A stretch of DNA of 44,023 nt from an uncultured Eubacteriales bacterium. GTDB lineage: Bacteria; Bacillota; Clostridia; Christensenellales; Aristaeellaceae. A program made the position numbers and the translations under genes. Below, one piece after another: positions 1 to 44,023 of this stretch (within the stretch, counting starts at the first letter, position 1; every line of letters begins with the position of its first letter). The notes beneath the pieces were generated by a model. The model was given only the letters and a program-made list of their open reading frames with translations. It searched no databases and had not been told where the DNA came from. The DNA lies in the NCBI GenBank assembly GCA_902801165.1, contig CADCHI010000034.1:1-44023 (forward strand), in the 5' to 3' direction.

Positions 1-123
1 GTTGGCAGCGCCTGCAAAATGCGGTCATTTACGACTGGGTAAACTCCCTTTTTTGCAGGCTTGCCGCCTTGCCTTGCAGGCTTTTTCAACGGCCTCCAGG
101 ATGTTGACTTTGTCAACATCCTG
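1..123. repeat. Intergenic palindromic repeat, family A, copy 1
   Basis: This 123-base stretch is nearly identical, with no length change, to 22593-22715. It contains two inverted repeats. GCCTGCAAAA at 10-19 pairs with TTTTGCAGGC at 51-60, and CAGGATGTTGAC at 97-108 pairs with GTCAACATCCTG at 112-123. The element touches the window edge, so its left end is not seen. Both copies lie downstream of a minus-strand gene. Confidence 0.85.
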
Positions 124-128
124 GGCCG

Positions 129-216
129 CCCGGCTCAATGAGCCGGGAGGCTTCTTGCTCGATCAACTCCGAGGTCGCGGCGTGCCGGGAGGCACTCGGA
201 CGCTTCGCCTCCCGGC
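129..216. repeat. Two further stem-loops beside repeat A
   Basis: CCCGGCTCA pairs with TGAGCCGGG at 129-147, and GCCGGGAGGC (184-193) pairs with GCCTCCCGGC (207-216). Neither is followed by a T-run on either strand, so they are not obvious terminators. They fill the gap between repeat A and the aldo/keto reductase gene. Positions 217-293 show nothing else. Confidence 0.5.
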
Positions 217-293
217 CGTGGGAAGCGGCGATTCCCCGTTCTCTCCTGTTCATCGCCTTCTTATCATTTTCGTTTCCAATCGCCTGAAAGGCT

Positions 294-1292
294 TCACGCC
301 TGGCCGGACAGTATGGCGTCGATGCGCGTCAGTTCTTCGTCGGTCAGGAGCGCGAGCGCCGGGACGCCGACGTTCTCGAGGATTTGCTCGGGTTTGCTGG
401 CCCCGATCAGCGCGGAGGTGACCACCGGGCGTCGCAGCACCCACTGCAGCGCCAGCTGGGCCAGCGATTCGCCGCGTTCGAGCGCCAGGGCGTTCAGCTT
501 CGCGGCCTTTGCCACCTTCTCCGGGGTGATGGAATCGGGCTTGAGGTAGCGCGGGTCGTGGGCGGCCCGGGAGTCTGCCGGAATGCCGTGGAGGTACTTG
601 TCGGTGAGCAGCCCGTTGGCCAGCGGCGCGAAGGCGATGCAGCCCACGCCCTCTTTCTCCAGCACCGCGTCGAGGCCGTTCTCGATGGAGCGGTTGAACA
701 GGCTGTAGTTGGGCTGGTGGATCAGCATCGGCGTGCCCAGGGCCTTGAGGGTTTTGATGGCGGTCTCGGCCTGCTGGGGGGTGTAGTAGTTGGAGATGCC
801 CACATACAGCGCCTTGCCGCTGCGGACGATCTGGTCCAGCGCGCCCATGGTCTCCTCGATGGGGGTGTCCGGGTCGGGGCGGTGGTGGTAGAAGATGTCC
901 ACGTAGTCCAGGTGCATGCGCCTCAGGCTCTGGTCCAGCGAGGCAATCAGGTACTTCCGGCTGCCGTGGTCGCCGTAGGGGCCGGGCCACATGTCGTAGC
1001 CCGCCTTGGTGGAGATGATCAGCTCGTCCCGGTGGGTGTGCCAGTCGCGGTCCATGTGGATGCCGAAGTTGCGCTCCGCCTCGCCGTAGGGCGGGCCGTA
1101 GTTGTTGGCCAGGTCGAAGTGGGTGATGCCGTTGTCGAAGGCCGTGCGCAGCAGGCTCTGCTGCACGCCGAAGGGCGTGATGCTGCCAAAGTTGTGCCAC
1201 AGACCCAGGGAGATGGCGGGCAGCAGCAGGCCGCTTCTGCCGCAGCGGCGGTAAGCCATGCGCTCATAGCGCGATTCAGAAGGCGTATACAT
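294..1292 (-). CDS. gpr: Aldo/keto reductase, YghZ/Gpr-like (L-glyceraldehyde 3-phosphate reductase family)
   Basis: This is a cytosolic NADPH-dependent carbonyl reductase of 332 residues. It follows the E. coli YghZ (Gpr) pattern closely, including the RYCGKSGL-like N-terminus, the LSLGLWHNFG-like loop and the STKAGYDMWPGPYG block. Catalytic residues of the AKR fold are visible: Asp60 and Tyr65 in HFDLANNYG, Lys96 in STKAGYD and His136/137 in DIFYHHRPD. The start at 1292 (MYTPSESRY) is chosen because it is where similarity to the family begins and a GGAG-like site precedes it; the open frame extends 25 codons further upstream. It has its own promoter at 1368-1396 and lies downstream of the terminator of the pectin operon, so it is probably a separate unit. 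The family detoxifies aldehydes such as methylglyoxal or reduces L-glyceraldehyde 3-phosphate; the true substrate here is not known. Confidence 0.9.
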   Translation of the reverse strand: MYTPSESRYERMAYRRCGRSGLLLPAISLGLWHNFGSITPFGVQQSLLRTAFDNGITHFDLANNYGPPYGEAERNFGIHMDRDWHTHRDELIISTKAGYDMWPGPYGDHGSRKYLIASLDQSLRRMHLDYVDIFYHHRPDPDTPIEETMGALDQIVRSGKALYVGISNYYTPQQAETAIKTLKALGTPMLIHQPNYSLFNRSIENGLDAVLEKEGVGCIAFAPLANGLLTDKYLHGIPADSRAAHDPRYLKPDSITPEKVAKAAKLNALALERGESLAQLALQWVLRRPVVTSALIGASKPEQILENVGVPALALLTDEELTRIDAILSGQA

Positions 1293-1367
1293 GGGCAAGC
1301 TCCTTTGCTTTGGTCGTTGTAGTGCCTTTTTATCGGGAACGGACTTGCGCGTCGATCTGCATCCCAT

Positions 1368-1396
1368 ATACTATGAATAACGGCGTTGGATTTCAA
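1368..1396 (-). promoter_or_regulatory. Sigma-A promoter of the aldo/keto reductase gene
   Basis: On the minus strand TTGAAA (1396-1391) and TAGTAT (1373-1368) are separated by 17 bases. The site lies about 75 bases upstream of the chosen start at 1292 and points at the gene. Confidence 0.6.
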
Positions 1397-1420
1397 GCGG
1401 GATATTCGCCTATATCCCGC
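1397..1420. promoter_or_regulatory. Candidate operator: perfect 9-bp inverted repeat
   Basis: GCGGGATAT (1397-1405) and ATATCCCGC (1412-1420) are perfect complements around a 6-base centre. The repeat directly abuts the -35 hexamer of the aldo/keto reductase promoter on its upstream side. That position suits a dimeric activator, or a repressor; no regulator gene is in view. Confidence 0.5.
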
Positions 1421-1518
1421 GGAATCGCGCGCTTGGGATGGAAAACCCTGAATAATAGGTCTTTTGCCCTTTGGCTGCAGGCCTCGGCCTGCTGATTCCC
1501 CGGGATGTTTCTTCCATT

Positions 1519-1547
1519 CAAAAGCCCCCGGCAGATTATGCCGGGGG
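1519..1547 (-). terminator. Rho-independent terminator of the pectin operon
   Basis: On the minus strand CCCCCGGCA, a 5-base loop and TGCCGGGGG are followed by CTTTTG. It lies 16 bases after the stop codon of the last ATPase gene and closes the 12-gene operon. Confidence 0.85.
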
Positions 1548-1562
1548 TCTGCGGTTTTGGAC

Positions 1563-2639
1563 TTACTCGATCACGTTCTCCGTCTCGGCGTCGAACAGGT
1601 ACACGCTCTCCAGCGGAATGGAGAAGGTGATGCCCACGTCGGTGTCAGGCGTGTCGTGGGAATCCACCTTCAGTATGGCCTGGGTGTTCCCGGCGGTGAC
1701 GTACACATTGGTGTTGTCGCCCAGCATCTCCGTCAGCTCCACCTGGCAGGAGATGGGGTAGCCCTCGGGTGCTTCGCCCAGCACGATGGCCTCGGGGCGG
1801 AAGCCCAGCACGATTTCCTTGCCCTCGTAGCGGTCGATGCCGGCGTACTTCTTCTTCAGGTCCAATTGGTTGTTGCCGAAGGCCAGGCAGCCGTTCTTCA
1901 CCGTGCCGCGCACGAAGTTCATCGGCGGCTCACCGATGAAGCCCGCCACGAACACGTTCGCCGGCTTGTAGTACAGCTCGTAGGGCGTGCCGATCTGCTG
2001 GACATAGCCGTCCTTCATTACCACGATGCGGTCCGCCAGGGTCATGGCCTCGGTCTGGTCGTGGGTGACGTAGATGGTGGTCGCGCCGGTCTCCCGGTGG
2101 ATCTGGGCGATCTCATAGCGCATGGTCACGCGCTGCTTGGCGTCCAGGTTGGAAAGGGGCTCATCCATCAGGAAGATGCCCACCTTGCGGATGATGGCGC
2201 GGCCGATGGCGACGCGCTGCCGCTGGCCGCCGGAGAGCGCCCGGGGCAGTCGATCCAGGTACTCGGTGAGGCCCAGTATGCGGGCGGTGTTCTGCACCCG
2301 CTTTTCGATCACGTCTTCGTCCACGCCCTGCAGCGTCAGGCCGAAGGCGATGTTGTCGTACACCGTCATCTGGGGGTACAGCGCGTAGCTCTGGAAAACC
2401 ATGGCCACTTCGCGCTCCCGGGGGCCCAACTCATTGGCGCGCTTGCCGTTGATCAGGAATTCGCCGCCCGAGATGTCCTCCAGGCCGGCGATCATGCGCA
2501 GCGTGGTCGACTTGCCGCAGCCCGAGGGCCCTACAAATACAACAAATTCACCCTTTTCAATTTCGAGATTGAAGTTGTGCACCGCATGATAGCCGTTCGG
2601 GTAAATCTTGTTGATGTTCTTCAGCGTCAAATACGCCAT
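1563..2639 (-). CDS. msmX: Sugar ABC transporter ATPase, MsmX/UgpC type (second ATPase of the operon)
   Basis: This is the cytoplasmic ATP-hydrolysing subunit of a carbohydrate (CUT1) importer, 358 residues, the usual family length. The Walker A GPSGCGKST, signature LSGGQRQRVAIGRA, Walker B IFLMDEPLSNLDA and the switch region YVTHDQTEAM are all intact, so it should be active. A C-terminal regulatory beta domain (after about residue 240, GFRPEAIVLGE) is present. The start at 2639 has AGGAGG eight bases upstream. It is the last gene of the operon, next to the GH105 gene. B. subtilis MsmX powers several oligosaccharide importers, including pectin-derived ones, so this copy may serve other transporters too. 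It resembles canonical MsmX more than the ATPase at 6598-7671 does. Confidence 0.92.
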   Translation of the reverse strand: MAYLTLKNINKIYPNGYHAVHNFNLEIEKGEFVVFVGPSGCGKSTTLRMIAGLEDISGGEFLINGKRANELGPREREVAMVFQSYALYPQMTVYDNIAFGLTLQGVDEDVIEKRVQNTARILGLTEYLDRLPRALSGGQRQRVAIGRAIIRKVGIFLMDEPLSNLDAKQRVTMRYEIAQIHRETGATTIYVTHDQTEAMTLADRIVVMKDGYVQQIGTPYELYYKPANVFVAGFIGEPPMNFVRGTVKNGCLAFGNNQLDLKKKYAGIDRYEGKEIVLGFRPEAIVLGEAPEGYPISCQVELTEMLGDNTNVYVTAGNTQAILKVDSHDTPDTDVGITFSIPLESVYLFDAETENVIE

Positions 2640-2672
2640 AACGCCGCCTCCTTGAGTGATTCATGTTCCTGA

Positions 2673-3800
2673 TTATGCGTCCAGCCGCTTGATCTCCGTA
2701 TAGCACAGCACGAAGGGCGCGACGCCCTTGGCGTCGTTCTGCACGACGGGCTCTGAGATGTAGTAAGCGTAGGTGCCGTCCCGCCGCCGGTTGTCCTCGG
2801 GTCCAAGTCCCGCCACCAGGCAGATACCGCCCAGGGTCAATTCGCCGCCTTCAAAGGACAGGCGGTGCTTCACGATGCCGTCGAAGGTCTGACGGCCCCG
2901 ATCCGCGTAAACCGCGTCCAGCGCGCCCAGCCGCGCGCCCTTCAGCATGGCGTAGGCCAGCATGGCGCTGCCGCTGGATTCCAGGTAGTTGCCTGCCTCG
3001 CCGGGACGGTCGGGAACCTGGAAGTACATGGCCGTGTCCGGGTCGTGGAAGCGCCAGACGGCGTCCATCAGCTCGGCAAGGGTCTGGACGAGCTCGCCCC
3101 GGCCCGCGCCTTCGGGCACCAATTCGATGAGGTCCGCCAGCGCCACGGCAAACCAGCCGATGCTGCGCAGCCAGAAGCTCTTGGACAGGCCCGTGACCGG
3201 GTCGGCCCAGAAGGCGCTGCGGCTGGCGTCGTAGCCATGGTAGTACAGGCCGGTCCCCGCGTCGCGCATGTGTTCGCGCACGGTGCGCACCTGGCGCAGT
3301 ATGTCGCCGTAGTCTCCGCCGCCGAAGTGGCCCTCGTACAGCGCCAGGAAGGGCAGGGCCATGTAGATGCCGTCCAGCCACACCTGGTTGGGATAGATCT
3401 GCTTGTGCCAGAAGCTGCCCTCGTGGGTGCGGGGCTGGTCGTCCAGCGCCCGCTTCAGCGTCTCCGCCGCCAGGCGGTACTTATTCTCGCCAGTGCGCTC
3501 GTACAGCGGGAACAGCACGCGGCCTTCGTTGATGTCGTCCAGCGTGTGCTTTTCGGGCTTGAAGGTGCGCACGCTGCCGTCCTCGCCCACAAAGGCGTCG
3601 ATGAAGCGCCGGGAGAAGTCGAAGTAGCGCGCGTCGCCCGAGATCTTCGCCATCTCGATGAGCGCGGTGATCATGCAGCCGTCGATGTAGTTCCAGTTTG
3701 TGGGCTTGCCCTGGCGCACCTTTTCGATGTTCCAGGCCGTCCGTTCGGGGGAGGAGCGCTCGATCAGGCTGAATACATAGCGGTCGATGGCTTCGTACAT
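2673..3800 (-). CDS. yteR: GH105 unsaturated rhamnogalacturonyl/galacturonyl hydrolase, YteR-like
   Basis: The enzyme removes the unsaturated galacturonate left at the non-reducing end of oligosaccharides by pectate or rhamnogalacturonan lyases. It has 375 residues and no signal peptide, so it acts in the cytoplasm on imported sugars. The hallmark QVWLDGIYMALPFL is present. With the start at 3800 the catalytic aspartate in WLDG falls at residue 143, the same number as in B. subtilis YteR. Further (alpha/alpha)6-barrel motifs are RSIGWFAVALADL and YLESSGSAMLAYAMLKG. The start at 3800 is preferred over the ATG at 3806 because GGAGG lies only two bases before the latter. It sits between GH28 and the second ATPase in the operon. 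Confidence 0.9.
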   Translation of the reverse strand: MYEAIDRYVFSLIERSSPERTAWNIEKVRQGKPTNWNYIDGCMITALIEMAKISGDARYFDFSRRFIDAFVGEDGSVRTFKPEKHTLDDINEGRVLFPLYERTGENKYRLAAETLKRALDDQPRTHEGSFWHKQIYPNQVWLDGIYMALPFLALYEGHFGGGDYGDILRQVRTVREHMRDAGTGLYYHGYDASRSAFWADPVTGLSKSFWLRSIGWFAVALADLIELVPEGAGRGELVQTLAELMDAVWRFHDPDTAMYFQVPDRPGEAGNYLESSGSAMLAYAMLKGARLGALDAVYADRGRQTFDGIVKHRLSFEGGELTLGGICLVAGLGPEDNRRRDGTYAYYISEPVVQNDAKGVAPFVLCYTEIKRLDA

Positions 3801-3815
3801 GGGCATTTCCTCCGT

Positions 3816-5366
3816 TTATTCGGCGATGAGCTCGTCCACATTGCGGGTGACGACGCTCTCGCCGACCTGCCCCGTCACGGTCACATTCTTGAGCACCGCC
3901 CGGCGCACGTTTTCAAAGTACAGCCCCAGGCGGCAGCGCTCCGGCGCGTTCGTGAACATGGAGGGCACCGCGGGGCGGGCGTCCTCCGCAAAGTCGACGC
4001 GCACGTTCTCGAAGGTTATCTCGTCGATGGGGCGCTCCGGCAGCCCGTCGCAATAGCAGGCCGCGGCCTGGGCGTCCAGGCAATCCATGTTGGAAAAGCG
4101 GAATCGGCCCAGCCTGGGCGTGCGCTCGTCAATCGGCAGCGGCGCGCGGCCCTGCACATACTCCGAATCGCCGTCGGGGTCCACGCAGCGGTACCACATG
4201 TTCATCACGATGGGGGTCTTCACGCCCTCCATGCGGATGTTGTCAAATTCGATGCCGTCGATGTCGCAGCTTTGACCGCGGCCCCGGCGGGTCTTGATGC
4301 GTAAGCCCCGGTCCGTCTGCTTGAACAGGCACTGGCTGACGGACAGCTCCCGGATGCCGCCGGAGATCTCGCTGCCCAGCGTGACCGCTCCGTGGCCGAA
4401 GGCCATCAGGCAGTTGCGGATCGTGTGGCGGCTGGCGGCGGCGGGGCACAGCTTGTACAGGTCCAGCTTGCCGGACTTGATGGCGATGCAGTCGTCGCCC
4501 ACCGAGAAGCGGCAGCCCACGATGTCCACGCCGTCGCAGCACTCCGGGTCCAGCGCGTCGGTGTTCGGGCTGTCGTGCGGCGCGGAGACCGACACGTCCA
4601 GGAAGGAAATATCCCGGCTGTAGTAGGGGTGCAGGTGCCAGGAGGGGGAGTTGGCCACGCTCACGCCGTGCAGCGTCACGCCCTCGCAGCGGTTCAGGAA
4701 CATCACCCGGGGCCGGGCCACGGGATCTTCCTTGAAGGTCCGCCACCAATCGGCGTTGATGGCGTTGCCATCCAGCGTGCCCGGGCCGACGATGCGGATG
4801 TCCCGGGCGTATTCCGCGGTGATCAGCGAGGCGTACATGTCCCGGGGCAGGCCCTCAAACGCGCCGAAGTGCACCGCCTTGCCGCCGTCCAGGTCCTGCG
4901 CCATGGCGGGGAGCACGGGATAGGCGGCCTTGTCTGTCCGGCCCAGCAGCCGTGCGCCCTCCTGCAGCTCCAGGGTTATGTGGCTCTTCAGCAGGATCGG
5001 CCCGGTCAGGTAGTCGCCCTTCGGCACCACCAGCCGACCGCCCTCCGGCAGCACGCACACGGCCCGTTGGAGCGCCGCGGTGTCGTCCGTCACGCCGTCG
5101 CCCGCCGCGCCGAAGTCCCTTGCGCTGATGGCGCAGGTCTCCGCTGCCGTGTGCAGGGCGAGGGTCGCCTCCGAGCCGTCCATGCGCAGGGTCACGGCAT
5201 AGTCGGCGTCCGGCGCGAGACCGAACAGCGAGAACACGTTCCGGTCGTCCTCCAGCACCGGCTCGCCGTTCAGCAGCACGGCGTAGGGCGCGGGGGAATG
5301 GAAGGGGGCGCGGTTGTCCAGCTCAAAGCAGGCCGAGGTGGCGCCGATGTAGATATCGTGAAACAC
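3816..5366 (-). CDS. GH28 family polygalacturonase / rhamnogalacturonide hydrolase
   Basis: This is a right-handed beta-helix glycosidase of about 516 residues that hydrolyses galacturonic acid linkages in pectin fragments. An N-terminal fibronectin-like segment (to about residue 85) precedes the helix, which starts near the pectate-lyase-like DFGAAGDGVTDDTAALQ. The GH28 signature is complete: NTDALDPECCDGVDI, SVGDDCIAIKSG (catalytic Asp pair), GHGAVTLGSE (His) and RIKTRRGRG. There is no signal peptide, so it is intracellular and acts after uptake, as in other clostridial pectin loci. The start is probably the GTG at 5366, with AAAGGGAG upstream, seven bases after the stop of the previous gene; an upstream ATG at 5408 would overlap that gene by 35 bases. 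Exo- versus endo-activity and the exact substrate cannot be read from the sequence. Confidence 0.9.
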   Translation of the reverse strand: MFHDIYIGATSACFELDNRAPFHSPAPYAVLLNGEPVLEDDRNVFSLFGLAPDADYAVTLRMDGSEATLALHTAAETCAISARDFGAAGDGVTDDTAALQRAVCVLPEGGRLVVPKGDYLTGPILLKSHITLELQEGARLLGRTDKAAYPVLPAMAQDLDGGKAVHFGAFEGLPRDMYASLITAEYARDIRIVGPGTLDGNAINADWWRTFKEDPVARPRVMFLNRCEGVTLHGVSVANSPSWHLHPYYSRDISFLDVSVSAPHDSPNTDALDPECCDGVDIVGCRFSVGDDCIAIKSGKLDLYKLCPAAASRHTIRNCLMAFGHGAVTLGSEISGGIRELSVSQCLFKQTDRGLRIKTRRGRGQSCDIDGIEFDNIRMEGVKTPIVMNMWYRCVDPDGDSEYVQGRAPLPIDERTPRLGRFRFSNMDCLDAQAAACYCDGLPERPIDEITFENVRVDFAEDARPAVPSMFTNAPERCRLGLYFENVRRAVLKNVTVTGQVGESVVTRNVDELIAE

Positions 5367-5373
5367 GATGGAT

Positions 5374-6015
5374 TCAATCTCCCTTTGCGCCTGCGCTGCG
5401 CTTGGCATCCGCCAGCACCTGCTTCGCAGTGCGCTTGATTTTGATGAGCAGCGTGTCCCACGCTGCGGTGAATACGCCGAACAGTATCGGGCCCACGCCC
5501 AGCGGCGTGCCGCCGGCAGTGCCCAGCCCCAGCAGGACGGCGTTGACGACGTTGTAGGTCGTCACGACCAGGAACAGCAGCAGGTATGCGTACAGCACGT
5601 TCAGCGGCAGGGTATACAGCCCCTTGCCGGGGAACATCATCCAACGATCGTTCGCGCCGGGGGTCTTGGCATAGAAGCGGTACAGGTTGTTGGTCAGCAG
5701 GTCCGTCACCGCGCCCAGGGCCAGCCCCAGCACGACCAGCTGGTCCAGCCAGTGGTTCAGCGTGGTGCCCAGCCCCCACAGGAAGAAGAAGCAGGTCGCC
5801 CCGGCGAACCAGGCCTTGATCAGCAGCGCCTTCGCCGCGTCCGAGAGCTTCAGCTTCGGGCCGGAGCGGTACTTGCGCAGCTCCGCCTCGCTGACCTTCG
5901 GGGAGTTGGAGACGTCCGCATTCACGAGGTCGTCCACGGCCTTCAGGTTCAGCTTGTAGTAATCCGCCGCGGATTTCCGGGGCTCCTGGGGCGCGCCTTT
6001 CTTGTTTCGTGCCAT
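5374..6015 (-). CDS. Unrecognised membrane protein (213 aa) of the pectin transporter operon
   Basis: I do not recognise the family. The first 65 residues are hydrophilic and basic (MARNKKGAPQEPRK). They are followed by about four hydrophobic segments, near residues 68-85, 89-108, 135-158 and 164-190, and a basic tail (KIKRTAKQVLADAKRS). The protein is probably an integral membrane protein with a cytoplasmic N-domain. It is 15 bases downstream of another membrane protein gene and just upstream of GH28, so it is co-transcribed with the uptake genes. The ribosome site is weak, suggesting translational coupling. It could be an accessory subunit of the ABC transporter or a separate exporter or anchor; neither is proven. 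Confidence 0.75.
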   Translation of the reverse strand: MARNKKGAPQEPRKSAADYYKLNLKAVDDLVNADVSNSPKVSEAELRKYRSGPKLKLSDAAKALLIKAWFAGATCFFFLWGLGTTLNHWLDQLVVLGLALGAVTDLLTNNLYRFYAKTPGANDRWMMFPGKGLYTLPLNVLYAYLLLFLVVTTYNVVNAVLLGLGTAGGTPLGVGPILFGVFTAAWDTLLIKIKRTAKQVLADAKRSAGAKGD

Positions 6016-6030
6016 GGCTTGTCGCGCAGC

Positions 6031-6594
6031 TTACGCGTCCTCGCCGCTGATGTCGATCGCCGCCATGCCGCCGTTGTCGGCCACATCCACGTTGGTGTTG
6101 ATCTTCTTGAGCAGCTTGGAGTACACCGGCAGCAGCACCACCAGCGCCACGCCGATGATCAGGATCACCCGATGCACGGTCAGCATGTGGACCGCCGCGC
6201 TGATGTAGCTCTTGTCCGCGCTCACGGTGATGGGGTTCACCTCGCGGGTCAGCGCTTCGGTGATGCGGCCCTGGTAGAAGATGCCCGCATAGATGATGAT
6301 GCCCACCAGCACGAACATCAGCGCCAGCATGGGAACGTTCACCTTCTTGCGATGGGGGAAGGCGTTCATGAAGCACACCATCAGCAGTATCGAGAACAGC
6401 ATGGTGGCAAAGCCCGCCAGGCCCATGCCCGGCAGGTTGATGTAGGCCGTGGTGTCGGAGATCTTCGTCAGGTTCAGGGAATAGTACAAGAAGGCCAGCG
6501 CGAACGCGAGCAGGGCGATGGTCTGGGGCTTGCGCTTCAGCGCCACGACGCGCTTGCGGATAAACTCTTTAATGCCCTTCGGCTGGTATGCCAT
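6031..6594 (-). CDS. Unrecognised membrane protein (187 aa) of the pectin transporter operon
   Basis: I do not recognise the family. A basic N-terminus (residues 1-24, FIRKRVVALKRK) is followed by four predicted membrane segments near 25-42, 55-75, 88-106 and 138-160, and an acidic C-terminus (VDVADNGGMAAIDISGEDA). A soluble loop of about 30 residues lies between helices three and four. The start is three bases after the stop of the ATPase at 6598, so the two are translationally coupled. That tight link with the ATPase suggests a role in the same transporter complex, which is inference only. Confidence 0.75.
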   Translation of the reverse strand: MAYQPKGIKEFIRKRVVALKRKPQTIALLAFALAFLYYSLNLTKISDTTAYINLPGMGLAGFATMLFSILLMVCFMNAFPHRKKVNVPMLALMFVLVGIIIYAGIFYQGRITEALTREVNPITVSADKSYISAAVHMLTVHRVILIIGVALVVLLPVYSKLLKKINTNVDVADNGGMAAIDISGEDA

Positions 6595-6597
6595 GAC

Positions 6598-7671
6598 TCA
6601 TCGATCCCCTTTCCTGATGGCGTTGGTGGTTTCCTTGTCGAAGAAGTGCTTGCGCTTGAAGCCCAGCTGCACGATGTCTCCGTTCCTGTAGTTGCTCCAG
6701 CCGCGCAGCTTGGCGGTGATGCGCAGGTTATCGCCCATGTGGCCGTGGACCAGCGTGTTCATGCCCAGGTTTTCGTTGCTGAACACCTTTACGGCCAGGC
6801 TGCCGCCCTCGGCGATGTCCTCAGGCCGCACGCCCAGCGTGATCTCCTTGCGGTTGTAGTTTGCCAGGGTGGCCTTCTCCTCGTCGGAGAGCTGTACCTC
6901 GAAGCCCTTGCCCCGCAGCGCGCCGTCCTGGAAGGTGACGTCGAAGAAGTTCATCGGCGGCAGCCCTATGAAGCCGGCCACGAAGGTGTTGTTCGGGGAA
7001 TCGTACAGCTCCAGGGGCGTGCCGATCTGCTGCACGTGGCCCATGGACATGCACACGATGCGGTCCGCCAGAGTCAGTGCCTCGGTCTGGTCGTGGGTGA
7101 CGTACATCATCGTGGCGTTCAGACGCTTGTGCAGCAGCAGGATCTCCCGCCGGGTGGCGCCGCGCAGCTTGGCGTCCAGGTTGGAAAGGGGCTCGTCGAA
7201 CAGGAACACCTTGGGGTTCCTGACGATGGAGCGGCCCATGGCCACGCGCTGGCGCTGGCCGCCGGACAGCTGCGAGGGCTTCTTGTTCAGCTGGCTGGTG
7301 AGGCCGAGGATCTCCGCCGCGGCGAGGACCTTCTTGTGGATGACGTTCGGGTCTTCCTTGCGCAGCACCAGCGAAAACGCCATGTTCTCATAGATGGTCA
7401 TGTGGCCGTACAGGGCGTAGTTCTGGAACACCATGGCCATGTCGCGGTCCTTGGCCGGCACGCGGGTGATGTCCCGCCCGTCCAGCAGCAGGTTGCCGTT
7501 GGATATGTCCTCCAGGCCTGCCACCATGCGCAGCGTGGTGGATTTGCCGCAGCCGGAGGGACCGACCAGCACGATCAGCTCGCCATCCTTGATGTCGATG
7601 TTGAAATCGTACACGGCCTGCACGTTGTTGTCGTAGATTTTATCGATGTGATGTAAGCTCAGCTCTGCCAT
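6598..7671 (-). CDS. Sugar ABC transporter ATPase, UgpC/MsmX family (first ATPase of the operon)
   Basis: This is a 357-residue nucleotide-binding subunit for a CUT1 sugar importer. Walker A GPSGCGKST, signature LSGGQRQRVAMGRS, Walker B VFLFDEPLSNLDA and MMYVTHDQTEAL are intact. The C-terminal beta domain contains LGVRPEDIAEGG. It differs from the second ATPase throughout its C-terminal third and in unusual positions (KYGHMTIYENMAFSLVL-like region), so the two are not a recent duplication. AGGAGG precedes the start. It is sandwiched between unrecognised membrane proteins on both sides, with a 12-base gap upstream and a 3-base gap downstream. Two ATPases in one operon with only one permease pair is unusual, because this transporter class often borrows a single shared ATPase. 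Confidence 0.92.
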   Translation of the reverse strand: MAELSLHHIDKIYDNNVQAVYDFNIDIKDGELIVLVGPSGCGKSTTLRMVAGLEDISNGNLLLDGRDITRVPAKDRDMAMVFQNYALYGHMTIYENMAFSLVLRKEDPNVIHKKVLAAAEILGLTSQLNKKPSQLSGGQRQRVAMGRSIVRNPKVFLFDEPLSNLDAKLRGATRREILLLHKRLNATMMYVTHDQTEALTLADRIVCMSMGHVQQIGTPLELYDSPNNTFVAGFIGLPPMNFFDVTFQDGALRGKGFEVQLSDEEKATLANYNRKEITLGVRPEDIAEGGSLAVKVFSNENLGMNTLVHGHMGDNLRITAKLRGWSNYRNGDIVQLGFKRKHFFDKETTNAIRKGDR

Positions 7672-7683
7672 CGTGCGCCCTCC

Positions 7684-8169
7684 TTATGCCCCTTGACCTT
7701 CAAGACTGGCGATGTGCGCCTTCAGGGCGCGGCTCTTGACCAGGTTTACCGCCGCCGCCGCGAACAGGCAGGCAGCCGACGCGATGAGGTAGATGACGAC
7801 CCGGGTGAACTGCCCGTCGCTCATGGCCAGCAGCTCCGCGCCGCCGATCTTGACCGTGGTGGCGTGGGCGGGGATGGGCAATATGAATATCCTTGCGATC
7901 TGGATGATGCCGAGCACGCAGAGCACGTAGGAGAAGCCCTGCTTATAGTTCTTCACACCCTCGGAGGACAGGAAGGCCGCCAGCATGAACACCAGGTTGT
8001 AGAGGATCGAGGCGCCCATGATCAGGGTGTAGTAATAATCAACGTTGGTTTTATAGAGGCTGACGAAGTACAGCACGTCGAACACGATGGCCAGTATCGC
8101 CAGGCGGGAGGACGTGGTGTTCTTCGTAAAGCGCATGCGGTCGAGCCGAACGGATTGTTCATTCATCAT
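7684..8169 (-). CDS. Unrecognised four-helix membrane protein (161 aa) of the pectin transporter operon
   Basis: I do not recognise the family. Four hydrophobic segments are seen near residues 22-40, 46-68, 80-100 and 121-144, with a short hydrophilic N-terminus (MMNEQSVRLDRMRF) and a basic C-terminal tail. The ATG at 8169 overlaps the stop codon of the preceding gene, so the two are translationally coupled. The size and four-helix layout match the neighbour at 8166-8756 and the one at 6031-6594, although no clear sequence similarity is visible by eye. It lies directly upstream of the ATPase gene. A role as an accessory transporter subunit is inferred from position only. Confidence 0.75.
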   Translation of the reverse strand: MMNEQSVRLDRMRFTKNTTSSRLAILAIVFDVLYFVSLYKTNVDYYYTLIMGASILYNLVFMLAAFLSSEGVKNYKQGFSYVLCVLGIIQIARIFILPIPAHATTVKIGGAELLAMSDGQFTRVVIYLIASAACLFAAAAVNLVKSRALKAHIASLEGQGA

Positions 8170-8756
8170 GCCGACACCGCCTTTCCAGCTTCAATCAGTT
8201 TTCTCTCGTTCTTCATCAGCTGCGCCTTCCACACCGCGCAGATGACCAGCAGCACCGCCGCGATCAGCGCGAAGGCGAACACGCCCAGGTGGGCGTCGAA
8301 CCAGAAGGTCGAATCGGTGAAGGTGCCCGCCCGGGAAAGGCGGCGCTCCAGCTGTTCGAAATCCACGGTGGTCAGGTACTGTACCTTGAAGGCCGCGATC
8401 TGGCCGTGGGCCCAGAGGGCGGCGGCAACGTTGGCCACGACGTTGATGGCGATGGCCACGTAGTTGCCGATGTAGTATTTCCTGCGGGAATGGGTGTTTG
8501 TGACAAACAGCAGGCAAGCCGCAAGCAGCAGCCCGATGGCCACGCGCAGGAACGCGCGGTTGAAGCCCTGCATGTCATAGTAGATCATGGCGCCGGCAAC
8601 CTTGACCGAGGACGGGTCGTCGGGCATCGGAACCATGGTGTACAGCATGTCGTACAGGTCCGTCATCATGCCCAGCACGTACAAAAACACCAGCGCGCCG
8701 GCCGCGATGGCAAGAAAGCACGCGATGCGCTGTAGCTTTATCTGTTTCTTATACAT
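8166..8756 (-). CDS. Unrecognised four-helix membrane protein (196 aa) of the pectin transporter operon
   Basis: I do not recognise the family. Membrane segments lie near residues 11-32, 66-84, 95-115 and 157-178, with a loop of about 40 residues between helices three and four and a basic tail (KAQLMKNERKLIEAGK). The start at 8756 is chosen because GGGGGAAG lies just upstream; the open frame runs 65 codons further into the intergenic hairpin, which is not plausible coding. It is the first gene after the solute-binding protein and its 3' hairpin, and its stop overlaps the next start. The general shape is similar to the next gene, but identity is not evident. Confidence 0.75.
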   Translation of the reverse strand: MYKKQIKLQRIACFLAIAAGALVFLYVLGMMTDLYDMLYTMVPMPDDPSSVKVAGAMIYYDMQGFNRAFLRVAIGLLLAACLLFVTNTHSRRKYYIGNYVAIAINVVANVAAALWAHGQIAAFKVQYLTTVDFEQLERRLSRAGTFTDSTFWFDAHLGVFAFALIAAVLLVICAVWKAQLMKNERKLIEAGKAVSA

Positions 8757-8798
8757 GTCGAACTTCCCCCGATCAAATAAGTATGGGAATTGAGAGTG

Positions 8799-8858
8799 GA
8801 GAGCCGGGAGCGGAGCCCGGGCGGGAAATCCCCCCAGGGATTTCCCGCTCCCGCTCTC
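8799..8858 (-). other. Intercistronic stem-loop after the solute-binding protein gene
   Basis: An inner perfect 12-bp stem (8821-8832 with 8837-8848, four-base loop) is continued by an outer stem (8799-8810 with 8848-8858, one bulge). There is no T-run. Such a structure after a binding-protein gene usually protects the upstream mRNA and lowers downstream expression, giving excess binding protein. Confidence 0.7.
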
Positions 8859-8875
8859 CTGCCTTTGGTTTGAAA

Positions 8876-10927
8876 TTACAGGCTGTTGTAGTAGTCCAGC
8901 AGGCGGAGCCAGGCGTCGCCCTTCAGCAGCAGGTAATCGAAGCCGGCCCAAGCGCCGTCCACGGTCTCAGCCGCCTCTTCGGGGCTGGTCATGCCGTCCA
9001 GGGTGAAGCCGTTCACGATGATGTCCACGAAGGCGTTCTCGCCGTCCTTGCTCAGGGAGAACTTGCCGTTGCTGGTCAGCTCGGTGTAGCTGTTCAGCTC
9101 GTCGTTTTCAACCTTGGTGTTGGGCAGCACGGTGGGCACGGAGGTGTACCAGGGATTCTCGGAGATGGCCAGCTCGGGGTGCTTGATGGTGCCCAGGCCG
9201 ATGGCCGTGGAGATGTGGGCCGCGCCCTCCTTGCCGACCTCGTGGGTGCACTGATACTCGAAGGCCTGGCTCTTGACGAAGGACAGGGTGGAGCCCAGGT
9301 ACATGCGGGCGTAGTTGGTGTAGTTGCCGTTGGCCTTCTCCCACAGCTCGGCGTAGGTGGCGTCGGCGATGACCGGCATCTCCTTGCCGTTGAACACGAA
9401 GGTCTCGTAGGAGCCGTCGTCCTTGGTCTTGATGAAGGCGTCGGGGCCGTAGCTCATCAGGATCTGGCCCTTTTCGGAGTAGGCGTAGTCGATCAGGGAC
9501 AGCGCGGCGTCCAGCTTGGCGGGGTCGGATTCGACGCCGGCCTTGGAGATGGCCCAGCCGTCGGTCTTGACGGAGCGCCAGGACTCGGTGAAGCGCATGT
9601 ACACGCCGTTCTCGTCGGTGCCGTCGTACCAGCGGGCCACGGGGGGCATGACCGCCATGTACTTCTCGCCTTCCTGCAGCTTGGTGGCGTTCATGATGGT
9701 CTGGGTCTGGTTGTAGTCATAGCTCATGAAGCCCAGGTCGTTCTCCAGGTAGGTGCCGCTGTTCTCCTCGGAGGCATCCAGGAACGCCTTGGAGATCAGG
9801 CCCTCCTGCGCCATGGCGTTCATGCGGCCCATGGCCTCGTAGGCAGCGACCTCAGCGCGGGCATCGTGCAGCTCGTCGTCAGCGCCGACATACAGGTAGT
9901 CCTGGCGGGACTCCATGCCGCGCACGCCGAACAGGTGGCCGGCCAGGCGGATCATATCCACGCGGCGCTGGTTGTTGGCCTCCTCGCGGGTGAACAGGCC
10001 CTGCACGGAATCGGTGCCGTTGAGGGTCTGGGGGTTGGCAACCACGCAGCGCAGCAGGGCGACCAACTCGTCGGCATCCCACGCAGCGTTCTGGCCGATG
10101 AACAGGTTGGAGCGCTCGGTGCCGTAGTATCCGCCATAGGCGGCATCGATGTAGGCGCGCAGCATGTTGACGGCCTCGACGCCGTTCATGGCGCCCTTCT
10201 CGTTCATGACGGCCACGATGTTGCCCGCGGCGTCATAGTTCTTGGTGACGATCTCGGTGGCAGTGCCATCGGCGGTCACGGTCTCGATCTCCACGGTGCC
10301 GGAAGTGGGCATGTAGGGCTCATAGACCGCGGCGGCCAGGTCGTTGCAGGCGTCGGCGGCGAACTCGCCCTCGCCGTCCAGCAGCTTCTGCACCCAGTCC
10401 ACGCGCATCAGGGGCATGCGCTCGATGTCGTTGACACCGTCGAAGTAGGGGCTGAAGTAGATGGCACCGGTGGAGGTGTTGCCGGTGATGGACAGGCGCA
10501 CGATGGGGTTGGCATCCAGGTAGGCCTGGAAGTTGGGCAGCTTGTCCATGTGCTCGGCCAGGTTGACCAGGCTGCCGGCCTCGCCGTACTCAGACAGCGT
10601 GGCGGCGGTGCCGCTGATCATGTCGACCTCGTTCAGGCGGTCCTTCCAGAACTCGAACTCCTTGTTGGCGCTGTTGCCCTGGTACTTGTCCTCGAACTTG
10701 ATGCCGAGGATGTTCTCCAGCTCCACCCAGGTGGGCTTCAGGTCGCCGGTGTTGTAGGTGTTGCCGTCGGCCAGCGTCACGCCGCTGCCCGCCGTCTCGG
10801 CGTCAAAGGCGATGCCGGTCTTGGTGCTGTTGTAGCCGGTGGCCATGCGCAGCACCGTGCCCTCAGCCATCGCGGCGCTGCACAGCAGCATCGCCAGGAC
10901 CAGCAGGATCGAAAGCAGTTTCTTCAT
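8876..10927 (-). CDS. Extracellular solute-binding protein of a CUT1-type oligosaccharide ABC importer (LplA/YtcQ-like)
   Basis: This is the secreted receptor that delivers the sugar to the permease pair. It has 683 residues, clearly longer than the 430-550 of typical LplA/YtcQ proteins. The signal peptide is MKKLLSILLVLAML with a likely cut after AMA before EG; the Cys at residue 16 is not in a good lipobox (LLC), so membrane anchoring is uncertain. The mature protein contains family-type segments such as LNEVDMISGTAATLSEYGE (a D-M-I stretch near the hinge) and, near the C-terminus, LSLIDYAYSEKGQILMSYGPD. AGGAGG precedes the start. It follows the two permease genes and precedes a strong stem-loop. 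The ligand is inferred from the GH28/GH105 neighbours to be a pectin-derived oligosaccharide. Confidence 0.88.
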   Translation of the reverse strand: MKKLLSILLVLAMLLCSAAMAEGTVLRMATGYNSTKTGIAFDAETAGSGVTLADGNTYNTGDLKPTWVELENILGIKFEDKYQGNSANKEFEFWKDRLNEVDMISGTAATLSEYGEAGSLVNLAEHMDKLPNFQAYLDANPIVRLSITGNTSTGAIYFSPYFDGVNDIERMPLMRVDWVQKLLDGEGEFAADACNDLAAAVYEPYMPTSGTVEIETVTADGTATEIVTKNYDAAGNIVAVMNEKGAMNGVEAVNMLRAYIDAAYGGYYGTERSNLFIGQNAAWDADELVALLRCVVANPQTLNGTDSVQGLFTREEANNQRRVDMIRLAGHLFGVRGMESRQDYLYVGADDELHDARAEVAAYEAMGRMNAMAQEGLISKAFLDASEENSGTYLENDLGFMSYDYNQTQTIMNATKLQEGEKYMAVMPPVARWYDGTDENGVYMRFTESWRSVKTDGWAISKAGVESDPAKLDAALSLIDYAYSEKGQILMSYGPDAFIKTKDDGSYETFVFNGKEMPVIADATYAELWEKANGNYTNYARMYLGSTLSFVKSQAFEYQCTHEVGKEGAAHISTAIGLGTIKHPELAISENPWYTSVPTVLPNTKVENDELNSYTELTSNGKFSLSKDGENAFVDIIVNGFTLDGMTSPEEAAETVDGAWAGFDYLLLKGDAWLRLLDYYNSL

Positions 10928-10951
10928 GAATGTTTTTCCTCCTTAAATGGA

Positions 10952-11842
10952 TTATTCCTTTACACCGCCGGCGTTGGTGCCTTTGGCAAAGTACTTCTGG
11001 ATAAAGGGGTAGATGATCAGGATCGGCACGATGGAGCACACGATCAGCGCGTAGATCACGGAATCCGAGGCGTAGACCTCGTTCCAACCCGCCATGGTTT
11101 CGGAGTTGGTGTAATCCTCCAGCGTCAGTCGAATGAAGACCTGAAGGGGATGCTCGTGGGAGTTGGAGATCATCTGGCGCGCCCAGAAATAGCCGTTCCA
11201 GCGGGAGATGGCGAAGAACAGCGCCACGGTGGCGATGGTCGACTTCGACATCGGTATGAACACCTTGGACAGCACGCCGAACTCGGTGGCGCCGTCCACG
11301 ATGGCGGCCTCCTCGATCTCGCTGGGCACGTTTTCAAAGGCGTTGCGCAGCAGGATGATGTTCATGGCCGCCATGCCCATGGCGATGACCACCAGCCACT
11401 TGTCGTCCATGATGCCCACGGAGTTGAACACCTTCTTGGTGGCCAGGTAGTTCAGGTACTGGGGCACGATGCCGGCGGAGAACCACATGGTGAACACCAG
11501 GTAGAAGTTGAAGAACTTGCGGAACAGCAGCCGCTTCTTGGACAGCGCGTAGGCGCCCAGAATGGCCACGCCCAGGGCCCACAGCGTGCCGTACACCGTC
11601 AAAAACAGCGTGTTGGAATAGGAATTCCAGAACATGTTGTCGTTGAACATGCGGCGGAAGGCGTCAAACTGCACGTCCTTGGGGAAGAGCACCACCTCGC
11701 CGTAGTCCACCGCGTGGCGGCCGCTGATGGAGGCCGACACCGCGTACACGAACGGGTACAGGCAGCCCAGGGCGAACACCGTCAAAAGCGTGTAGGCGAT
11801 GATCTTGAAGATCAGCTCAGAGGCTTCCAGTTTTCTTTTCAT
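10952..11842 (-). CDS. lplC: Sugar ABC transporter permease, LplC/YtcP type
   Basis: This is one of the two membrane-spanning subunits of the importer, 296 residues with six membrane segments. The cytoplasmic EAA loop that docks the ATPase is clear: EEAAIVDGATEFGVLSKVF followed by IPMSKSTIATVALF. The N-terminal YPFVYAVSASISGRHAVDYGEVVLFPK and the C-terminal PILIIYPFIQKYFAKGTNAGGVKE are typical of the YtcP/LplC branch used for rhamnogalacturonan and other complex oligosaccharides. The ribosome site is AGGAGGG. It starts 12 bases after the partner permease gene ends and sits 24 bases before the binding protein. Confidence 0.93.
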   Translation of the reverse strand: MKRKLEASELIFKIIAYTLLTVFALGCLYPFVYAVSASISGRHAVDYGEVVLFPKDVQFDAFRRMFNDNMFWNSYSNTLFLTVYGTLWALGVAILGAYALSKKRLLFRKFFNFYLVFTMWFSAGIVPQYLNYLATKKVFNSVGIMDDKWLVVIAMGMAAMNIILLRNAFENVPSEIEEAAIVDGATEFGVLSKVFIPMSKSTIATVALFFAISRWNGYFWARQMISNSHEHPLQVFIRLTLEDYTNSETMAGWNEVYASDSVIYALIVCSIVPILIIYPFIQKYFAKGTNAGGVKE

Positions 11843-11854
11843 GCCCAGCCCTCC

Positions 11855-12913
11855 TTAGTACAGCGACACGTTGCTCGCCTTGCGGGCCACCGTGTTCGCG
11901 CCGATGACCAGCAGCATGCCCACCACGTTGTTCATCATCTCCGCCGCGGAGGCGATGCCCTTCTGGGCGCCTGCCAGGCCGTAGCGCTGGGCGAAGGTGG
12001 AGACCACGTCGGCGGTCACGTAGGTGTTGTTGTTGTACAACAGCAGAACCTTTTCGTAGCCGATGTTCAAAAGCGAACCTATGCGCATGATCAGCATGAT
12101 GACGATGGTGGAGAGTATGCTGGGCAGCACCACGTAGCGCATCTGGGCCATCTTGCCCGCGCCGTCGATCTGCGCCGCCTCATAGCTGGTGGGGGAGATG
12201 GCGATGATGGCCGCGAAGAACACGATGCTGTCGTAGCCCGCCGTCTCCCAGATGCCGCTGATCTGGTAGATGCCGCGGAAGAAGTTGGGGTTGTTCAGAA
12301 GGCCCGAGTTGGCCATCTCGTTGGAGATCAGGCCGATGCGCGCCAGGAAGCGGGACACGATGCCCGCGCCGCTGGTCAGCGAGCCCTGCTTCACCAGCAT
12401 CATCACCAGCGAGGTCATGACGACGGTGGACATGAACTTGGGCAGGTAAGTGAGCACCTGGTACACGCTGCGCGCGATGTTGGAGCGCACCTCATTGAAG
12501 AACAGCGCCAGTATGATCGGCATGGGGAAGCCGAACAGCAGGCCGTAGAAGCTCAGCAGGAAGGTGTTCCTCAACGCGCGCCAGAACTCCAGGGACAGGC
12601 CGCCGGTGCCGCCGCCGACCAGGAGCGTCTTGAAGTAGGAGAAGCCGGCAAAGTACTGCTCGGACACCGACTTGACCTGGTCGCCCACCTTGAACGCGCC
12701 CAGCAGCTCGTACATGGGCAGGTAGCGCCAGAACAGGAAGACCAGGATCGTGGGCAGCAGCATCAAGTACAGACGCCAGTCCTTGAGGATCGTGCGCCCC
12801 ACGTGCAGCCAGTAGTGCTTTTCCACATCGTCGCGCACCATCTGTTCGGGGCTTTCGCGATAAGTGCCGCTGGCCTGATCGTAAATCAGAAAATCCGCTC
12901 CCTTATCTCTCAT
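11855..12913 (-). CDS. lplB: Sugar ABC transporter permease, LplB/YteP type
   Basis: This is the partner permease, about 352 residues. An N-terminal cytoplasmic extension of about 50 residues (MRDKGADFLIYDQ) precedes six membrane segments. The EAA loop reads SYEAAQIDGAGKMAQMRYV followed by LPSILSTIVIM. The end GANTVARKASNVSLY is the usual LplB terminus. The start at 12913 is supported by AGGAGG five bases upstream; the open frame extends further but would run deep into the preceding gene. The gene overlaps the upstream membrane protein gene by 11 bases, pointing to coupled translation. Confidence 0.92.
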   Translation of the reverse strand: MRDKGADFLIYDQASGTYRESPEQMVRDDVEKHYWLHVGRTILKDWRLYLMLLPTILVFLFWRYLPMYELLGAFKVGDQVKSVSEQYFAGFSYFKTLLVGGGTGGLSLEFWRALRNTFLLSFYGLLFGFPMPIILALFFNEVRSNIARSVYQVLTYLPKFMSTVVMTSLVMMLVKQGSLTSGAGIVSRFLARIGLISNEMANSGLLNNPNFFRGIYQISGIWETAGYDSIVFFAAIIAISPTSYEAAQIDGAGKMAQMRYVVLPSILSTIVIMLIMRIGSLLNIGYEKVLLLYNNNTYVTADVVSTFAQRYGLAGAQKGIASAAEMMNNVVGMLLVIGANTVARKASNVSLY

Positions 12914-13496
12914 AAAATCCTCCTCTTTCCTCTTCTTCCTGCCGGTTAAGCCTTTGCAGGTAGTGATTCTGTTCCTCAAACATGCCGTCCAGCCGACGGA
13001 CGATCCAGACCAGCACCAGCGTGAACAGCAGCGTGATCGCGTCGGTGGTGAAAAAGCCCAGCGCCGCCGCGACCGGTGAACCCAGGATCACGGAGACGAC
13101 GGCCCGGCCCAACTGCATCAGGAGCGTGACGCACAGCCCCAGCAGCAGGGATTTGCCCACGCTCTGGCGGATGCCCTCCGGGGAAAGCGCCTTGATCAGC
13201 GCCAGCGCCAAAAGTGAAAACAGGTTGCCCAGGATGTACACGGCGAAATGACCGGCGCGCGCCCCGGACACCAGGCAGAACACCGCGCCGCCCAGCGCGG
13301 CGTGCAGGCCTGCCCAGGGCCCCCAGCGCATCAGCACGATGGCCGTGATCGCGGGCGTCACCGACACGGTGTAGGGCTCGTTGGGGAACCAGCGGCGGGC
13401 GGCGACCGCCACCAGCGATTCGAATACCGCCAGCATGAGGGCGAACATTCCCAGGTCCATCGCCCGGTATTGCCCGATCGTCCGCTGTGGCCTCAA
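12903..13496 (-). CDS. Integral membrane protein, ECF S-component-like, first gene of the pectin operon
   Basis: About 197 residues with five or six membrane segments (first near residue 13) and a charged C-terminal tail (QRLNRQEEEERGGFYER). The arrangement, the TPAITAIVLMRWGPWAGLHAA-like segment and the small size recall substrate-binding S subunits of energy-coupling-factor importers, but I cannot name a family. The start is most likely the TTG at 13496: GGAGG lies seven bases upstream, whereas the ATG at 13538 has no ribosome site. It is the first gene after the near-consensus promoter and overlaps lplB by 11 bases. No ECF energising module is in the window, so an S-component role would need partners elsewhere; alternatively it assists the ABC transporter. 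Confidence 0.7.
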   Translation of the reverse strand: MRPQRTIGQYRAMDLGMFALMLAVFESLVAVAARRWFPNEPYTVSVTPAITAIVLMRWGPWAGLHAALGGAVFCLVSGARAGHFAVYILGNLFSLLALALIKALSPEGIRQSVGKSLLLGLCVTLLMQLGRAVVSVILGSPVAAALGFFTTDAITLLFTLVLVWIVRRLDGMFEEQNHYLQRLNRQEEEERGGFYER

Positions 13497-13572
13497 GCGC
13501 TCACCTCCAGCCGGTGCTTCCCGGCGGCATGACAACAATCATTTGGTTCATTGCAAAAGATGATAGCTGTAT

Positions 13573-13597
13573 TTAACAGGATTATAGCATTAACAGG
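13573..13597. promoter_or_regulatory. Direct repeat TTAACAGG flanking the -10 box (candidate operator)
   Basis: TTAACAGG occurs at 13573-13580 and 13590-13597, 17 bases apart, on either side of the minus-strand -10 hexamer at 13581-13586. A site here would block RNA polymerase, so a substrate-responsive repressor is plausible. The regulator is not in the window. Confidence 0.5.
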
Positions 13598-13609
13598 ACG
13601 TTGTGTCAA
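13581..13609 (-). promoter_or_regulatory. Consensus sigma-A promoter of the pectin operon
   Basis: On the minus strand TTGACA (13609-13604) and TATAAT (13586-13581) are separated by exactly 17 bases. The transcript would start near 13574 and has a leader of about 80 bases before the TTG start. An IS element begins only 29 bases upstream of the -35 box. Confidence 0.88.
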
Positions 13610-13637
13610 TAATTCGCCACTCTTGTTAAATAAAATA

Positions 13638-14774
13638 ATGGTGTTAGTCAGGAAATAGGGTGATAAGTCGGTCGAGGGAGTTCTTTTGGACAGTAAGAGT
13701 AGTACAATGGGATTATCAAGAGAGGAGATAATCCAAATGACTACTGACAATCGGTTGAAGTTGACACATCTGATCAAGAAACTGACAGACGAATCGGTGG
13801 AACAGTTGCTGGAAACGGCCAGCAAGCTGTTTGCAGCGAGTACAACCGCCCATCGGCCAGACTGCCCTTACTGCCAAAGCGGCAGCATCGTTAAGAACGG
13901 TCATAAATGCGGCAAGCAGGAGTATCGGTGCAAGGAATGCAGGAAAACCTTTGTGTCGACGACCAACACCCTGATGTCGAACTCGCATCAGCCGAGCGAG
14001 ACATGGGAGGAGTTGATTCAGGACACGATTTCGGGGGAGTCCATCAGCTATTCAGCCAAGCGACTGAGTATATCGCACGATTGCGCGTTTCACATGAGGC
14101 ACAAGTTCCTGATGTCCCTGGAAGACGTGCAAACCGAATACACAGTAAAACTCGGCGGCGTTTCCGAACTGGACGAGACCTTCGTTCTGGATTCCTACAA
14201 GGGCAAGAAATTGCCGGAGAACGTCAACCGAAAGCCGCGCAAGCACGGTGAAAGCGCCCAGAAAGCCGGACTTTCCAAGGAATATGTCTGCATCTGCACC
14301 GGAATCGAACGCAAAGGCGCCGCTATGGCACTGACGGTCAACCGTGCGAAGCCCTCCTCTCAGGAATTACAGGACGTATTCAGCGAACACGTTTCCTGCG
14401 ATACTTTAGCGTTGTGCGACGGTCTGCGTGGCTATGCCACGCTGGAAAAGACCACGGGTTGCAGCGTCAAAAACGTCCTGACCGAGCAGAACCACAGCTT
14501 CTTCAACCTCAACACTGTCAATAGTTTCCATTCCTTCATCAAGAGAAGGTATGCCTTCTATCGTGGCGTAGCAACCAAATACCTGAACCGCTATAATGCA
14601 CTGTTCGGGTTTGCCTTCCGCCAGATTGACGGTGCGTTCACCCGGTTGAAAAGCCTGCTGCTCAACGTTTCCATTGTCGACCGTTTCTACTCCATCAGGA
14701 ATACCGTCTCCTCTGGTCTTTTGGCCTTGTAAGACGGCTTGGGCTTCATCACCCCATTTCCTGACTAACACCAT
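13638..14774 (+). mobile_element. IS1595-family insertion sequence
   Basis: The element is about 1.14 kb with terminal inverted repeats of about 26 bp. The left end (from 13638, ATGGTGTTAGTCAGGAAAT...) and the reverse complement of the right end (to 14774) differ at one position. A single transposase gene fills it. I see no matching 8-bp target duplication next to the ends, so flanks have changed or the element arose by recombination. It sits just upstream of the pectin operon promoter and may have separated that operon from its regulator. Confidence 0.88.
13737..14732 (+). CDS. IS1595-family transposase (ISXO2-like DDE domain)
   Basis: The protein has 331 residues. An N-terminal zinc ribbon (CPYCQSG...CGKQEYRCKECRKTF) is followed by the ISXO2-like catalytic domain. 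Its acidic residues are probably in SELDETFV and LALCDGLRGYA, and the terminal motif is VNSFHSFIKRRYAFYRGVATKYL. The start at 13737 has AGGAG nine bases upstream; TTG at 13686 (after GAGGGAG) and ATG at 13707 are alternatives in the same frame. The gene is intact, so the element may still move. Codon use is less GC-rich than in the neighbours, in keeping with recent arrival. Confidence 0.93.
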   Translation: MTTDNRLKLTHLIKKLTDESVEQLLETASKLFAASTTAHRPDCPYCQSGSIVKNGHKCGKQEYRCKECRKTFVSTTNTLMSNSHQPSETWEELIQDTISGESISYSAKRLSISHDCAFHMRHKFLMSLEDVQTEYTVKLGGVSELDETFVLDSYKGKKLPENVNRKPRKHGESAQKAGLSKEYVCICTGIERKGAAMALTVNRAKPSSQELQDVFSEHVSCDTLALCDGLRGYATLEKTTGCSVKNVLTEQNHSFFNLNTVNSFHSFIKRRYAFYRGVATKYLNRYNALFGFAFRQIDGAFTRLKSLLLNVSIVDRFYSIRNTVSSGLLAL

Positions 14775-14834
14775 ACAGGAACGAACGACGGCGCTGGATC
14801 GCGGGGATAATCGGTGGCGGACAGGGGTAATGAT

Positions 14835-15644
14835 GTGAAAGATTTGGTTGAAGCAAAGGAAAGGATACTCGGGAAGCTGCGCGACCTCGGCGCGGACTGC
14901 GCGGGCGTCGCCGCGGTGGACAGCCTGCGAAACGGGCCCTCCGAGCGCCTCTTTCCCAGGATGAAGGACCACAGCCGGGACCATTTCGCTGAGGAGATCA
15001 CCACGGGCCTGCCCCACGGCAGTGTGTTCTGGGAGGACGACGCCCGCTCGGTGATCGTCTACGCCGTGGCGCATCCCGCCGACAGGCCGGAGATGGACTG
15101 GTGGTGCGGCGAGATCGACCCGCCGGGCAACAAGCGCCTGCTGAGCATCTCCCGGGAATTCAAGCGCTGGATGGCGGAGGCCTTTCCGGAGGTCCACGTC
15201 TATCCCAAGCGCTACCACGTGGAGCGCGGCGGGGTTTACCTCAAGGAGGCGGCGATCCAGGCGGGGCTGGGGTGCATCGGCCGGAACAACCTGCTGGTGA
15301 CGCCGGAATACGGCCCCCGGGTGCGGCTGCGCGCCGTGACGCTGAGCCTGGAGCTGCCGCCCACGGGCCCCATCGACTTCGACCCCTGCGCCGGCTGCGA
15401 CGCGCCGTGCCTCGCGCACTGTCCGCAGAGGGCGTTCGACGAGGTGATTTACACCCCTGAGGAGACCGGGATCGAGTTCCTGCCCGGGCGGGACGGCAGC
15501 TATTACCGCGCCGCCTGCAACGAACAGATGCTCAAGAACGAGGCCGAGGCCCAGGAGGGCCTCATGCCCGAGGTGTGCGACCACCCGGAGAAGATCATCA
15601 AGTATTGCAGGAACTGCGAGCTGTTCTGTAAGGTGGGGAGGTAG
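14835..15644 (+). CDS. 4Fe-4S double-cluster protein, epoxyqueuosine reductase (QueG)-related
   Basis: About 269 residues. A C-terminal region carries CAGCDAPCLAHCP and later CDHPEKIIKYCRNCELFC, which supply cysteines for two [4Fe-4S] clusters as in the QueG/COG1600 group. Upstream lie the QueG-like segments SVIVYAVAHPADRP and KEAAIQAGLGCIGRNNLLVTPEYGPRVRLRAV (shown here only as landmarks around residues 135-170). It is about 80-100 residues shorter than true QueG, which ends in a HEAT-like domain, so a role in queuosine synthesis is doubtful; many anaerobes have such paralogues of unknown function. The GTG at 14835 has AGGGG upstream. It follows the IS element and precedes a perfect AT-rich hairpin. 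Confidence 0.8.
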   Translation: MKDLVEAKERILGKLRDLGADCAGVAAVDSLRNGPSERLFPRMKDHSRDHFAEEITTGLPHGSVFWEDDARSVIVYAVAHPADRPEMDWWCGEIDPPGNKRLLSISREFKRWMAEAFPEVHVYPKRYHVERGGVYLKEAAIQAGLGCIGRNNLLVTPEYGPRVRLRAVTLSLELPPTGPIDFDPCAGCDAPCLAHCPQRAFDEVIYTPEETGIEFLPGRDGSYYRAACNEQMLKNEAEAQEGLMPEVCDHPEKIIKYCRNCELFCKVGR

Positions 15645-15646
15645 TC

Positions 15647-15675
15647 AATTGGAATTTGCGGAACAAATTCCAATT
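15647..15675 (+). terminator. AT-rich hairpin after the QueG-related gene
   Basis: AATTGGAATTTG (15647-15658) and CAAATTCCAATT (15664-15675) form a perfect 12-bp stem three bases after the stop codon. No T-run follows, so termination is uncertain. It shares GGAATTTGCGGA with the starts of the repeats at 39175 and 43903. Confidence 0.45.
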
Positions 15676-15678
15676 TAA

Positions 15679-15912
15679 GGCAACAGGCAACAGCCAATAG
15701 GCATTAGAGTCTGTTTCTAAAATGCCAGAAGCGCATTTTCGGCGTATTTGACTGCATTTCTGCGTTGATTTCCCTTGATTTACCGCCAGTAAACCCGCGG
15801 ACATTTAGAAACACACTCTAGTCAAAATGTGGCTGCCGCTCTTTATCGCTGGGTTGGTTGAAAACGCGGAAGCGGCATTCTGACTAATGCCTGTTGCCTA
15901 ATGCCTGTTGCC
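15679..15912. repeat. Outer inverted repeat that encloses a MITE-like element
   Basis: The left arm (15679-15707, GGCAACAGGCA...AGGCATTAG) is complementary, with a few mismatches, to the right arm (15884-15912, CTAATGCCTGTTGCC...). The MITE-like repeat at 15706-15819 lies inside, which looks like one repeat inserted in another. The rest of the gap from 15820 to 15963 has only the symporter ribosome site AAGGAGAG. Confidence 0.6.
15706..15819. repeat. MITE-like repeat, family B, copy 1
   Basis: The left end AGAGTCTGTTTCTAAA and the reverse complement of the right end, AGAGTGTGTTTCTAAA, match at 15 of 16 positions. It shares the internal CATTTCTGCGTTGATT and CCCTTGATTTACC blocks with the copy at 22266-22427. 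The outer bases are T and A, compatible with a TA target duplication. No coding capacity. Confidence 0.75.
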
Positions 15913-15963
15913 TCGATGTATTTCAATAGATCGATCACACCAACAACACGAAGGAGAGATACC

Positions 15964-17389
15964 ATGGAAGCGATCACCAATTTCCTGTACTGGCTGGACG
16001 ATCTACTGTGGGGCAACGCCATGACGGTGGTTGTCGTCGGCACGGGCATACTGCTGTCCATCCGATTCGCCTTTGCCTACCAGCGGAAGATCGGGTTCAA
16101 CTTCAAGAACACCTTCGCCAAGATGTTCGACAAGGGCGAGGGCGAGGGCACGATTTCCGGCTTCCAGGCGGCGTGCACGGCCCTGGCCAACACCATCGGC
16201 ACCGGCAACATCTCCGGCGTGGCCACGGCCATCGTGTCCGGCGGCCCCGGCGCGCTGGTGTGGATGTGGGTGTCGGCCTTCTTCGGCATGTCCACCAAGG
16301 CCTGCGAGATCATCATCGGCCAGCGCTACCGCGAGCACTACAAGAAGTCCATGGACGAGTACGTCTGCGACCGCTCCTTCGTGATGAAGAACGCCTTCGG
16401 CTAGAAGAAAGGCGCGGTGGTGCTGGCGTTCTTTTGCTTCATATTCGGGCCCTGGACCTGCTGCGTGCAGACCGAGGCCGTGACGAGCTCCCTGAACCAG
16501 GCCTTCGGCATCCCCAGCCTCGTGTCCGTGTCCGTGCTGGGCGTCACCTGCCTGGTGACCATCTGGGGCGGCCTGAAGCGCATCTCCGCGGTCATGTCCA
16601 AGGCGGTTCCGATCATGGCGGTGCTGTACGTCATCATGGGCCTGGGCGTGGTCATCATCAACTTCCGGGCCATCCCCTCTGTGATCGCGCTGATCTTCAA
16701 GTCCGCGTTTTCCCCGGCGGCAGCGGCGGGCGGCTTCGCCGGCGCGACGGTCCGCGACGCCATACAGTACGGCGTTGCCCGCGGCATGTACTCCAACGAC
16801 GCCGGTACCGGCTACGGCATGATCGCCCACGCCAGCGCCAAGACCGACCACCCCGTGCGCCAGTCCCTGTGGGGATGGGGCGAGGTGTTCCTGGACACCA
16901 TGATCGTGTGCTCCATCACCGCCTTCACCATCATCATGACCGGCTCCTACATGGCCTCCGACGCCACCTCCGGCGCGCTGACCACCTTCGCCTTCACCAG
17001 CGCCTACGGCAAAATCGGCGGCCAGCTGACCGCCATCGCCATCGCGGTGTTCGCCTGGACCACCATCATCGGCATGTACTACACCTGCGAGAAGTCCGTC
17101 AACTACGCCTTCGGCGACACCGAGACCAACAAGAGGATGATGCCGCTGTACATGATCTACTACATGCTGCCCTGCGTGATCTTCTACAACATCCAGGCGG
17201 ATGTGCTCTGGGCCTTCACGGACATCATCTCGGCGGCCTACGTGATCATCACGCTGTTCTTTCATCTACGCCAAGCACAAGGAGATCTTCCGGCTGTTCG
17301 ACGACTTCTGGAAGCGGTTCATCCCGGCCAAGCAGCGGGGCGAGAATCCTCCGAACGTGTCCTTTGACTGCGCCAGGGATCGGGATTGA
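15964..17389 (+). pseudogene. Alanine/glycine:cation symporter (AgcS family), interrupted by TAG and a frameshift
   Basis: Read through, the protein is about 475 residues, the normal size for AgcS symporters, which import alanine or glycine with sodium. Family landmarks are clear: GTGNISGVATAIVSGGPGAL, WMWVSAFFGM, GMYSNDAGTGYGMIAHA and the SLWGWGEVFLDTMIVCSITA region. An in-frame TAG at 16402-16404 follows KNAFG and is directly followed by in-frame KKGAVVLAFF. A second lesion near 17257-17262 is an extra T in a TTCTTT run; in the other frame the expected tail (IYAKHKEIFRLFDDFWKRF) continues to a TGA at 17387-17389. The start at 15964 has AAGGAGAG upstream. Two lesions make it a pseudogene unless one or both are sequencing errors. 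Confidence 0.85.
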
Positions 17390-17478
17390 CGCGCCCGTGC
17401 CGCTGGCATCGGCAGTCAACTGCCGATGATTCCGCCGCATCCAGGGCAAACCGTTCCAACACAGAAGAATATATGAAG

Positions 17479-17517
17479 AAACCGCGGGACGCCTTATAGG
17501 GCATTCCCGCGGTTTTT
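17479..17517 (+). terminator. Rho-independent terminator after the symporter
   Basis: AAACCGCGGGA (17479-17489) pairs with TCCCGCGGTTT (17505-17515), followed by a T-run (five Ts to 17517). The opposite strand also has TTTCTTC after the stem, so it may serve the convergent SGNH gene too. Confidence 0.8.
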
Positions 17518-17581
17518 GAATGGCGCGTAATCGGGGAAGCGGAATGCTTTCCGCTATAATGGCTGCTGTTTCTGTCGGCGC

Positions 17582-18691
17582 TCAGTCAGTGATGGCCTGC
17601 CGGCGGATCTCCTGGGCCCACTGAGCGGTGTACTCCGGCGTCAGGTGTTCGCCGTCGGCGCTGACATCTGCCAGAAGGTAGCCGTCCTCGCCGCAGAAGG
17701 GGGCGTTGCAATCCACGTAGAACAGCCCCTCGGTGTCCTCGGCCAGCTGGCGCAGGCCGTCGTTCACGGCCTCGAGGTTCTCCACCGAGTAATAGCTGTA
17801 CTTTGCTCCCACGCGGGCGCTGGCGTGCATGATGCCGTGGAGGATCATCCGCGCCTTCGGCTGGGCCTTGTGCACCCGGGCGATCACATAGCGGAACTGG
17901 TCCATCAGGCTCTCGAAGGGATAGCCCGCCTCGTTGTAGCCCAGCAGGATGTAGATCTGGTCGTACTTGTGGGAGGCGAGCACCTTGTCCAGGCTTGCGT
18001 TCTTGAAGTCGGCGTCCGAGGCCTTCTTGTCGAAGATGTTGTACACGCTGAAGTTGGTGCCGCAGAAGTACTGGGCCTGGCCCAGGCGGCCCCACATGCG
18101 CATGCCGTCGGTCTTGGAATCGCCGATGAACAGCGTGTGGTCAAAGAAACTCTCAGGGAACTCGGTGGGGGCGGGAACCTCCGTGGGTTCCGGCGTGGGT
18201 TCCGGGGTGGGTGCCTCGGTGGGAATCGCGGTCGGCGCTTCGGTGGGAAGCTCAGTGGGCGCGGCGGTGACTGCCGGCTCGGCGATTGTGGCTGCTTCAG
18301 ACTCTGCGGTCGATGCCTCGGAGAACACTACGACTGCCGCCGGTTCGGGTGTCGATGCTTCAGGGGGCGCGGCAGAAATCGCAGGCGCGGCGGTGGTCTC
18401 CGGTTCAGTGGCGGGCGCTTCGGTGGGAACGGCGGTGGCCGTCTGGGCCTGCTGGGCCGCTTCCTGTTCGGCAGCCTCCCATTCCGCACGGGCCCGGGCC
18501 TCCCGCAGGGGGCCGCTGTCCTGCAGCAGCATCATGGGTATGGCGATGTCCGGCTGGCCGTCGTACTGGGGCAGGCCCTTCAGCAGCGTGCGGCGCAGCA
18601 CAAAGCCGCTGCCTGCGGCCAGGACAGCCACCACCGCGATGGCGACCATGCAGGGCAGGGCGTAATAGCGTCTTTTCTTCTTCTTGCGCAT
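17582..18691 (-). CDS. Membrane-anchored SGNH/GDSL-type hydrolase, partner of the MBOAT acyltransferase
   Basis: 369 residues. A basic start (MRKKKKRRYY) and one membrane helix (about 11-32) anchor the protein. A long Pro/Thr/Glu/Ala linker (about 85-178, with units like PTEAPTPEPT) holds the catalytic domain away from the membrane. The SGNH nucleophile is Ser192 in FIGDSKTDGM, and the C-terminal Asp346-x-x-His349 (DGEHL) completes the pair; ILLGYNEAG supplies the Asn block. The gene starts 13 bases after the MBOAT gene, and such pairs O-acetylate or otherwise acylate cell-wall or exported polysaccharides. The acceptor polymer is unknown. GAGGG precedes the start. Confidence 0.85.
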   Translation of the reverse strand: MRKKKKRRYYALPCMVAIAVVAVLAAGSGFVLRRTLLKGLPQYDGQPDIAIPMMLLQDSGPLREARARAEWEAAEQEAAQQAQTATAVPTEAPATEPETTAAPAISAAPPEASTPEPAAVVVFSEASTAESEAATIAEPAVTAAPTELPTEAPTAIPTEAPTPEPTPEPTEVPAPTEFPESFFDHTLFIGDSKTDGMRMWGRLGQAQYFCGTNFSVYNIFDKKASDADFKNASLDKVLASHKYDQIYILLGYNEAGYPFESLMDQFRYVIARVHKAQPKARMILHGIMHASARVGAKYSYYSVENLEAVNDGLRQLAEDTEGLFYVDCNAPFCGEDGYLLADVSADGEHLTPEYTAQWAQEIRRQAITD

Positions 18692-18704
18692 TTATGTCAT
18701 CCCT

Positions 18705-20045
18705 CTAAAAGCTGAAATACAGGAACGGGTCGCTGGCCGCCGTGGCCAGGAAGTAGATGCATACCCAGAAAAGCGCGAACAGCAGCACCCAGGCCACGGC
18801 CCTGCCGGAGAGCTTCGACCACAGCCGGGAGGGCAGCGGCGTGCTCATCACCGCGCCGATGGCCAGGTAGGGCCAGCACCAGCGCAGCGCGTCTAGCCAG
18901 TCGCCGGCGCTGTGGCCGACGCCGCCCAGGCCGACCAGGCGCAGGAAGTAGGCGCCGGCCTCCGCCGGGGTGGGGGTGATGAAGAATATCCAGGAGAGGG
19001 CGATCATCAGCGGCACGTAGATGTGGCCCAGCAGGGGGTGCCGGCGCAGAACCTTGCCGTACAGCAGGCGCTCGCCCAGGATCAGCAGGAACATCATCAG
19101 TCCCCACAGCACGTAATTCCAGCCCGCGCCGTGCCACACGCCGGTGAGCAGCCACACTGCCAGCGTGGCCAGCACCATGCGCGCGGTGCCCCTGCGGCTG
19201 CCGCCCAGGGGGATGTACACGTGGACCTTGAACCACTGGCCCAGGGTGATGTGCCAGCGCCGCCAGAACTCCGCGACGCTGGTGGCGCAGTAGGGGTGGT
19301 CGAAGTTCTCCGGCAGGCGGATGCCCAGCATCAGGCCCACGCCCACCGCCATGCGGGAATAGCCCCAGAAGTCGAAGTACAGCTGCAGCGCGTAGCCGAT
19401 CATGCCGATCCAGGCCAGCTGCGGGGACACCGCCCGGACGCCCCAGGTGCGGATCTGCCCCAGCACGCCGGCCAGGTGATCCGCCACCACGACCTTGCAG
19501 GCCAGGCCCAGTATGAACGCCTCCAGGCCGTCGTCCAGCCGGCTGCGGTTGCGGCGGGGGGCGGCGACCTCCCGAAGGAGCGCCTCCGGGTCGGCCAGGG
19601 GACCGGAGATCAGCTTGGGAAACATCAGCGTGCCGGTCGCCACGCCCAGGGCGGTGGTCTCGCCGCCCCGGTAGGCGTAGGTCAAAAGGGCGATCAGCTG
19701 GAAGGTGTAGAAGCTGAGGCCCAGGGGCAGCGCCGGCGCGTCGGACTGAATCAGCCCCGCCAGCTTCACCCAGGCCAGCGGCGCGGCCGTGACCGCGACC
19801 CACAGGGCAAAGAGGCCCCGCTTGCGCAACGCCGGGCGGCGAAAGGCCGCGCAGCCCAGCGCGCCGAAGGCCGTCATGCCCGCCAGCAGGAGCAGCTGCC
19901 ACAGCGCGGCCCGCGCCCCGATGGCGAAAAAGACCAGGCTGCCCGCGCACAGCAGGGGCTGGCAGAAGCGGCGCGGCGCGCGCCGATAAATGACAAGGAA
20001 TATCGGGAAGAACAGGAATATGAACCCGAAGCTGTTGAACAACAT
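18705..20045 (-). CDS. MBOAT O-acyltransferase (AlgI/DltB/PatA-like)
   Basis: 447 residues with about ten membrane segments. It moves acyl groups, usually acetyl, across the membrane for use by the extracytoplasmic SGNH partner encoded next. The MBOAT core is clear: EFWRRWHITLGQWFKVHVYIPLGG and the catalytic-histidine motif TGVWHGAGWNYVLWGL. It begins with MLFNSFGFIFLFFPI, the usual start of AlgI-type proteins, with GGAG upstream; the open frame extends 29 codons more with no ribosome site. With the SGNH gene it forms a two-gene operon. Confidence 0.93.
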   Translation of the reverse strand: MLFNSFGFIFLFFPIFLVIYRRAPRRFCQPLLCAGSLVFFAIGARAALWQLLLLAGMTAFGALGCAAFRRPALRKRGLFALWVAVTAAPLAWVKLAGLIQSDAPALPLGLSFYTFQLIALLTYAYRGGETTALGVATGTLMFPKLISGPLADPEALLREVAAPRRNRSRLDDGLEAFILGLACKVVVADHLAGVLGQIRTWGVRAVSPQLAWIGMIGYALQLYFDFWGYSRMAVGVGLMLGIRLPENFDHPYCATSVAEFWRRWHITLGQWFKVHVYIPLGGSRRGTARMVLATLAVWLLTGVWHGAGWNYVLWGLMMFLLILGERLLYGKVLRRHPLLGHIYVPLMIALSWIFFITPTPAEAGAYFLRLVGLGGVGHSAGDWLDALRWCWPYLAIGAVMSTPLPSRLWSKLSGRAVAWVLLFALFWVCIYFLATAASDPFLYFSF

Positions 20046-20155
20046 GCGTTCGCAAACTCCTTTTGAAAAGCCGCCGGCGGCGTGCCGGGGACATGGGCGA
20101 TGATTTGGAGTTGGCGCGGCGACGACTGTCAAAATGCCCGCCGACCCGGAAAACC

Positions 20156-20184
20156 ATTATACCACAAATGCCGCGCCATGAACC
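20156..20184 (-). promoter_or_regulatory. Candidate extended -10 promoter for the MBOAT-SGNH operon
   Basis: On the minus strand TGG-TATAAT (TATAAT at 20161-20156) has a TGn extension; the -35 region (GGTTCA, 17 bases upstream) is poor. It lies 110 bases upstream of the MBOAT start. A TTGACA at 20126-20131 on this strand lies downstream and does not pair with it. Confidence 0.4.
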
Positions 20185-20235
20185 ACCTTTCATGTTGCGT
20201 TTTCTATAATATTGGTATCAGATGGGGATGCCATC

Positions 20236-20269
20236 AAAAACGACGCCGCCCGCGAGGGACGGCGTCGTT
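20236..20269 (-). terminator. Rho-independent terminator after the Na/Pi cotransporter gene
   Basis: On the minus strand AACGACGCCG, an 11-base loop and CGGCGTCGTT are followed by TTTGATGG, giving a run of five Ts. It lies about 70 bases after the cotransporter stop codon. Confidence 0.8.
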
Positions 20270-20341
20270 CTGCCATATGGGATATTGTGCGGCCAGCGCG
20301 AACGGATGCCTTCGCACAGCCGGCGGAGTATTCCTCAAGGG

Positions 20342-21973
20342 TCAGCCGCGGGGCGGAAGCAGCGCGGTGGCGATGTTGATGCCCTGGTCCGAGCAGCGCT
20401 CCAGGTCGGTGCACATGTCGGTGAAGATCACGCCGCCCAGGGGATCGCAGCTGTCATGCATGAGCCGGTCGACGTGGTTCTGAATGTACTCGGTCTGCAT
20501 GTCGTCCACCCGCTGCTCCAGCTCCTCGGCCTTCGGCAGCAGGTCGAACCGCTCTTCCTCGAATACGACCATGGACACGTCGATGGTCTCCAGCACGGCG
20601 TCGCCCATCGTGCGGAGCTCCTGCATGGCGATCTCGCTGATGACCGCCTTCTCCTTGGTCATGCGGTCGCCGAATTCCATGATGTTTTCCGCGTGGTCGC
20701 CGATGCGCTCGAAGTTGGAAACCACCAGCACCATCCGCGAGAGCCGGAACACGTCCCGGTCCGGCAGCGCCAGCGCCCGCAGATCCACCAGCTTGTCCTC
20801 GATGGCGTGGTTCAAAAAGTCGATGGTCTCCTCCGTCTCCACGATCTTCTGGTGAAGCTCGGCATTCGTCGGATCAAAGAAGAAGTCCAGCGCGTCCGCC
20901 AGGTTGCCCCGCGCCAGCTTGCCCATGCGGTTGACCTCCAGCAGCGCCTGCTTCATGGCGACGGCGGGCACGTTCTTCTCCGCGTTGACCAGATAGACGA
21001 GCTTCTGCTCTTCCATGGCCCTCTGCTCGGAGGGCAGCGGGGGCAGCAGCTTCTGGCTCAGCTTCACGATCCAGCCCGAGAAGGGCAGCAGCGCCAGCAC
21101 GGCGAAGATGGCGAACAGCGTGTGCGTGTTGGCGACCTGACGCCCGATGTCTCCGGGGGACAGGCTCTGGATGCCCGTCAGTATGGCAGGGACGAGGTTG
21201 ATGACCAGGATCAGCAGCGCCGCGCGGCACAGGTTGAAGATCAGGTTGAGCAGCGCGGTGCGCTTGCCGTTGCGGTCCGTGGTCAGGGAGGCCAGCAGGT
21301 TCGGCGTCACAGAGCCGATGGCCGCGCCGATGACCAGGTAGACGCACTGGTGATACGTCAGCAGTCCCTGCATGGCGAAGGCCTGGAAGATAACGGTGGA
21401 GGAGGACGAGCTCTGCAGCAGGGCCGTGAACGCCACGCCGAACAGCACCGCCGCCGCGGGGTGGTCCAGCGCCGACAGCAGGCCGATGAATTTCGGGTCG
21501 TCCGACAGCGAGCTGATGGAGGCCTTGATCATGCCGATGCCGACGAACAGCATGCCGAAGCCCAGGATCACGCTGCCGATGTGCTTCACGACCTGCTTTT
21601 TCATGAACAGCGCCAGCACCGCGCCGATGAACAGGATCAGCGGCGCGAAGGCCGTCAGGTTGAAGGCTGTGATCTGGGCCGTCACCGTGGTACCGATGTT
21701 CGCGCCCATGATGACGCCCACGGCCTGAAACAGGTTCATGAGCCCGGAGTTCACGAAGCCGATGACCATCATGTCCGTGGCGGAGGAGCTCTGGACCAGT
21801 ATCGTGATCAGTATGCCGATCAGGACCGCCATGATGCGGTTGCTGGTCACCTTCTCGAGAATCGTCCGCAAGCGGTCGCCCGCGGCGGCCTTCAGGCCTG
21901 AGGACATTACGGTCATGCCATAGAGGAAGAGCCCCAGCCCTCCCGTCATGGACAGCGCTTCATAGAGAGTCAT
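20342..21973 (-). CDS. Na+/phosphate cotransporter with C-terminal PhoU-like domain (NptA/YjbB family)
   Basis: 543 residues. Two inverted Na/Pi repeats occupy the first 310 residues and each carries the hallmark QSSS motif (LVQSSSATDMMVIGF and LLQSSSSSTVIFQAF). The last 200 residues form a helical PhoU-like domain (NFERIGDHAENIMEF, CTDLERCSDQGINIA), which is normal for the bacterial branch and may sense or regulate phosphate flux. AGGATCC-type site with GGAGG precedes the ATG. It is a single-gene unit with a promoter at 22022-22050 and a terminator at 20236-20269. Some family members export phosphate, so the direction is uncertain. Confidence 0.93.
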   Translation of the reverse strand: MTLYEALSMTGGLGLFLYGMTVMSSGLKAAAGDRLRTILEKVTSNRIMAVLIGILITILVQSSSATDMMVIGFVNSGLMNLFQAVGVIMGANIGTTVTAQITAFNLTAFAPLILFIGAVLALFMKKQVVKHIGSVILGFGMLFVGIGMIKASISSLSDDPKFIGLLSALDHPAAAVLFGVAFTALLQSSSSSTVIFQAFAMQGLLTYHQCVYLVIGAAIGSVTPNLLASLTTDRNGKRTALLNLIFNLCRAALLILVINLVPAILTGIQSLSPGDIGRQVANTHTLFAIFAVLALLPFSGWIVKLSQKLLPPLPSEQRAMEEQKLVYLVNAEKNVPAVAMKQALLEVNRMGKLARGNLADALDFFFDPTNAELHQKIVETEETIDFLNHAIEDKLVDLRALALPDRDVFRLSRMVLVVSNFERIGDHAENIMEFGDRMTKEKAVISEIAMQELRTMGDAVLETIDVSMVVFEEERFDLLPKAEELEQRVDDMQTEYIQNHVDRLMHDSCDPLGGVIFTDMCTDLERCSDQGINIATALLPPRG

Positions 21974-22021
21974 GATGGATCCTCCGAATAAACATTGATT
22001 TGAACACTATAACCATCGCTA

Positions 22022-22050
22022 ATGATACCAGAGAATCCGGAGACGGTCAA
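22022..22050 (-). promoter_or_regulatory. Sigma-A promoter of the Na/Pi cotransporter gene
   Basis: On the minus strand TTGACC (22050-22045), a 17-base spacer that ends in TGG, and TATCAT (22027-22022). The leader to the ATG is about 45 bases. Positions 22051-22160 show nothing further that I can support. Confidence 0.7.
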
Positions 22051-22162
22051 TCGACATTCCGATGAATTGCGGGAAGAGTGTGTAAACATCGCACAGGGAT
22101 TCTTAATCGGACATAATGAATGCATAAATAATTGTTATGATATGGCCAAGCGGAGCCGCCAC

Positions 22163-22203
22163 AGAGCGCCTCCGCGGGGGTGCTATCCCGCGCAGAGGCG
22201 CTG
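22163..22203. other. GC-rich stem-loop in the intergenic region
   Basis: AGCGCCTC-CGCGGG near the left pairs with CCCGCG-CAGAGGCGCT at the right, with a small bulge. No T-run follows on either strand. A 77-codon open frame crosses it but has no ribosome site or recognisable product, so it is not called. Confidence 0.4.
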
Positions 22204-22265
22204 CGGGCACGGGGTGTTCAGCGCTTTGCACAAAAGATGGTCGGCGCGTTCCTGAACGCTTCGAT

Positions 22266-22427
22266 AGAGTCTGTTTCTGAATTCGGAAAGATGCATTTTC
22301 GGCATCTAATCCTCCATTTCTGCGTTGATTCCCCTTGATTTACCTCCAGTAAACCTGCGGAAAATCGCCTTGAAATGAATGATGATCTGCTCGAAACTGC
22401 ACATCCCTCATTTTAGAAACACACTCT
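22266..22427. repeat. MITE-like repeat, family B, copy 2
   Basis: It begins AGAGTCTGTTTCT and ends with the complement of AGAGTGTGTTTCTAAA, like 15706-15819, and shares the CATTTCTGCGTTGATT and CCCTTGATTTACC core. It is 48 bases longer because of an extra segment before the right end. Confidence 0.75.
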
Positions 22428-22475
22428 TGGCCTGCGGCAACAGAACCCGCCGACCCGGAAAACAATGTACAATTC

Positions 22476-22515
22476 AAAAAGGCGCCCCTCGCGCTATATA
22501 GCGCGATGGGGCGCC
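22476..22515 (-). terminator. Terminator hairpin on the minus strand
   Basis: GGCGCCCC-TCGCGCTATA and its complement form a stem of about 18 bp with one bulged base and almost no loop (22481-22515). On the minus strand it is followed by TTTTTGAATTG. It is the likely end of the C39-like gene transcript, with repeat A in between. Confidence 0.7.
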
Positions 22516-22592
22516 GCAGACCGCTGACAAAGCCTGCAAACGCAAGAATCTCTGCCGACGAAGAAGAACAGGCAAAGATTCTTGCTTGCTGT

Positions 22593-22715
22593 GTTGGCTG
22601 CGCCTGCAAAATGCGGTCACTTACGACCGGGTAAGCTCCCTTTTTTGCAGGCTTGTCGCCTTGCCATGCAGGTTTTTCAACAATCTGTCAGGATGTTGAC
22701 GTTGTCAACATCCTG
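22593..22715. repeat. Intergenic palindromic repeat, family A, copy 2
   Basis: It has the same 123-base length as positions 1-123 and the same two stem-loops; the second is CAGGATGTTGAC with GTCAACATCCTG at 22689-22715. Differences are scattered single substitutions plus one diverged short stretch (around 22681-22688). It ends seven bases from the stop codon of the C39-like gene, and another inverted repeat (AAGAATCT / AGATTCTT, 22545-22583) flanks it. Confidence 0.85.
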
Positions 22716-22722
22716 CGGTGGC

Positions 22723-23475
22723 TTACGCCTGGGGCACGGCCACCAGGAAGCACATGTCGTTCAGCTCGTCGCCCTCGAAGAAGTTGTAGAAGGTGAAGTT
22801 GTACAGGAAGCGCTCCGCGCCGTACACGCCGTAGCCGTCCTGGTTGTGGTCGGTGGTGTCATAGGGGTCCGCCACGATGATCACGTCGTCCTGGGTGGTC
22901 TCGGTGCCCATGTCGTCGTAGCCGATGATGACCTGCCAGTGGCCGCCCCAGTCGTTCCAGCCGATCATGATGGGGTTACCCGCGGCGAGGGTCTCCTTGA
23001 TGTAATCAAAGGTGAAGATCTCGTACACGTCCTCGCCGGCGTCGATGGCGGAGTAGCAGTCGAAGCCGCCCACGCCGTCGAAGATGGCGACCATCTCGCT
23101 CAGGCTGGTGGCGCCGGGCTCAGCGCCCTGGGGACGCAGCTCGGCCAGGGTCTGCTCGTTGAACTCGCCCAGCTTGCCGTACCAGTTGAGCACCATCAGG
23201 GAGCTGGCCACGCCGCAGCTCCACTCGCTGGTCTGCTGGAGGGTCTGGAAGTGGGGCAGGATGGTGAGCGTGTCGGTGGATTCCATGTTGTAGAAGTCCA
23301 GCTGGTTGAAGTACAGGCTGCCGGGATGGTCGCCGTCGCGCTCGACGCTGTCCGCGCCGTCCTCGGGGCTCAGGTCCACGGCGTAGGGGATCTTCATTTC
23401 ATCGGTGTAGTTGCCTTCCGCGAAGGCGCAGGCGGCCAGCATCAGGACAAGGACGAGGGCAAAGAGCTTTTTCAT
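22723..23475 (-). CDS. Secreted C39-like (papain-fold) cysteine peptidase family protein
   Basis: 250 residues. The signal peptide is MKKLFALVLVLML with a cut after AFA before EG; LAAC at 13-16 also fits a lipobox, so it may instead be a lipoprotein. The C39-like triad is visible: Cys87 in TSEWSCGVAS, His179 in GGHWQVIIGYDD and Asp202 in VADPYD. The long insert between Cys and His contains ATSLSEMVAIFD. These secreted proteins are found in many clostridia without a known substrate; there is no bacteriocin transporter domain. The start at 23475 has GGAGG at good distance. No promoter fits in the 45 bases between it and the upstream terminator, so it may be expressed by read-through from the ncRNA promoter. 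Confidence 0.8.
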   Translation of the reverse strand: MKKLFALVLVLMLAACAFAEGNYTDEMKIPYAVDLSPEDGADSVERDGDHPGSLYFNQLDFYNMESTDTLTILPHFQTLQQTSEWSCGVASSLMVLNWYGKLGEFNEQTLAELRPQGAEPGATSLSEMVAIFDGVGGFDCYSAIDAGEDVYEIFTFDYIKETLAAGNPIMIGWNDWGGHWQVIIGYDDMGTETTQDDVIIVADPYDTTDHNQDGYGVYGAERFLYNFTFYNFFEGDELNDMCFLVAVPQA

Positions 23476-23518
23476 GGGTATCATCCTCCGTTTTGTTTTT
23501 TGTCGCAGGCTGGCTGGG

Positions 23519-23557
23519 TAAATAAACGGGGTGGCGTGCACAAGCACACACCACCCC
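23519..23557 (-). terminator. Rho-independent terminator of the ncRNA gene
   Basis: On the minus strand GGGGTGG-TGTGTGC, a short loop and GCACG-CCACCCC (23557-23528) are followed by GTTTATTT. Just upstream is a tetraloop hairpin AATATC-GCAA-GATATT (23574-23559). Confidence 0.8.
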
Positions 23558-23832
23558 AAATATCTTGCGATATTAAGAGATAAGGATAGGTTGTCAGAGT
23601 CTATACAGTAAAGGACTTACTTTTACTACTCTTATTGACCATCTCACCCGGATGTGCGCGAACTGCGCGGTGAAACTGAGCTTTTAACTCAATCAATAAA
23701 ATACAGCGAAAGCTGCGTGCGAGTTTATACCCCGCATCGGCATTCGACCCCGGCTGTCCGTTCGGCCTTTGCTCCCATGGGGAGGGGTCTGTCATTTACC
23801 CGGAATGACTCTACTCATTCCTTATCTGCGAC
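23520..23832 (-). ncRNA. Structured non-coding RNA, about 310 nt (raiA-motif-like candidate)
   Basis: An isolated transcription unit with its own promoter (23839-23868) and terminator, and no plausible protein. The ends pair through a perfect 9-bp helix: AGATAAGGA (minus strand, 23827-23819) with TCCTTATCT (23586-23578). A second outer pairing, AGAGTC with GACTCT, lies inside. Several internal hairpins follow: GGGT/ACCC, CTCCC-CAT-GGGAG, CAGC-TTTC-GCTG, TGAG-TTAAAAG-CTCA and GCGC/GCGC within TCACC/GGGTGA. A 64-codon frame from an ATG at 23795 crosses these hairpins and I treat it as spurious. Size, terminal helix and the dense GACAGACC / GGCCGAACGGACAGCC core remind me of the raiA-motif RNA of Bacillota, but I could not check this. 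Confidence 0.7.
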
Positions 23833-23838
23833 CTGTGC

Positions 23839-23868
23839 ATTATATATCTCTGTGCTGGCGATTGTCAA
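23839..23868 (-). promoter_or_regulatory. Strong sigma-A promoter of the ncRNA gene
   Basis: On the minus strand TTGACA (23868-23863) and TATAAT (23844-23839) are both perfect, with an 18-base spacer. It diverges from the HAD gene at 24101. Positions 23869-24100 otherwise hold only a small hairpin (CCGCCG/CGGCGG near 24062-24077) and the ribosome site. Confidence 0.85.
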
Positions 23869-24100
23869 GTAAAGAAATCGGGCGCGGGCGGGGCGAACGC
23901 AGGCCGACGGGGGGCCGGTGCGCGCGCTTCATTTCGTTAATTTGCGCGTCGGAAAATCGCCTTGCAGGAAAAAGGGCGGGGGACGGAGAAGAGAGTATTA
24001 CCGGCATTTCGGCTTTTGCGCGGCCGCGCCATGGGGCCGCCCGAAAACTGCCCAAGGAACCCCGCCGTTTCGGCGGATAGAAAAGAGGAGGAACAAGAGA

Positions 24101-25552
24101 GTGAAGAAGCTGGCACTTCTGTTGACGTTGGTGTTGGCCCTGACAGCCATCGCGGGCCTGTCCCTTGCGGAAGGCGCGCCCGAGGCGGAGGCCCTCTATG
24201 AGGAAGCCTTCCCCAACTGGAACCCCGAGGCCCCGGCGCTGAACACGCTGATCGACTATGTCGAGGCCGTCACGGACCCGGATTCCCCGGACTTCATCCC
24301 GGAGATGGACCGCATCGCCACCTTCGACATGGACGGCACGCTGATGGGCGAGCTGTACCCGACCTACCTGGAGTATTACATGCTGGCCTGGCGCATCCTG
24401 GAGGACCCGACCATCGAGCCGGACGCCGCGATGCTGGAGGTGGGCCGCACCCTGCGCGACTGCGCGCTGGACAACTCCTTCCCCGAGGACATGGCCATGC
24501 AGCACGCCATCCAGGCGGCGCGGGCCTATTCGGGCATGACGCTGCGGGAGTTCGAGGACTTCGTCACGAAGATCCTGGTCCGCGAGTGCGACGGCTTCGA
24601 GGGCATGACCTACGGCGAGGCCTACTACTTGCCCATGGTGGAGGTCATCGAGTACCTCCAGGACAACGGCTTCAAGTGCTACGTCTGCTCCGGCAGCGAC
24701 CGCTTCATCTGCCGCGTGTTCATCGAGGGCATGGTGGACATCCCCTATGAGCAGATCATCGGCATGGACGTGGAGCTGGAGGCCACTAACCAGGGCGACG
24801 AGGCCGGCCTGGATTACGTGTTCACCCCCGCGGACGACGTGGTGCGCACGGACCGCCTGCTGATCAAGAACCTGAAGACCAACAAGGTGCTCCAGATCGC
24901 CCAGGAGATCGGCCGCCAGCCGGTGCTGTCCTTCGGCAACTCCTCAGGCGACGTGAGCATGCACAACTACGTCATCCACAACAACGCCTACAAGAGCGCG
25001 GCCTTCATGCTGATCGCGGACGACGACGTGCGCGACTACGGCAGCTCCGAAAAGGGCCCGGCCCTGCGGGAGAAGTGGGAAGGCCAGGGCTTCAACGTGA
25101 TCTCCATGGCCGGCGACTGGAAGACCATCTACGGCGAGGATGTCGTCAAGACCGGCGAGTTCCACTGGCTGGAGGAGCTGGCGGAGGAGCGCGTGCCCTC
25201 CGACGCCGAGGCTGAGGCCGAGGTCGAGGCGGAGGCCGGCGAGGACGTGCAGTACGTCATGTACCTCGGCACCAACGACAGGGACACCAACAAGCCCGTG
25301 TTCACCCAGGCCGAGACCATGGAGAGGGCCCGCGCCATCCTGCTCAGCCACTTCGGCGGCTACACCATCCAGGAGGCCAACGGCGGCTGGGTGGACGGCG
25401 ACACCGAGTATCAGGAGTACACGCTTGTGATCTATCTGAGCGATACCGACCTCGACGCCGTGCACGCCGCGGCGGACGAGCTGATCGAGACGTTCCACCA
25501 GAGCTCCGTGCTGATCCAGGCCAACCCGACCACCACCGAGTTCTATTCCTGA
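24101..25552 (+). CDS. Secreted HAD-superfamily phosphatase fused to a DUF3574-like domain
   Basis: 483 residues, starting at a GTG with AGGAGG nine bases upstream. The signal peptide (VKKLALLLTLVLAL) is cut after LSLA before EG. The HAD core has motif I FDMDGTL (Asp76, Asp78), motif II Ser in YVCSGSDRF (about 197), motif III Lys in LLIKNLKTNK, and motif IV SFGNSSGDVSMH (about 276-287). This is a complete catalytic set for phosphate ester hydrolysis outside the membrane. An acidic linker (DAEAEAEVEAEAGED) leads to a separate C-terminal domain (about 385-483, YVMYLGTNDRDT ... LVIYLSDTDLD) that looks like DUF3574. That combination is unfamiliar to me. A VanX-type gene follows after 72 bases. 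Confidence 0.85.
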   Translation: MKKLALLLTLVLALTAIAGLSLAEGAPEAEALYEEAFPNWNPEAPALNTLIDYVEAVTDPDSPDFIPEMDRIATFDMDGTLMGELYPTYLEYYMLAWRILEDPTIEPDAAMLEVGRTLRDCALDNSFPEDMAMQHAIQAARAYSGMTLREFEDFVTKILVRECDGFEGMTYGEAYYLPMVEVIEYLQDNGFKCYVCSGSDRFICRVFIEGMVDIPYEQIIGMDVELEATNQGDEAGLDYVFTPADDVVRTDRLLIKNLKTNKVLQIAQEIGRQPVLSFGNSSGDVSMHNYVIHNNAYKSAAFMLIADDDVRDYGSSEKGPALREKWEGQGFNVISMAGDWKTIYGEDVVKTGEFHWLEELAEERVPSDAEAEAEVEAEAGEDVQYVMYLGTNDRDTNKPVFTQAETMERARAILLSHFGGYTIQEANGGWVDGDTEYQEYTLVIYLSDTDLDAVHAAADELIETFHQSSVLIQANPTTTEFYS

Positions 25553-25576
25553 ATCTTCTGAATACGGACAGAACGC

Positions 25577-25608
25577 GCTCCCCCGACCGGGCAATCCGGC
25601 GGGGGAGC
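25577..25608 (+). other. Intercistronic stem-loop between the HAD and VanX-type genes
   Basis: GCTCCCCC (25577-25584) pairs with GGGGGAGC (25601-25608), with an inner CCGG/CCGG stem. No T-run follows. It may stabilise the upstream message or reduce read-through into the next gene. Confidence 0.5.
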
Positions 25609-25624
25609 GGCGCGTGAGGGACCT

Positions 25625-26425
25625 ATGAATCGAAAATTGAGGCTGTTTTCCCTGCTCCTTGTCTTGCTGATGGGCGCGCTGTGCGGCGTCGGCGGAGCCC
25701 GCGTGGAGGCCGCGCCAGTGCCGGAGGCGATCGTCGTCGACGGCGTCCGGCTGTCCGGCGACGCCTCGGGCTTTGTGCTGCTGAGCGAGGCGGTTCCCGA
25801 CGCCATCCTGGAGATCCGGTACTATTCCACCTACAACTTCGTCGGCGACAGGATCGACGGCTACGAGGAGCCGGTGGCCCTGCTGACGAAGGAGGCGGCG
25901 ACCGCCCTGCGGGAGGCCAGCGACGAGCTGGCCGGGATGGGCTACCGGCTGAAGATCTACGACGCCTACCGCCCCCAGATGGCCGTGGACCGCTTCGTGG
26001 AATGGGCGCGGGACGCCGGGGACGCGCGGATGAAGGCGTATTTCTATCCCGAGCTGGAGAAGGCCGCGCTGTTTCCTCAGGGATATATCGCGAAGCACTC
26101 CGGCCACAGCCGGGGCAGCACCGTGGACCTGACCCTGTTCGACATGGCCTCGGGGAAGGACGTGGACATGGGCGGCACCTTCGACTACTTCGGCGAGCGC
26201 AGCCACGCCGACTACCGGGGCGTGACCGACGCCCAGTACGCCAACCGCATGCTGCTGCGCGACGTGATGACGGCCCACGGCTTCAAACCCATCTCCAAGG
26301 AGTGGTGGCACTTCACGCTGCGGGACGAGCCCTATCCCGACACCTACTTCACCTTTCCGGTGAACAGCGAATCGGCGGCCCCGGCAGCCGATGGAGATGC
26401 AACGGAATTGCCCTTCGCGGAATGA
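25625..26425 (+). CDS. Secreted D-alanyl-D-alanine dipeptidase, VanX/DdpX family (M15D)
   Basis: 266 residues with a signal peptide (MNRKLRLFSLLLVLLMGALCG). The enzyme cuts D-Ala-D-Ala dipeptide using one zinc. All VanX key residues are present and equally spaced: Arg116, zinc ligands His161 (SGHSRGSTVD) and Asp168, Glu226 as general base, and zinc ligand His229 (KEWWHF). The distances 45, 7, 58 and 3 are the same as in VanX (Arg71, His116, Asp123, Glu181, His184). No vanHA or VanRS-like genes are nearby and it is exported, so peptidoglycan dipeptide recycling is more likely than glycopeptide resistance. It follows the HAD gene in the same direction. Confidence 0.9.
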   Translation: MNRKLRLFSLLLVLLMGALCGVGGARVEAAPVPEAIVVDGVRLSGDASGFVLLSEAVPDAILEIRYYSTYNFVGDRIDGYEEPVALLTKEAATALREASDELAGMGYRLKIYDAYRPQMAVDRFVEWARDAGDARMKAYFYPELEKAALFPQGYIAKHSGHSRGSTVDLTLFDMASGKDVDMGGTFDYFGERSHADYRGVTDAQYANRMLLRDVMTAHGFKPISKEWWHFTLRDEPYPDTYFTFPVNSESAAPAADGDATELPFAE

Positions 26426-26442
26426 TGCCGCAGATGGCGGAA

Positions 26443-26628
26443 AGAGATTGTCTCAAAACAAACAACATTGCAGAATCCATTCGTAGGGACGGCAGAAATG
26501 CCGCTGGGAGCGGACCTTCCGCTGGGAGCGGACCTTCCGCCGCGGGCGCCAATTATGGCGCCCCTACGGTGCATTTTGAATCATCGCCCGATGATTCCTT
26601 CGCGTTTTTTTGTTTTGAGACAGTCTCT
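26443..26628. repeat. MITE-like repeat, family C
   Basis: The 20-base terminal inverted repeats, AGAGATTGTCTCAAAACAAA and AGAGACTGTCTCAAAACAAA, differ at one position. Inside are a tandem pair of GCTGGGAGCGGACCTTCC and a perfect hairpin GGGCGCCA-ATTA-TGGCGCCC (26544-26563). No coding capacity. A related single end (AGAGGCTGTCTCAATAT) occurs near 31185. Confidence 0.75.
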
Positions 26629-26705
26629 TTTTTTGCGCGCTTTCGCGGTTTTTGCGGGGCCCGGCGTCAGATTGTGTTATATCCGCTGGAAATCCTGCTG
26701 AACGG

Positions 26706-26734
26706 TTGCCTTTTTTGTATGAACATGCTATAAT
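26706..26734 (+). promoter_or_regulatory. Sigma-A promoter of the hydrogenase operon
   Basis: TTGCCT (26706-26711), a 17-base spacer and a perfect TATAAT (26729-26734). The leader is about 185 bases and contains TTAGTC-GA-GACTAA just after the start region; I see no Rex-type TTGTTAA...TTAACAA site. Confidence 0.7.
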
Positions 26735-26924
26735 TGCAATAGATGAGCACTGATTAATTAGTCGAGACTAAAATGGCAATCGGAAGTTAATGGAATGATA
26801 ATAACCGTCTCCCGGCGGGACCGGGCGATCGGATTATTGAATACGGAAGGCCGTAGAACGGGGGAGCGCCCTCTCCCGGCTTTGGCCTGCCATCAGCACA
26901 CCATACGACGAGGAGGGCTTTGCC

Positions 26925-27440
26925 ATGGCAAAACTGAATTCCGCCGCTGTCAGCAAAATCGAGGAGATCTGTCGGCGGTACACCAACGAAAAGACGCCGC
27001 TGATGATGATCCTGAGCGACATCCAGAACGAGTACGGATACATTCCCCTCGAGGTGCAGGAGATCGTCTCCCGGGAGACCGGCATCTCCGTGGCGGAGAT
27101 CTACGGCGTCGTGACGTTCTACTCGTTCTTCTCCCTGACGCCGAAGGGCCGCTTTGTCATCGGCTGCTGCCTCGGCACGGCCTGCTATGTCAAGGGCGCC
27201 CAGCAGGTGATCGACAAGTTCTCCGAGGAGCTGGGCATCAAGCCCGGCCAGACCACGGACGACGGCATGTTCACGCTGGATGCCCTGCGCTGCATCGGCG
27301 CCTGCGGCATCGCCCCGGCGGTGAGCATCAACGGCAAGGTGTATCCCAAGATGACCGTCAGCCAGGTGCGCGAGATCATCGCCCAGCAGTACCTGATTGC
27401 TGAAAAGGAAAAGGCCGCGATGGGAGGTGCCAACGCATGA
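26925..27440 (+). CDS. hydC: NuoE-like subunit of an electron-bifurcating [FeFe] hydrogenase (HydC/HndA)
   Basis: 171 residues with an N-terminal helical region and a thioredoxin-like [2Fe-2S] domain. The four cluster cysteines are Cys82 and Cys87 (CCLGTACYVKG) and Cys123 and Cys127 (RCIGACG). It passes electrons between the flavin subunit and the hydrogenase in the cytoplasmic HydABC-type complex, which couples NAD(P)H and reduced ferredoxin oxidation to H2 formation or the reverse. GGAGGGC precedes the ATG. The stop overlaps the start of hydB (ATGA), a sign of stoichiometric translation. Confidence 0.92.
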   Translation: MAKLNSAAVSKIEEICRRYTNEKTPLMMILSDIQNEYGYIPLEVQEIVSRETGISVAEIYGVVTFYSFFSLTPKGRFVIGCCLGTACYVKGAQQVIDKFSEELGIKPGQTTDDGMFTLDALRCIGACGIAPAVSINGKVYPKMTVSQVREIIAQQYLIAEKEKAAMGGANA

Positions 27441-29320
27441 TCAATACGGTGGAAAAGCTCAACGAGCGCATCGCCTCGTGCACCCAGTGCCTGAACGACA
27501 AGATCACCGGCGCGGACGGCAAGCGGCACATCGTGCTGTGCGGCGGTACGGGCTGTCTTTCCAACAACTCCGCGGAGATCCGCGAGCGGTTTGAGCAGGT
27601 GCTGGCCGAGAAGGGCCTGACGGAGAAGGCCACCGTGAACCAGGTGGGCTGCTTCGGCTTCTGCTCCCAGGGCCCCTTCGTGAAGATCTATCCCGAGGAC
27701 ACCCTGTACCGCCTGGTGAAGATCGAGGACGTCGAGGAGATCGTCAAGTCTGACATCGAGGGCGGCGTCGTGGTGGAGCGCCTGCTGTACGAGGAGCCCT
27801 CCACCGGCGAGAAGGTCTCCAAGCAGGACGAGATCAACTTCTATAAAAAGCAGCGGCGCGTGGCGCTGCACGGCTGCGGCGTCATCAACCCCGAAAACAT
27901 CGAAGAGGCGCTGGGCATGGGCGCCTTCCAGGGCCTGCGGCGAGCGCTGACCATGACGCAGCAGGAGGTCATCGACGAGGTGCTGGCCTCCGGCCTGCGC
28001 GGCCGCGGCGGCGCGGGCTTCCCCACCGGCCGCAAGTGGCAGTTCGCGCTGAACTCCCAGAGCGACGAGAAGTACGTGGTCTGCAACGGCGACGAGGGCG
28101 ACCCCGGCGCGTTCATGGACCGCTCCATCCTCGAGGGCAACCCCCTGGCCGTCATCGAGGGCATGGTGATCGCGGGCTACGCCATCGGCGCGCAGAACGG
28201 CTATTTCTACGTCCGCGCCGAGTATCCCATCGCCGTCAAGCGCCTGCGCATCGCCATCGCGCAGGCCAAGGAGCAGGGCCTGCTGGGCGAGCACATCCTG
28301 GGAACCGATTTCAGCTTTGACTGCCACCTTCGCCTGGGCGCCGGCGCGTTCGTCTGCGGCGAGGAGACCGCGCTCTTGAACTCCATCGAGGGCAAGCGCG
28401 GCATGCCGAGGCCCCGCCCGCCGTTCCCGGCGGTGAAGGGCCTGTGGGGCCAGCCCACCATCATCAACAACGTGGAGACCCTGGCCTGCGTGCCCACCAT
28501 CCTGCGCGAGGGCGCGGAGAAGTTCGCCAGCGTCGGTACCGAGAAGTCCAAGGGCACCAAGGTGTTCGCTCTGGGCGGCAAGGTCAACAACGTGGGCCTG
28601 GTGGAGGTTCCCATGGGCACCACCCTCCGCGAGCTGATCTACGACATCGGCGGCGGCATTCCGAACGGCAAGAAGTTCAAGGCCATCCAGACCGGTGGCC
28701 CCTCCGGCGGCTGCCTGACCGAGGAATACCTGGACGAGCCCATCGACTTTGATAACCTGGTGGCGAAGGGCTCCATGATGGGCTCCGGCGGCGCCATCGT
28801 CATGGACGAGGACAACTGCATGGTGGACGTGGCCAAGTTCTACATGGAGTTCATCTGCGACGAGTCCTGCGGCAAGTGCTCCCCCTGCCGGATCGGCACC
28901 AAGCGCATGCTGGAGATCCTGACCCGCATCACCGAGGGCCGCGGCGAAATGAAGGACCTGGACGAGCTGGAGGAGCTCAGCCGCACCGTGAAGGCCAACT
29001 CCCTGTGCGCCCTGGGCCAGACCGCCGCCAACCCCATCAACTCCACGCTGGCCCACTTCCGGGATGAGTACATCGCCCACATCGTGGACAAGAAGTGTCC
29101 CGCCCACGTGTGCAAGAGCCTGATGGAGTACTGGATCGATCCGGACAAGTGCATCGGCTGCGGCATGTGCCACAGGGGCTGCCCCGTGGACTGCATCCAC
29201 AAGACCGACTACGTCGCCCCGGGCCACAAGATGACATCCCTGAAGATCGACGCCTCCCAGTGCGTGAAGTGCGGTTCCTGCATCAGCGTCTGCCGGTTCG
29301 GCGCCATCGAGAAGCGCTAA
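27437..29320 (+). CDS. hydB: NuoF-like flavin subunit of an electron-bifurcating [FeFe] hydrogenase (HydB/HndC)
   Basis: 627 residues in the usual order for HydB. An N-terminal thioredoxin-like [2Fe-2S] domain has CGGTGC and GCFGFC. The NADH/FMN domain carries GRGGAGFPTGRKW (about 190) and CNGDEGDPGAFMDR (about 216). A SLBB domain is followed by the [4Fe-4S] site CGKCSPCRIG (about 478). A C-terminal two-cluster ferredoxin domain has CIGCGMCHRGCPVDC and CVKCGSCISVC. The extra terminal domains distinguish it from complex I NuoF. It holds the FMN where bifurcation is thought to occur. It lies between hydC and hydA with a 15-base gap to the latter. Confidence 0.94.
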   Translation: MINTVEKLNERIASCTQCLNDKITGADGKRHIVLCGGTGCLSNNSAEIRERFEQVLAEKGLTEKATVNQVGCFGFCSQGPFVKIYPEDTLYRLVKIEDVEEIVKSDIEGGVVVERLLYEEPSTGEKVSKQDEINFYKKQRRVALHGCGVINPENIEEALGMGAFQGLRRALTMTQQEVIDEVLASGLRGRGGAGFPTGRKWQFALNSQSDEKYVVCNGDEGDPGAFMDRSILEGNPLAVIEGMVIAGYAIGAQNGYFYVRAEYPIAVKRLRIAIAQAKEQGLLGEHILGTDFSFDCHLRLGAGAFVCGEETALLNSIEGKRGMPRPRPPFPAVKGLWGQPTIINNVETLACVPTILREGAEKFASVGTEKSKGTKVFALGGKVNNVGLVEVPMGTTLRELIYDIGGGIPNGKKFKAIQTGGPSGGCLTEEYLDEPIDFDNLVAKGSMMGSGGAIVMDEDNCMVDVAKFYMEFICDESCGKCSPCRIGTKRMLEILTRITEGRGEMKDLDELEELSRTVKANSLCALGQTAANPINSTLAHFRDEYIAHIVDKKCPAHVCKSLMEYWIDPDKCIGCGMCHRGCPVDCIHKTDYVAPGHKMTSLKIDASQCVKCGSCISVCRFGAIEKR

Positions 29321-29335
29321 AGGAGGTGCAAGGTC

Positions 29336-31105
29336 ATGCTGAATATCAAAATCGAAGGGATTCCCTATCAGGTCGAAGAGGGCCTGACGATCCTCGAGGC
29401 CGCCAAGTCCTGCGGCTATGAGATTCCCTCCCTGTGCACCTTCAATCACGGAGAGTGCAACCAGGGCTCCTGCCGCGTGTGCCTGGTGGAGGTCAAGGGC
29501 GCCCGCGGCCTGGTGGCCAGCTGCGTGTATCCCGTGTCCGAGGGCATGGAGATCCGCATCGGCGCGCCCGCCGCGGTGGAAGCCCGCCGGCACAGCGTGG
29601 AGCTGCTGCTCTCCAACCACAACAAGAACTGCCAGCAGTGCGACAAGAACGGCCACTGCGAGCTGCTGTACGCGGCCCAGCTGGTGGGCGCGCGGGACGA
29701 CGCCTTTGCCGGCAGCTATTCCGAGCGCACCGTGGACCGGGTGGCCCCCGGCATCACCCGCGACACCAGCAAGTGCATCCTCTGCGGCCGCTGCGTGGAG
29801 CGCTGCAAGAACGCCCACGGCCTGGGCATCCTGGGCTTTGAGAACCGCGGCTTCAACGTGATGGTTTCCCCGGCGGAGAACCGCAGCTTTGCCGATTCTC
29901 CCTGCATCCAGTGCGGCCAGTGCGTGAACGTCTGTCCCACCGGCGCGCTGATGGAGCACAGCGAGATCGACAAGGTGGACGCCGCCTTCAAGGCCGGCAA
30001 GCACGTGATCGCCCAGGCGGCCCCCGCCGTGCGCGCGGCGCTGGGCGAGGAGTTCGGCTATCCCATCGGCACTCCCGTCACCGGCAAGATGGCCGCGGCC
30101 ATGCGCCGCCTGGGTTTCGAGCGGGTGTACGACGTGAACTTCGGCGCGGACCTGACCATCATGGAGGAGGGCACCGAGCTGCTGCACCGCCTGACCGAGG
30201 GCGGCGTGCTGCCGATGATCACCTCTTGCTCCCCCGGCTGGGTCAACTACGCCGAGTTCAACTACGGCGACCTGCTGCCGCACCTGTCCAGCTGCAAGAG
30301 CCCGCACCAGATGCAGGGCGCCATCATCAAGCACTGGTGGGCCAAGCAGAACGGCATCGATCCCAAGGACGTGTTCGTGGTGTCCGTCATGCCCTGCACC
30401 GCCAAGAAGTTTGAGAAGGAGCGGGAGCAGGAGAAGGTGGACGGCATCCCGGATGTGGACGCCGTGCTCACCACCCGCGAGCTGGCTCGCATGATCCGCC
30501 GCAACGGCCTGGTGTTCCAGCGCCTGCGCGAGGAGGATTGGGACCAGGATATCATGGGCGATTACAGCGGCGCGGGCGTCATCTTCGGCGTCACCGGCGG
30601 CGTGATGGAGGCGGCCCTGAGGACCGTGTACTTCAAGCTCACCGGCAAGGAGCACGACCCCATCGAGTTCCACGCCGTGCGCGGCCACGACGCGGGCATC
30701 CGCGAGGCCAGCATCGACATCAACGGCACCGTGGTCAACGTGGCCATCGCCTCCGGCATGAGGTCCGCCAAGGTGCTGCTGGACGAGATCCGCGCGGGCA
30801 AGAGCAAGTATCACTTCATCGAGATCATGGGATGTCCCGGCGGCTGCATCAATGGCGGCGGCCAGCCCTACGTGCGCCCCGTGTTCCTGCCCAACGAGGA
30901 CATCGACATTCTGGACACCTACAAGGAGAAGCGCGCCAAGGCCCTCTACAGCGAGGACGAGCGCCAGACGGTGCGCCAGAGCCACAACAACCCGCAGATC
31001 GTCGAGCTGTACGAGAAGTTCCTCGGCGAGCCCAACTCCCACAAGGCCCACGAGCTGCTGCACACCAGCTATGCCGCCCGCGAGGGCTTCAAGCCCGTGG
31101 AGTGA
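29336..31105 (+). CDS. hydA: [FeFe] hydrogenase catalytic subunit, group A, bifurcating type (HydA)
   Basis: 589 residues. Domain order is an N-terminal plant-type [2Fe-2S] domain (CTFNHGECNQGSCRVC), a His-Cys3 cluster site (HNKNCQQCDKNGHC), two [4Fe-4S] clusters (CILCGRCVERC and CIQCGQCVNVC) and the H-cluster domain. The three H-cluster signatures are intact: L1 TSCSPGWVNY (about 297), L2 MPCTAKKFE (about 351) and L3 GCPGGCINGGGQP (about 499). No signal peptide, so it is cytoplasmic. AGGAGG precedes the ATG. The H-cluster maturases HydE, HydF and HydG are not in the window. The operon ends at the terminator at 31140. Confidence 0.96.
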   Translation: MLNIKIEGIPYQVEEGLTILEAAKSCGYEIPSLCTFNHGECNQGSCRVCLVEVKGARGLVASCVYPVSEGMEIRIGAPAAVEARRHSVELLLSNHNKNCQQCDKNGHCELLYAAQLVGARDDAFAGSYSERTVDRVAPGITRDTSKCILCGRCVERCKNAHGLGILGFENRGFNVMVSPAENRSFADSPCIQCGQCVNVCPTGALMEHSEIDKVDAAFKAGKHVIAQAAPAVRAALGEEFGYPIGTPVTGKMAAAMRRLGFERVYDVNFGADLTIMEEGTELLHRLTEGGVLPMITSCSPGWVNYAEFNYGDLLPHLSSCKSPHQMQGAIIKHWWAKQNGIDPKDVFVVSVMPCTAKKFEKEREQEKVDGIPDVDAVLTTRELARMIRRNGLVFQRLREEDWDQDIMGDYSGAGVIFGVTGGVMEAALRTVYFKLTGKEHDPIEFHAVRGHDAGIREASIDINGTVVNVAIASGMRSAKVLLDEIRAGKSKYHFIEIMGCPGGCINGGGQPYVRPVFLPNEDIDILDTYKEKRAKALYSEDERQTVRQSHNNPQIVELYEKFLGEPNSHKAHELLHTSYAAREGFKPVE

Positions 31106-31139
31106 GCGCCGGGAAGGACGCGGTGATTTGAAAACCGAA

Positions 31140-31170
31140 CCCCGCAGGCCGTTTGGCCTGCGGGGCTTTT
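31140..31170 (+). terminator. Rho-independent terminator of the hydrogenase operon
   Basis: CCCCGCAGGCC (31140-31150) pairs with GGCCTGCGGGG (31155-31165), followed by CTTTTAT. The stem is perfect. It could also work for the convergent gene at 31213, since the other strand has TTCGGTTTTC after it. Confidence 0.9.
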
Positions 31171-31212
31171 ATGCGACGACAGAGGCTGTCTCAATATCAT
31201 CTTGAATGTCAC

Positions 31213-33447
31213 TCAGTGGAAGGCGCACCGGGCGGGATCGTCCTCGGGGAGCTCCGCCAGGGCGGACGCGGCGTCCTCGAACAGCATGGCCGCCGGTTCA
31301 TCCCGTTCGCAGAAGGCCACGCCGAAGCGCAGCGATACCGGGACCGCGCCGTCCTCGGCCTGTGCCAGCCGGTCGTTGATCTGTTCCACCTTGCTGAGCA
31401 CCAGGTCTTCATGGGAACGGTTCACCCGGGTCATCAGCACGGCGAAGCGGTCCTCGCCGATGCGGCAGATGAAGTCCACCGGGCGGAAGCAGCTGCACAG
31501 GACCTCCGACACCCGGCACATGGCATGGTCGCGGGCGTCGTCGTCCGGCTCGCCGTCGCAGCGCGATTCGGCCAGCAGCAGCGCGATGTGGCTGCTGGCC
31601 GCCTCCTCCATCAGCAGGTCGAAGGCGCGGCGGTTGTACAGGCCGGTGACCGGGTCGTGCATGACCTCGTAGCTGAACATGTCCGCGGCGCTGCGCATGC
31701 GCCGGGGCTCGGCCTTCGTCACTGCCGCCTTGGGGCCCTCGCGCATCTGGCGGATGCGGGCGGCCAGGAAGATCTCGAACTCCTCGCGGGGAACCGGCCT
31801 TGAGAAGTAGTAGCCCTGCACGATGTCGCAGCCCATGGATTTCAGCGCGAACATCTGCTCGGCGGTCTCGACGCCCTCGGCGATGGAGGGCACCATCAGC
31901 GAGTCGGCGATCTCCAGGATGACCTCCAGCATGCGGGTGTCCTTGCGGCCCCGGAAGGCGTTGCGGACGAACTGCATGTCCAGCTTCAGCGCGTCGATGG
32001 GCAGCGCGGAGATCATGTTCAGGGAGGAATAGCCGGCCCCGAAGTCGTCCATCTCCACCTTGAAGCCGGCGTCCCGCAGGCGCTTGACGGTGTCGACGAT
32101 CTGGTCGGAATTCTCGGTGTAGGCGGATTCGGTGATCTCCAGCAGCATCTCATGGGGGTCCAGCTTGTGCTCGGTGATCAGGGCCTGCATGTTGGACACG
32201 AAGTCCTCGTCGTACATGTCCACCCGGGACACGTTGACGGACACGGGAACTGTGAAGCCCAGCCGTTCCTTCCAGTCCTGCATCTGTTCGGCCACCGTCC
32301 GCCAGACGTAGCTGTCCAGCTGCTGGATCAGGCCGTTGCGCTCGAACAGCGGGACGAATACGCCGGGGCTGACCATGCCCAGCTCCGGGTGCTTCCAGCG
32401 CACCAGCGCCTCGGCGCTGCTTAGCACCGGCTCGGCGGGGCGGATGTCGAACTTCGGCTGGTAGTAGACCAGGAACTGATGCTCCTTCAGGGCGTCGGGG
32501 AAGCAGTCCAGCAGGTGCTCCTCGAACAGCTCGGACTCATGCAGGTCATTGTCGTAGATGGCGATGGCCTTGGTGAAGCTGTTGCGCACCGTGTTGGCGG
32601 CCAGCTTGGCCCGGTCGAAGCGCCGCTCGATGTCGATGCCCTTGTCCACCTCGGAGTAGACGCCCATGCGCAGCCGTATGCGGGTGCGGGCATGGGCCTC
32701 GTCCGTCAGGTCGGCGCTGATGCGGTCCATCATGGCCGCGTAATCCGCCCGGTGGGGGCAGTAGATGTAATAGGTGTCCGCCTCGTGCCGGCACACGATG
32801 CCGCCGGAATCCTTGACCTCGTCCCGCGTGTGCTCGGCGATGCGCTTGAGCACCTCGTCGGAGAAAGCCTTGCCGTAGCGCTCGTTGATCATGTGGAAGT
32901 GGTTCACGTCGATCACGATGGCGTCCATGGCGACGTCCCTGTGGAAGGTGTCGTACTGCTCGGCGTAGCGGTAGAAGTATTCCTGGTTGTACAGGCCCGT
33001 CAGCTGGTCGCGCTCGGTGGAGAGGATGATGTCCCGGTCCTCGGAGAGCTCGATGGTGCGCAGCACGCGGGCTCGGATGACCTCGGGCATGGGGTAGGGC
33101 TTGGAGATGAAGTCGATGGCGCCGAAGGTCAGGCTTTCCACCTCGGCCTCCCGGTCGGAGGTCAGCACGATCACCGGCAGCCGCGCCAGCTGGAAGTCCG
33201 CCTTGATCTCCCGCAGGATGTCCATGCCGTGCATATCCGGCAGGTTCAGGTCCAGCAGCACCAGGCTGAGGGTCTCCGCGTTGGCGTGCACGGCGCTGAG
33301 AGCCTCCGTGCCGGTGGCGGCGTAGAGCAGCTCGTATTCATCCTGGAGGATGAAGCCCAGCAGCTCCCGGTTGATGGCCTCGTCCTCCACCACCAGGATC
33401 CGCCGCTTGCCGTTTAAGGAATGAAACTTCACATGATTGTCAGGCAT
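31213..33447 (-). CDS. Response-regulator/cyclic-di-GMP phosphodiesterase: REC-GGDEF-EAL-GGDEF
   Basis: 744 residues. The receiver domain (about 15-135) has the phospho-accepting Asp66 in VLLDLNLPD. The first GGDEF domain (about 150-295) is degenerate (CRHEADTYY in place of GGDEF) and probably inactive. The EAL domain (about 310-560) keeps the catalytic set: SAEALVRW, VNVSR, LEITES, DDFGAGYSS, LKLDMQF, AEGVET and QGYYFSRP, so c-di-GMP hydrolysis is likely. A second GGDEF-like domain (about 605-735) has RIGEDRFAV and is also degenerate. No membrane segment is seen. No sensor kinase is next to it. It is a single-gene unit with the promoter at 33535-33564. Confidence 0.92.
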   Translation of the reverse strand: MPDNHVKFHSLNGKRRILVVEDEAINRELLGFILQDEYELLYAATGTEALSAVHANAETLSLVLLDLNLPDMHGMDILREIKADFQLARLPVIVLTSDREAEVESLTFGAIDFISKPYPMPEVIRARVLRTIELSEDRDIILSTERDQLTGLYNQEYFYRYAEQYDTFHRDVAMDAIVIDVNHFHMINERYGKAFSDEVLKRIAEHTRDEVKDSGGIVCRHEADTYYIYCPHRADYAAMMDRISADLTDEAHARTRIRLRMGVYSEVDKGIDIERRFDRAKLAANTVRNSFTKAIAIYDNDLHESELFEEHLLDCFPDALKEHQFLVYYQPKFDIRPAEPVLSSAEALVRWKHPELGMVSPGVFVPLFERNGLIQQLDSYVWRTVAEQMQDWKERLGFTVPVSVNVSRVDMYDEDFVSNMQALITEHKLDPHEMLLEITESAYTENSDQIVDTVKRLRDAGFKVEMDDFGAGYSSLNMISALPIDALKLDMQFVRNAFRGRKDTRMLEVILEIADSLMVPSIAEGVETAEQMFALKSMGCDIVQGYYFSRPVPREEFEIFLAARIRQMREGPKAAVTKAEPRRMRSAADMFSYEVMHDPVTGLYNRRAFDLLMEEAASSHIALLLAESRCDGEPDDDARDHAMCRVSEVLCSCFRPVDFICRIGEDRFAVLMTRVNRSHEDLVLSKVEQINDRLAQAEDGAVPVSLRFGVAFCERDEPAAMLFEDAASALAELPEDDPARCAFH

Positions 33448-33534
33448 TTGAGGTCCGTCCTTCCAACTGCGCGATGTGGAACGCCGCGGCGGCCTGCCGC
33501 GGGCATCCCCTTCAGGGCAAAATACCCCACTTAA

Positions 33535-33564
33535 ATTATAACATAGATGAAACGTATTTGTCCA
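33535..33564 (-). promoter_or_regulatory. Sigma-A promoter of the EAL-domain gene
   Basis: On the minus strand TGGACA (33564-33559), an 18-base spacer and TATAAT (33540-33535). The leader of about 85 bases holds a GC-rich hairpin (CCGCGGC/GCCGCGG around 33483-33504). Confidence 0.7.
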
Positions 33565-33603
33565 TAGTTTGCGGCGTGTCGCGAATAGTTTTCTTAAGGG
33601 ACG

Positions 33604-33632
33604 GAAAAAATAGCGGCGTCCGAAGACGCCGC
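33604..33632 (-). terminator. Rho-independent terminator of the spoVA operon
   Basis: On the minus strand GCGGCGTC, a UUCG tetraloop and GACGCCGC (33632-33613) are followed by TATTTTTTCC. It lies about 70 bases after the spoVAE stop codon. Confidence 0.9.
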
Positions 33633-33703
33633 AATGGGATGGATAATCCGTTTTTTTGATTTGACGGGCTCCGCTCCATTTCTTGGCGAAGCATCGCCTT
33701 TCC

Positions 33704-34072
33704 TCACGGCTTGGCGTGGGGCTTGAAGACCAAGGCGTTGACCAGTCCGAACACGATGGCGGCGGTGATGCCCGCGGCGGTGCGGCTGATGCCGCCCACG
33801 AACGCGCCCCAGAAGCCGTATCGGTTCACCGCCTCGATGGCGCCCATGGCCAGCGAATAGCCGAAGCCCGTCAGCGGCACCGTGGCCCCGGCCCCGGCGA
33901 AGTCCACCAGCGGCTTGTACAGGCCCAAGGCCGTCAGGAGCACGCCGGAGACCACGAAGAGCACCAGTATGCGGGCATTGGTCAGCTTGGTGCGCATGAT
34001 CAGCAGCTGGCCGACGTCGCAGATCAGGCCGCCGACCACGAAGGCCTTGACAAACAGCCACAATGTGTCCAT
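33704..34072 (-). CDS. spoVAE: Stage V sporulation protein AE (SpoVAE/SpoVAEb)
   Basis: 122 residues with four membrane segments. It is a component of the SpoVA channel in the inner spore membrane, which imports dipicolinic acid during sporulation and releases it at germination. Family landmarks are ICDVGQLLI, KLTNARILV, DFAGAGATVPLTGFGYSLA and WGAFVGGISRTAAGITAAI. The start at 34072 (MDTLWLF) has AAGGAAGG upstream; the frame runs 12 codons further. The 105-base gap to spoVAD is the largest in this operon. It is the last gene before the terminator. Confidence 0.93.
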   Translation of the reverse strand: MDTLWLFVKAFVVGGLICDVGQLLIMRTKLTNARILVLFVVSGVLLTALGLYKPLVDFAGAGATVPLTGFGYSLAMGAIEAVNRYGFWGAFVGGISRTAAGITAAIVFGLVNALVFKPHAKP

Positions 34073-34177
34073 GTGAAACCTTCCTTTCGATGGGGAATGA
34101 GCCGGCACGGCAGCAAATCTTCGACCATATTCATCGGGCCGCCCCGAGGCGAAGCGACCTCCGGGCAGGGGCCGCGC

Positions 34178-35188
34178 TCACCGCCCGCGCTCTATGCTCA
34201 CGGCGCAGGCGATGCCGGGCACGCTCTGGCCCTGCTGGCTGCTGGTGGGGGAGAGCATCGCGCCGGAGCCCACCAGCAGCAGCCGGTTCAGCTCGCCCCG
34301 CTCCAGCCGCTTCATCAGCCAGCCACAGGAGACCGATGCCACGCACCCACAGCCGCTGCCGCCCGCGTGGGCGTCCTGCTCCCGGTAGAACAGGCTCGCG
34401 CCGCAGTCGATCAGCCGGTCCGGGGGCAGCGACACCCCCGCGGCGTCGCAGAGCTCCAGCAGCAGGTCCCGGCCGATCCAGCCCAGGTCGCCGGTGGCGA
34501 TCAGGTCGTAGTCCTCCGCTCGTCGGCCCATGTCCGAGAAGTGAGCGGCGAGGGTGTCGAACACCGCCGGGGCCATGGCCGCGCCCATGTGGTTGGCGTC
34601 GGTGATGTTCAGGTCGATGACCCGGCCGAGGGTGCCGGATGTGATACGCAGCCCCTCGCCCTCGCCCTTCAGCAGCGCGCAGCCGCAGGCGGTGGCGGTC
34701 CAGGAGGCCTGGGGCGGGCGCTGGGTGCCCAGCTCCAGCGGGAAGCGGAACTGCCGCTCCGCGGTGCAGAAGTGGCTGGAGGCCACGCAGGCGGCGCTGT
34801 CCAGGAAGCCGCCGGAGATCAGCGCCGAGGCCACCGCCAGCGCCTGAACGAAGGTGGAGCAGGCGCCGTACTGGCCGAGGAAGGGCATGCCCAGGGCCCG
34901 AGCCGCGAAGGAGGAGGCGATGATCTGGTTGTTCAGGTCGCCGCCCAGCAGGGCCTGCACCGACTCGGCGGGCATCCGGGCTTGGTTCAGCGCGTCCATC
35001 ACGCAGCGGCGCACCATCTCCATCTCCGCCAGTTCCCAGCTCTTCTGGCCCAGCAGGTCGTCCTCCAGCAGCGCGTCGAACCACGGCGCGAGGGGTCCCT
35101 GGGCCTCCTTCGGCCCGGCGACGCTGGCGTGGGCGGCGATGACCGGCGGGCGGTCGTAGACGAAGGTCTGCTGTCCGGCACGGCTCAC
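34178..35188 (-). CDS. spoVAD: Stage V sporulation protein AD (SpoVAD), dipicolinic acid-binding
   Basis: 336 residues with a thiolase-like fold, no membrane segment. In the family it sits on the outer face of the inner spore membrane and binds dipicolinic acid. Landmarks are DLLGQKSWELAEMEM, GGDLNNQIIASSFAAR, GQYGACSTFVQAL, CVASSHFCTAERQFRFPLE, GWIGRDLL, GSGCGCVASV and GSGAMLSPTSSQQGQSVPGIAHA-like end. The start is the GTG at 35188, which overlaps the spoVAC stop codon by four bases (GTGA); longer frames would run through spoVAC. Coupled translation with spoVAC follows from the overlap. Confidence 0.94.
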   Translation of the reverse strand: MSRAGQQTFVYDRPPVIAAHASVAGPKEAQGPLAPWFDALLEDDLLGQKSWELAEMEMVRRCVMDALNQARMPAESVQALLGGDLNNQIIASSFAARALGMPFLGQYGACSTFVQALAVASALISGGFLDSAACVASSHFCTAERQFRFPLELGTQRPPQASWTATACGCALLKGEGEGLRITSGTLGRVIDLNITDANHMGAAMAPAVFDTLAAHFSDMGRRAEDYDLIATGDLGWIGRDLLLELCDAAGVSLPPDRLIDCGASLFYREQDAHAGGSGCGCVASVSCGWLMKRLERGELNRLLLVGSGAMLSPTSSQQGQSVPGIACAVSIERGR

Positions 35189-35643
35189 AGCACCCACCCC
35201 CTCGCCAGCCAGTAGGCGATGCCCACCAGCACGGAGCTGGCGATGCCGTAGGCCAGCACCGGCCCGGCCAGCGTGAACAGCCGCGCGCCGACGCCCATGA
35301 CCGCGCCCTCCCGCTGGAATTCGATGGCCGGGGCCGCCACGGAGTTGGCGAAGCCCGTTACCGGGATAGCGGAGCCCGCGCCGGCGTATTTGCCGATGCG
35401 GTCGTAGACGCCGATGCCCGTCAGGGTGGTGCCCAGGAAGATCAGCGCGCTGGTGGTGAACATCGGCGCGGTGATCTCGCCCAGGTTCAGCTTTTCGGCC
35501 CACAGCGTGAGCGCCTGGCCCAAGACGCAGATCGTCCCGCCCACCCAGAAGGCCCGGAGGTAGCCCCGCAGCTGGCGGGAGGGCGGCGTGTGGCTGGCGA
35601 CCAGCTCGCGGTAGCGGTCCGGCGTGAAGGGCTGGCGGCTCAT
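35185..35643 (-). CDS. spoVAC: Stage V sporulation protein AC (SpoVAC)
   Basis: 152 residues with an N-terminal cytoplasmic stretch (FTPDRYRELVASHTPP) and four or five membrane segments. In B. subtilis SpoVAC acts as a mechanosensitive channel of the spore inner membrane. Landmarks are RAFWVGGTICVLGQ, GIGVYDRIGKYAGAGSAIPVTGFANSV and AIEFQREG. Its ATG overlaps the stop of a 41-codon gene (ATGA) and its own stop overlaps spoVAD. It is related in sequence to SpoVAE, as usual for this pair. Confidence 0.94.
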   Translation of the reverse strand: MSRQPFTPDRYRELVASHTPPSRQLRGYLRAFWVGGTICVLGQALTLWAEKLNLGEITAPMFTTSALIFLGTTLTGIGVYDRIGKYAGAGSAIPVTGFANSVAAPAIEFQREGAVMGVGARLFTLAGPVLAYGIASSVLVGIAYWLARGWVL

Positions 35644-35765
35644 GGGCGGGCCTCCCTGGCGTTCCTCTGCTCATGGCCCCGGGAGCGCTCCGCCATGCGC
35701 ACCTCGGTGATTCGCGCCGCCAGGTCCGGCTCCGGGCCCATTGGCGGCAGCTGCTGTCTGTTCAT
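35640..35765 (-). CDS. Small protein of 41 aa, first gene of the spoVA operon
   Basis: The frame starts at an ATG with AAAGGA eight bases upstream and its stop codon overlaps the spoVAC start (ATGA). The product is hydrophilic, rich in Arg and Glu (LAARITEVRMAERSRGHEQRN), with no membrane segment. It is the first frame after the sigma-G-type promoter. I do not recognise it. It may only be a leader that couples translation into spoVAC, or a true forespore small protein. The ribosome site, overlap and position are direct observations; function is unknown. Confidence 0.6.
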   Translation of the reverse strand: MNRQQLPPMGPEPDLAARITEVRMAERSRGHEQRNAREARP

Positions 35766-35806
35766 GTGGATCGTCCTTTCAAACGTCGTTGTTTTCTTAC
35801 GCCGGG

Positions 35807-35836
35807 TAGTATGCCCGGTTTTCCTGCCGCTCATGC
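35807..35836 (-). promoter_or_regulatory. Sigma-G-type promoter of the spoVA operon
   Basis: On the minus strand GCATG (35836-35832) and CATACTA (35813-35807) are separated by 18 bases, matching the forespore sigma-G pattern (GHATR-N18-CATNHTA) fully. It lies about 40 bases upstream of the 41-codon gene. spoVA operons are known sigma-G targets. Confidence 0.8.
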
Positions 35837-35912
35837 CGCTGGAATCCCGGCGCGCCATCGACGGAAAAACCGAACATTCCGGCTGGATATGAAAAAAATA
35901 TTTGGAAAGGGC

Positions 35913-35941
35913 TTGACAGACGCCCGGGCTTGCATTATAAT
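35913..35941 (+). promoter_or_regulatory. Consensus sigma-A promoter of the T-box leader and trpXYZ operon
   Basis: TTGACA (35913-35918), a 17-base spacer and TATAAT (35936-35941), all perfect. It diverges from the spoVA promoter about 75 bases away. Confidence 0.92.
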
Positions 35942-35947
35942 GTCACC

Positions 35948-36230
35948 AACTTCACAAAAACCGGGAAGAAAAGAGTAGTAAGCGTCTTTGCAGTCATCTC
36001 AGAGAGCCGCCGACAGTGGAAATGCGGCATGACGGATTCGCTGAATGGACTTTTCAGGGCCCTTCGGAACGCGCAAGTCAGTATGGAGGGACGGGAATGC
36101 GGGCCCGTTATCAATCCGCGCCGTATGATAGTACGGGCAAAGTGGATCGCAAGATCAATGTGAGTGGCACCACGGAAAGTTTATTCCGCCTCATATCCCC
36201 GACAGGGGATGTGGGGCGTTTATATTTTCC
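35948..36230 (+). promoter_or_regulatory. T-box riboswitch, tryptophan-type (UGG specifier)
   Basis: The leader has T-box hallmarks in order: GAGTAGTAAG near the base of stem I, the distal stem I block AGAGAGCCGCCG...GTGGAAATGCGGC, and the specifier side CTGAATGGACTT with UGG at 36046-36048. The T-box sequence (36157-36175, containing AGTGGCACCACGG) and antiterminator follow. A 12-bp terminator stem (36189-36200 with 36205-36216) then precedes TTTATATTTT. Uncharged tRNA-Trp would stabilise the antiterminator and switch on the transporter genes when tryptophan is scarce. The UGG assignment rests on alignment by eye to known Trp leaders. Confidence 0.9.
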
Positions 36231-36273
36231 CCGGAGAAGCGTGAAGGAAATCATCCGACAGGAGGAAACAAAA

Positions 36274-37281
36274 ATGAAGAAGATCATCTGCACCGTCATC
36301 GCACTGGCCATGCTGCTGAGCATGGCGGCCTTCGCCGAGGGCGCGACCTACAAGGTGGGCATCTGCAACTACGTGGACCACGCCTCCCTGAACCAGATCG
36401 TGGAGAACATCGAGAGCCGCCTGGCCGAGATCGGCGAGGAGCGGGGCATCACCTTCGAGGTGGACTACGACAACTGCAACGCCGACGCCAGCGTCATGAG
36501 CCAGATCATCGCCAACTTCATCGCCGAGGACGTGGACCTGATGGTGGGCGTCGCCACTCCCGTGGCCATGCAGATGCAGTCCGCCACCGAGGACAACCAG
36601 ATCCCCGTGGTGTTCGCGGCGGTCTCCGACCCGCTGGCCGTGGAGCTGGTGGAGTCCCTGGAGGCTCCCGGCGCCAACATCACCGGCACCTCGGACTTCC
36701 TGAACACCAACGCCGTGCTGGACCTGATCTTCGCCGCCAATCCCGACGCGCAGACCATCGGCCTGCTCTACGACGTGGGCCAGGACGCCTCCACGACGCC
36801 CATCGCCGGCGCGAAGGCCTACCTGGATGAGAAGGGCGTGGCCTACAAGGACTACACCGGCACCAACACCTCCGAGGTCATCCTGGCCGCCCAGGCCGCG
36901 GCCGCGGACGGCGTCGACGCCGTGTTCACCCCCACCGACAACACCATCATGGCCGCCGAGCTCTCTATCTACGAGATCCTCAGCGAGGCGGGCATTCCCC
37001 ACTACACCGGCGCGGACTCCTTCGCCGTGAACGGCGCGTTCCTGGGCTACGGCGTGGACTACGCCAACCTGGGCGTCGAGACCGCCAACATGATCGCGGC
37101 CATCCTGGCGGACGGCGCGGCCCCGGCCGAGACGGCGGTCATGACCTTTGACAACGGCACCGCCACCATCAACACCGAGACCTGCGAGGCGCTGGGCCTG
37201 GACTTCGACGCCGTCAGCGAGGCGTTCGCGCCCTTCTGCACCTCCATCCAGAGCGTGGTGACCGCGGAGGACTTCGAGTAA
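36274..37281 (+). CDS. trpX: ABC transporter substrate-binding protein, TrpX-like (PF04392 family)
   Basis: 335 residues. The signal peptide MKKIICTVIALAMLLSMAAFA is cut before EG. The mature protein has the ABC_sub_bind features: KVGICNYVDHASLNQIVENI, VDLMVGVATPVAMQMQSAT, IPVVFAAVSDPLAVELV, NITGTSDF and GVDAVFTPTDNTIMAA. AGGAGG lies upstream of the ATG at 36274. It heads a three-gene operon with a permease and an ATPase, behind a tryptophan-type T-box, which gives the best clue that it binds tryptophan. An indole or other aromatic ligand is possible. Confidence 0.88.
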   Translation: MKKIICTVIALAMLLSMAAFAEGATYKVGICNYVDHASLNQIVENIESRLAEIGEERGITFEVDYDNCNADASVMSQIIANFIAEDVDLMVGVATPVAMQMQSATEDNQIPVVFAAVSDPLAVELVESLEAPGANITGTSDFLNTNAVLDLIFAANPDAQTIGLLYDVGQDASTTPIAGAKAYLDEKGVAYKDYTGTNTSEVILAAQAAAADGVDAVFTPTDNTIMAAELSIYEILSEAGIPHYTGADSFAVNGAFLGYGVDYANLGVETANMIAAILADGAAPAETAVMTFDNGTATINTETCEALGLDFDAVSEAFAPFCTSIQSVVTAEDFE

Positions 37282-37320
37282 TCACAGACAGAGCAAAGTC
37301 ACTCCCTGCAGGCACGGGGA

Positions 37321-37356
37321 AGGGCATGGGACGCCGCACGGCGGCGCCCATGCCCT
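37321..37356 (+). other. Intercistronic stem-loop after trpX
   Basis: AGGGCATGGG (37321-37330) pairs perfectly with CCCATGCCCT (37347-37356), and an inner CGCCG/CGGCG stem extends it. There is no T-run. As with the binding-protein gene at 8876, this probably raises the ratio of binding protein to permease. Confidence 0.7.
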
Positions 37357-37408
37357 GCGCTGCGTCTTGGAGCGCAGAGAGAACCAAATTGAATTGGAGA
37401 CGAACGAC

Positions 37409-38344
37409 ATGTCACTACCGATGATACTGGGCCTGGGCCAGACGGCGCTGGAGCTGGCGCTGTTCAACGCGCTGACGGTGTTGGCGCTGTTTTTGAGCTA
37501 TTCCATGCTGAACGTGTGCGACCTGTCCACCGACGGCTGCTACGCCCTGGGCGCGGCGGTGGGCGCGGTGGTGGCCATCTCGGGACACCCCTGGCTGTCC
37601 ATCCCCGCGGCGATGGGGGCGGGCATGCTCTCCGGCCTGGTGACGGCGGTGCTGCAGACGCGCATGGGCGTCAACAGCCTGCTGGCGGGCATCATCGTGA
37701 ACACGGGCCTGTATTCGGTGAACATCTGGATCATGGGCGGCTCGTCGCTGCTGAACATGAACAAGACCGAGACGGTGTTCACCAAGCTGAAGGCGGCCCT
37801 GAAGGGCACGGCGCTCTCCGGCCAGTACGCGCTGATCATCGGCTTGATCGCCGTGGCGGCGGTGATCCTGTTCCTGTCGCTGTTCCTGCGCACCCGGCTG
37901 GGCCTGGCCATTCGCGCTACCGGCGACAACCCGGACATGGTCCGCTCCTCCTCCATCAACCCGGTGTTCACCACCACGGTGGGACTGTGTATCTCCAACG
38001 CCTTCACCGCCCTCAGCGGCTGCCTGCTGGCCCAGAGCCAGAAGTCTGTGACGGTGGACATCGGCTCCGGCATGGTGACGGTGGCCCTGGCCTCGCTGCT
38101 GATCGGCGGCGTGTTCCTCGGCCGGCGCAGCGTGCCGCTGCGTGCCGTCGGCGCGGTGCTGGGCGCGTTCGTGTTCCGGCTGGTCTACACCGTGGCCCTG
38201 CGCTTCAACCTGCCGGCGTTCATGCTGAAGCTGATCTCCTCGGTGATCGTCGTGATCGCCATCTCCGGCCCGTATCTGAAGAAGCAGTTCCCGCTGTTCA
38301 GGCGGCGGCTGGCGGTGAAGTTTGGAAAGGCGGGGATGCAGTGA
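37409..38344 (+). CDS. trpY: ABC transporter permease, TrpY-like
   Basis: 311 residues with about eight or nine membrane segments, of the branched-chain-amino-acid/ribose permease superfamily. Landmarks are NVCDLSTDGCYALGAAVGA, MGVNSLLAGIIVNTGLYSVNI, LGLAIRATGDNPDMVRSSSINP and SVTVDIGSGMVTVALASLLIGG. The segment IRATGDNPDMVRS is the cytoplasmic loop that meets the ATPase. The ATG at 37409 has GGAG upstream. Its stop overlaps the ATPase start by one base (TGATG). Confidence 0.88.
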   Translation: MSLPMILGLGQTALELALFNALTVLALFLSYSMLNVCDLSTDGCYALGAAVGAVVAISGHPWLSIPAAMGAGMLSGLVTAVLQTRMGVNSLLAGIIVNTGLYSVNIWIMGGSSLLNMNKTETVFTKLKAALKGTALSGQYALIIGLIAVAAVILFLSLFLRTRLGLAIRATGDNPDMVRSSSINPVFTTTVGLCISNAFTALSGCLLAQSQKSVTVDIGSGMVTVALASLLIGGVFLGRRSVPLRAVGAVLGAFVFRLVYTVALRFNLPAFMLKLISSVIVVIAISGPYLKKQFPLFRRRLAVKFGKAGMQ

Positions 38345-39129
38345 TGTTGAAGCTGAACCATGTGAGCAAGACCTTCAATCCCGGCACCACGGACGCCAAG
38401 CTGGCCCTGAACGACCTGACCCTGCACGTGCGCAAGGGCGACTTCATCTCCATCATCGGGGCCAACGGCGCGGGCAAGTCCACGCTGTTCAACGCCATCT
38501 GCGGCAGCTTCTTCGTGGATTCGGGCAGCGTGATCCTCGACGGCGTGGACGTGACCATGCTGCCGGAGTTCCGGCGGGCGAAGGTAATCGGGCGGCTGTT
38601 CCAGGACCCCATGCGCGGCAGCGCCCCGGGGATGAGCATCGAGGAAAACCTGGTGCTGGCCGCCGGCCAGGGCGGCTGGATGAGCACCGCCGGCAAGAAG
38701 GAGAAGCAGCGCTTCCGCGACCGGCTGGCCCTGTTGGACATGGGTCTGGAGGACCGCATGAAGCAGCCGGTGGGGCTGCTCTCCGGCGGCCAGCGCCAGG
38801 CGCTGACGCTGATGATGGCCACCCTGAGCACGCCCAAGCTACTGCTGCTGGACGAGCACACCGCCGCCCTTGACCCGGGCACGGCGGAGAAGGTGCTGGC
38901 GCTGACCACCCGCATCGTGGAGGAAAACGACCTGACCTGCCTGATGATCACCCACAACATGCAGTCCGCGCTGGATTTGGGCAACCGCACCATCATGATG
39001 GACCAGGGCCGCGTCGTGTTTGATACCACTGGCGAGGAACGGGGCGCCCTCACCGTGCAGGACCTGCTGGAGCGCTTCCGCGAGGCCAGCGGCAAGAAGC
39101 TGGACAACGATAGAATGCTGCTGGCGTGA
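38344..39129 (+). CDS. trpZ: ABC transporter ATPase, TrpZ-like
   Basis: 261 residues. Walker A GANGAGKST, signature LSGGQRQALTLMMA, Walker B KLLLLDEHTAALDP and the switch region LMITHNMQSAL are intact. The EHTAALDP form of Walker B and the ITHNMQ switch are typical of the TrpZ/YtrX-type branch that works with PF04392 binding proteins. It is the last gene of the T-box operon. A 14-codon frame follows at 39131 and ends exactly where the next repeat starts; it is too short to call. Confidence 0.9.
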   Translation: MLKLNHVSKTFNPGTTDAKLALNDLTLHVRKGDFISIIGANGAGKSTLFNAICGSFFVDSGSVILDGVDVTMLPEFRRAKVIGRLFQDPMRGSAPGMSIEENLVLAAGQGGWMSTAGKKEKQRFRDRLALLDMGLEDRMKQPVGLLSGGQRQALTLMMATLSTPKLLLLDEHTAALDPGTAEKVLALTTRIVEENDLTCLMITHNMQSALDLGNRTIMMDQGRVVFDTTGEERGALTVQDLLERFREASGKKLDNDRMLLA

Positions 39130-39174
39130 GATGAACTATTCAAAACTGCCGAAGCCGTGGAAGAAGGACGACTA

Positions 39175-39547
39175 GGAATTTGCGGAGCTGAAGCCGAGGG
39201 AAAAGGGATAAGGGAAAAGGGAAAAGGAATAGTGGCTGCCGCTTGGGGATACCCGCGTCTGACTGAAATGCGGCAGCCTTGCCTCCCCTTTCAGGGGAGG
39301 TGCCGAGCTTGCGAGGCGGAGAGGTCGTTCACCCGACAAAACACTTCATTATTTCAGAATGTATAGGGCTACGACCTCTCAGTCTGCTCCTGCGGTGCCG
39401 CGGCTCGAATCTTCGATTCGAGCCGTCGGCAGTCTGGCTTTCAGCCAGATCCCCTGGGAGGGGAGCCAAGAAGGCTTCGCTTCTGCGTGGCAACAGCTTT
39501 TCCTATTCCCTTTTCCCTATTCCCTTTTCCCTGACTCAGACAAATTC
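39175..39547. repeat. Large palindromic intergenic repeat, family D, copy 1
   Basis: The left end (GGAATTTGCGGAGCTGA, then runs of GGGAAAAGGG) is mirrored at the right end (runs of CCCTTTTCCC, then CAAATTC). Inner hairpins include CTCCCC/GGGGAG at 39284-39300 and GGCTCGAATC-TTC-GATTCGAGCC around 39401-39423. The first 121 bases match 43903-44023 at roughly nine in ten positions. It fills most of the gap between trpZ and the next gene; no convincing gene is inside. Confidence 0.8.
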
Positions 39548-39634
39548 TATTTTATAGGAACGGAGAATCCCATTACTTATACCGAAACGAAGATTGTTGC
39601 GAAAATATCCCATGGGCACATTTTCTTTACGGGG

Positions 39635-39663
39635 TTGTCCCGGCTTCGTCCACAAGGTATTAC
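39635..39663 (+). promoter_or_regulatory. Weak sigma-A promoter candidate for the C39-like gene at 39785
   Basis: TTGTCC (39635-39640), a 17-base spacer and TATTAC (39658-39663). It leaves a leader of about 115 bases. Each hexamer has two or more mismatches. Confidence 0.35.
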
Positions 39664-39784
39664 GAAACTAAGTTTTGTCACCACATGCCCGATAAATGGC
39701 AATTTTTGTTTGAGGGAATGTCTTTGCAATCCGGGCGGGCTTCCATTATCCTTTAGGGTATGGGAGTTCTTTGGAGGTATCGCC

Positions 39785-40357
39785 ATGAGATTGCAGCGAA
39801 GATTGCTGGCGCTGTTTTGCGCTTTATTGATGTTGTTTGCCATGGGAGGAAGCGGGAGCGCCGAGGGCGTCTATTACGGCTCGCACCCCGCGGACGACGT
39901 CTACCTGACCCAGTCCGTGGCCCACACCTGCACGCTGATCGCGGCGACGATGATGCTGCGCAACTATTCCTGCCAGCGGGGCAGCCCCTATTTGCAGGTG
40001 ACGGACACCGGCGTGGGCCACTACGCCTGGACCAAGCAGTACGGCCTGAGCCAGAACTTCTCCATCGGCCAGGTGCGGGTGACCTGCAATGCGGACATCC
40101 GCAACGCCGCGGACAAGAAGGCCTACCTGATCAACGTGCTCCAGTACCACACCGAGGGCGTGGTGATCTACGACACCGGCGCGCCCCACGCCATCTGGCT
40201 GTTCGGCTACGATGAGGACACGGACACCTTCTACTGCGCCGACACCACCAATCGCAACGGCGGCCACGCTATCCCGCTGGTGGAGTCCATCATCCGGGGC
40301 GAGACCCAGGAGGACAAGATCAACACCATCGACAAGATCTGGTATGTGATGCAATAA
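39785..40357 (+). CDS. Secreted C39-like cysteine peptidase family protein, short form
   Basis: 190 residues with a signal peptide (MRLQRRLLALFCALLMLF, likely cut after GSA before EG). A candidate catalytic Cys49 lies in AHTCTLIAATMMLRN, followed by His135 in GAPHAIWLFGYD and Asp153 in CADTTN. This Cys, His, Asp order and the spacing resemble the C39-like fold and the larger protein at 22723-23475, but overall identity is low. GGAGG precedes the ATG. Its substrate is not known. It lies alone between repeat D and the isc operon. Confidence 0.7.
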   Translation: MRLQRRLLALFCALLMLFAMGGSGSAEGVYYGSHPADDVYLTQSVAHTCTLIAATMMLRNYSCQRGSPYLQVTDTGVGHYAWTKQYGLSQNFSIGQVRVTCNADIRNAADKKAYLINVLQYHTEGVVIYDTGAPHAIWLFGYDEDTDTFYCADTTNRNGGHAIPLVESIIRGETQEDKINTIDKIWYVMQ

Positions 40358-40376
40358 GGACTGCTATTCAAGCAGT

Positions 40377-40407
40377 GGGGCTTCGCTTCGGCGGGGCCCC
40401 TCTTCTA
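40377..40407 (+). terminator. Possible terminator after the short C39-like gene
   Basis: GGGGC (40377-40381) pairs with GCCCC (40396-40400), followed by TCTTCTATT. A smaller hairpin ACTGCT/AGCAGT lies just before it (40360-40376). The T-tract is weak. Confidence 0.45.
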
Positions 40408-40470
40408 TTGCAGCGCTGAAGGACGCCCTGTGGCCTATGGTTAAAATCCAATAAAATCAGTCGGAATTGG

Positions 40471-40499
40471 TTGACGAACGGTGCCGGTCGTGATACAAT
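40471..40499 (+). promoter_or_regulatory. Sigma-A promoter of the isc operon with flanking TCGGAATT boxes
   Basis: TTGACG (40471-40476), a 17-base spacer and TACAAT (40494-40499). TCGGAATT occurs at 40461-40468 just before the -35 box and again at 40525-40532 after the start point. Rrf2-family autoregulation makes these plausible operator halves; this is inference. Confidence 0.65.
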
Positions 40500-40580
40500 A
40501 CCCATGCTATCCCGAGTGAAAAGCTCGGAATTCCCCGGAGGGCGGAGCACCGCCGACGGGAGGAAGCGGAGGTGAGCCCA

Positions 40581-41018
40581 ATGAAGCTGTCGACGCGGGG
40601 CCGCTACGGCATCCATGCGATGTACGACCTGGCCGTGAACGCGAACGGCGGGCCGCAGCCGATCAAGGCCATCGCGGAGCGGGAGGGCATCCCGGAGGCC
40701 TACCTGGAGCAGCTGATCGCGGTGCTGAAGCGGGAGAAGCTGGTCACCAGCACCCGGGGCGCCCAGGGCGGCTACATGCTGGCGCGGAAGCCGGAGGAGA
40801 TCACCGTGGGGGACGTGCTCCGGGCGCTGGAGGGCGGCCTGAATTTGGTGGACTGCCTGGAGGAGGACGACGCCTGCGGCAAGAGCTGCGACTGCCCGAC
40901 GCGGATCGTGTGGATCAAGGTGCGGGACGGGCTGAACCGGATCGTGGACGGCATCACCCTGCGGGACATGATAGAGGATTACAGGTGCCAGCAGGCACAG
41001 GAGGATAAGACGACATGA
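40581..41018 (+). CDS. iscR: Rrf2-family iron-sulfur-responsive regulator, IscR-like
   Basis: 145 residues. The winged-helix domain starts KLSTRGRYGIHAMYDLA and includes IPEAYLEQLIAVLKREKLV and STRGAQGGYML. Cysteines 92, 99, 103 and 105 lie in the loop that holds a [2Fe-2S] cluster in IscR (Cys92, 98, 104 in E. coli), so cluster sensing is likely. GGAGGTGAG precedes the ATG at 40581. The stop overlaps the start of the cysteine desulfurase gene, so it probably controls its own iscS-iscU operon. Confidence 0.92.
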   Translation: MKLSTRGRYGIHAMYDLAVNANGGPQPIKAIAEREGIPEAYLEQLIAVLKREKLVTSTRGAQGGYMLARKPEEITVGDVLRALEGGLNLVDCLEEDDACGKSCDCPTRIVWIKVRDGLNRIVDGITLRDMIEDYRCQQAQEDKTT

Positions 41019-42223
41019 GAGTGTACATGGACAACGGCGCGACGACCCGCGTGACCGAGCCGGTCATGGCGGCGATGCAGCCCTATTTCTGCGAGATCTT
41101 CGGCAACCCCTCGTCGGTGCACGGCTTTGGCCGGGAGGCCCGCAAGGCGGTGGAGGCGGCCCGTGGCCAGGTGGCGAAGGCCCTCGGCGCGCAGCCCCGG
41201 GAGATCTATTTCACCGGCTGCGGCACCGAGGCGGACAACTGGGCCCTGCGGGGCGCGGCATACGCCAATATCAAGAAGGGCAGGCACATCATCACCACGA
41301 ACTTCGAGCACCACGCGATTCTGCACACCTGCCAGCAACTGGAGAAGGAGGGCTTCGAGGTCACCTACCTGCCGGTGGACAGCGAGGGCCTGGTCACGCC
41401 CGAACAGCTGGAGGCGGCCATCCGCCCGGACACCGTGCTGGTGAGCATCATGTACGCCAACAACGAGATCGGCACCATCGAGCCCATCCCGGAGCTGGCG
41501 GCGGTGGCGAAGAAGCACGGCGTGCTGTTCCACACCGACGCCGTGCAGGCCATCGGCCACGTGGAGATCGACGTGCAGGCCCAGGGCATCGACCTGCTGA
41601 GCCTTTCCGGCCACAAGTTCCACGCCCCCAAGGGCATCGGCGCGCTGTACATCCGCCAGGGCGTGCGCATCCAGCGGCTGATGCAGGGCGGCGCCCAGGA
41701 GCGGGGCCAGCGTCCCGGCACCGAGAACCTGGCCGGCATCGTGGGCCTGGGCAAGGCCATCGAGCTGGCCACCGAGGATATCCCCGGCAAAGTGGCGAAG
41801 ATGACGGCCATCCGGGACCACATGATCGCCCGCATCATGGACGAGATCCCCTATGTGAAGCTGAACGGCCATCCCACGAAGCGCATGTGCGGCAACGTGA
41901 ACCTGTCCTTCTATTTCATCGAGAGCGAGAGCGTGCTGCTCCACCTGGATCTGAGGGGCATCGCGGCGTCCTCCGGCTCCGCCTGCACCTCCGGCTCGCT
42001 GGATCCCAGCCACGTGCTGCTGGCCATCGGCGTCTCCCATGAGCACGCCAACGGCTCCCTGCGGCTGAGCCTGTGCGAGGAGAACACCCTGGAGGAGGCC
42101 GACTACGTGGTGGACAGCCTGAAGGAAATCGTGGAGCGGCTGCGGGACATGAGCCCCCTCTACAGCGACTTCCTCAAGGGCGTGGAGACCGTCGGCACCG
42201 AGGAAGAGGCATGCCATATTTAA
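41015..42223 (+). CDS. iscS: Cysteine desulfurase, NifS/IscS type
   Basis: 402 residues, a pyridoxal-phosphate enzyme that takes sulfur from cysteine for cluster assembly. Lys201 in LSGHKFHAPKG binds the cofactor, His100 lies in NFEHHAILHT, and the active-site Cys324 is in SSGSACTSGSLDPSHVL. The sequence ends with an acidic tail (VGTEEEACHI). The ATG overlaps the iscR stop (ATGA). The partner iscU follows after 152 bases. The DGNATT-like N-terminus is YMDNGATTRV. Confidence 0.95.
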   Translation: MRVYMDNGATTRVTEPVMAAMQPYFCEIFGNPSSVHGFGREARKAVEAARGQVAKALGAQPREIYFTGCGTEADNWALRGAAYANIKKGRHIITTNFEHHAILHTCQQLEKEGFEVTYLPVDSEGLVTPEQLEAAIRPDTVLVSIMYANNEIGTIEPIPELAAVAKKHGVLFHTDAVQAIGHVEIDVQAQGIDLLSLSGHKFHAPKGIGALYIRQGVRIQRLMQGGAQERGQRPGTENLAGIVGLGKAIELATEDIPGKVAKMTAIRDHMIARIMDEIPYVKLNGHPTKRMCGNVNLSFYFIESESVLLHLDLRGIAASSGSACTSGSLDPSHVLLAIGVSHEHANGSLRLSLCEENTLEEADYVVDSLKEIVERLRDMSPLYSDFLKGVETVGTEEEACHI

Positions 42224-42225
42224 TT

Positions 42226-42253
42226 GGGAATTGAGAATTGGGAATTGAGAATT
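42226..42253. repeat. Tandem 14-bp repeat between iscS and iscU
   Basis: GGGAATTGAGAATT occurs twice head to tail. The first eleven bases also occur at about 8785 in the hairpin region of the pectin operon. The rest of the gap to 42375 holds only the iscU ribosome site AGGGAG. Confidence 0.7.
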
Positions 42254-42375
42254 GAAGATGGCCGGGGGATGGGACCGGGGTGGAAATCCTGTGTCCGGGA
42301 AACCGAGGAGGGTTCGTCATCAAGCCGGCGCGTTCCCAAACAGATAGATCGATACTACCGAAGGGAGTTTGGAAT

Positions 42376-42798
42376 ATGGAGTATACCGAGCAGGTCATGG
42401 ACCACTTCATGAATCCCCGCAACATGGGCGAGATGGAGGACCCCAGCGGCGTAGGCACCGTGGGCAACGCCAAGTGCGGCGACATCATGCGCATCTACAT
42501 CAAGGTTGAGGACGACGTGATCACCGACGTGAAGTTCAAGACCTTCGGCTGCGGCGCGGCCATCGCCACGTCCAGCAAGGCCACCGAGATCGTCAAGGGC
42601 ATGACGCTGGCCGAGGCCGAAAAGGTCACCAACAAGATGGTCATGGATGCCCTGGGCGGGCTGCCGCCGGTGAAGGTGCACTGTTCCGTGCTGGCCGAGG
42701 AGGCCCTGCACGCCGCCATCCAGGACTACCGCGAGCGCTTGGAGAAGGGCCTGCCCCCCGTGACCGAGGAGAACGACGCGGACGTGAAGTACGTTTGA
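42376..42798 (+). CDS. iscU: Iron-sulfur cluster scaffold protein, IscU/NifU N-terminal type
   Basis: 140 residues. It receives sulfur from the desulfurase and holds a nascent cluster. The conserved ligands are Cys34 and Asp36 (NAKCGDIM), Cys59 (FKTFGCGAAIA) and Cys103 (KVHCSVLAEEA), with His102. It ends with a short acidic tail (EENDADVKYV). The start at 42376 has AGGGAG upstream. It is the last gene of the isc operon. No HscA, HscB or ferredoxin genes follow, as is usual in clostridia. Confidence 0.95.
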   Translation: MEYTEQVMDHFMNPRNMGEMEDPSGVGTVGNAKCGDIMRIYIKVEDDVITDVKFKTFGCGAAIATSSKATEIVKGMTLAEAEKVTNKMVMDALGGLPPVKVHCSVLAEEALHAAIQDYRERLEKGLPPVTEENDADVKYV

Positions 42799-42802
42799 CC
42801 GC

Positions 42803-42831
42803 TTGACCCCTCTTGGGTTTTATGGTAAACT
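42803..42831 (+). promoter_or_regulatory. Sigma-A promoter of the nucleotidyltransferase/HEPN pair
   Basis: TTGACC (42803-42808), a 17-base spacer ending in TGG, and TAAACT (42826-42831). It starts five bases after the iscU stop codon and leaves a leader of about 15 bases. Confidence 0.6.
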
Positions 42832-42853
42832 GAGTGCGAAGGGGGTGAGCGCG

Positions 42854-43144
42854 ATGGTCTACACGATAGAGCAGATCAAAAGCATCGCCGCGCCGATCGC
42901 CCGCGCCCATGGTGTAAACAGCCTGTCGCTGTTCGGGTCCTATGCCCGCGGCGAGGCCACGGAGAACAGCGACATCGACCTCCTCGTGGACTGCGGGGCC
43001 ATTCGCAGCGCCTTCCAGATGGGCGGGCTGTACGCCGACCTGAGTGAGGGCCTGGGCAAGCCCTTGGACCTCATTACCACCGATCACCGGGACAAGGCGT
43101 TCCTCGGGCGCATCCAGGCGGATCAATGCAGGCTTTATCCGTAG
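42854..43144 (+). CDS. mntA: MntA-type minimal nucleotidyltransferase (antitoxin of an MNT/HEPN pair)
   Basis: 96 residues. The nucleotidyltransferase motif GSx10DxD is exact: Gly28-Ser29 in LFGSYARGEA and Asp40, Asp42 in SDIDLLVD. In characterised pairs the enzyme adds AMP to a tyrosine of the HEPN toxin and blocks it. AAGGGGGTGAG precedes the ATG at 42854. The HEPN partner follows after 18 bases. Such pairs serve as toxin-antitoxin or phage-defence modules. Confidence 0.88.
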   Translation: MVYTIEQIKSIAAPIARAHGVNSLSLFGSYARGEATENSDIDLLVDCGAIRSAFQMGGLYADLSEGLGKPLDLITTDHRDKAFLGRIQADQCRLYP

Positions 43145-43162
43145 GGGAAGGGGTGACGGCGC

Positions 43163-43507
43163 GTGACCCGCGATGAACAACTCGTGGCGCGTATGATCGA
43201 ATACTGCGACGAGATCGCCCAGACGCTGGCCTACTTTGGCAGGGATGAGGAGCGTTTCTACGCGGACTTCATCATGCGCAACGCCCTGTCCATGCCGCTT
43301 CAACAGATCGGCGAACTGGCCACGCACGTGACGGACGGCTTCATCGCCGCGCACGGCGATATCCCCTGGCGACAGATCAAGGGCATGCGCACGTGGTTCG
43401 CCCACCAGTATTGGGACATGAGCTTTGACAAGATCTGGGTGACGTTGATCGAGGATGTGCCCGACCTGAAAGTAAGGCTGGAGCGCGTCGCGCCGACGGC
43501 CCAATGA
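43163..43507 (+). CDS. hepT: HepT-type HEPN-domain toxin (DUF86)
   Basis: 114 residues, all helical. The HEPN ribonuclease motif Rx4-6H is present as Arg76-T-W-F-A-His81 followed by QYWD. The usual RN of the motif is RT here, which is less common. The tyrosine after the His (QYW) is the position AMPylated in characterised HepT proteins. The start is a GTG with AGGGG upstream. It directly follows the nucleotidyltransferase gene and a stem-loop closes the pair. Confidence 0.88.
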   Translation: MTRDEQLVARMIEYCDEIAQTLAYFGRDEERFYADFIMRNALSMPLQQIGELATHVTDGFIAAHGDIPWRQIKGMRTWFAHQYWDMSFDKIWVTLIEDVPDLKVRLERVAPTAQ

Positions 43508-43531
43508 CGAATCCTGAATAAAAACATGCCG

Positions 43532-43566
43532 ACACGCCATCCTTCAAGCGGAGGATGGCGTGTTTG
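43532..43566 (+). terminator. Hairpin after the MNT/HEPN pair
   Basis: ACACGCCATCCT (43532-43543) pairs perfectly with AGGATGGCGTGT (43552-43563). Only TTGG follows, so termination may be inefficient. Confidence 0.6.
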
Positions 43567-43579
43567 GAAAGGGCCGGCT

Positions 43580-43899
43580 ATGACGATGCGGACGATGCCC
43601 CCCGCGGACTACGACGCGGTGTACGCCCTGTGGATGTCCTGCAAGAACATGGGCTTCAACAACCTGGACGACTCCCGGGAGGGCATCGCGCGGTTTTTGC
43701 GGCGAAACCCAGCCACCTCCTTTTTGCCCTCGAGGATGACCGCCTCGCGGGGGTGATCCTGTCCGGCCAGGACGGTCGCAGGGGCTACATCTACCACATG
43801 GCCATCGCTGAGGATTTTCGCCGCCGGGGCATCGCTACCGCCCTATTGGACCGCTGCCTCGAAGCCCTCAGGGCCGAGGGCATCAGGACAGACAGGTAA
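43580..43899 (+). pseudogene. GNAT-family N-acetyltransferase, frameshifted and truncated
   Basis: The first part (MTMRTMPPADYDAVYALW to NPATSF) and the second part (ALEDDRLAGVILSGQDGRRGYIYHMAIAEDFRRRGIATALLDRC) are in different frames. The break is at a T-run at 43721-43725, where one more T would restore the frame. The acetyl-CoA loop (RRRGIATAL) is intact. The protein stops after EGIRTDR, three bases before repeat D, so the last third of the domain is missing. GGAAAGGG precedes the ATG at 43580. The acceptor substrate is unknown. Confidence 0.8.
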
Positions 43900-43901
43900 C
43901 T

Positions 43902-44023
43902 TGGAATTTGCGGAGCTGACGCCAAGGGAAAAGGGATAAGGGAAAAGGGAAAAGGAATAGCGGCTGCCGCTTGTGGATACCTACGTCTGACCGAAACGCT
44001 GAAGCCTTGCCTCCCCTTTCAGG
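43902..44023 (+). repeat. Palindromic intergenic repeat, family D, copy 2 (cut by the window end)
   Basis: About 121 bases match 39175-39296 at roughly nine in ten positions, including GGAATTTGCGGAGCTGA and the GGGAAAAGGG runs. Its right half is outside the window. It starts directly at the truncated end of the acetyltransferase gene. Confidence 0.85.

Follow-up and report, generated by a model that had tools for sequence, protein, structure and literature searches.

The window, as we call the whole 44,023-nt stretch analysed here, comes from an uncultured Eubacteriales bacterium (Aristaeellaceae) and carries, on its minus strand, an operon in which the genes of a carbohydrate ABC importer are found together with five genes for small membrane proteins (MEM0 to MEM4). 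Its parts, in the order of transcription, are the following.

12903-13496, minus strand: MEM0, 197 aa, putative accessory membrane protein, predicted 5-6 transmembrane (TM) segments, TTG start after GGAGG
11855-12913, minus strand: PERM1, 352 aa, AlgM1/LplB-type permease, start taken as 12913
10952-11842, minus strand: PERM2, 296 aa, AlgM2/LplC-type permease, EAA motif intact
8876-10927, minus strand: SBP, 683 aa, solute-binding protein, Sec-type signal judged by eye
8166-8756, minus strand: MEM1, 196 aa, 4 TM, predicted cytoplasmic motif RR.YY..N
7684-8169, minus strand: MEM2, 161 aa, 4 TM, predicted cytoplasmic loop SEGVKNY
6598-7671, minus strand: ATP1, 357 aa, MalK/UgpC-type ATPase with OB domain
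6031-6594, minus strand: MEM3, 187 aa, 4 TM, N-terminal basic motif RK..V.LKR
5374-6015, minus strand: MEM4, 213 aa, 4 TM, N-terminal region predicted cytoplasmic
3816-5408, minus strand: GH28 enzyme, Pfam Glyco_hydro_28 (E=1.2e-34), without signal peptide by eye
2673-3806, minus strand: GH105/GH88-type unsaturated uronyl hydrolase, Pfam Glyco_hydro_88 (E=4.8e-80), without signal peptide by eye
1563-2639, minus strand: ATP2, second MalK-type ATPase, of a lineage separate from ATP1

An earlier note on this DNA had described, ahead of GH28, four membrane proteins of 161 to 213 aa with about four hydrophobic segments each, in the order membrane-membrane-ATPase-membrane-membrane. The coordinates (MEM1-MEM2-ATP1-MEM3-MEM4, then GH28), the averaged hydropathy and a fixed order in 49/49 loci bear this out, but a fifth protein, MEM0, had been missed. 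The tight coupling to the ATPase gene, by overlaps or gaps of 3-12 nt, holds for the MEM1/MEM2 overlap (4 nt), for ATP1, which begins 12 nt after MEM2, and for MEM3, 3 nt after ATP1, but not for the MEM3-MEM4 gap, which is 15 nt. MEM0 heads the same operon and overlaps PERM1 by 11 nt if the latter starts at 12913. Across loci, MEM0 and PERM1 overlap in 36/49 and MEM1 and MEM2 in 48/55, and the largest gap of the core is that between SBP and MEM1 (median, 109 nt). GH28 may actually begin at a GTG near 5366, by analogy with close relatives; the GH28 frames of L032, L035-L037 and L039-L041 begin 5-8 nt after MEM4.

None of the window MEM proteins reaches a Pfam or NCBIfam cut-off, signalling domains included, and none has a PHROGs or PADLOC match at E 0.01, so that their description as unrecognised proteins stands for the libraries searched. 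When all members of the MEM4, MEM2 and MEM0 alignments were scanned, only scattered weak matches in one or two members appeared, among them a sub-threshold histidine-kinase transmembrane match in 1/32 MEM4 members (E=0.0016). Profile searches of the PDB gave no match for MEM1, MEM2 and MEM3, a single one for MEM4 (E=7.7), and, for MEM0, a short match to EMC4 (E=0.0013) that we take as chance. No relatives of MEM4 were found on plasmids, nor of MEM1 on phages. MEM1-4 do not match the Pfam ABC permease family, and we rejected the idea that they are paralogues of each other (hhalign probability ≤1.4% in all six pairs, with shallow alignments that limit this test). DUF624 proteins are membrane proteins, and the type encoded beside yesU is presumably the one named YesL; the family is not matched in Pfam by MEM1-4 at E up to 10, nor by the MEM2 and MEM4 alignments or by MEM0 (33 members scanned at E up to 1). 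MEM0 gave us the impression of resembling, in size and helix number, the S component of ECF transporters. This identity found no support in the tests: the same scan of 33 MEM0 members matched no Pfam ECF S family.

The MEM genes behave as real genes, since dN/dS against six close relatives (0.13-0.36 for MEM1-4 and 0.23-0.40 for MEM0) shows purifying selection. Hydropathy averaged over the alignments gives four TM segments each for MEM1-4, and by our reading of the loop charges under the positive-inside rule both ends of these proteins probably lie inside. With this predicted topology, near-invariant residues occupy 43/257 cytoplasmic and 49/336 TM columns but only 6/164 extracellular ones. 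The extracellular loops are the least conserved parts, and the difference in information per column between inside and outside has P=1.3e-7, with the sides assigned by the same prediction. MEM4 has a long, conserved N-terminus (predicted cytoplasmic) and several charged residues at or within its predicted TM segments, and the MEM1 motif RR.YY..N is kept in the main-type cassettes and absent from L103. Median identities are 44-53% for the MEM proteins, 77-82% for the permeases and 79% for ATP1; this faster divergence leaves the MEM proteins less conserved than would be expected of tightly packed core subunits. The start of MEM0 agrees with those of most of its 49 relatives (codons checked in part), four f14 proteins starting further upstream, and the gene precedes PERM1 wherever the locus leaves space for it, apart from L103, which has no MEM0.

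Among permeases of known structure, AlgM1 and AlgM2 are by far the best matches of PERM1 and PERM2. PERM1 residues 40-349 align with residues 6-298 of the 301 of AlgM1 (E=1.3e-66), PERM2 covers residues 10-293 of the 305 of AlgM2 (E=6.1e-77), and the EAA motifs are intact in both (EAAQIDGA and EEAAIVDGA, respectively). In addition, PERM1 has a conserved N-terminal extension (DFL.YD...PEQ.VRDDVEKH) that is present in 15/18 sampled cassettes and in 0/10 paralogues of its own genome, is weak in both f18 cassettes and is missing in L103. This genome holds 12 AlgM1-type permease matches, and only beside that of the window are there MEM genes, the MEM profiles finding none around the 11 others. SBP has no Pfam match and resembles AlgQ1 over part of the chain only (E=2.7e-6). 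Both ATPases exceed the Pfam cut-offs for ABC_tran and OB_MalK, ATP1 being also just above that of the NCBIfam UgpC subfamily. ATP1 and ATP2 form separate lineages, and ATP1 is one clade in the sampled main-type cassettes (tree of 20 ATP1 sequences). Six cassettes (four f14 and two f18 loci) have only ATP1, with no ATP2 found there, so the permeases must depend on ATP1 in these cases if no ATPase encoded elsewhere drives them.

A total of 59 loci were examined, and the 49 with all eight core genes share one order and strand; nine of the other ten are cut by contig ends and one is divergent. A further set of 18 loci, taken from 26 matches, has 13 with all nine genes in the same order and five cut by contig ends. 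Open reading frames came from a crude calling script, which took either the first start codon or the one nearest the expected start and merged some neighbours, e.g., GH105 and ATP2 in L066. In L103, BLAST-based calls of MEM1-4 failed, and it was classed as divergent on HMM evidence. Distance correlations used 42 loci, after dropping those without all nine genes and some near-duplicates. Among 150 genomes of the family, MEM3 and MEM4 were each found in 41, and SBP and MEM0 each in 39. MEM3 and SBP occur together in 38 of them (P=7e-31 under the assumption, which does not hold, that the genomes are independent). Where MEM3 is present without SBP (three genomes), the cassette lies at a contig end; G026 carries a divergent cassette that includes MEM1 to MEM4, and in G036 MEM0 lies beside a contig end, with MEM3, MEM4 and SBP absent from the whole genome. 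Within this sample, MEM genes are separated from the importer only at contig ends. Loci with long flanks were taken for 34 of the 41 genomes with MEM3; the own genome is represented by the window, and G060, G108, G146, G083, G135 and G142 are outside this set. The co-occurrence with importer genes that the earlier note had proposed to check was thus found, and neither a match to a named unrelated family nor a loss of linkage in relatives, its two possible refutations, appeared.

The distribution of the cassette is narrow. At the order level, MEM3 was detected in 11/200 genomes, a count that includes the own genome, two genomes of the family and two weak matches without the cassette; at the class level, MEM1 was found in 3/291 genomes. 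MEM4 appeared in 5/391 class and 2/398 phylum genomes, both counts including the own genome and the weak G473. The weak matches (G273 and G256 for MEM3, G473 for MEM4) were dropped because their loci lack the cassette.

We infer, as regards both association and function, that MEM0-4 probably belong, as dedicated accessory subunits embedded in the membrane, to one AlgM1M2-type importer that takes up acidic pectin fragments, which makes importer subunits the likeliest of the options put forward in the earlier note. The importer core would be formed by PERM1 and PERM2, the AlgQ-like binding protein and ATP1, joined by ATP2 in most loci. Judging from the neighbouring enzymes, it would take up acidic, uronate-containing pectin (rhamnogalacturonan-type) oligosaccharides, and the chains would then be cut inside the cell by GH28 and GH105, which seem to have no signal peptides. 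The MEM proteins may surround the two permeases and touch both them and the ATPase on the cytoplasmic side, as suggested by the near-invariant residues in cytoplasmic loops and membrane segments (with hardly any outside), by the ATPase gene placed between MEM genes and by the PERM1 extension, which is absent from the paralogous permeases. The MEM proteins would probably serve to keep the permease stable, or to gate it, for acidic chains that are long or branched. They do not seem to be needed to complete the basic importer, since AlgM1M2 is described without them in the available text of PMC5717064 and both permeases keep the EAA motif. It counts against MEM proteins as subunits that genes sharing an operon do not always encode parts of one complex. 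The faster divergence of the MEM proteins, the exceptions of L103 (no PERM1 extension, no RR.YY..N loop in MEM1 and no MEM0), the weak PERM1 extension of the f18 cassettes, the case of G036 and the narrow distribution also count against this reading.

MEM1-4 might instead make up a membrane complex of their own for which ATP1 supplies the energy, PERM1 and PERM2 being driven by ATP2 or by a shared MsmX-type ATPase; the two machines would then be linked by co-regulation only. The location of ATP1 inside the MEM block and of ATP2 at the operon end, their separate lineages and the wide SBP-MEM1 gap would fit. However, the f14 and f18 cassettes with ATP1 only leave this second complex, also proposed in the earlier note, less supported, the MEM0/PERM1 overlap couples at least one accessory protein to the permease gene, and the contig-end cases are the only MEM genes of the family sample apart from the importer. 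MEM1-4 also lack the Pfam ABC permease match, and we regard this arrangement as unlikely. The conserved cytoplasmic face, the long N-terminus of MEM4, whose gene abuts GH28, and two enzymes apparently without signal peptides are all compatible with a membrane scaffold that holds GH28 and GH105 at the importer and hands over the chains directly. This reading, another option of the note, is weakened because, in 10/46 loci with MEM4 and ATP2, the interval between these two genes contains neither enzyme and all the MEM genes reached by the contigs are retained, although in five of the ten (L049, L070, L075, L076 and L078) more distant GH28/GH105 homologues occur elsewhere in the sequence retrieved for the locus, and in the other five there are none there. 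The enzymes vary between loci while MEM1-4 are kept: L103 has lyase-like proteins in place of GH28/GH105, its degradation genes including a heparinase II/III-like protein, and L149 has genes for GH13-like and GH31 enzymes after ATP2. A scaffold thus appears quite unlikely.

A further reading, in which the MEM proteins hold the binding protein at the membrane or make up for a missing lipid anchor, draws on the lipobox. A crude lipobox pattern is unmatched in the window SBP and found in 0/28 SBPs of family f1 (listed loci L048-L080), yet it is present in 8/9 of the closest relatives of the window. All 8 loci of f14, f18, f67 and f91 combine a lipobox-like cysteine with MEM genes, and replacement of the lipid anchor was rejected on account of such cassettes. 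Three other binding proteins lie near cassettes of the family, two (L057 and L077) without a lipobox and one (L054) with it, yet no second MEM set was called near any of them; moreover, the extracellular loops are the least conserved. Lgt is present in 15/15 genomes tested. We give an anchoring role hardly any credence. Almost as improbable would be a regulatory or sensory role in transport, as opposed to a structural one: small, fast-evolving, membrane-embedded proteins with conserved cytoplasmic loops could act in this way, but the histidine-kinase match is sub-threshold, no signalling domain exceeds a cut-off, and five different proteins in a fixed order are much for a sensor.

On the accessory-subunit reading, uncultured Clostridia of gut and rumen would have an importer richer in components than those reported to date. 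Two permeases, a binding protein and a dimer of the ATPase make up the published form of this importer type; if the reading is true, some carbohydrate ABC importers have a much larger membrane part, and five protein families without a library name acquire testable functions. More speculatively, and we would sooner doubt than accept it, the system could represent an ABC importer of a new architectural class, with an AlgM1M2-type translocator working only as a large membrane assembly that includes five auxiliary subunits (4-6 helices each, ca. 21 extra), with two different ATPases in most lineages, specialised for long or branched acidic plant-cell-wall chains, and with a sister form (L103) for another polysaccharide. 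Our searches of open-access literature turned up no description of such subunits; subscription papers were mostly outside the search, so their absence from print is unproven.

Among known systems, ECF transporters differ in that MEM0 has no ECF S match and both window ATPases are of the MalK/UgpC type. YtcQP-YteP and YesOPQ of B. subtilis combine a binding protein and two permeases for rhamnogalacturonan or polygalacturonan oligomers and use the multipurpose ATPase MsmX, with no counterpart of MEM0-4 named in the available parts of PMC5730181 and PMC11466899. The claim that the rhamnogalacturonan operons of this species have no such genes may nevertheless be too strong, since the available part of PMC6120924 places a DUF624 protein gene next to yesU; like the MEM genes it sits in a rhamnogalacturonan region, unlike them it belongs to a family that MEM0-4 do not match in Pfam. 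A close likeness is seen to the alginate importer AlgM1-AlgM2/AlgS-AlgS with AlgQ1/AlgQ2 of Sphingomonas sp. A1 and the glycosaminoglycan importer Smon0121-0122/0120-0120 of Streptobacillus, which share with the window the permease pair and the MalK-type ATPase, perhaps also the AlgQ-type binding protein (here a weak match), as well as, presumably in our case, uronate-containing substrates cut inside the cell. In the available text of PMC5717064, the AlgM1-AlgM2 importer consists of a pair of transmembrane proteins together with a dimeric ATPase and a binding protein. In gene content, the window operon departs from this and from the LplB-LplC composition as described, and, unlike the alginate and glycosaminoglycan importers as far as the sources available go, it conserves five further membrane-protein genes and usually a second ATPase.

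The home assembly (3.5 Mb, 98 contigs) carries the cassette on the minus strand of the window (44 kb, contig C34), with the genes in the order MEM0, PERM1, PERM2, SBP, MEM1, MEM2, ATP1, MEM3, MEM4, GH28, GH105 and ATP2 (MEM, small membrane proteins; PERM, permeases; SBP, solute-binding protein; ATP, ATPases; GH28 and GH105, pectin enzymes). The positions and lengths that the earlier note had assigned to the four membrane-protein genes around ATP1 agree with the annotation of the window. Each of these proteins (MEM1-4) has four predicted transmembrane segments, and from the loop charges both the N and C termini are read as cytoplasmic. The set of four was borne out but incomplete, as there is a fifth membrane protein at the operon head:

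12903-13496, minus strand, MEM0, 197 aa, TTG start preceded by GGAGG, overlapping PERM1

Substitutions are largely synonymous in all five, with dN/dS values against six relatives of 0.13-0.36 for MEM1-4 and 0.23-0.40 for MEM0. On the opposite strand, a gene (13686-14732, plus) that resembles a zinc-ribbon transposase of an insertion sequence starts roughly 190 nt ahead of MEM0; it may be located within or close to the operon promoter.

Within the home family (150 genomes), MEM3 was present in 41 genomes and 14 of 50 genera, MEM4 in 41 genomes, and SBP and MEM0 in 39 each. MEM3 and SBP appeared together in 38 (P=7e-31 if genomes were independent, which is untrue). In the three genomes with MEM3 and no SBP, MEM3 is close to a contig end, and the sole genome with SBP and no MEM3 (G026) holds all four MEM genes in a divergent cassette. 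In G036, MEM0 adjoins a contig end and MEM3, MEM4 and SBP are absent from the genome, an exception that only loss of the remaining genes from the assembly would explain. Neighborhoods drawn from 15 records plus further genomes gave 59 annotated loci (window included). All eight core genes were found in 49 of them, and the conserved linkage to the importer core for which the earlier note had proposed a search was indeed there, with identical order and strand in 49/49. Contig ends truncate nine of the remaining loci, and the tenth, L103, the divergent cassette of G026, misses only the BLAST calls of MEM1-4. Extra loci from one genus (18 taken from 26 matches) had all nine genes in identical order in 13 cases, the other five being cut by contig ends. 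The genes are also tightly packed: MEM0 and PERM1 overlap in 36 of 49 loci, MEM1 and MEM2 in 48 of 55, and gaps of ≤30 nt separate MEM2 from ATP1 (55 of 56) and ATP1 from MEM3 (53 of 56). The MEM1 of L039 (7838-8428) is 55% identical to that of the window, with neighboring genes at 74-97%, as if it had been swapped for another allele and the other genes kept. In L077 (G054), SBP is split over two frames and a stop codon interrupts MEM3, which would fit either joint decay of the entire cassette or an assembly error.

Beyond the home family, we found the cassette in two other families of the order (four f14 and two f18 loci) and in two others of the class (f67, and f91 as two contig pieces). GH28 accompanies it in all four families and GH105 in the f14 and f18 loci. 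Outside the family and these groups the cassette is rare: MEM3 was found in 11 of 200 order genomes (including the own genome, two family genomes and two weak matches), and MEM1 in 3 of 291 class genomes. For MEM4 the counts were 5 of 391 genomes in the class and 2 of 398 in the phylum, each of which takes in the own genome and one weak, false match.

L103 (1746-8842) has shorter MEM1-4 and no MEM0, and its ATPase falls outside the ATP1 clade, on a long branch of unsure placement. Downstream, proteins with DUF4962, Heparinase II/III-like and short-chain dehydrogenase domains stand in place of GH28/GH105, and it is probably an importer of another polysaccharide. Across 45 genomes of this genus no other MEM4 match exceeded 34% identity, and the 18 matches fetched from that genus included no second cassette of this type.

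Of twelve matches to AlgM1-type permeases in the own genome, eleven lie outside the cassette, and the MEM profiles found nothing in the 12-20 kb regions around these. In seven of these regions (L123-L128, L131) the permease pair is followed by one long protein; L129, L130 and L132 have shorter frames in crude calls, and in L133 the pair was not visible. The GH28 and GH105 enzymes are variable: between MEM4 and ATP2 (46 loci), both were found in 18, GH105 alone in 17 (L066 was placed here by hand, its GH105 frame being merged with ATP2), GH28 alone in 1 and neither in 10, five of which carry remoter homologues at other positions of the fetched stretch. Both enzymes were identified by Pfam, and no signal peptide is visible by eye in either, so that they probably act in the cell interior. 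At their usual site, five loci (L047, L049, L069, L073 and L079) have an opposite-strand gene (242-292 aa), the start of which resembles that of cupin-containing AraC-type regulators. In L149 (3417-7480), the genes downstream of ATP2, which may or may not be part of the cassette, code not for GH28/GH105 but for a GH31 protein and a CBM48-containing protein of the alpha-amylase type. Upstream of MEM0, several loci of one genus (L158, 17730-18527; L159, L161, L163, L165, L166) carry a 265-aa gene, a short-chain dehydrogenase by Pfam in L158, for which a KduD-like part in uronate breakdown would be a guess.

The occurrence of a lipobox in the binding protein is also variable. A crude lipobox pattern matched SBP in none of 28 family loci (L048-L080), nor in the window (8876-10927), in 8 of 9 of the closest relatives of the latter (L033-L042) and in 8/8 loci of f14, f18, f67 and f91. 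Neighboring sugar-binding proteins lacked it in two of three cases (L057 and L077; L054 matches), and Lgt was present in 15/15 genomes tested.

That the four proteins were unrecognized, as the earlier note held, was confirmed by family-library and PDB profile searches, which gave no named family. MEM0-4 of the window had nothing above the Pfam or NCBIfam cutoffs (a longer frame was used for MEM0 in NCBIfam), no PHROGs or PADLOC match at E 0.01 and no convincing PDB relative; a scan of every sequence in the MEM4, MEM2 and MEM0 alignments yielded isolated weak matches only. MEM1-4 do not appear to be relatives of each other, with profile-profile probabilities ≤1.4% in every pair, although from shallow alignments.

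Near-invariant residues of MEM1-4 occupy 43 of 257 cytoplasmic, 49 of 336 membrane and 6 of 164 outside columns, and columns carry more information on the cytoplasmic than on the outer side (P=1.3e-7, sides from predicted topology). Main-type cassettes have fixed motifs in MEM1 (RR.YY..N, lacking in L103), MEM2 (a SE..K.Y loop) and MEM3 (RK..V.LKR), the last two from alignments that exclude L103. In 15 of 18 cassettes sampled, PERM1 begins with a conserved N-terminal extension (weak in two f18, missing in L103) that was not found in ten own-genome paralogues. ATP1 forms one clade spanning f1 (the home family), f14, f18 and f67, while ATP2 is a lineage apart and was not found in f14 or f18 loci. 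Combined with the gene coupling, these patterns suggest that the MEM proteins are likely accessory subunits of the importer, which would contact the permease and ATP1 on the cytoplasmic face. Their faster divergence (median identity 44-53% versus 77-82% for the permeases, 79% for ATP1 and 71% for SBP) counts against a tight core role.

Both ATP1 and ATP2 have an ABC domain and a MalK-type OB domain (Pfam), and PERM1 and PERM2 keep the EAA motif, the coupling site of permease to ATPase. The substrate is inferred from the neighboring enzymes. The whole is a known kind of importer plus conserved accessory membrane proteins of which we found no description in searches of largely open-access literature. 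Published descriptions give the AlgM1M2 and Streptobacillus importers a binding protein, two membrane proteins and a homodimeric ATPase (PMC5717064). For the Bacillus subtilis rhamnogalacturonan importers YtcQP-YteP and YesOPQ they list a binding protein and two permeases, served by MsmX as shared ATPase (PMC5730181; PMC11466899). The likeness of the window importer to the solved Sphingomonas alginate importer is weak for the binding protein (SBP to AlgQ1, E=2.7e-6) but strong for the permease pair (PERM1 to AlgM1, E=1.3e-66; PERM2 to AlgM2, E=6e-77), to which SugA, SugB and MalG are much weaker matches.
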